DNA of 27,186 nt, taken from IMG/VR virus record IMGVR_UViG_3300037585_002151, positions 1-27,186 of that record, one strand, 5' to 3'. A model generated the notes under the pieces. That model was not told the origin of the DNA, searched no databases, and saw nothing but the letters and a program-made list of their open reading frames with translations. The position numbers and the translations under genes were made by a program. Each line of letters begins with the position of its first letter. Position 1 is the stretch's first letter. Positions 1 to 27,186 of this stretch are shown here, one piece after another. This DNA comes from a virus.

Positions 1-1267
1 CGAACATGGTCTTGAAAGAGGTGTTGTCATTAATGAACTCAAAGTGACACGTTCTGAAATGCATCACAATCATAAAAAGAAGAAGAATGACGAAGAAGTT
101 GATGAGGGTATTGTTGGTGATGTTCTTAAAAAAGGTGTTAAGTCACTTGCAAGAAAAGCGGGACAAGCAGCAAGAGAGAGAATTACTACTGCTGGAAAAG
201 CAGACCGAGCAGAGCGCAAAGTTGCTAAAGCCACCAAAAAAGCGGCCGATAAAGAACGCTTGGCCACAGCACGTCAAAAGTTATCTAATATTAAAAAGGG
301 AAAATCTAAGACGGAATCTTATGAGATGGGTACAGATGAGTATCGTAAACATACTCAGTCTATCACTCCTGGCCAAGATGTCACAGATTTTCATAACTTC
401 AAAGTTGAGTCCATGAAAGAGGCACTTGCAAAAGTGTGGGGAAAAGCTGGTGATGAGTTGGAAGAGTATGTTACAAAAGACGGTATGCGTAAAAGAGTTG
501 CCGAAGGTGATAAGAGAAGGACTGAAAACAAAGACATTGGAAAGGGTGGTAAGACGATGACAGGAAAAACTTCTGATGTTATCAATCTGAAACCTACAAC
601 TGAAGAAGTTGAACTAGAAGAAGCAATGTCAAAAGACATGGCACTAAAAATTCTATCAATGGCAAAAAACCAAGACTTCAAAATTGCAAGTGGTGATAGA
701 GCACCAATGATTTATCTAAGCAACGATGATAGAGATGAGTTGAAAAAAGAATTTGGTAGACTTGGTAGGGATGTTCCAGGCCCCAACAAGGGTGCAACAG
801 TCATGCAAATTGTTAATCTTGCACACTCTGGTAATGACAGAAAACCTTTTGACACTGAAGGTGGGAAACATATGATTTCTTGGGACAAGGGTGGTAAGAA
901 AATTGGAACACCAAAAAAGGTTAGCGATGCCGCAAAACTTGCTGGTTTGAAACTAGAGGAAGTGGAACTTGATGAGGTTGCTCCATTAGTCGGTATGGCT
1001 GCTAAAGCTCTGGCAAAAGGTGCTCTTGCTGCTGTCGGTAGTAAAGTTGCAAAGAAAGCAATGGGTGAAAAAATGCTTGCCGCTGATTATATGATTAAGT
1101 CAGGTAAGTCTGCTGAAGAGGTTGCTGATGTTGCAAATGTGGATGTCGAAGAAATTAAGAAGGTTATGGCAGCATACCATGAGAATGATGAGAAACACTA
1201 CAAAGAGTATCTTGCTGCTGCATGTGGTGGTGGCACTGGTTTGGGTACGACATCAATGTCTACATGA
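1..1267 (+). CDS. Charged, Lys/Glu-rich phage protein, 5'-truncated (possible head-internal or structural protein)
   Basis: The reading frame is open from base 2, so the true start lies upstream of the window; GTG 44 is only the first internal start-like codon. The visible part is very rich in Lys, Glu and Ala. A basic segment follows the first 15-20 residues, a globular-looking middle lies around residues 195-310, and an Ala/Lys-rich tail ends in a Gly/Thr/Ser stretch. The acidic motif EEVEL-x-E occurs twice, on either side of the middle segment. Such Leu-x-Glu sites resemble those cut by T4-type prohead proteases, so a processed head-internal protein is possible. I do not recognise a named family. 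A pair of late-promoter motifs lies just downstream. Confidence 0.6.
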   Translation, partial: EHGLERGVVINELKVTRSEMHHNHKKKKNDEEVDEGIVGDVLKKGVKSLARKAGQAARERITTAGKADRAERKVAKATKKAADKERLATARQKLSNIKKGKSKTESYEMGTDEYRKHTQSITPGQDVTDFHNFKVESMKEALAKVWGKAGDELEEYVTKDGMRKRVAEGDKRRTENKDIGKGGKTMTGKTSDVINLKPTTEEVELEEAMSKDMALKILSMAKNQDFKIASGDRAPMIYLSNDDRDELKKEFGRLGRDVPGPNKGATVMQIVNLAHSGNDRKPFDTEGGKHMISWDKGGKKIGTPKKVSDAAKLAGLKLEEVELDEVAPLVGMAAKALAKGALAAVGSKVAKKAMGEKMLAADYMIKSGKSAEEVADVANVDVEEIKKVMAAYHENDEKHYKEYLAAACGGGTGLGTTSMST

Positions 1268-1296
1268 CTACCGACATAGAAATGTAGTGTCAAGTT

Positions 1297-1304
1297 TATA
1301 AATA
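1297..1304 (+). promoter_or_regulatory. T4-like late promoter motif
   Basis: Exact TATAAATA in the intergenic gap upstream of the structural gene at 1335. This is the -10 consensus of T4 late promoters, used by the phage sigma factor gp55. A second copy lies 9 bp downstream. Confidence 0.7.
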
Positions 1305-1305
1305 A

Positions 1306-1313
1306 TATAAATA
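1306..1313 (+). promoter_or_regulatory. T4-like late promoter motif (second of a tandem pair)
   Basis: Second exact TATAAATA, 22 bp before the start codon at 1335, followed by an AGGAG ribosome-binding site. The tandem arrangement fits strong late expression of a virion protein. Confidence 0.7.
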
Positions 1314-1334
1314 GAGATAAATAGGAGAAATAAC

Positions 1335-2327
1335 ATGGCTTTATGGGGAAAAAGCACAACGGCAGAAAGTCGTCCCAAGTTCCTACCAATTGATTCAAAT
1401 GCTCAAGGATCATCCGGTGCACGACAAGACGCCATTGCCACATCTGGCGGTTGGGCCCTTTCGCCTGGCCATGCCAACTCTGGTAATGATAATGCAGATG
1501 CACAACCAGAGGTTCTGGTTTGCATTCGTAATCTAGCTGACGTTTTTGGTTCTGCTACACCAATCTCCATCGGGTTTTCCGAGGGTGAGGTTGGTAATAC
1601 AGGAACATTCGATATCATTATCACATTTGACGAGGCAGTTGATGTCACATCTGCTGCATGGTCTGCAAACCAAACTGTTACCAACAAGGCACACATTCTG
1701 TTGTCTCGTTTGGGTGTTACAGACATGGTTGAAGATAGCACAATGGCGTGTATGTACTTCTCTGGTACAGGCACTAACCAAATCACCTTTAGAGGTACAG
1801 CACAAACTAATGCTGCTGCTGGTTTCCTCGGATTTAATGGTGCTGGTGTTGGTGACACTGCGCCAGAAGGGCAGGCTGCAATCGTGTTTAACGGTACAGC
1901 AGATATTGCTGAAGAAGACGGTGGTTCGATTCTTGGTCTGATGTTGGAAGAAGGCTCAAGAGATACACATGGTGATAAACTTGTTCTTAACGGTACAGAT
2001 GGTAGTTCTACTAATGCCGGTGATGAAATTCACATGGAAGCAGTGAACTTCACAATTGCTGGTGCAACTGCAACTGCTGACATCACTGACCTGACATTTA
2101 CGGGTGGTGACTCTGAAGTTTATATTGGTCTGTTGGAAGACGGCGCAAGTGATGACCAGGGTGAAGACAAAATCATTCTTAACGGAACTGATGGGTCTTC
2201 TACAAATGCAAATGATGGTGTCCTTGCTGAAGATTATACCAGTGACATCGCTGTGTACAGTCAGGCTGGTACATCGACAGGTTCTGCTTCCGTATTGAAT
2301 GGAGTGACTGTTGCAGCTTCTGGTTAA
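1335..2327 (+). CDS. Virion structural protein (marine T4-like, fibre/decoration type)
   Basis: A 330-residue acidic protein rich in Gly, Thr, Ser, Asn and Asp, with almost no Lys/Arg after residue 25. It opens with MALWGKSTT, a start I associate with marine T4-like virion proteins. Residues about 215-230 and 279-295 carry two copies of the motif LNGTDGSSTNA followed by an acidic stretch. The same motif occurs near the C-terminus of the large fibre-like protein at 6475, which suggests a shared virion fold or partner. The start ATG has a good AGGAG site and follows two tandem TATAAATA late promoters. No catalytic motif is visible. Virion role is well supported by composition and promoter type; the exact location on the particle is not known. 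Confidence 0.75.
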   Translation: MALWGKSTTAESRPKFLPIDSNAQGSSGARQDAIATSGGWALSPGHANSGNDNADAQPEVLVCIRNLADVFGSATPISIGFSEGEVGNTGTFDIIITFDEAVDVTSAAWSANQTVTNKAHILLSRLGVTDMVEDSTMACMYFSGTGTNQITFRGTAQTNAAAGFLGFNGAGVGDTAPEGQAAIVFNGTADIAEEDGGSILGLMLEEGSRDTHGDKLVLNGTDGSSTNAGDEIHMEAVNFTIAGATATADITDLTFTGGDSEVYIGLLEDGASDDQGEDKIILNGTDGSSTNANDGVLAEDYTSDIAVYSQAGTSTGSASVLNGVTVAASG

Positions 2328-2335
2328 AGAAGTTC

Positions 2336-2343
2336 TATAAATA
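2336..2343 (+). promoter_or_regulatory. T4-like late promoter motif
   Basis: Exact TATAAATA just after the stop of the structural gene at 1335-2327, upstream of the coiled-coil gene at 2387. Confidence 0.65.
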
Positions 2344-2365
2344 GATGTAGATATTAATTATTTTG

Positions 2366-2373
2366 TATAAATA
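2366..2373 (+). promoter_or_regulatory. T4-like late promoter motif
   Basis: Second exact TATAAATA in this gap, 14 bp before the ATG at 2387. It lies so close to the start that the transcript would have a very short leader. The GAGGTGAT ribosome site lies between the two. Confidence 0.6.
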
Positions 2374-2386
2374 TTGAGGTGATTGA

Positions 2387-2599
2387 ATGCTAAGTAAAGA
2401 CGATATTATGCAACGCAGGGAAGCGTTGATGGTTGATTTGAATACAGTTCAAGGAAAATTAACGGAATTAGAAAAACAAAGGTTAGAAACCGTTGCATTG
2501 CAAAATGCGCTTACAGGTGCAGTACAACAATGCGACGATTTTCTACAAAAAATTAATAATGTTGAGCCAGAATCTTCTGTCTCAAGTGATGAAGGATGA
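2387..2599 (+). CDS. Small coiled-coil phage protein
   Basis: A 70-residue protein. Residues 5-60 have heptad-like spacing of Leu/Val/Ile with many Gln and Glu, including a CDDFLQ stretch near residue 50, followed by an acidic Ser-rich tail. Small proteins of this kind sit among structural genes in marine T4-like phages. It lies between two structural genes and behind two late promoter motifs, so a small virion or assembly factor is the best guess. No named family is recognised. Confidence 0.65.
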   Translation: MLSKDDIMQRREALMVDLNTVQGKLTELEKQRLETVALQNALTGAVQQCDDFLQKINNVEPESSVSSDEG

Positions 2600-2670
2600 T
2601 GCGTTCATACCTTCAGTAACATTCCCCTAAATTGCAATTTCGCAAGGGGTTTAAATAAGGAGCTAAAAAA

Positions 2671-3147
2671 ATGGCTGACAAGAAAATTACGGCTTTGACC
2701 GATCTTTCCACTGGTGTTGCCGGTGCGGATTTGCTTCACGTTGTTGACGATCCGACAGGTACGCCTATCAACAAGAAGGTTTCGGTGACGAACTTCATCA
2801 ACAACCTTCCTTCTTTCATTGGGTTCTCTAACTCGATTGAAGATATCTCTGATGGCACGCAGACTGCACTTTCTGTTGCTACTGCTGTCACTCTGCTTCA
2901 GACTGCTGGCTCGAATGCCACGACTCTTGCTGACGGCACCGTTCAGGGTCAAATCAAGATCATCATCCACGATACGGATGGTGGTGCTACAGTTTGCACA
3001 CCTGCTGACCGTCTGGGTTATGCTGACCTCAACTTCGTTGACGACGGCGACACAGCCATGCTGATGTGGACTGGTACTTCGTGGGCTATCATCGGTTTTG
3101 CTGATGTTGGTGCTGACATTCCTGCTGACCTTATCGATATTGCCTAA
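2671..3147 (+). CDS. Virion structural protein, fibre/decoration type, GC-rich
   Basis: A 158-residue protein opening with MADKKITALTDLSTG and a DLLHVVDDP segment. I associate this N-terminal signature with virion decoration or fibre proteins of marine phages, where it probably forms an attachment domain. The C-terminal half is beta-rich with Thr, Gly and Asp and ends in an acidic, Ile-rich tail. The start has a clear AAGGAG site at proper spacing. Base composition is unusual: sampled 60-base stretches are 53-58% G+C, against about 35% in neighbouring genes, with codons such as AAC, TTC, ATC and AAG favoured. This could reflect very high expression or recent acquisition. A strong intrinsic terminator follows the gene. 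Confidence 0.75.
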   Translation: MADKKITALTDLSTGVAGADLLHVVDDPTGTPINKKVSVTNFINNLPSFIGFSNSIEDISDGTQTALSVATAVTLLQTAGSNATTLADGTVQGQIKIIIHDTDGGATVCTPADRLGYADLNFVDDGDTAMLMWTGTSWAIIGFADVGADIPADLIDIA

Positions 3148-3180
3148 TAGGTAATACTGATTAGTCAGTAATGTCTTGGG

Positions 3181-3213
3181 AAGGAGAGGGTTGATAGCCC
3201 TCTCCTTTTTTTA
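3181..3213 (+). terminator. Strong intrinsic (Rho-independent) terminator
   Basis: A perfect 10-bp stem (AAGGAGAGGG at 3181-3190 with CCCTCTCCTT at 3198-3207), a 7-base loop TTGATAG and a following T run. It closes the transcription unit of the GC-rich structural gene. It is the only clear intrinsic terminator I see in the window. Confidence 0.9.
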
Positions 3214-3230
3214 TGTTCATTTTTGGTTAT

Positions 3231-3238
3231 TATAAATA
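3231..3238 (+). promoter_or_regulatory. T4-like late promoter motif
   Basis: Exact TATAAATA directly after the terminator and 20 bp before the ATG at 3259. Terminator then late promoter marks a boundary between two late transcription units. Confidence 0.7.
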
Positions 3239-3258
3239 GTATCTAAAGAGGGACAGAC

Positions 3259-3468
3259 ATGCAAACTTTACAAGAAATTAATAAAATACAATCTGGTAGT
3301 GATAATGAAACACTCTTGGCACACGGTGACAGGACTGTTGTTAATGATGAGAATACTGGAAAGGTATTTATTGTTAATCATAAAACAGAAAAAGTTGAAC
3401 CAATGTTTCTAGAGGAACAGATTAGAGAAAGTATCCCAGTTGATGGAGAAAAAAATGAAACCGTTTAA
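3259..3468 (+). CDS. Small acidic phage protein of unknown function
   Basis: A 69-residue protein, the first gene behind the late promoter motif at 3231. It is hydrophilic with a predicted short beta segment (TGKVFIVNHKTEKVEPMF) in the middle. I do not recognise it. Its 3' end overlaps the start of the next gene by 14 bp when that gene is started at ATG 3455, so the two are probably translationally coupled. Confidence 0.6.
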   Translation: MQTLQEINKIQSGSDNETLLAHGDRTVVNDENTGKVFIVNHKTEKVEPMFLEEQIRESIPVDGEKNETV

Positions 3469-3880
3469 AAAATTTATTGTTGAGGGCCAACCTGAAATTC
3501 CTAATGAACCTACTTATGGTAGAAATCCTTCAAACGGATATCTCAATGATGAGGTTATTAAAAAACTCAACGCTGTTGTTGGAAGAATCTTCGAAGATGA
3601 CCAATTCGATCCTTATCACAGACTTGAGCTGATGCGTAATTCTTTGATGAAGATTGGTTTGACCTTTGACAAATATCCACCAATGAATGAAATGAGTGGT
3701 GACTTTAGTTTGCCCCTTACACTTTTTGGTGGTAGATTTGGTAAAGATGTGGATACACCACATGATGAATTTTTACAGGATGATGGAATCAGTAACAACA
3801 TTGAAGGCGGTCTAAGTCTAAACGTTAATTATGAAATGACAGAGACTAATCAATGTAGGATCCGTGCTCGTATTAGCTAA
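3455..3880 (+). CDS. Conserved-looking phage protein with MKPFKKF N-terminus
   Basis: Start placed at ATG 3455, which has a GGAG site 6 bases upstream, rather than at TTG 3440 or ATG 3443. This gives 141 residues beginning MKPFKKFIVEG. It is a soluble acidic protein, beta-rich near the C-terminus, with no catalytic motif I can recognise. The start resembles those of three genes downstream (4867, 5244, 5715), a pattern I associate with proteins of marine T4-like phages. It ends one base into the next gene (TAATG junction), so the operon is tightly packed. A role in the particle is possible but unproven. Confidence 0.65.
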   Translation: MKPFKKFIVEGQPEIPNEPTYGRNPSNGYLNDEVIKKLNAVVGRIFEDDQFDPYHRLELMRNSLMKIGLTFDKYPPMNEMSGDFSLPLTLFGGRFGKDVDTPHDEFLQDDGISNNIEGGLSLNVNYEMTETNQCRIRARIS

Positions 3881-4245
3881 TGTATGAAAAAATAACGAGT
3901 GCAAATGTCAATATGTTTGCGATTAAACATTATGACAATCCGCACTGTGAAAGTGAAGATGAATTTCATGATGACATGAAACGTTTTAAGTATATCAAAA
4001 GACTACTTAAAAAGTATCATGAAACTGGCGTTCTTAAAGAGAGATTGTTACTAAATCACATAATTGTGATTAACAATCTATTTGGACCAGATGCATCTGT
4101 TACTCTGCTTCTATTTAAGATTCAGCCTGAATATTGGAGTGCATTGAAATCCTTCTTAGTGTTCCTGAACGTGGCTAGAGAGGATGAGATAAATGTTTCT
4201 AAGGATAATTATGTGTCAGAGACACTGGAGAGATTAAATGGGTAG
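3880..4245 (+). CDS. Conserved marine T4-like phage protein, helical, function unknown
   Basis: A 121-residue protein, mostly helical. Its core around residues 55-75 (RLLLNHIIVINNLFGPDA) and the later segment WSALKSFLVFLN match, as I recall them, a small conserved protein found beside structural genes in cyanophages and pelagiphages. No enzymatic motif is visible. It overlaps the next gene by 8 bp and starts on the stop of the previous gene, as expected for one polycistronic late message. Confidence 0.7.
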   Translation: MYEKITSANVNMFAIKHYDNPHCESEDEFHDDMKRFKYIKRLLKKYHETGVLKERLLLNHIIVINNLFGPDASVTLLLFKIQPEYWSALKSFLVFLNVAREDEINVSKDNYVSETLERLNG

Positions 4246-4870
4246 AGCGATAGACTTATTTGTAACATATCGTTTTATAAAACTATTGGTTACACCATTT
4301 GAGAAAACTGATGCCTATCGGTTGGGTATTATAGATGAAAACGGTCATCGAGTGATGGTCACAGAACCGAAAAGGGTAGGTATAGTTCAAAGAACAAGTC
4401 CAAAACCTCTTTTGACAAGTGAAGAGAGAGCAGCATATACTGTTCTTCATAAACTTGTATTTAACATCAAAAGAATTTTTGCAAAAGTTCCAGGCCTCAG
4501 AACTAAGTTGGGAACCTATGCTGCTGCTCTATTTCTTCTCAAAGATACGTTCAAAGAATCTGTAGATGACCCAGATATTTTTGAGAAACAATTTATAAAG
4601 TATCTAGCAGAAGAGGGTTACGAAGTAGATAATAATATATCTGAACAGGTTGTTGGTTTTGGTGAAGTTCTTCCCAAAGGTGAATACACTTTAACAAACG
4701 ATATTCTAAACACAGAAGAAGAAGAGTTAACTGCAAAAGAGGGTGACAAAGTTGTCGTGTATGATGATGAAGCACCAGTGGATACCGTGTTGGGTGTTGA
4801 AATTTTCCCTGTTATACATCTAAAAACAAAAGAAAAAATCTATGTAGGATTAGAGGATTTGAAACAATGA
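4238..4870 (+). CDS. Conserved marine T4-like phage protein, function unknown
   Basis: A 210-residue protein. The N-terminal part (residues 1-50) looks compact with a positively charged stretch. The middle carries KRIFAKVPGLRTKLGTYAAA, a helical block I recall as the conserved core of this family in marine T4-like phages. The C-terminal third is acidic and beta-rich and is reminiscent of a small barrel. It overlaps the preceding gene by 8 bp and the next by 4 bp. Function is unknown; the neighbourhood suggests virion structure or assembly. Confidence 0.7.
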   Translation: MGRAIDLFVTYRFIKLLVTPFEKTDAYRLGIIDENGHRVMVTEPKRVGIVQRTSPKPLLTSEERAAYTVLHKLVFNIKRIFAKVPGLRTKLGTYAAALFLLKDTFKESVDDPDIFEKQFIKYLAEEGYEVDNNISEQVVGFGEVLPKGEYTLTNDILNTEEEELTAKEGDKVVVYDDEAPVDTVLGVEIFPVIHLKTKEKIYVGLEDLKQ

Positions 4871-5244
4871 AAACAATAAAACAGATCTGGAAAGAGGTAA
4901 ATGTCTACACAGGACAGGAAATCGAAGAAAATGCTGGTGAAGACAGAATGGCGAAAAGAAATAAAGCTTATGAACTAGAAAAAGCAAGAAAGCATGAATA
5001 TGAAATGAAATATGGAAGAAAAAAAGATAAAAGAGGAATTGGTGAAGACGCCCCTGCCAATGCTGCTGGTGGTGGTGCTATCGCTGGACTAGGTGTGGAC
5101 CATCCTGATTATCCTGGTAGTGGAGAGCCCGGTGTTGACCCTAAAAAGAAAAAGAGAAAGGTTCCTCTTATTGACGGTAGAACTAAAGCATACAGACAAC
5201 ATCGTGAACGTTTAGAAGCGATGAGATCAAAAAGAGCACAGTAA
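4867..5244 (+). CDS. Highly charged phage protein with Gly/Ala-rich hinge
   Basis: A 125-residue protein starting MKTIKQIWKEV. The first half is a Lys/Glu-rich helix, followed by a flexible Gly/Ala segment (APANAAGGGAIAGLG at about residues 61-75) and then a basic tail ending in SKRAQ. The hinge motif is one I associate with marine T4-like virion-associated proteins. The basic tail could bind DNA or the shell interior. Start and stop overlap neighbours (ATGA at 4867; TAATG at the 5243-5246 junction). Function is not established. Confidence 0.6.
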   Translation: MKTIKQIWKEVNVYTGQEIEENAGEDRMAKRNKAYELEKARKHEYEMKYGRKKDKRGIGEDAPANAAGGGAIAGLGVDHPDYPGSGEPGVDPKKKKRKVPLIDGRTKAYRQHRERLEAMRSKRAQ

Positions 5245-5696
5245 TGAAACGCTTCAAACAATTTTATGAAAAAAAATTGTATAGAGGATTTGATAAGGGT
5301 GATACTCTTTATGGTAAGAAGCCAATAGTTTGGTTCTCATATGATAAAAAGGTTGCAGATGGTTATGCCTACTACCGTAAAAATGCAAAAGTAGATTCAA
5401 TTGATTATAATCCTACTAATACTTTTGATGTAGGAAATTCAGAAAAAAGAATGAAAGTAACAGAACTGTTAAACTTGATTATGAAACAAAAATCTAAAAG
5501 TACAGATTTAGAAAAATTGAAACCAGTTTATATGAGATTGAAAAAAACTTTTGGAGATAAAGTTCAAACAGTTGATAAGTTTTGGTATGACAATAAAGAC
5601 TTTGCTACGTTCTTAGAATTGTGTGGTTATGATTCAATTTTAGCTAAAGAAGATGGATTCAAAACTCTTGGAGTCTTGAGAAAAAAGTTACCATAA
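5244..5696 (+). CDS. Putative ADP-ribosyltransferase-like phage protein
   Basis: A 150-residue protein. After the MKRFKQF start comes LYRGFDKGD (residues 12-20), resembling the Tyr-Arg-Gly of R-S-E type mono-ADP-ribosyltransferases. Next is IVWFSYDKKVADGYA (about 28-42), resembling the Ser motif plus the helix that often reads S-x-D-x-x-x-A-x-x-Y. Near the end is FLELCGYDSILAKEDG (about 123-138), which fits the GYD-x-I ending of phage and polyvalent-protein ADP-ribosyltransferases. The third catalytic residue is uncertain. T4 carries such enzymes (Alt, ModA, ModB) to modify host proteins, and Alt is packaged in the head. The fold call is inference from motif order only. Confidence 0.45.
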   Translation: MKRFKQFYEKKLYRGFDKGDTLYGKKPIVWFSYDKKVADGYAYYRKNAKVDSIDYNPTNTFDVGNSEKRMKVTELLNLIMKQKSKSTDLEKLKPVYMRLKKTFGDKVQTVDKFWYDNKDFATFLELCGYDSILAKEDGFKTLGVLRKKLP

Positions 5697-5714
5697 CAGG
5701 TGTTGGAGAGTAGA

Positions 5715-5885
5715 ATGAAACGTTTTAAAGAATATGTAGGTGTCGGTCCTTCTGCTGGACATATTTTTCCTGTTGCAGATTTGGGTGATGTTCCAGACTA
5801 TCGTCGTTTATATGCTCAGGCAAACAAGAAGAAGAAAACAAAGAAGAAGGTTGAAACTTTTTCCAAATTTAAAGATAAGAAATAA
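5715..5885 (+). CDS. Short basic phage protein with MKRFKEY N-terminus
   Basis: Start placed at ATG 5715, which has a GGAG site, not at the upstream GTG 5700 or TTG 5703. The product is 56 residues: MKRFKEYVGVG, a short Gly/Pro/Asp middle and a strongly basic Lys-rich tail. It is too short and biased to classify. Its N-terminus resembles those of the genes at 3455 and 5244, so all may share a targeting signal. It ends on a TAATG junction with the oxygenase gene. Confidence 0.55.
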   Translation: MKRFKEYVGVGPSAGHIFPVADLGDVPDYRRLYAQANKKKKTKKKVETFSKFKDKK

Positions 5886-6424
5886 TGTTGAATAAGTGGA
5901 TTGGGTATTATGAGAACGTAATACCTACTGATTTATGTAAAGAAATTTTAAGCTATCCTTGGTATTGGAAAGAATCAACATACTCTAATGATAGTGGCGT
6001 AAAATCAAATAGTCAAAACAGAGTCTTAATGGATGAGGTTTGGGTGAATGAGTTAAATCGTCCATATCCTAGAGTGAAAGATTCTGTTCTGGAAATCATG
6101 CGACTGTATGCGATAGAACATGAAAGGTTCGCATGTATTCATCATACTGATTTTCGTGTTAATAGATATGGTGTCGGTGGTTTCATGTCTCTTCATCACG
6201 ATAACATTCATCATTCTCATAGCCAACAATATGGATATCCACAGGCCACAGTTTTGTTGTTCATAAATGATGATTATGAAGGTGGTGAATTTATTGTTGC
6301 TGACAATACCTATGAAACTAAGGCTGGTTCTGGTATAATATTTCCATCCAACTTCATGTTTCCTCATGAGGTAAAACCTGTCACAAAAGGTGAAAGATGG
6401 AGTTTGGTGTCATGGTTGATGTGA
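5885..6424 (+). CDS. 2OG-Fe(II) oxygenase, prolyl-4-hydroxylase-like
   Basis: A 179-residue protein with the expected double-stranded beta-helix motifs. The HxD iron ligands are in LHHDN (His104, Asp106), the distal ligand is His161 in FPHEV, and Arg171 in GERWSLVSWL should bind the 2-oxoglutarate carboxylate. GGEFIVAD (about 133-140) and KAGSGIIFPS (146-155) are the typical strands between them. The size matches minimal prolyl-hydroxylase-like enzymes common in marine T4-like phages. The substrate is unknown; candidates are a virion protein, a host protein or a nucleobase. It sits at the end of the group of small conserved genes, just before the fibre-like gene. Confidence 0.85.
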   Translation: MLNKWIGYYENVIPTDLCKEILSYPWYWKESTYSNDSGVKSNSQNRVLMDEVWVNELNRPYPRVKDSVLEIMRLYAIEHERFACIHHTDFRVNRYGVGGFMSLHHDNIHHSHSQQYGYPQATVLLFINDDYEGGEFIVADNTYETKAGSGIIFPSNFMFPHEVKPVTKGERWSLVSWLM

Positions 6425-6439
6425 TAGATTAGTTTGACA

Positions 6440-6447
6440 TATAAATA
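6440..6447 (+). promoter_or_regulatory. T4-like late promoter motif
   Basis: Exact TATAAATA in the 50-bp gap between the oxygenase and the fibre-like gene at 6475. It is preceded by TTGACA, but no -10 hexamer is placed for that element, so I read this as a late promoter. Confidence 0.7.
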
Positions 6448-6474
6448 TATTAATAAACTAACAGTGGTTGAGAA

Positions 6475-8328
6475 ATGTCAAATAAAGATAAAAAATCTGA
6501 ATTAGAAGACTTCTTTAGTGTTCTATCTGAAGAGAAAGAGGCAACTCGTAAAAAAGAACAAGCTGCTCGTAAAAAGATTAAAGAAAAGATTGAAGATCCA
6601 ACTAATGAACTCTCATCTTTGTTTGCACAGTTATCTAACACTCTTGAAGAATCAAAAAAATCATCTGTAGTTCAACAGAAAAAAGTAGATTCTATATCTG
6701 AACTAATGACTTCCTTTGTTGAGGAAGGCCCACCAAAGATTGTCACTGAAATCAAATCTGAACCTGTTGTTGAAATAGAACCAGAACCTGTAATTGAACT
6801 GGAACCAGAACCTGTTGTTGAAACAATTTTCGTTCCAGAAATAGAAGAACATAGTATTGTTAGCAATACTGTTGAGACTATTAAGAAAACCAGTCCCTCT
6901 GAAGTTAAAGAACAAATTGATCCTTTCTTGGAGTTGAAGATAGAGTTTGATAAGTTCAAAACTCACGTTCAAAATCATATATCAAAACAAGGGTTTGCTG
7001 GTGCTGGTTCTGGTGAAGTTCGTTTAGAATTTTTAGATGATGTTCAAAGTTCTACTGCAAAGGTAGACGGTAAGTTTCTTAAATATAGTTCCTCTGCTGG
7101 TAAATGGATAGGTGCTGATGCTTCTGGTGGCGGTTCTTCTGCAATAGCAGATTTAGACATTGATGGCGGCACAGACATTGGTGCTGCAATTGCTGATGCC
7201 GACCTATTTATTGTTGATGATGGTGCTGGAGGTACGAATAGGAAAACAGCAGCATCAAGAATTAAAACATATGTTGCAGATGTTACACTCACAACTGCCG
7301 CACAAGGTAACATAACTTCACTTGGTACACTGACTGCGTTGACTGTCGATAATGTTGTTATTAATGGTGCAACAATAGGACACGGTGATGATACTGATCT
7401 GATGACTGTTGCTGACGGTGTGTTGACTGTGGCTGGTGAATTAGATGCGGTCACGTTAGACATTTCTGGTAATGCAGATATTGATGGTACTTTAGAAGCA
7501 GATGCAATTACGGTTGATGGAACTGCTCTAGATGAATTTATTGCTGATACCGTTGGGGCAATGGTTAGTTCCAACACTGAAACAGGAATAACCGTAAGTT
7601 ATCAAGATAGTGATAATACTTTAGATTTTGTAATTGGCACTCTTAATCAGGATACCACAGGAAATGCAGCAACTGCTACCGCATTAGAAACTGCTAGAAC
7701 TATTCATGGTGTATCTTTTGATGGTACTGCTAACATTGATCTTAGTGAGGTTATTCAAGACACAGTTGGAGCCATGTTTGGTTCTAACACAGAAACAGGT
7801 ATCACAGTAACTTATCAGGATAGTGACGGAACCATTGATCTTGTAGTAGGAACTCTCAATCAGGATACAACTGGTAATGCTGCTACCGCTACCGCATTAG
7901 AGACTGCAAGAACTATTGGTGGTGTGTCTTTTGATGGTACAGCTAATATTAACTTGCCGGGTGTAAATACCGCTGGTAATCAAAATACGACAGGTAGTGC
8001 TGCAACACTAACCACAGCAAGGACTATTGGTGGTGTTTCATTTGATGGTAGTGCAAACATTAACTTGCCTGGCGTCAATACTTCGGGCAATCAAGATACA
8101 ACTGGAAATGCTGCTACATCATCAAAACTTGAAATTGCGATCATACTGAATGGCACAGATGGTTCTAGTTCAAATGCTGGAGACAATCTTGTTCTTGATA
8201 CGGCAGCTGATGCAAATGATAGTATTCTATATGAGGATGCTACTTCAGATCCCATCGCAGTTCTTGCATCTCACGGCATTACTCTTTCTGGCCTGGGGTG
8301 GAACGCATTTCAATTTGATAACGGATAG
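6475..8328 (+). CDS. Large tail-fibre-like structural protein
   Basis: A 617-residue protein. Residues 1-70 are charged and likely coiled-coil. Residues about 85-120 are a Pro/Glu/Val repeat (EPEPV units). A second helical stretch precedes residue 170. From about 175 onward it is a long Gly/Ala/Thr/Asp-rich region, with a DLFIVDD-GAGGTNRK segment near 245 typical of marine phage fibre proteins. Residues about 358-570 hold repeats built on the unit ALETARTI-x-GVSFDGTANI. The C-terminal region carries LNGTDGSSSNAGD, shared with the gene at 1335. The design is an attachment stem, a repetitive shaft and a small tip. A late promoter lies upstream. Receptor specificity cannot be read from sequence. 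Confidence 0.8.
   Translation: MSNKDKKSELEDFFSVLSEEKEATRKKEQAARKKIKEKIEDPTNELSSLFAQLSNTLEESKKSSVVQQKKVDSISELMTSFVEEGPPKIVTEIKSEPVVEIEPEPVIELEPEPVVETIFVPEIEEHSIVSNTVETIKKTSPSEVKEQIDPFLELKIEFDKFKTHVQNHISKQGFAGAGSGEVRLEFLDDVQSSTAKVDGKFLKYSSSAGKWIGADASGGGSSAIADLDIDGGTDIGAAIADADLFIVDDGAGGTNRKTAASRIKTYVADVTLTTAAQGNITSLGTLTALTVDNVVINGATIGHGDDTDLMTVADGVLTVAGELDAVTLDISGNADIDGTLEADAITVDGTALDEFIADTVGAMVSSNTETGITVSYQDSDNTLDFVIGTLNQDTTGNAATATALETARTIHGVSFDGTANIDLSEVIQDTVGAMFGSNTETGITVTYQDSDGTIDLVVGTLNQDTTGNAATATALETARTIGGVSFDGTANINLPGVNTAGNQNTTGSAATLTTARTIGGVSFDGSANINLPGVNTSGNQDTTGNAATSSKLEIAIILNGTDGSSSNAGDNLVLDTAADANDSILYEDATSDPIAVLASHGITLSGLGWNAFQFDNG
7546..7971 (+). repeat. Two tandem 213-bp (71-residue) units in the fibre gene
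   Basis: Unit 1 is 7546-7758 and unit 2 is 7759-7971. Both begin DTVGAM, continue through SNTETGITV and YQDSD, and end with the ALETARTI-x-GVSFDG block. The last block alone recurs at about 7981-8080, and its NQ-x-TTG-x-AAT opening recurs once more near 8090. Synonymous differences between units show they are not a fresh duplication. Confidence 0.85.
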
Positions 8329-8336
8329 GAAATACA

Positions 8337-8744
8337 ATGTTAAAAATTTATATTCTCATAGTTGTTGTTGGTTTAGTTGGTGGTGTTGTGTATGGTGGTT
8401 ATTACTACTACAAAGACACACAATCACGAATTCAAACTCTCACAGAAAATAGTGCAAGATTAGAGGCAGTAACGAAGGAACAGGACAATACTATCAATGT
8501 GTTGGTTAAAGACCAACAAAAGTTTGAAGAACTAAATATAGAACTACAGTCTAAATTAGACAAAGCAAATGAATATAAAGATGTTCTCATTGGTAAGTTG
8601 CGTAAACATGATTTGGCCAAGTTAAGTATGCAAAAGCCAGGACTAATAGAGAAAAGAATAAACAATGGAACAAACAAACTTTTTAAATCGTTGGAAGAAC
8701 TTACTGTTATTGAGTCTCCTGATTCCAGCACTTCTACTCAGTAG
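8337..8744 (+). CDS. Inner-membrane spanin-like protein (i-spanin candidate)
   Basis: A 135-residue protein with an N-terminal membrane segment (about residues 4-25, Ile/Val/Gly-rich, ending YGGYYYYK). A long helical, coiled-coil-prone region rich in Gln, Glu, Lys and Leu fills most of the rest. This is the layout of an i-spanin (Rz type): anchored in the inner membrane with a periplasmic coiled coil. Its 3' end overlaps by 80 bp, in another frame, a lipoprotein gene at 8665, which is the classic Rz/Rz1 arrangement. Spanins fuse inner and outer membranes in the last step of lysis. The assignment rests on topology and gene overlap, not sequence family. Confidence 0.55.
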   Translation: MLKIYILIVVVGLVGGVVYGGYYYYKDTQSRIQTLTENSARLEAVTKEQDNTINVLVKDQQKFEELNIELQSKLDKANEYKDVLIGKLRKHDLAKLSMQKPGLIEKRINNGTNKLFKSLEELTVIESPDSSTSTQ

Positions 8745-9072
8745 TGGTTGTAGTAGTTGGAGATCTGTTCTCCCTGTAGAAGTTAAAACAGTAGAAGTTG
8801 AGAGAAAGATTCCTTTACAGACTCGGCCGAGTCCTGTTCGATTAAATGATATACATTTTTATGTTGTTACTGAGCAGAACTTTGAAGAATTTAAAAACAA
8901 ATTCATCAAAGAAAATGGAGACTTGGTTGGTTATGTTTTAAGTGTAAGAGACTATGAAACTCTGGCATTGAATATGGCAGAGATAAAAAGATATTTACAA
9001 CAGCAGAAGGAGATAATTATTTACTATGAGAAGGCTGTGACTCCTAATCAAGAAAAGGAAAAGCAAGAATGA
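8665..9072 (+). CDS. Outer-membrane lipoprotein, o-spanin candidate
   Basis: A 135-residue protein with a lipoprotein signal: Asn-Arg-Trp-Lys, a hydrophobic Leu-rich core, then lipobox LLLSSGC with the lipidated Cys at residue 29. The mature part has a Pro-containing segment (PLQTRPSPVRL), then FYVVTEQNFEEFK and a helical region ending in KEIIIYYEKA. I recall this mature domain as conserved in marine T4-like phages. The start codon lies inside the coiled-coil membrane protein gene, so the pair looks like an i-spanin/o-spanin set. It is longer than lambda Rz1. Other lipoprotein roles remain possible. Confidence 0.6.
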   Translation: MEQTNFLNRWKNLLLLSLLIPALLLSSGCSSWRSVLPVEVKTVEVERKIPLQTRPSPVRLNDIHFYVVTEQNFEEFKNKFIKENGDLVGYVLSVRDYETLALNMAEIKRYLQQQKEIIIYYEKAVTPNQEKEKQE

Positions 9073-9536
9073 CAATGGGTAATTTTAATGCTAAAATTAG
9101 TGCAGAGTTCACACCTCCTAAAACATGGAAATTAGAAAAACAATTATCTTTCAAAACACATCTATTGACAAAGGATGATATAGAAATCCTCAAAGAGATT
9201 GGTGTCAACATAGCAGACACAGGAAGAATAACTTGTGATGTTGGAATGAAGACTGACTTGGCATCTGTCCCTAGAGCAGTGTGGGGAATCATTTCTCCTT
9301 GGGACGTTGCTCGTGCAGCGGTAATTCACGATCATCTTTATGCAAGTTTGCGTTCTTATTATCATTCTAAAAACATGAACAAAAAAACTTGGAAAAGGGC
9401 AAGAAAACTTTCAGATAGGATTTTTTTGTGGGGCATGCAGAGCGCACAACCTTCTGTAAGAAAATATAAAATATATCCTGCCTATTGGGCGGTGAGAACA
9501 TTTGGAAGATGGCCTGCTTCTGATGATGAATCATGA
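9069..9536 (+). CDS. DUF1353 family protein
   Basis: A 155-residue protein. The segment TDLASVPRAVWGI, followed by AAVIHDHLY (about residues 63-93), is the signature of the DUF1353 family, found in many phages and prophages, often near lysis or tail genes. The conserved Asp and His residues (TDLAS, HDHLY) suggest a metal or catalytic site, but no activity is established as far as I know. The second half is basic and aromatic. It overlaps the lipoprotein gene by the 4-base ATGA junction. Confidence 0.85.
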   Translation: MTMGNFNAKISAEFTPPKTWKLEKQLSFKTHLLTKDDIEILKEIGVNIADTGRITCDVGMKTDLASVPRAVWGIISPWDVARAAVIHDHLYASLRSYYHSKNMNKKTWKRARKLSDRIFLWGMQSAQPSVRKYKIYPAYWAVRTFGRWPASDDES

Positions 9537-9604
9537 CAGGAATATTAATTACAACATATTTACAAATGTTTTCAAACACAAAATCAATTAAAAGGAAATC
9601 AAAA

Positions 9605-9730
9605 ATGAAAAAGGTAACCGATTATCATGTTTGTGAAAACGAACTTTGTGAAAATTCATATTGCACATGCAATCCTTGTCGTTGTACGTCAGATGACCAA
9701 TGTTCTTGTTGTGTGGGGACACCTGATTAA
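9605..9730 (+). CDS. Cysteine-rich, metallothionein-like small protein
   Basis: Start placed at ATG 9605, which has an AAGGA site upstream, rather than at ATG 9533, whose extra residues carry no cysteines. The product is 41 residues with nine Cys and one His, arranged as VCENELC, then YCTCNPCRC, then QCSCC. The C-x-C-x-x-C-x-C core resembles bacterial metallothioneins of the SmtA type, which bind Zn, Cd or Cu through thiolate clusters. No other catalytic feature fits. It lies among structural and membrane genes. Metal binding is inferred from composition; a disulfide-rich or zinc-ribbon-like role is the alternative. Confidence 0.65.
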   Translation: MKKVTDYHVCENELCENSYCTCNPCRCTSDDQCSCCVGTPD

Positions 9731-9994
9731 ATGTGGTTTTGGGCAGTACAAGCAATTGCAGGAGCCATACTTGGGCAAGCTACAAATAGTTGGTTTGCAG
9801 ATACAAAACTTGGAATTTGGACTTATGCAAAAGTTGATGGGTTGTCTACATGGGCAGCAAAGAAATTAAACATAAAGATTCTTGATGAAGAAGAGGCATG
9901 GAGAAAGAAGTATCCAAATGTTGCAAAAAAACTGGACAACCTAGAAGAAAGAATGGTAAAATTAGAAAACTCAAATTCTCAAGACGATAAATAA
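9731..9994 (+). CDS. Small phage protein with hydrophobic N-terminus
   Basis: An 87-residue protein starting directly after the stop of the cysteine-rich gene. Residues 1-25 are hydrophobic with several Trp and Ala/Gly (WFWAVQAIAGAILG), possibly a membrane-associated helix or signal anchor. The rest is amphipathic and ends in a short coiled coil (LDNLEERMVKLEN). I recall similar proteins in pelagiphages, without a function. It could be a minor virion or membrane protein. Confidence 0.55.
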   Translation: MWFWAVQAIAGAILGQATNSWFADTKLGIWTYAKVDGLSTWAAKKLNIKILDEEEAWRKKYPNVAKKLDNLEERMVKLENSNSQDDK

Positions 9995-10015
9995 TTAAAG
10001 TTAATGGAGAAAAAA

Positions 10016-10315
10016 ATGGCGTGGAAACAGATAATAACATATACTCGCCCTAACACGGGCGTTCCTTGGGCCATGCTCGACAATAGTTGTAAGGACCACA
10101 TTGTAAGCACCTATGAAGATACAGGTAAATCTGTATCATTTACTAGTGTATTATCGGCGGATGGGTTGACTTTAACAAGAACCCGAACATTTGATAGTGA
10201 AGCTTCGTTCAATGAGTATCGAAATGACTCTGTTATTCGGAATACTTCAAACGATATAACGTCATATAATAGTGACAATTCCATTACTAAAACTAGTCAA
10301 ACAGGAGATCTATAA
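10016..10315 (+). CDS. Small structural-type phage protein
   Basis: Start placed at ATG 10016, which has a GGAG site 5-6 bases upstream, rather than ATG 10004. The product is 99 residues, beginning MAWKQIITYTRPNTGVPW. It is rich in Ser, Thr, Asn and Asp with beta propensity, ending in NSDNSITKTSQTG. The composition resembles small virion decoration proteins of marine phages. A TATAAATA-like motif with one mismatch (GATAAATA at 9986-9993) lies upstream. It ends on a TAATG junction with the next small gene. Confidence 0.6.
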   Translation: MAWKQIITYTRPNTGVPWAMLDNSCKDHIVSTYEDTGKSVSFTSVLSADGLTLTRTRTFDSEASFNEYRNDSVIRNTSNDITSYNSDNSITKTSQTGDL

Positions 10316-10482
10316 TGAACTGGATTACAAACAGACTATCAGAAAGAACCTCTTGGGATGGTGGCGCCCTTATTGCTGTTGGCGTCCTTGGATTATTTTT
10401 TTCGGCCGTCGTTCCAACAAACGTCGTTTTTTGGGCCGCGATTGCTTGGGGTGCTCTAACACTTCTTAAATCTGAAGGTTAG
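10315..10482 (+). CDS. Short two-helix membrane protein, holin-like size
   Basis: A 55-residue product starting MNWITNRLSERTSWDGG, followed by two hydrophobic stretches (ALIAVGVLGLFFSAVV and VVFWAAIAWGALTLL) with a short Pro-Thr-Asn turn, and a Lys-Ser-Glu-Gly end. The amphipathic N-terminus and hairpin topology suit a small phage membrane protein; class II/III-like holins have similar architecture. I recall near relatives in marine phages, annotated only as hypothetical. Its start overlaps the preceding stop (TAATG). Confidence 0.6.
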   Translation: MNWITNRLSERTSWDGGALIAVGVLGLFFSAVVPTNVVFWAAIAWGALTLLKSEG

Positions 10483-10488
10483 AGAAAG

Positions 10489-10926
10489 ATGGATGAGTTA
10501 GATACTGAGGTTAAACTTCTCAAAAAGGAACTAGAAGACCAAAGAAAAATTCATGAAAGACTGGATGTCGCTATAGAGAAACTAACTGACGTATCTAACT
10601 CAATTCATCGTATGCTTGCTGTACATGAAGAAAAACTTGCGAGACAAGAAGAAGCAATTGTAGAGGCAGAGCAACAAATAGAAACACGTCGTTCAGAATT
10701 ATCAAAACAAATCTCTGAACTTCATTCAAGAGTAACTACTAATACCAAAGAAATTATGATAGCTGCAGCTGCACAACATGCAGAACAGAATAAAGAAATT
10801 CAGGCTATACGTGATGAACTCAGGGATAGAGTTGGTATTTTAGAAAAATGGCGTCATGTTCTTATTGGCGCTTCAATTATTTCTGGGTTTGTGCTCAACA
10901 AAATCCTAGAACTTGACATTCTGTGA
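10489..10926 (+). CDS. Coiled-coil protein with C-terminal membrane anchor
   Basis: A 145-residue protein. Residues 1-115 are a nearly continuous heptad pattern (many Glu, Lys, Gln, Leu, Ile). Residues about 120-138 form a hydrophobic segment after EKWRHVLIGAS, giving a tail anchor. The topology resembles small phage membrane-associated coiled coils. It starts 6 bp after the two-helix membrane protein, so the two may act together. The sigma70-like promoter of the primase unit is embedded in its last codons. Confidence 0.6.
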   Translation: MDELDTEVKLLKKELEDQRKIHERLDVAIEKLTDVSNSIHRMLAVHEEKLARQEEAIVEAEQQIETRRSELSKQISELHSRVTTNTKEIMIAAAAQHAEQNKEIQAIRDELRDRVGILEKWRHVLIGASIISGFVLNKILELDIL

Positions 10927-10941
10927 TTAATATGTTATCAT
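10913..10941 (+). promoter_or_regulatory. Sigma70-like early promoter for the primase/RNR unit
   Basis: -35 TTGACA at 10913-10918, a 17-bp spacer, and -10 TATCAT at 10936-10941. The hexamers and spacing are identical to the promoter at 20805. A start site 7 bases after the -10 falls on the A of the primase ATG (10948), so the transcript may be leaderless. It is the only clear promoter before a run of same-strand genes reaching about 20.8 kb. Confidence 0.7.
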
Positions 10942-10947
10942 ACCTGA

Positions 10948-11952
10948 ATGTCTTATATCGATACCAAATACCTTAATATACTAAGTACACAACTTCCACT
11001 TTTTAAAAAGAAAGGGGAGAACTTGTGGAACTTTCGTTGTCCATATTGTGGAGATTCACAGAAATCTCGCACAAAAGCTAGAGGATTCGTTTACCGTAAA
11101 AAGAATGATTTGTTTTTCAAGTGTCACAACTGTGGTGCTGGAACAACATTGGGAAATCTTATCAAGCACGTAAACTCAAAAGTTTACGATGACTATATAA
11201 TGGAACGTTATCGAAAAGGCGTCAAAACTAACAATCCAGAACCGGAGTTTAAATTCAATGCACCTGTCTTTCCTAAAAAGAATATTTTCAAAAACCTCAA
11301 ATCGATTTCAGAACTTCCCAAGTCTCATCCGGCGAGAGGATTGGTTGAGAAGAGAAATATTCCTCAAGAGAGATGCGCAGACCTGTTCTTATGCCCGGAC
11401 TTTTACGAATTTTCAAACCTTCTAGTAAAAAATAAATTTCCATCTTTGGGTTGTGATCATCCAAGGTTATTGATTCCTTTTAGAAATGAGGATGGTGAGG
11501 TATTCGCGTATCAAGGTAGAGCCTTTGGTTCTGAACAACCTAGATATATTACTGTCAAATTGGATGATAACGCAGACAAGATTTATGGTCTAGATAGAGT
11601 AGATAAAACTAAAAAAATCTTCGTCGTTGAAGGACCGATAGATAGTATGTTCCTTGACAATTGCATTGCAGTTGCTGGGGCAGACTTTTCTAAAAATTTG
11701 ATAGACGGTGAGTTAGTCATTATATATGATAACGAGCCACGAAACAAAGAAATTTGTAAACAGATAGAGAAGACAATAACACAAGGTCAGACAATTGTTA
11801 TCTGGCCAAACCATGTGAAACAAAAAGATATTAATGATATGATTATTGCAGGGTATACTAAACAAGACTTAGAAGAAATCATAAAGAACAATACATTTAG
11901 TGGTGCGGAGGCACAACTAAAACTAGCAGAATGGAGAAAGATAAATGCCTAG
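10948..11952 (+). CDS. 61: DNA primase, T4 gp61 type
   Basis: A 334-residue protein with the two halves of a phage primase. An N-terminal zinc-binding domain has CPYCGD (Cys31, Cys34) and CHNC (Cys59, Cys62). A TOPRIM catalytic core has the Glu motif VVEGPIDS (Glu228, Asp232) and YDNEPRN (Asp261). The ARGFVYR stretch after the first zinc ligands and the late KDINDMI segment also match T4 gp61 as I know it. It makes RNA primers for the lagging strand with the gp41 helicase. No Shine-Dalgarno site is visible before ATG 10948. It overlaps the reductase gene by 8 bp. Confidence 0.9.
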   Translation: MSYIDTKYLNILSTQLPLFKKKGENLWNFRCPYCGDSQKSRTKARGFVYRKKNDLFFKCHNCGAGTTLGNLIKHVNSKVYDDYIMERYRKGVKTNNPEPEFKFNAPVFPKKNIFKNLKSISELPKSHPARGLVEKRNIPQERCADLFLCPDFYEFSNLLVKNKFPSLGCDHPRLLIPFRNEDGEVFAYQGRAFGSEQPRYITVKLDDNADKIYGLDRVDKTKKIFVVEGPIDSMFLDNCIAVAGADFSKNLIDGELVIIYDNEPRNKEICKQIEKTITQGQTIVIWPNHVKQKDINDMIIAGYTKQDLEEIIKNNTFSGAEAQLKLAEWRKINA

Positions 11953-13864
11953 TAACTATTTGCCAACATCGTACCAAGAGTTCATTCACCTGTCCCGTTA
12001 TTCTAGATGGTTGCCCGATAAAGAACGTCGCGAAACTTGGGATGAGACAGTTGCTAGATATTTTGATTTTTTTACCGAGCACCTAAAGGAAACAGCCAAC
12101 TTCGACCTCACAAAGAAGTTGAGAGATGAACTAGAAAATGCAGTTCTTAGTCAGCGTGTTATGCCGTCCATGCGTTGTATGATGACGGCTGGTGAAGCAC
12201 TTAAACGTGAGAACATCGCAGGTTACAATTGTTCCTATGTAGCAGTTGATCGTCCACAGGCATTTGACGAAATTCTCTATGTTCTTATGAATGGCACTGG
12301 TGTTGGATTTAGTGTTGAAAAACAATATGTTTCTCAACTTCCTGTAATTGCTGATGAGTTTCATATGTCAGATACTACTATTGTAGTGGCTGATAGTAAG
12401 TTGGGTTGGGCTAAAGGACTCAAAGAACTTATTGGTATGTTATATGTCGGACAGATACCAAGGTGGGATTTAAGTAAGATAAGACCCGCTGGTGCACCGC
12501 TGAAGACGTTTGGTGGACGAGCTAGTGGTCCAGAACCACTTGAATCTCTATTTAACTTTACTGTCAATATTTTTAAGAATGCAGGCGGACGTAAGTTATA
12601 TTCTATAGAAGCACACGATGTAGTCTGTAAGATTGCAGAAGTTGTGGTTGTTGGTGGTGTACGTCGTTCTGCACTGATTAGTTTGTCTAACCTATCTGAT
12701 GACCTTATGCGTCATGCCAAGACTGGTCAGTGGTGGAATGAGAACGGTCAGCGGGCACTTGCAAACAACTCTGCGTGCTATAGTGAAAAGCCAAACATTG
12801 GTCTTTTTATGGATGAGTGGAAAACTCTCTATGATTCTAAGTCTGGTGAACGTGGTATCTTTAATCGTGAGTCTGCCAACTGGATGGCGTCAAAGAACGG
12901 TAGGCGTGATGTAGAAGGTCAAGAGTATGGCACCAATCCTTGTTCTGAAATCATTCTTCGTAACCGCGAGTTCTGTAATCTATCAGAGGTTGTAGTTCGC
13001 GTACATGATACAGAAGAGACTCTTTTGGAGAAGGTGAGACTTGCAACTATTCTTGGTACATTCCAATCAACACTTGTAAACTTTAAGTATGTCTCCAAGT
13101 CTTGGAGAAGAAACTGTGAAGAAGAAAGGCTGCTTGGTGTTTCTCTTACAGGTATCATGGATTGTAAACTTACAAATGGTAAGATTGGTGGACTATCCTC
13201 TAGATTGCAAAAACTAAGAGATGTGGCCGTAGAAACGAATAAAGAATTTGCCAAGAAGTTTGGTATCAATCAGTCCGTTGCTGTGACTTGTGTAAAACCA
13301 TCTGGTACAGTGAGTCAATTGACTGACTCTGCCTCTGGTATTCATGCAAGACACAACCCTTATTATGTGCGAACTGTGCGTGGTGACAAGAAAGATCCGT
13401 TGACAAAAATGATGATGGATCAAGGGTTTCCTGTTGAAGATGATGTTATGAACCCAAGTCATACATCAGTATTTTCTTTTCCCATGAAAGTTGATTCTGG
13501 TGCAGTGTTTCGCACAGACATGTCTGCTATCGAACAGTTGAAACTATGGAAAGTTTATCAAGAAAACTGGTGCGAGCATAAGCCTTCTGTGACTATTTCT
13601 GTTAAAGAAGAGGAATGGTTGCAAGTTGGGTCGTGGGTATACGATAACTTCAAATATATGAGTGGTGTCAGTTTCCTTCCATTTGCAGAGCATACATATA
13701 AACAAGCACCTTATCAGGATTGCACAAAGCAAGAATATGAGATGCTTTTGAAGAGTATGCCTGCAGCTGTGGACTGGGAGAAACTGTCAGAATATGAGCA
13801 AACTGATATGACAATTGGTGCCCAAGAACTTGCATGTGCAGCAGGTTTCTGTGAGATTCAATGA
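11945..13864 (+). CDS. nrdJ: Adenosylcobalamin-dependent (class II) ribonucleotide reductase, monomeric type
   Basis: A 639-residue protein matching the monomeric B12-dependent ribonucleoside triphosphate reductases. The first redox Cys is in GYNCSYVAVD (Cys96). The active site NPCSEI (Asn331, Cys333, Glu335) is followed by the second redox Cys in EFCNL (Cys344). The swinging C-terminal pair is Cys631/Cys636 in ELACAAGFCE. CVKPSGTVSQL is the typical phosphate-binding strand. It makes deoxynucleotides for phage replication and needs no oxygen or NrdB partner, but requires host or external B12. No internal insertions or intein are evident. It is transcribed with primase. Confidence 0.93.
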   Translation: MPSNYLPTSYQEFIHLSRYSRWLPDKERRETWDETVARYFDFFTEHLKETANFDLTKKLRDELENAVLSQRVMPSMRCMMTAGEALKRENIAGYNCSYVAVDRPQAFDEILYVLMNGTGVGFSVEKQYVSQLPVIADEFHMSDTTIVVADSKLGWAKGLKELIGMLYVGQIPRWDLSKIRPAGAPLKTFGGRASGPEPLESLFNFTVNIFKNAGGRKLYSIEAHDVVCKIAEVVVVGGVRRSALISLSNLSDDLMRHAKTGQWWNENGQRALANNSACYSEKPNIGLFMDEWKTLYDSKSGERGIFNRESANWMASKNGRRDVEGQEYGTNPCSEIILRNREFCNLSEVVVRVHDTEETLLEKVRLATILGTFQSTLVNFKYVSKSWRRNCEEERLLGVSLTGIMDCKLTNGKIGGLSSRLQKLRDVAVETNKEFAKKFGINQSVAVTCVKPSGTVSQLTDSASGIHARHNPYYVRTVRGDKKDPLTKMMMDQGFPVEDDVMNPSHTSVFSFPMKVDSGAVFRTDMSAIEQLKLWKVYQENWCEHKPSVTISVKEEEWLQVGSWVYDNFKYMSGVSFLPFAEHTYKQAPYQDCTKQEYEMLLKSMPAAVDWEKLSEYEQTDMTIGAQELACAAGFCEIQ

Positions 13865-14028
13865 AACTCATAGTCTGCGTCTCTTGTGAGGCTGAGTTCA
13901 TCATAAAATACAGTATGGACGATTATCATTATAGAGTAATGTATTGTCCATTTTGTAAATCTGATATTGATGACCCAGATTTTGAAGATGAGATAATTGA
14001 CTGGGAAGATGAAGACACAATCTGCTAA
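13861..14028 (+). CDS. Mini zinc-ribbon-like protein
   Basis: A 55-residue product, MKLIVCVSCEAEF at the start, then CPFCKSDIDD, then a very acidic tail ending DEDTIC. Cys6/Cys9 and the CPFC pair at about residues 30-33 form a CxxC-x20-CxxC pattern, a typical zinc-ribbon or rubredoxin-like knuckle. ATG 13861 overlaps the reductase stop (ATGA). The frame overlaps the next gene by 20 bp. It may be a small DNA-binding or protein-interaction factor; the function is unknown. Confidence 0.65.
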   Translation: MKLIVCVSCEAEFIIKYSMDDYHYRVMYCPFCKSDIDDPDFEDEIIDWEDEDTIC

Positions 14029-14347
14029 GGCAAAAGGACGTAGACTTCAACAATGGTTTCGTGATTTACTTATTGAGAAATTAGAAGTTCATCCAGAAGA
14101 TATAGAATCTCGCAGCATGGGCGCAGGTGGGGAAGACCTCATCATGGCTCGTGCTGCGAGAGCAAAGTTCCCCTATTCTATTGAATGCAAAAATCAAGAA
14201 AGTGTTAACGTTTGGAAATCGTATGAACAAGCAAAGGAAAATGCTGGTGATTATGAACCAATCGTAGTTCTAAAACGTAATAACACTAAACCTCTAGTCT
14301 TGGTTGATGCAGACTATTTCGTTCAATTACACGATAAAAACTCCTAA
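14009..14347 (+). CDS. PDDEXK-family nuclease, Holliday-junction-resolvase-like
   Basis: Start placed at ATG 14009, giving 112 residues (TTG 13997 would add four). The protein has a basic N-terminal helix (SAKAKGRRLQQWFRDLL), then GAGGEDLIMA (Asp43), then FPYSIECKNQE (Glu59, Lys61), the D-E-x-K metal site of restriction-like nucleases. The small size and the GED/ECK layout resemble the phage resolvase-like endonucleases of marine phages. A role in recombination, branch cutting or host DNA degradation is plausible. Substrate is not determinable. It follows the reductase and zinc-ribbon genes in one transcription unit. Confidence 0.75.
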   Translation: MKTQSAKAKGRRLQQWFRDLLIEKLEVHPEDIESRSMGAGGEDLIMARAARAKFPYSIECKNQESVNVWKSYEQAKENAGDYEPIVVLKRNNTKPLVLVDADYFVQLHDKNS

Positions 14348-14380
14348 ATAGTTCGTAGTAATATAACAGATGGAGAGCTC

Positions 14381-14659
14381 ATGGAAGCGTTTAGCTTAAT
14401 CGCTGACCTCGGCTTTTCTATCGCGGCCGTCGTGATCGGCGGGTTTTTTATCATATTATTGTTAAAGTATATACTTGATTCGGTTGTGAGTAGTGCTGAA
14501 AGTTTAAATGGTATGATCTCTTCTTTAGACAACCGTATAAAGACTATTAATAATGAAATCGTGAGGTTAGACGCTCTAGTATGTCATGTGCTAGGAGTAA
14601 AGCCCGATACACGAAGAATGTCTGCTGCCGATGGGAAAGACGATTCTAGAAAAGACTAA
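14381..14659 (+). CDS. Small membrane protein A, paralogue of the next gene (holin-like)
   Basis: A 92-residue protein with one hydrophobic segment near the start (about residues 7-30, SIAAVVIGGFFIILLLKYIL). A helical region follows with SSLDNRIKTINNEIVRLD, and then a charged tail. GGAGAG lies at good spacing before the ATG. The gene after it, at 14665, has the same plan and a similar helix, so the two are likely ancient tandem paralogues. Similar proteins are common in marine phages. Membrane location is clear; a holin or other lysis function is only a guess. It directly precedes the curli cassette. Confidence 0.65.
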   Translation: MEAFSLIADLGFSIAAVVIGGFFIILLLKYILDSVVSSAESLNGMISSLDNRIKTINNEIVRLDALVCHVLGVKPDTRRMSAADGKDDSRKD

Positions 14660-14664
14660 TAGTT

Positions 14665-14931
14665 ATGGATTTAATAAATGTAGTAGAGTTAGTAAATCAA
14701 TATGGTGTACCCATAGTTGTCGCTGTGGGTATGGGTTATTTTATTTTTTATATTTGGAAGTTTGTTACAAATAACATTCTTCCAAGTTTAGATAAAGCAT
14801 TTGGTACTTTGGTACATTTGATTGACCGAGTAAGAATGTTGGACAACGACATGATTCGACTCGACCAAAAAATACACACCATCATAGAAATACAAGAATC
14901 AAGAAAACAGGTAGAAAAAGATGATGCTTAG
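14665..14931 (+). CDS. Small membrane protein B, paralogue of the previous gene
   Basis: An 88-residue protein: a hydrophobic segment at about residues 14-34 (VPIVVAVGMGYFIFYIW), then LIDRVRMLDNDMIRLDQKI, matching in layout and key residues the DNRIKTINNEIVRLD helix of the previous gene. No strong Shine-Dalgarno site is visible. Its last 11 bases overlap the csgF start, linking the accessory cassette to a typical phage gene. Function unknown; holin-like or membrane-coupled partner are possibilities. Confidence 0.65.
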   Translation: MDLINVVELVNQYGVPIVVAVGMGYFIFYIWKFVTNNILPSLDKAFGTLVHLIDRVRMLDNDMIRLDQKIHTIIEIQESRKQVEKDDA

Positions 14932-15364
14932 AGCTTCACTTTTTCTTCTCTGTCTATTGTCTGTAAACTCACATGCAGTTCAAATGACACATACGTTTAA
15001 ATCACCGTCTTTTAATGGAAATGGGTATAGTGCACATGTGTTGACAATAGAAAATCAAGAGTTTTCCAGAAGTGAAGCACTTAGGGAAAAGAAAGAATCT
15101 GCTGAACGTCAAGCAATACGAGACGCGGCAAACACGAACCTTTCGAAATTTATGAAAAACGTAGAGTCTAGAATATACGCCCAACTGTCTAAGCAGTTGG
15201 TGGACAGTATGTTTGGAGAAGATGCTTCAACATCAGGCACCGTTACTTTTGAGGGAACAACAATCAGTTATACCAAAAGCAGCGATACCGTAGATTTAAC
15301 AATTGTGGATACAAATGGTAGTTCGACTAATATCACTGTTCCTGTTGGCGACTTTACTTTCTAG
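14921..15364 (+). CDS. csgF: CsgF-like curli assembly protein
   Basis: A 147-residue protein with a cleavable signal peptide (two Met, then LRASLFLLCLLSVNSHA). The mature N-terminus VQMTHTFKSPSFNGNGY matches Escherichia coli CsgF, whose F-x-NPNFGGN segment inserts into the CsgG channel. A helical middle with QLSKQLVDSMFG and a beta-rich end (DLTIVDTNGSSTNITV) follow the CsgF plan. CsgF is the extracellular accessory factor that couples curlin secretion to nucleation. Its 3' end overlaps csgG by 50 bp in another frame. This is one of the strongest family assignments in the cassette after CsgG and the cyclase. Confidence 0.88.
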   Translation: MMLRASLFLLCLLSVNSHAVQMTHTFKSPSFNGNGYSAHVLTIENQEFSRSEALREKKESAERQAIRDAANTNLSKFMKNVESRIYAQLSKQLVDSMFGEDASTSGTVTFEGTTISYTKSSDTVDLTIVDTNGSSTNITVPVGDFTF

Positions 15365-16103
15365 TTGCGCGAGCATCCAATCACAGGATGCTCCTGCATC
15401 AAGCACTGTGCCGTTAGTGAATGAACTATACAATATGACACCGCCTGTTCGTAAGGTGCCAATCGCAGTGTATAAGTTTAATGATGTAACAGGACAAAGA
15501 AAATCGAGTTCATCACTTGCACTGTTGAGTAGTGCGGTGACACAGGGTGGAGATATATGGTTAATCCAAGCCCTAAAGAAAGCAGGTAAGGGTGAGTGGT
15601 TTCAAGTTATAGAAAGAATGGAACTGGAAAATCTATTAAAAGAAAGACAGATTATACGAAACACAAGAAAGAACTATGATGGAGATAAGGCAGAAAAGAT
15701 TAAACCTCTATTGTTCGCAGGAGTATTGCTGACAGGAGGTATAGTTGGATATGACACCAATACAAGTACAGGTGGTATGGGTGTAAGATATTTGGGTATT
15801 GGTATGTCTGATGAATATCGTAAGGACATGGTAACAGTGGCTTTACGATTAATATCTGTACAGACAGGTGAAGTTTTATTGGCAGTTAGTTCTCAGAAAA
15901 CTATTCTGAGTACAAAGTTATCTGCAACAGTTTTTAAGTTTTTGGATATGGGAACTAAATTGCTGGAGACAGAATCAGGGATAACGGACAATGAGTCCAC
16001 AACCTATGCAGTAAGGAAGGCAATCGAACAATCGGTTATTGAAATAATCAAGGAAGGCGAGAAAAAAGAATTATGGGAATTTAAAAAGGAGGAAGAAAAA
16101 TGA
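15315..16103 (+). CDS. csgG: CsgG-like outer-membrane curli secretion channel lipoprotein
   Basis: Start placed at ATG 15315 inside csgF, because MVVRLISLFLLATLLSSC is a complete lipoprotein signal with lipidated Cys18; TTG 15303 would add four residues. The 262-residue product compares with 277 in Escherichia coli. Family landmarks in order are VYKFNDVTGQ, ERMELENLLKERQIIR, GGIVGYDTNTSTGGMGVRYLGIG, TGEVL, KTILS and a late ELWEF. CsgG forms a nine-subunit beta-barrel that exports unfolded curlins. In E. coli the constriction uses Tyr51, Asn55 and Phe56; here the matching loop reads KSSSSLALLSSAV, so those aromatics are not evident. The gene ends in the ATGA start of the curlin gene. Confidence 0.93.
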   Translation: MVVRLISLFLLATLLSSCASIQSQDAPASSTVPLVNELYNMTPPVRKVPIAVYKFNDVTGQRKSSSSLALLSSAVTQGGDIWLIQALKKAGKGEWFQVIERMELENLLKERQIIRNTRKNYDGDKAEKIKPLLFAGVLLTGGIVGYDTNTSTGGMGVRYLGIGMSDEYRKDMVTVALRLISVQTGEVLLAVSSQKTILSTKLSATVFKFLDMGTKLLETESGITDNESTTYAVRKAIEQSVIEIIKEGEKKELWEFKKEEEK

Positions 16104-16783
16104 GAACGGGCATACTTACGATACTCGCTTACTTCGTTATGTGCAGTGTGAGTTATGCGAGTGACGTTTACATAACACAGTCTGGTGCGAGCCTGACTGC
16201 AAACATCAATCAAGATGGACAGACTAATAAGTTTGGTGATGGTACAACGGGCGTTACTTTAACAGGTGACAATCAGACATTGGACATTGACCAGATTGGT
16301 AACACTAACACTATCGCCGCATCTGTTGTAGGTGCAACACAGACGTTTACTCTCAGACAAGAAGGTAACAGTAATACTTCTAATGTGTCTGTAGGAGCTC
16401 AAGGTGCTTCTGCTGATAACAGTATCATTCAAACACTCACTGGTAATTCAAATACCACTAACGTGAACGTAGCAAAGACTGCATCGGGCGCTGATGCTGA
16501 TGTTGATATCGTTGCTACAGGTGACAGCAATACTATTACCGTGAATGAGAATAGCACTGCAAGTATGATTGGCGATGATAAGAAGATAACGAATATCACA
16601 GCTATTGGGTCGAGTAATACTATTACGTCAACTCATACCGGCGCTGCTGACCAAGACACTACTTTACACCATACAGGTGCTTCTAGTACATTTTCGATTA
16701 CTCAAGGTGGTGCTCATGATGGCACAACTTCTATAACAACGGTTGGATCAGGACACAGTGTTACGGTTACTATGGACGATTAG
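16100..16783 (+). CDS. Curlin-repeat amyloid subunit 1 (CsgA/CsgB-like)
   Basis: A 227-residue protein with a Sec signal peptide (MRTGILTILAYFVMCSVSYA) and a mature part made of about seven degenerate curlin repeats. Repeat cores include DQIGNTNTI, RQEGNSNTS, TLTGNSNTT, VATGDSNTI and TAIGSSNTI, spaced about 22-30 residues apart. This fits the Q-x-G-x-x-N pattern of CsgA/CsgB, with the Gln often replaced. Such repeats stack as strand-turn-strand units in an amyloid fibre. Asp, Thr, Asn and Ser dominate and Cys is absent from the mature part. The start follows a GGAGGAAG site and overlaps csgG by 4 bp. Whether it is the major subunit or the nucleator cannot be decided. Confidence 0.85.
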   Translation: MRTGILTILAYFVMCSVSYASDVYITQSGASLTANINQDGQTNKFGDGTTGVTLTGDNQTLDIDQIGNTNTIAASVVGATQTFTLRQEGNSNTSNVSVGAQGASADNSIIQTLTGNSNTTNVNVAKTASGADADVDIVATGDSNTITVNENSTASMIGDDKKITNITAIGSSNTITSTHTGAADQDTTLHHTGASSTFSITQGGAHDGTTSITTVGSGHSVTVTMDD

Positions 16784-17822
16784 TCTCATTCTCTTTAGCA
16801 TCGGTGCTTATGGTGCTATTGGGAATGTGGTGAAACACAAAGGAAATGCTTCTGTAGAACGGTCAGGTGAGAAATCCGTTCTACAGAAGGGTTCTGATAT
16901 CGAGTTCAAGGACACGGTGAAAACTGGTAAAGGCGATGTTGGTATCAAGTTCGTAGATGACACCAACGTAGCAGTGAGTGCCCACAGTGCCTTGGTTATC
17001 GATGAGTTTATCTATGATCCCAACTCTAGAAAGGGGTCGAAGTTGGTTATGAATATTGCACTTGGCACAGTGCGTTATGCGAGTGGTAATATTGCGAAGC
17101 TGAGCAATCAGAATGTAGACATTCGGACACCGACAGCAAGGATTGGTGTGTTGGGAACTGCATTCAGTATGACGGTGGATGAGGTTGGTAAGTCTTTAAT
17201 TATTCTGTTACCCAATGCTGATGGGACAGTGGGTAAGATATCTGTGGATACTGATGTAGGACAGGTTATAATGAACCAAGCATTTCAGTCAACAGTGGTT
17301 GGTACAGCAGAGGCAAAACCATCCAAGCCAGTGATACTTGATTTAACACTGGATCAGATTAACAACTTATTGATTATCAGACCACCAAAAAAGAAGATTA
17401 TAGCGTTGCTTAGTGATTCAAAGAAAAGTAAGAATTTGCTGGATATTGATTTTCTTGAGTTTACAGGGTTGGATAAGAACGAGTTAGAAGAAGACCTGTT
17501 TGAGTTTAACGAGTTGGACATTAACGATTTGGATGTGGAGTTACTTGGTAACATCCTTGACCAGATTGCTCTTGCCCTAGCACAGGCAGAGTTGATAGAT
17601 GGCCGAACCAGCGGGTTTAACAGGGCAACACAGGTTAATACGATAGTGGACGGCAACACAACACGCATAATACGGAGAGTGGGCAACAGTACGATAGACC
17701 TAGATTTAATTAACGATTACGGATATACAATAAATTTAACACAGGGCGGAATACCTGTGCCAGAGATAACAACGAGAGATGAGGACGCTTCTAACACTAT
17801 TACTATCTATCAGTCTGAGTAG
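16758..17822 (+). CDS. Secreted FecR-domain protein with curlin-like C-terminal tail
   Basis: GTG 16758 is chosen because it opens a signal peptide (MLRLLWTISLILFSIGAYGA) and has AGGA just upstream; TTG 16743 is the alternative. The 354-residue product has a FecR domain over about residues 25-140: a repeat of GKGDVGIKFVDDTNVAVSAHS type, LVMNIALGTVRYASG, and VDIRTPTARIGVLGTAF. Next come a strand-rich region, an acidic Leu/Glu/Asp-rich stretch (about 215-265) and a C-terminal tail with curlin-like pieces (NTIVDGNTTRIIRRVGNSTI, NLTQGG, NTITIYQSE). FecR domains of this type often neighbour CHASE2 cyclases. It overlaps both curlin genes and may bridge the fibre to sensing. Confidence 0.8.
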   Translation: MLRLLWTISLILFSIGAYGAIGNVVKHKGNASVERSGEKSVLQKGSDIEFKDTVKTGKGDVGIKFVDDTNVAVSAHSALVIDEFIYDPNSRKGSKLVMNIALGTVRYASGNIAKLSNQNVDIRTPTARIGVLGTAFSMTVDEVGKSLIILLPNADGTVGKISVDTDVGQVIMNQAFQSTVVGTAEAKPSKPVILDLTLDQINNLLIIRPPKKKIIALLSDSKKSKNLLDIDFLEFTGLDKNELEEDLFEFNELDINDLDVELLGNILDQIALALAQAELIDGRTSGFNRATQVNTIVDGNTTRIIRRVGNSTIDLDLINDYGYTINLTQGGIPVPEITTRDEDASNTITIYQSE

Positions 17823-18573
17823 CACAGCACTTGCTGGAAACAGCGTGTATCTTGAGCAGATTGGTACGAGTACAGATACTACTGTCAGCATAGACATTGA
17901 CGGTAATAACAATTCTATCAATTTGTCGATGGAGGGCACTGGTAATGAACTAAATTTCAAACAAGAGGGAAACAATAATACCATCAGTTGGGTTTCCTAT
18001 TGGGGTTCTGGTAAAATATGGGGCGGTGACTTGGATGGTAATAACAACACACTTAAAATTGAACAGTACAACACCACAGGCTCAGACTCTAATAGAGTAG
18101 GTTTTCATATGCCTGGAAACAGTAATACTATTCATGTTTGTCAGGGAGCAATATTTTCTAGCAGCACAGACACAACATGTTCAGGCTCACAGTCTCAAGA
18201 ATATGGTGGACACACCATAAATCTGGATGTGCATGCAAATGGTAACAACATAAAAATAGGACAAGAGACAGGTACAGGTAATGCTGACCACTACGCACAG
18301 ATATACTATTACAACGGTGATAATAACAGCACTTTTATTACTCAAAAGGGAAATGGTGATAAAGATTTGAGAATGGACATAAGGACTGATGGTGGGGAAC
18401 AAGAGATTATGCAAAAAGGAGATGGTGCACATACAGGAGTAGTTAATCTTCAAGGTAGTTATCACACAGATATTACACTCATACAACGAGGCAACACAGC
18501 ACAGTCTTATTCGTTAACACAAAATTGTCAAACAAGTGGCGGGTGCGCTGTTTCGGTGACACAAGGAAACTGA
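17779..18573 (+). CDS. Curlin-repeat amyloid subunit 2, cysteine-containing
   Basis: A 264-residue protein with signal peptide MRTLLTLLLSISLSSTALA, ending in an A-x-A cleavage site. Curlin-like repeats include LEQIGTSTDTT, DGNNNSINLSMEGTGNEL, FKQEGNNNTI, DGNNNTLKIEQ and GNSNTIHVCQG, then looser repeats to the end (LIQRGNTAQSYSLTQN, VSVTQGN). Unusually there are four Cys in two pairs (HVCQG with TTCSG; QNCQT with GGCAV), which could form disulfides. It overlaps the FecR gene by 44 bp and is followed one base later by the cyclase gene. It is either a second fibre subunit or the nucleator; its greater length and Cys pairs make a cap or anchor possible. Confidence 0.82.
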   Translation: MRTLLTLLLSISLSSTALAGNSVYLEQIGTSTDTTVSIDIDGNNNSINLSMEGTGNELNFKQEGNNNTISWVSYWGSGKIWGGDLDGNNNTLKIEQYNTTGSDSNRVGFHMPGNSNTIHVCQGAIFSSSTDTTCSGSQSQEYGGHTINLDVHANGNNIKIGQETGTGNADHYAQIYYYNGDNNSTFITQKGNGDKDLRMDIRTDGGEQEIMQKGDGAHTGVVNLQGSYHTDITLIQRGNTAQSYSLTQNCQTSGGCAVSVTQGN

Positions 18574-18574
18574 C

Positions 18575-20629
18575 ATGAAGAAATGGATTATATCATTTGC
18601 AGTAATTCTGATTCTGTGTGGAATTCGTTTTGCAGATCCGTGGTTTCTTGATGTGGTAAGACTCAAGGCATTAGACCAACACCAAAGAAACCAGACAGAA
18701 CAGAGCTTGGATAATCTTGTTACAATAGAAATCAATAACGAAACTCTAAATAAAAAAGGTCAATGGCCCTGGAATAGAGAAACGTTATCCAAAGAAATAA
18801 TACGGTTGTATGAGGCTGGCGCGGGTATGGTTGTGCTTCCTATACTCTTTGCACAACCTGATAGATTTGGTGGAGATGATTCACTTGCAGATGTTCTCAG
18901 TCAAACCCCAACCATTATAGGACAAATACCTACCACACAGAAAGATAACAGTGGTGTCATACGAGGCGTTGCAACAGTGGGTGAGCCATGGAATGGTTGG
19001 GTATATCAGTATCCAGGCGCAATCGGACCTATACCTTTACTAGCAGAAAAATCACATGCTGTTGGTATGATGATTATTGCACCAGAGAAGGACGGCGTGG
19101 TTCGTCGTATGCCCTTGGTAGTTGCAGTGGGTGACCAACTATACCCAGCAATGAGCACGGAAATATTACGGATGGTTGCCGGTGATATATCTTATCAAAT
19201 GAAAACAGGTGTGGCAGGTGTTGAGAAATTACGCATACCTAAGTTTAAGATGATTGATACGGATGCACATGGCAATATATGGTTGGACTTCAAATGGAAA
19301 ACTCCAGTTCATGCATTGCATGAAGAGCTACCGGACCTTAGTGGCAAGATAGTAATTGTGTCAATAACAGCATCTGGCCTTGACAGTGCAGTATCTACGC
19401 CTGTTGGTGTAATCTATTCACATGACCTTATTGGTGCTTCTGTTGCGACAATGATGACAGGCAGAAATATCACTAGACCATATTGGACTAACCTTGCCGA
19501 GTTGGGTTCATCGTTTGGTCTTGCACTTTTATTGATGATTGTTGTGTTATTGCTACCTTGGTATTTTGGTGCAACACTCATGCCCGCAGCTGCTGTGGGT
19601 TTATTTTATGGAAGTTCACACCTTTTCACCAAACACGATTATTTGGTGGATTGGAGTTACCCTGTAATTACAGTATTCTTTGCTTGGTCAATTGCAGCAT
19701 TTTTGAGATTTATGGAAGAACACAAAAAGAGAATGGAAATCAAAAAACAATTTGAACATTATCTTGCACCGGCAATGGTTAAGAAGTTACAGAGGAATCC
19801 AGACTTATTAAAATTAGGAGGTGAGACGAGAGAATTAACATTATTATTTTGTGACATACGAGGATTTACACCTATCAGTGAACAATTCAAAACTGATCCA
19901 CAAGGATTAACAAAGCTCATTAATAGGTTTTTGACTCCTATGACAGATATCATCATGACTAATGATGGTACAATAGATAAATATATGGGTGACTGCATAA
20001 TGGCATTTTGGAATGCTCCATTAGACGTTAAAGAACAACGTAGATTGGCAATTAAGTCCTCTCATGAGATGTTGAAACATCTTGAGGGATTAAACGTGGA
20101 GCTGAAGAAAGAGGAATCTCTTCCTATAAACATTGGTATTGGATTAAATACGGGAGATGTAGTCGTGGGCAACATGGGCAGTAATCAAAGATTTGATTAT
20201 AGTTGTTTGGGAGATGCAGTTAATCTTGCAGCCAGACTTGAGGGGCAGAGTAAAGAGTATGGTATGAAAATAATTCTTGGCGAAGAAACCGCCAAGGAAA
20301 TGGAGAGTGAATTTGTAGTATTAGAATTAGATAAAATCGCAGTGAAGGGTAAAACAGAAGGTGTCACTATCTACACATCTTTAGGAACTCATAAAAATCT
20401 TTTCAATACGATGAACTATGATATGGCGCAAAGACAACATGGGAAGTTTTTGTTTTTCTATCGTAAACAAGCTTGGCAGTTGGCATCAAAATGGCTTGAT
20501 GATTTAGAGTTTGAGTTCAACGGCATGATGAAAGATTATTATGCCATGATGAGAGATAGAATAGAACAATTACAGAAAGAAGACCTTCCTGAAGATTGGG
20601 ATGGCGTGTATAGGGCGACAACAAAATGA
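18575..20629 (+). CDS. CHASE2-domain class III nucleotidyl (adenylate) cyclase
   Basis: A 684-residue membrane protein. It has a first membrane segment at residues 5-20, then a periplasmic CHASE2 sensor of about 280 residues (VTIEINNETLNKKGQWPWNR, SHAVGMMIIAPEKDGVVRR). Three membrane helices follow (about 311-330, 331-350, 361-380), then a cytosolic cyclase domain. Metal ligands are Asp427 (LLFCDIRGFT) and Asp473 (DKYMGDCIMAF). Lys469 fits the adenine-specifying Lys, with Ser543 (DYSCLGD) in the Thr/Asp partner position; Asn550 and Arg554 (VNLAARLE) are the transition-state residues. All catalytic positions are present, so ATP to cyclic AMP is likely. The final 80 residues are extra. It overlaps the next gene by ATGA. 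Confidence 0.93.
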   Translation: MKKWIISFAVILILCGIRFADPWFLDVVRLKALDQHQRNQTEQSLDNLVTIEINNETLNKKGQWPWNRETLSKEIIRLYEAGAGMVVLPILFAQPDRFGGDDSLADVLSQTPTIIGQIPTTQKDNSGVIRGVATVGEPWNGWVYQYPGAIGPIPLLAEKSHAVGMMIIAPEKDGVVRRMPLVVAVGDQLYPAMSTEILRMVAGDISYQMKTGVAGVEKLRIPKFKMIDTDAHGNIWLDFKWKTPVHALHEELPDLSGKIVIVSITASGLDSAVSTPVGVIYSHDLIGASVATMMTGRNITRPYWTNLAELGSSFGLALLLMIVVLLLPWYFGATLMPAAAVGLFYGSSHLFTKHDYLVDWSYPVITVFFAWSIAAFLRFMEEHKKRMEIKKQFEHYLAPAMVKKLQRNPDLLKLGGETRELTLLFCDIRGFTPISEQFKTDPQGLTKLINRFLTPMTDIIMTNDGTIDKYMGDCIMAFWNAPLDVKEQRRLAIKSSHEMLKHLEGLNVELKKEESLPINIGIGLNTGDVVVGNMGSNQRFDYSCLGDAVNLAARLEGQSKEYGMKIILGEETAKEMESEFVVLELDKIAVKGKTEGVTIYTSLGTHKNLFNTMNYDMAQRQHGKFLFFYRKQAWQLASKWLDDLEFEFNGMMKDYYAMMRDRIEQLQKEDLPEDWDGVYRATTK

Positions 20630-20802
20630 GCGCTCGCAACTTTACTAAAGGCCCATTAAAGTACAGACCTATATGGTACGATGGGGATATTTTAAAGGCA
20701 TGTGTTTTTGGGGTAGGATTAGGATTTGTTCTATCAATTATATTATTTTCTTCTTTCTTCACGACGGCCAACTGTGTGGTTAACAGTGTCACTAGGTTTT
20801 AG
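20626..20802 (+). CDS. Small membrane protein after the cyclase
   Basis: A 58-residue product: polar start MSARNFTKGPLKYRPIWYDG, one hydrophobic segment (ILKACVFGVGLGFVLSIILF) and a short polar end with one Cys. Its ATG overlaps the cyclase stop (ATGA), so it should be translated with the cassette. No family is recognised. It could be a membrane partner of the cyclase or an unrelated phage gene. Confidence 0.55.
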   Translation: MSARNFTKGPLKYRPIWYDGDILKACVFGVGLGFVLSIILFSSFFTTANCVVNSVTRF

Positions 20803-20804
20803 TA

Positions 20805-20833
20805 TTGACAAACAGAGACTAATCTGTTATCAT
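20805..20833 (+). promoter_or_regulatory. Sigma70-like early promoter
   Basis: -35 TTGACA at 20805-20810, 17-bp spacer, -10 TATCAT at 20828-20833, the same hexamers and spacing as at 10913. It starts a transcript about 15 bases before the ATG at 20855, with a GAGG ribosome site between. It marks the end of the curli/cyclase unit. Confidence 0.75.
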
Positions 20834-20854
20834 ATATAAAACAATGAGGTAAAA

Positions 20855-21046
20855 ATGGATACATATACACACACATTACTTGCGCTTTTTTGCATGATAT
20901 TCTGTTGGTTTTGGGGTCGTCATCTTTCAACGAAAAACATCATCAGCCATTTGTTGGATACGTTGGAACGTGATGGATATATCAAAACCAAAATCGATTC
21001 GGACGGTGATAAATGTTTGATAAAATTTGAGGAAATGAATAAATGA
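20855..21046 (+). CDS. Small membrane-anchored phage protein
   Basis: A 63-residue protein with a hydrophobic N-terminal segment (about residues 7-21, LLALFCMIFCWFWG) and a soluble tail with DTLERDGYIKTKIDSDGDKC. The layout is like small conserved proteins of marine T4-like phages that I recall as hypothetical. It is first in its transcript behind the early promoter. It overlaps the lipoprotein gene by 4 bp. Confidence 0.6.
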   Translation: MDTYTHTLLALFCMIFCWFWGRHLSTKNIISHLLDTLERDGYIKTKIDSDGDKCLIKFEEMNK

Positions 21047-21447
21047 AGTCTGCTCTAATTGTTGGCGCTTTGGTGTCTTGTCTAACTCTTACAGCTTGTA
21101 ACTCTGTAACGAACCGACAAGGTGGTGCATTACTTGGTGGTGTCGCTGGTGGTATTTTAGGTAATCAAGTTGGTGGTGGTAACGGTAAGACTGTTGCAAC
21201 TATTGGTGGTGCAATACTAGGCACCATTGCTGGGTCACAGATTGGTGGAAACATTGATCGTCAGAATCAGCAACCGACTCAGATTATTGTGCAAAATCCA
21301 CAACCTATTCATTCAACTGATGCATGTCATGCTTATGTTAGAAATCAAGGCGCATATGCATCTTGTAAACGCGGCGTGGCACAACGTAATGCAGAGCTGC
21401 AACGAAGGTTGGAACGTGAAGCATATAAAGTGGGAAATCACAATTAA
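21043..21447 (+). CDS. Glycine-zipper outer-membrane lipoprotein (17-kDa antigen/SlyB-like)
   Basis: A 134-residue protein: lipoprotein signal MKSALIVGALVSCLTLTAC with the lipobox Cys at residue 19, then a glycine-zipper hairpin (ALLGGVAGGILGNQVGGG and IGGAILGTIAGSQIGGNID), the form of the 2TM glycine-zipper domain of SlyB and the rickettsial 17-kDa antigen. The tail has two Cys (DACHAY, ASCKRG) and ends in a basic helix. Such lipoproteins normally belong to bacterial envelopes. Here it sits between two phage early promoters, suggesting an envelope-modifying phage gene acquired from a host. Superinfection exclusion or membrane stabilisation are possible roles. Confidence 0.8.
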   Translation: MKSALIVGALVSCLTLTACNSVTNRQGGALLGGVAGGILGNQVGGGNGKTVATIGGAILGTIAGSQIGGNIDRQNQQPTQIIVQNPQPIHSTDACHAYVRNQGAYASCKRGVAQRNAELQRRLEREAYKVGNHN

Positions 21448-21452
21448 AACTA

Positions 21453-21481
21453 TTGACATTGTATCTGTGGTTTGATATTAT
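21453..21481 (+). promoter_or_regulatory. Sigma70-like early promoter for the bS21 gene
   Basis: -35 TTGACA at 21453-21458, 17-bp spacer, -10 TATTAT at 21476-21481, in the 54-bp gap before the bS21 gene. A strong GAGGAG ribosome site precedes ATG 21502. Confidence 0.75.
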
Positions 21482-21501
21482 AACTGAAATGAGGAGATAA
21501 G

Positions 21502-21705
21502 ATGAAAGTTGAAGTTCGTAATGATAACGTTGATGTTGCTCTAAGAATTCTGAAGAAGAAACTTCAAGAGGATGGTTTCTACACTGAGATCCGAGAACGT
21601 GAACGTTTCAGGTCAAAAGGTGAGAAACGAAGACTGGCGAAGGCTGCTGGTCGTAGACGTTATTTGAAATCTTTGGAGAAAAGGAAAGTTGAATTCGGAT
21701 ACTGA
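21502..21705 (+). CDS. rpsU: Ribosomal protein bS21
   Basis: A 67-residue basic protein matching bS21 along its length. NDNVDVALRILKKKLQEDG corresponds to the conserved N-terminal helix, followed by RERERFRSKGEKRRLAKAAG and a basic tail ending EFGY. bS21 sits by the mRNA exit of the 30S subunit and is thought to influence initiation. Viral bS21 genes are well documented in aquatic phages. The dedicated early promoter and very strong GAGGAG site fit early production to modify host ribosomes. Its 3' end overlaps the next gene by 17 bp. Confidence 0.92.
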   Translation: MKVEVRNDNVDVALRILKKKLQEDGFYTEIRERERFRSKGEKRRLAKAAGRRRYLKSLEKRKVEFGY

Positions 21706-22015
21706 TTCTAGTGTAAGAACTAGTACAATTGAATTAAAGACTCATGAAATACCAACAAAAACAGTTACTCCTACAAGTGGACCAAGTTGGTATCTCAAGT
21801 GGCTTTCAAGTGCATTTTTAATTGTTGGTCTTTTTTTGACTGCAAACAATTTATATCCTTGGAACCTTGCATTTCATGGTATAGGTCTTTTTGGTTGGTT
21901 CATTGTTTCAATTCTTTGGAATGACCGCGCATTGTTAATTGTAAATGCTGTTGGTCTTACTTTGTTACTAAATGGTTTATTGGCTCATTATCTAAAAGGT
22001 TATGTTGGTGGCTAA
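21689..22015 (+). CDS. Small polytopic membrane protein (marine conserved)
   Basis: The likely start is TTG 21689, inside the bS21 gene, with AAGGA just upstream; no in-frame ATG precedes the first hydrophobic segment. Residues about 34-108 hold three hydrophobic stretches (LKWLSSAFLIVGLFLTA, AFHGIGLFGWFIVSIL, LIVNAVGLTLLLNGLL). The middle ILWNDRALLIVNAV reads like a small conserved membrane protein family of marine bacteria and phages. The first 33 residues are Thr/Ser-rich and soluble. Function is unknown. It is linked by overlap to both neighbours. Confidence 0.6.
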   Translation: MNSDTDSSVRTSTIELKTHEIPTKTVTPTSGPSWYLKWLSSAFLIVGLFLTANNLYPWNLAFHGIGLFGWFIVSILWNDRALLIVNAVGLTLLLNGLLAHYLKGYVGG

Positions 22016-22565
22016 AAAAATTCGTGCAAAAACTCAGAACAGTGGTTGGTCTGATCCTTCTAAGAAAAAGAAGACTCGCAAACCACGTAAACCTATGACT
22101 GAGGAACAACGGCGGGCCGCTGCTGAACGTCTTAAGAAGGCACGAGAGGCTCGTGCAAAAAAGAATCCTAACTATGGTAAGACTGGTCTTCATTCATCTC
22201 TACATGATTTGGATGAGGAGCATGAACTGCATCCTGATAAAATCAAGGAATGGATTAGGGTACAAAAAGATTTCATCTCTTCTGAAAAGAGAAACGAAAG
22301 AAACAATGTTAAAGGTGCAACTTCCCGTAGAATTAGCCATGAAGGGTATGTGAGAAGTATGCAAACATATTTGAAGGATGGTGTGTGGGTCGATTTGTTT
22401 TATGGCGAAAGGCAACAATACAAAATGGAATTTATTTGTGCAGCCATGGCATATTATCATGAAGGACCATATAAGGGTATGCCAAAACGAAGTGTGGGTG
22501 TCTGGTATCCAGATATCAATTGTGTTTACACAAAGGAAATGTTTGATTCGGATAGGAGTGGTTAA
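22002..22565 (+). CDS. Conserved marine phage protein with basic N-terminus
   Basis: A 187-residue protein. Residues 1-60 are strongly basic and helical (KKKKTRKPRKPMTEEQRRAA), suiting nucleic acid binding. The rest is globular with HDLDEEHELHPDKIKEWI and a C-terminal WVDLFYGERQQYKM, then GVWYPDINCVYTKEM. I recall this as a conserved protein of marine T4-like phages without assigned function. Overlaps the membrane protein gene by 14 bp. A nucleic-acid-associated role is inferred from charge only. Confidence 0.65.
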   Translation: MLVAKKIRAKTQNSGWSDPSKKKKTRKPRKPMTEEQRRAAAERLKKAREARAKKNPNYGKTGLHSSLHDLDEEHELHPDKIKEWIRVQKDFISSEKRNERNNVKGATSRRISHEGYVRSMQTYLKDGVWVDLFYGERQQYKMEFICAAMAYYHEGPYKGMPKRSVGVWYPDINCVYTKEMFDSDRSG

Positions 22566-22571
22566 GTGACC

Positions 22572-22994
22572 ATGTGTGAAGAACCGATTCAGAAAAATAA
22601 CGTGATTGCTGGGCCGTGGAAGGCAAGGCCCAAGAGAGAAGTTATTCTTCAGGATGAGAAAATCATTGAAGACCAAGAGAACGCAATGTTCTGTGATACT
22701 CTGACTGAAGGGTTGTTGATTCAGATGATTAACACTATAGATGAGAATGGATTTGAAACTAATACTGAAAACTTTTTGAGAGATATGGGTTGGATTATTG
22801 AATCTGTTCGCAGCACTCTATATAGAGAGATGGATTTAGAGCATCCAATGTCTGAATTGATACGAGAATTTACTAAAGAAATAGAGCCTGAAGAAAAACA
22901 AAAGTCTCGTCACTTTATTTTAGATATGGGAAGATTGGGTGATACATTGAAAAGATTTCGGAATGAAGATGAAGATGAAAAAGAAACAGAGTAA
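22572..22994 (+). CDS. Conserved acidic phage protein
   Basis: The start could be GTG 22566, directly after the upstream stop, or ATG 22572; ATG is preferred, giving 140 residues. The protein is acidic and mainly helical, with FCDTLTEGLLIQMI and DMGWIIESVRSTLYREM in the middle and an Asp/Glu-rich tail. It resembles small conserved proteins of cyanophages. The last 32 bp overlap the next gene in another frame. No function can be assigned. Confidence 0.65.
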   Translation: MCEEPIQKNNVIAGPWKARPKREVILQDEKIIEDQENAMFCDTLTEGLLIQMINTIDENGFETNTENFLRDMGWIIESVRSTLYREMDLEHPMSELIREFTKEIEPEEKQKSRHFILDMGRLGDTLKRFRNEDEDEKETE

Positions 22995-23643
22995 GTTCCA
23001 TGAGGTGTTTAGTCCAACAATATTAGAGACACAAGTATCCGACAGATTTGTTGACATCATTAATAGAGTTGGTGACAGTGTGTTAAGTGATTCCATGTAC
23101 ATTGCCAAGTGGGATTGGTCACACAAGCTTGTTGGTAAAGTAACCAGTGAAGTTCAGATACCCATCTCTGATAAGGATGAAAAAGAATTTCTTTTTAAGA
23201 TTATGCGTGAGAAATGTCTTGAATACTTGAATTACATTATTAGTAAGAACCGAGCATATCTTTGGTATAAGATGGCTGGACGTGACACAAAACCTACCGT
23301 AGATAACATTCATTTAGTTCATAGTTGGATTGTCAGTCAATATGCTGGAGAGTACAATCCTTATCATCATCATGGCGGTGATATTTCTGCTGTGGTGTAT
23401 CTAAAAATTCCTGATGGTATGGAAGAAGAGTTAAGGAAAGAGTATCAAGATCACTATCCTTCAAACGGATTGATTGAATTCATGTATGGTGAAAATCAAG
23501 ACATGAGAAGTGACAATATCAAGTTCAAACCAGAGGTAGGAACTATGTTATTGTTTCCCTCTTATTTGAAACATTTTGTGTATCCTTTTTACAGTGAAGG
23601 TGAGAGAAGAAGTATGAGCTTCAATGCTCATATGAAAGTATGA
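22963..23643 (+). CDS. 2OG-Fe(II) oxygenase, phage type (second in window)
   Basis: A 226-residue protein. The iron-site region is AGEYNPYHHHGGDISAVVYL (His135-137, Asp140), the pattern of phage 2OG-Fe(II) oxygenases where N-P-x-H-x-H precedes a VVYL strand. The distal ligand is His204 in YLKHFVYPF, with Arg215/216 in GERRSMSFN as 2-oxoglutarate binder. KPEVGTMLLFPS is the preceding strand. It is only distantly similar to the enzyme at 5885, sharing the fold but not the sequence. The start is uncertain: three in-frame ATG codons occur within 13 bases, all inside the previous gene. Substrate unknown. Confidence 0.85.
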   Translation: MKMKMKKKQSKFHEVFSPTILETQVSDRFVDIINRVGDSVLSDSMYIAKWDWSHKLVGKVTSEVQIPISDKDEKEFLFKIMREKCLEYLNYIISKNRAYLWYKMAGRDTKPTVDNIHLVHSWIVSQYAGEYNPYHHHGGDISAVVYLKIPDGMEEELRKEYQDHYPSNGLIEFMYGENQDMRSDNIKFKPEVGTMLLFPSYLKHFVYPFYSEGERRSMSFNAHMKV

Positions 23644-23870
23644 AGGAATTAATAATTCTGGTTATAATGTCTTACCCCCAACATCAGTACCCTGATTTTG
23701 TAAAGATAACCCAACAAGACGGTCGGCCTCTGGTTTTTAATAACTATGAAGATTGTTCTGATTATATTGATAGAAACTTTGAGAAGTTACAAAAGTTTGC
23801 AAGACTTGCAGAACCAGAAGCAAATGACGCATATATGATGACGTGTGCTGAAAAGAGATACCATAAATGA
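23640..23870 (+). CDS. Small conserved phage protein
   Basis: A 76-residue protein starting with a short hydrophobic stretch (MKELIILVIMSYPQHQYPDF). KITQQDGRPLVFNNYEDCSDYI and MMTCAEKRYHK follow, with two Cys. The pattern is one I recall from many marine T4-like phages beside RNase H and oxygenase genes. It could be exported or membrane-associated through the hydrophobic start. It overlaps both neighbours by 4 bp. Function unknown. Confidence 0.65.
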   Translation: MKELIILVIMSYPQHQYPDFVKITQQDGRPLVFNNYEDCSDYIDRNFEKLQKFARLAEPEANDAYMMTCAEKRYHK

Positions 23871-24724
23871 TTTTAGTTGATATGAACCAAATTGGTGTTG
23901 CAAGTGTCATGATGCACTTGAACATCACAAAACGTGATAGTGTTGATGTGCCTTTGGTGCGTCACATGATTCTTAATTCTCTTCGTATGTATCGTCATAA
24001 GTTTAATGAAGAGTATGGTGAGCTGGTTATCTGTTATGATTCCAGACACTATTGGAGACGTGATTTCTTTCCAGAGTATAAAGCCAGTAGAAAGAAAACC
24101 AGAGAAACTTCTGGTCACAATTGGAATGACATCTTTGAATGTCTGAATACTGTCAAAGATGAACTCATAGAATTTTTTCCGTACAAGGTTCTTGAGGTAT
24201 ACGGTGCAGAGGCTGATGATATTATTGCTGCATTGTGTCTTGAACTTGAATTTGATAATGGTAAGACATTGATTCTGTCCGGCGACAAAGACTTTGTTCA
24301 GTTGCAGAAATATAGTAACGTCACACAATACAGCCCAATCACGAAAAAGTTTGTGGATGGTGTTGACCCTAATGAATATCTCTGTGAACATATTCTTAAG
24401 GGTGATGTAAGTGATGGTGTTCCAAATGTGTTATCGCCGGACAATACGTTTGTTGATGGGTTGCGTCAGCGTCCATTGAGTAAGAAAAAGATTGCTGATA
24501 TCTTAGAGGATTTGAATGAAGGTGAATTGCTTTATGCAGCATCTTGGTATCGTAATTATCAGAGGAATCAGAAGCTGATTGATTTGAAAGAATCACCTAA
24601 AGAGTTGTTTTTGGAATGTATAGAGTCATATCAAAAAGCACCAGAAGGTGACCGTAGTAAACTACTAAATTATTTTATAGATAATAAGTTAAAAGATTTG
24701 ATGGACAACATAGGAGATTTTTAA
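23867..24724 (+). CDS. rnh: T4 RNase H-type 5'-3' exonuclease/flap endonuclease
   Basis: A 285-residue protein with the conserved acidic residues of the FEN/T4 RNase H family: Asp5 (MILVDMNQ), Asp58 (CYDSRHYWRR), Glu115, Asp117 and Asp118 (GAEADDII), Asp140 and Asp142 (SGDKDFVQL), and Asp180 and Asp183 (KGDVSDGVPN). The helix-hairpin-helix-like LSKKKIADILE follows. In T4 this enzyme removes lagging-strand RNA primers and flaps, so it complements the primase in this window. Length is close to T4 RNase H (305). It overlaps the previous gene by ATGA. Confidence 0.92.
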   Translation: MILVDMNQIGVASVMMHLNITKRDSVDVPLVRHMILNSLRMYRHKFNEEYGELVICYDSRHYWRRDFFPEYKASRKKTRETSGHNWNDIFECLNTVKDELIEFFPYKVLEVYGAEADDIIAALCLELEFDNGKTLILSGDKDFVQLQKYSNVTQYSPITKKFVDGVDPNEYLCEHILKGDVSDGVPNVLSPDNTFVDGLRQRPLSKKKIADILEDLNEGELLYAASWYRNYQRNQKLIDLKESPKELFLECIESYQKAPEGDRSKLLNYFIDNKLKDLMDNIGDF

Positions 24725-24725
24725 T

Positions 24726-25202
24726 ATGCCATATACACCATTAATGTCTGAGGTTTTGGACAAAGTTGCGAAAGCGAAGAGTAAAGATAAGAAGGTTGAG
24801 TTGTTGAGACAACACAATACAGACGCATTGAGAATGGTTCTCAAGTCGTCTTTTGATCCCAACATTGAATGGGATTTGCCAGAAGGTGATGTTCCATACA
24901 CACCAAATGATGCTCCAGAAGGAACAGAGCATAACATGCTTGTACATGAGGCAAGAACTTTGTTTCATTATATTAAGGGTGGCAATCCTCAATTGACAGG
25001 TAACCGTAGAGAAAACATGTTTATTCAAATGTTGGAAGGGTTGCATCAAAATGAAGCAGAACTTGTGGTTGCTGCAAAGGACAAGGCTCTACACAGAAAG
25101 TATAAGGGTTTATCTGCTAACGTGGTAAAAGAAGCATTTGGTTGGACTGAAGATTATATGCAACCAGATGATGATTATCCAGGCGAACACGCAAGATCGT
25201 AA
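24726..25202 (+). CDS. Conserved marine T4-like phage protein (DUF6433-like)
   Basis: A 158-residue protein. The helical start SEVLDKVAKAKSKDKKVELL, the aromatic-acidic IEWDLPEGDVPYTPND and the basic middle KGGNPQLTGNRRENMFIQML resemble a conserved cyanophage/pelagiphage protein annotated as DUF6433. It sits next to RNase H, as I recall in those phages. No catalytic motif is evident; a replication or regulatory role is possible from context. Ends on a TAATG junction with the lysin gene. Confidence 0.7.
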   Translation: MPYTPLMSEVLDKVAKAKSKDKKVELLRQHNTDALRMVLKSSFDPNIEWDLPEGDVPYTPNDAPEGTEHNMLVHEARTLFHYIKGGNPQLTGNRRENMFIQMLEGLHQNEAELVVAAKDKALHRKYKGLSANVVKEAFGWTEDYMQPDDDYPGEHARS

Positions 25203-25678
25203 TGGATGTTGGTGTTTGGGTAACTGGGAGCATATTGGCTCTTGGTGGTATATTAGGTGCCTCTTGGTACACACAAGACAAAGAAAAACAGATAGAGTGT
25301 CTTGCTAAAAACTTGTACTTTGAGGTTGGAAATCAAGGCACAGCAGGAATGCTTGCTGTGTCTTCTGTTGTTATAAATCGTATCAATGACGATAGATTTC
25401 CAAGCACTATGTGTAAAGTGATCCATCAAAAAAGAGGTGGTGTTTGTCAATTTAGCTGGTATTGTGATAAAAAATCTGATAATCCATCAGACAAAAAAAT
25501 ATATCAAGAAAAACTTGACTTTGTTCGTAAATTGTTAGATAATGATAGACAGTGGGTTGACATCACAGATGGTGCAACAAACTACCACGCTAATTATGTT
25601 AGACCCTCTTGGAGAAAGAGGTTAAAAAGAACAACTGAAATTGATAAACATATTTTTTATAGATGGAATAAAAAATAA
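25202..25678 (+). CDS. SleB-type cell wall hydrolase (lysin candidate)
   Basis: A 158-residue protein. Residues 5-22 form a hydrophobic segment (VWVTGSILALGGILGASW) without a clear cleavage site, so it may be a membrane-anchored or signal-anchor-release form. The SleB-type domain follows: CLAKNLYFEVGNQGTAGMLA (the Glu of YFEV is the likely catalytic acid), VINRINDDRFPSTMCKVI, GVCQFSWYCD and ATNYHANYVRPSW. SleB-family enzymes cut peptidoglycan glycan strands. It could be the phage endolysin, exported without needing a large holin. It sits among replication genes, away from the spanin-like pair. Confidence 0.85.
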   Translation: MDVGVWVTGSILALGGILGASWYTQDKEKQIECLAKNLYFEVGNQGTAGMLAVSSVVINRINDDRFPSTMCKVIHQKRGGVCQFSWYCDKKSDNPSDKKIYQEKLDFVRKLLDNDRQWVDITDGATNYHANYVRPSWRKRLKRTTEIDKHIFYRWNKK

Positions 25679-26857
25679 ATGGTAATGTTTGATTATCACC
25701 TTCTTTTTAGATTTGCAAATACGAAAAGAATAAAAATTATTTGGTGTCGAGATCATCAAACACACGGTGTTCGCTTTAATAACCCAGTTATCAAATATGT
25801 TGCTAAATTTGTTGGAGCCACTACTACTATAGTAGATAGAACAGGACAGACTAATACCTCTTGGTTTGATTATAGTCCAATTCCTTCTGATGTTAATACA
25901 GAAAAGTCATTTGAAACTTGTGCATTAGAAACAGCAGAAAATATTTGGAATCTAGCTCGTAAGAAAAATAATCTTCCTGTTCATATTGGATGGAGTGGCG
26001 GAATAGATTCTTCTGTTGCACTTCTAGCTTTGTTAGAAACAAAACCTATTGACAAAGAATTGCATGTAAGATATACTATAGATTCAATAGAGGAATTTCC
26101 AAGTCTATACAATGAAGTAGTTTCCAAGCAATGGAAACCTGTACCAGTGGATATGTTGTACGACACTGATTACTATAACAGAACAGATTGTCTTAAAGTA
26201 TCTGGTGATTGTGGTGACCAACTTTTTGGTAGTGATAGTATATTAGATGATGATAATGCTTTTCATGATTCTTGGCAAATTATGAAAAAATGGGATTTAG
26301 AGAAAGTATATGCTCCAGTTTTTTTAGAAGGGGGTAAACGTTCAGTTTGGCCAGCAGATTTAGAAATGCAACCTGAACTTTGGAAATACATAGACAACCA
26401 TGTTACTCGTGCACCATTTGAAATTAAAACTAGATTTGATTTATATTGGTGGATTAATTTTTCTTTAAAGTGGCAACATGTTAAGTATCGTATGCCAATA
26501 CAATTTTCTGGTGCGACAGAATACAAATCTAATTTAGCATTTTTTGATACAGAGGACTTTCAACGTTGGTCATTGTCAAATCATGATAAGAAACACAAGT
26601 ATACTTGGACATCTTATAAATGGCCCGCAAAAGAATTTATCCACAAATATCATCCTGATAAAGATTATCTTATTTACAAAAGGAAAGTTGGTTCTGGGAT
26701 GAGTTCAGATCCTTGGCGTAAGAAGGGAGAAAAATGGCCCAATCGACCGCAGTTGATTTTAAGTGATGGTAGAATATGGAAATATAGTGATGGAGAAATA
26801 CCGGCACATGTTGATGAAGAGGTTTCAATTTTTGAAGAGTTTTATTGGTTAAGATAA
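25679..26857 (+). CDS. Asparagine-synthetase-like ATP-pyrophosphatase without glutaminase domain
   Basis: A 392-residue protein. A PP-loop GWSGGIDSSVALL (Ser106 to Ser112) binds ATP, and SGDCGDQLFGSD (175-186) matches the second nucleotide/substrate motif of the asparagine synthetase C-terminal domain. The N-terminal region lacks the Cys2 glutaminase domain of AsnB. The C-terminal half is rich in aromatic residues and has KYHPDKDYLIYKRKVGSG. It probably activates a carboxylate by adenylation and transfers an amine or other group to a small molecule or protein. Substrate is unknown; the nitrogen would have to come from ammonia or a separate amidotransferase. Start ATG 25679 or 25685. Confidence 0.7.
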   Translation: MVMFDYHLLFRFANTKRIKIIWCRDHQTHGVRFNNPVIKYVAKFVGATTTIVDRTGQTNTSWFDYSPIPSDVNTEKSFETCALETAENIWNLARKKNNLPVHIGWSGGIDSSVALLALLETKPIDKELHVRYTIDSIEEFPSLYNEVVSKQWKPVPVDMLYDTDYYNRTDCLKVSGDCGDQLFGSDSILDDDNAFHDSWQIMKKWDLEKVYAPVFLEGGKRSVWPADLEMQPELWKYIDNHVTRAPFEIKTRFDLYWWINFSLKWQHVKYRMPIQFSGATEYKSNLAFFDTEDFQRWSLSNHDKKHKYTWTSYKWPAKEFIHKYHPDKDYLIYKRKVGSGMSSDPWRKKGEKWPNRPQLILSDGRIWKYSDGEIPAHVDEEVSIFEEFYWLR

Positions 26858-27186
26858 TGAATATATTTTATGTTGATAAAGATCCCATGATTGCTGCACA
26901 AATGATGTGTGATAAACATGTGGTGAAAATGATATTGGAGAGCGCACAGTTGCTCTCTACTGCACATCGTGTTCTTGATGGTGATGTATATGCTGACTCG
27001 GTAGGTTTGTATAAGACAGCCCACAAGAACCATCCTAGCACCATCTGGACTCGTGCTAGTGTGCATAATTATAATTGGTTGTACAATCATATGAATGGTT
27101 TGATGCAAGAATACACTTGTCGATATAATAAACATCATGCATCAGAACGACTGAACGCGCCTCTAAGAAAAACTCCTACTAATATT
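26857..27186 (+). CDS. Conserved phage protein, 3'-truncated by the window
   Basis: Reading from ATG 26857 (overlapping the previous stop, TAATG) the frame stays open to the window end, 110 codons. The start MNIFYVDKDPMIAAQMMCDK, then HVVKMILESAQLLSTAHR, then HKNHPSTIWTRAS and NYNWLYNHMNGL, match a protein I recall as common in marine T4-like phages and some bacteria, of unknown function. Conserved His, Lys and Asn residues suggest an enzyme. The C-terminus is missing. Confidence 0.8.
   Translation, partial: MNIFYVDKDPMIAAQMMCDKHVVKMILESAQLLSTAHRVLDGDVYADSVGLYKTAHKNHPSTIWTRASVHNYNWLYNHMNGLMQEYTCRYNKHHASERLNAPLRKTPTNI

Follow-up and report, generated by a model that had tools for sequence, protein, structure and literature searches.

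Curli are sticky bacterial amyloid fibres. The E. coli csgBAC-csgDEFG system has CsgG, CsgF and curlin-type substrates in common with the phage module described here; in the phage module, however, CsgE was not found, and a cyclase and a FecR-domain protein are extra. In the curli operons of cellular alphaproteobacteria (Erythrobacter, Hyphomonas, Henriciella and others), CsgF and CsgG are followed by the curlins, as in the phage. CsgF and CsgG were reported from pelagimyophages in 2020 (PMC7029224) and from the Methylophilales phage Melnitz in 2022 (PMC9004378), and the full order including CsgA/B, FecR and cyclase was described in 2022 as a type VIII secretion module of Myoviridae and Podoviridae pelagiphages (PMC9599517). 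Adhesion, aggregation and the blocking of other phages are hypotheses in print (PMC7029224, PMC9004378, PMC9599517). No clumping was seen in cultures of Melnitz under the conditions applied, and curlin genes were stated to be missing in this phage (PMC9004378); contrary to that statement, two curlin-repeat proteins are annotated within the module in the Melnitz record (MZ577097).

The window investigated here, i.e. the whole stretch of 27,186 nucleotides of IMG/VR record IMGVR_UViG_3300037585_002151, is a fragment of a marine T4-like phage with a complete, conserved curli gene set. The module is already known from ocean phages (2020-2022) and this contig is one further example. A preliminary description of the DNA, which held that no phage export channel with its substrates had been described, was wrong on this point, as these were in print (PMC7029224, PMC9004378, PMC9599517). 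New beyond the published module are the matches of cellular curlins to phage profiles, the CsgA-like model of curlin 2, the PA14-curlin fusions, the pairing of FecR with a CHASE2 cyclase, and the misfit of the labels 'histidine kinase' and 'iron regulator'.

Gene content and order of the module

The following features were assigned, all on the plus strand:

14343..14350, +, late-promoter-like TAAATA core, CCTAAATA, at the module start, overlapping the resolvase stop codon
14381-20629, +, curli module of eight genes, in the order given below
14381..14659, +, TMcc1, small membrane and coiled-coil protein, 92 aa (phrog_18771, E 6e-24)
14665..14931, +, TMcc2, small membrane and coiled-coil protein, 88 aa (phrog_18771, E 2e-30)
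14921..15364, +, CsgF, secreted pore accessory factor (PF10614, E 8.1e-22; N-terminal motif HTFKSPSFNGNGYS)
15315..16103, +, CsgG, outer-membrane lipoprotein pore, 262 aa (PF03783, E 1.7e-55; lipobox LSSC)
16100..16783, +, curlin 1 (CsgA/B-like), signal peptide, 227 aa (NCBIfam CsgA, E 5e-6)
16758..17822, +, secreted FecR-domain protein (PF04773, E 2.1e-6; phrog_37870; alignments)
17779..18573, +, curlin 2 (CsgA/B-like), signal peptide, 264 aa, repeats only (Curlin_rpt, AlphaFold beta-solenoid)
18575..20629, +, CHASE2-class III adenylate cyclase, 684 aa (CHASE2, E 4e-34; Guanylate_cyc, E 4.9e-20)

The published order HK(s)-CsgF-CsgG-CsgA/B-FecR-CsgA/B-AC is present in the window, with the TMcc pair equated with HK by position. 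The range 14921-18573 given in the preliminary description does hold CsgF, CsgG, both curlins and the FecR protein, but is too short for the module; of the genes, CsgF, CsgG and the two curlins had been named, while the FecR protein, the CHASE2 cyclase (18575-20629) and the TMcc pair (14381-14931) had been omitted. Its central claim of a curli-type export channel with substrates in a T4-like phage is upheld by family, profile and fold matches, including the match of 15315-16103 to the CsgG family, on which it had made its reading depend beforehand. The T4-like assignment likewise agrees with the primase of the window, which matched 2386 T4-type phage records, the best among these being Melnitz and Mosig.

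Distribution and conservation

The same gene order could be observed in the complete genomes of the cultured Pelagibacter phage HTVC008M (gp11-gp19, NC_020484) and of Melnitz (genes 97-104, MZ577097), whose eight genes follow the module of PMC9599517 as in the window. Identity between the window and these two phages was 51-53% for CsgG, 42-47% for CsgF and 38-39% for the cyclase. IMG/VR loci of a first scan showed the same order, each to the limit of its contig; a second scan revealed at least 536 viral relatives, and CsgF, CsgG, curlin, FecR and cyclase were present in all 32 well-covered loci. The search of viral collections that had been proposed earlier thus recovered the order in dozens of viral loci, and because of these loci and the complete HTVC008M and Melnitz genomes a chimeric assembly appears very unlikely.

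All module genes were under purifying selection, with median dN/dS values of 0.08-0.19 compared to 0.07-0.18 for phage replication genes (medians of 0.185 for CsgF, 0.10 for CsgG and 0.079 for the cyclase; 0.135 and 0.156 for the two curlins). In a tree of CsgG, the phage proteins were separated from 67 cellular CsgG by one split with a support of 99.

The pore CsgG and its partner CsgF

A CsgG-family lipoprotein pore, a CsgF partner and curlin-repeat substrates with signal peptides, by which a type VIII (curli) secretion system is recognized, were all found in the window. CsgG matched PF03783 with 188 bits (cut-off 20.8) and E. coli CsgG in the PDB with an E value of 1.3e-44 over residues 8-261. 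Its constriction loop was considered as a phage oddity and rejected as such: it is unusual against E. coli CsgG, yet in length and framework it is the loop of cellular alphaproteobacterial CsgG. The N-terminal motif of CsgF, which is the pore-binding segment, is kept in the phage proteins and aligns with the solved E. coli CsgF MTFQFRNPNFGGN, an alignment that is weak taken alone. CsgE (PF10627), the periplasmic gate, gave no match in the window (a fragment), in HTVC008M, in Melnitz or in two long viral records, with a positive E. coli control; it is an accessory and not universal component of type VIII systems.

Curlins

Two curlins with signal peptides had been proposed for this DNA from the outset, and this is supported by NCBIfam CsgA, motif counts, phage profiles and the fold of curlin 2, the signal peptides being assigned by eye. 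Against Pfam Curlin_rpt, curlin 1 reached E 0.039, under the curated cut-off, and curlin 2 reached E 8e-4, just under it. The motifs GNxN and xVxQxG were observed 4-5 times, with 0.1-0.5 expected from shuffles; since plain autocorrelation revealed no significant period in the curlins, motif counts and profile searches took its place. Profiles derived from phage curlins matched csgG-adjacent curlin genes in most of 68 cellular loci, with E values down to 1e-15 for curlins of cellular alphaproteobacteria.

The AlphaFold model of curlin 2 is a beta-solenoid (mean pLDDT 76.9). The top row in VIA-align was CsgA of Pontibacter (8c50; Z 19.9 over 230 residues, with a high rmsd of 9.0), while other beta-helices scored 14-17.6; no match to the PDB was obtained by Foldseek at E 0.001. 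Unlike its HTVC008M counterpart, curlin 2 of the window has no extra N-terminal domain. Such a domain is common on the second curlin of relatives, PA14 being among these, with PA14-curlin fusions in HTVC008M (2.7e-6) and in the viral loci L220 (2.7e-10) and L230 (2.8e-11), which would fit surface adhesion.

FecR-domain protein, CHASE2 cyclase and small membrane proteins

For the FecR-domain protein a GTG start at 16758 is preferred to a longer TTG alternative at 16743. The signal peptide is followed directly by the FecR domain, and neither the sequence nor the alignments showed a cytoplasmic anti-sigma tail before a membrane span. The protein is therefore not built like the FecI/FecR iron-signalling regulator, and this published label does not fit. 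The C-terminal tail carries two conserved Q residues 23 residues apart (INLTQ...ITIYQ), and the AlphaFold model (mean pLDDT 57.6) is confident solely in the FecR domain, leaving the tail uninterpretable. FecR tails are weakly curlin-like: curlins made up 6/10 of the top cellular matches, compared to up to 3/10 in column-shuffled controls, and Pfam detected no Curlin_rpt in them.

The product of the last gene, with its motifs FCDIRGF, IDKYMGD and FDYSCLGDAVNLAARLE, is predicted to be a class III adenylate cyclase. The metal Asp pair, the Lys/Asp base contacts and the Asn-Arg transition-state pair are all present (FCDIRGF, IDKYMGD, FDYS...AVNLAARLE). The asparagine of the window cyclase is the canonical one (VN); Melnitz and most close relatives belong to a VS lineage. 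CHASE2 joined to a class III cyclase is also found in CyaD1, CyaD2 and CyaK of Sinorhizobium, which sense through the outer-membrane protein NsrA (PMC13001267), but unlike these bacterial CHASE2 cyclases the phage enzyme sits in a curli operon. FecR genes were located near 13 of 20 CHASE2 cyclase loci and near none of 68 cellular curli loci; FecR and cyclase therefore seem to be a sensor pair that was joined to curli. These cellular loci (1.3 Mb in total, short MAG contigs included) also lacked the CHASE2 cyclase and the TMcc pair.

TMcc1 stands where the published module has its 'histidine kinase'. Profile searches assigned it to no kinase family, and a HATPase_c domain was absent from the window and from the whole HTVC008M and Melnitz genomes, with positive results in 14/14 control genomes. 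The label does not fit the first module genes, whose proteins of 88-105 aa have no HATPase_c. Among 50,697 phage records TMcc2 was present only in the six that have the CsgG-CsgF module as well.

Promoter-like element and RNA searches

In most relatives, the 70 nt before the first module gene contain a TAAATA core, and the full TATAAATA precedes the module in several of them (L012, L026, L027, L029, L031, L040). The full TATAAATA was not found at the window module, whereas the structural genes of the window have it; we infer that the TAAATA core of the window may act as a promoter. A reading of the module as not late, based on the missing TATAAATA, was dropped, as relatives have TATAAATA or TAAATA directly ahead of the first gene. 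Searches for tRNA, tmRNA and Rfam families gave no match in the window, and the riboswitch model of PMC9004378 thus finds no support in this fragment.

Proposed function and alternatives

The module is the type VIII (curli) module already known from pelagiphages, and display of curli on the surface of infected cells is its most likely role. A late-type promoter would probably drive its expression in the infected cell, with CsgG inserted as a lipoprotein pore and CsgF as its cap. The curlins would cross the inner membrane by Sec, exit through CsgG and form a beta-solenoid amyloid on the surface of that cell, to which some phages would add an adhesive domain, for example PA14. With FecR and the CHASE2 cyclase the module would have gained a bacterial sensor pair: the FecR tail probably contacts curlin or pore, the state of export or envelope would be relayed to the cyclase, and the cyclase would then set the cAMP level of the infected cell. 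The benefit would most likely be attachment between cells or to particles, which would put fresh hosts within reach of the released virions, or protection from other phages.

Counted against display were the missing clumping of Melnitz (PMC9004378), the failure to find CsgE and the curlin repeats under Pfam cut-offs. Further such points were the weak likeness of FecR tails to curlins, the high VIA rmsd and the lack of a full TATAAATA at the window module.

Should this reading hold, the most abundant bacteria of the ocean, which are solitary and streamlined, would be made to grow amyloid fibres by their lytic phages, and encounter rates, aggregation and the competition between phages would change. 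Glycan-binding fibres are predicted from the PA14-curlin fusions, and curlin-dependent cAMP from FecR with the CHASE2 cyclase; these points render the published hypotheses testable, with the cultured HTVC008M and Melnitz as direct systems. More tentatively, and with doubt as to the whole, curli may be a modular surface display under cAMP feedback. Curlin 2 would serve as a scaffold for grafted binding domains (PA14 and two or more further types), and FecR, with its curlin-like tail, would report fibre export to the CHASE2 cyclase, making the infected cell a self-monitoring sticky trap.

Of the alternatives to curli display, the one that survives best is nevertheless improbable: CsgG and CsgF might have been repurposed as a lysis-timing pinholin or an inverted secretin (PMC9004378), the curlins not being functional substrates. 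The published AlphaFold work on Melnitz, with its reading of CsgF and of a narrowed neck in CsgG (PMC9004378), points in this direction, as does the result for CsgE, which was not found, so that the CsgG pore may be ungated. The Melnitz record, despite PMC9004378, has its two curlin-repeat proteins in the module, and curlins are kept in all 32 well-covered loci under the selection given above; the pore-binding segment of CsgF and the alphaproteobacterial constriction loop are retained, and an endolysin-like gene lies separate from the module at 25202-25678 of the window.

Somewhat less probable still is that an open CsgG pore imports larger nutrients or cofactors (PMC7029224, PMC9599517), with FecR and cyclase as uptake regulators. 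Although the name FecR and the missing CsgE would agree with uptake, the FecR protein has a signal peptide and no cytoplasmic anti-sigma tail, and two conserved curlins and the PA14-curlin fusions would be left unexplained. With its signal peptides, lipoprotein pore and inner-membrane cyclase the module indicates the cell envelope, and it is very unlikely that the fibre or the curlins serve the virion or packaging instead of the cell, even if amyloid-like fibres could help attachment and a late-promoter-like element precedes the module in relatives. An assembly chimera or a passively hitch-hiking bacterial operon, for which speaks only that the contig is single and uncultured, is extremely improbable and appears refuted in substance by the other contigs, the two cultured complete genomes, the split of the viral clade in the tree and the purifying selection.

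Extent and gene order of the module

The window is a genome fragment that makes up an entire IMG/VR virus record (27,186 bases). All its open frames were listed, and the module genes were compared with Pfam, PHROGs and NCBIfam. The preliminary description had placed a curli set at 14921-18573; CsgF, CsgG and two curlins indeed lie inside this range, but the true unit is longer, starting two genes before CsgF and ending one gene past the second curlin. Its neighbouring genes overlap or abut.

14381-20629, curli module, in the order TMcc1, TMcc2, CsgF, CsgG, curlin 1, FecR protein, curlin 2, CHASE2 cyclase

The upstream flank consists of phage replication genes (primase, ribonucleotide reductase, RusA-like resolvase), and exonuclease and endolysin-like genes follow downstream. 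The primase matched T4-type phages, best Melnitz and Mosig, in agreement with the T4-like context first described; the host is suggested by relatives alone. A glycine-zipper lipoprotein-like gene (21043-21447; Rick_17kDa_Anti, E 4.6e-9) lies directly downstream of the module, as in some relatives only. Six putative late promoters, assigned by the motif TATAAATA, were located on the plus strand at 1297, 1306, 2336, 2366, 3231 and 6440, all within the first 6.5 kb and adjoining structural-type genes.

The phage curli module is already known. CsgF and CsgG were reported from pelagimyophages in 2020 (PMC7029224) and from Melnitz in 2022 (PMC9004378). A further 2022 paper (PMC9599517) described the full module, which also comprises CsgA/B, FecR, an adenylate cyclase and a gene labelled histidine kinase. 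Gene order is identical in HTVC008M, a cultured Pelagibacter phage, and in Melnitz, a cultured Methylophilales phage. The initial statement that no such phage system had been described is thus not supported.

Identity of the encoded proteins

Profile searches established CsgF and CsgG with certainty. Both curlins scored under the Pfam repeat cut-off, but their proposed identity is supported by a match of curlin 1 to NCBIfam CsgA (5e-6), by motif counts exceeding shuffles, by phage-derived profiles, which in most of 68 cellular alphaproteobacterial loci matched the curlin genes adjoining csgG, and by the predicted model of curlin 2, a beta-solenoid whose best-aligned solved structure was Pontibacter korlensis CsgA (Z 19.9, 230 residues, rmsd 9.0). 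Signal peptides, membrane spans and the lipobox were judged by eye. In length and framework the CsgG constriction loop corresponds to that of cellular alphaproteobacterial CsgG, and the pore-facing N-terminal motif of CsgF is retained; both speak against a pore that has been rebuilt or inverted. No CsgE match (PF10627) was obtained in the window, HTVC008M, Melnitz or two long viral records.

The first two genes (TMcc pair) encode proteins of 88-105 aa with a single hydrophobic span (by eye) and a coiled-coil-like tail. The label 'histidine kinase', assumed from position to refer to them, does not fit, since a domain search of the window and of the HTVC008M and Melnitz genomes in full found no HATPase_c. 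In the phage collection TMcc genes were confined to six records, all with CsgG and CsgF.

FecR protein and cyclase

The FecR protein starts with a signal peptide and is without the cytoplasmic anti-sigma tail that the iron regulator FecR carries. Of 20 sampled alphaproteobacterial CHASE2 cyclases, 13 had a FecR gene within about 4 kb, but none of 68 cellular curli loci contained one, samples that differ in size and in choice; FecR and cyclase thus appear to be a bacterial sensor pair that was added to curli in the viral lineage. In the FecR tail two glutamines are conserved at a distance of about 23 residues, resembling a curlin repeat, and 43 of 53 new FecR frames ended in this pattern, some others being cut. 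With a profile of the tail, curlins made up 6 of the top 10 in cellular loci (P 3e-11); because column-shuffled controls were also enriched (up to 3 of 10), the likeness to curlin is only suggestive.

The window cyclase (18575-20629) has all class III residues, and most close relatives carry a different lineage with serine in place of the usual asparagine. Two CHASE2 lineages occupy the same site in otherwise alike modules (window versus the relative loci L006, L008, L012 and L039), the commoner being without the usual VN asparagine.

Judged by family membership and conservation, the infected cell most likely secretes the curlins through CsgG-CsgF and would bear amyloid on its surface. The FecR-cyclase pair might sense export or envelope state, and the module may bring an ecological benefit.

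Distribution and selection

A search of IMG/VR with the window CsgG yielded 36 loci that agree in gene order, each as far as its contig extends. A profile scan gave at least 536 viral relatives; each of 32 well-covered new loci had CsgF, CsgG, curlin, FecR and cyclase, and 19 had a detected TMcc pair. All module genes had median dN/dS values of 0.08-0.19, compared with 0.07-0.18 for primase, reductase (2 pairs only), resolvase and exonuclease. One split (support 99) separated viral from cellular proteins in a CsgG tree of 120 proteins, built by a quick method and containing several long branches. Phage-type module genes also occurred in five loci (L040-L043, L112) from bacterial assemblies assigned to Rhodobacteraceae, Pelagibacter and Flavobacteriaceae; these are probably mis-binned phage contigs. 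A short unannotated Salmonella phage record (OR851715.1, 1499 bp) gave a CsgG-like match at 38% identity, likely host DNA.

Variation of the second curlin

Curlin 2 is a variable position of the module. Its N-terminus was longer in about 20 viral loci, and the extension was PA14 in HTVC008M, L220 and L230; PA14 was not found mentioned in the published accounts of the module examined for it. Curlin 2 with a fused N-terminal PA14 was located as follows:

L038, 9483-10805
L220, 8516-9850
L230, 5262-6548

N-terminal domains other than PA14 were seen in L185, L194-L199, L211 and L225, those of L185 and L199 giving a sub-cut-off match to DUF4350.
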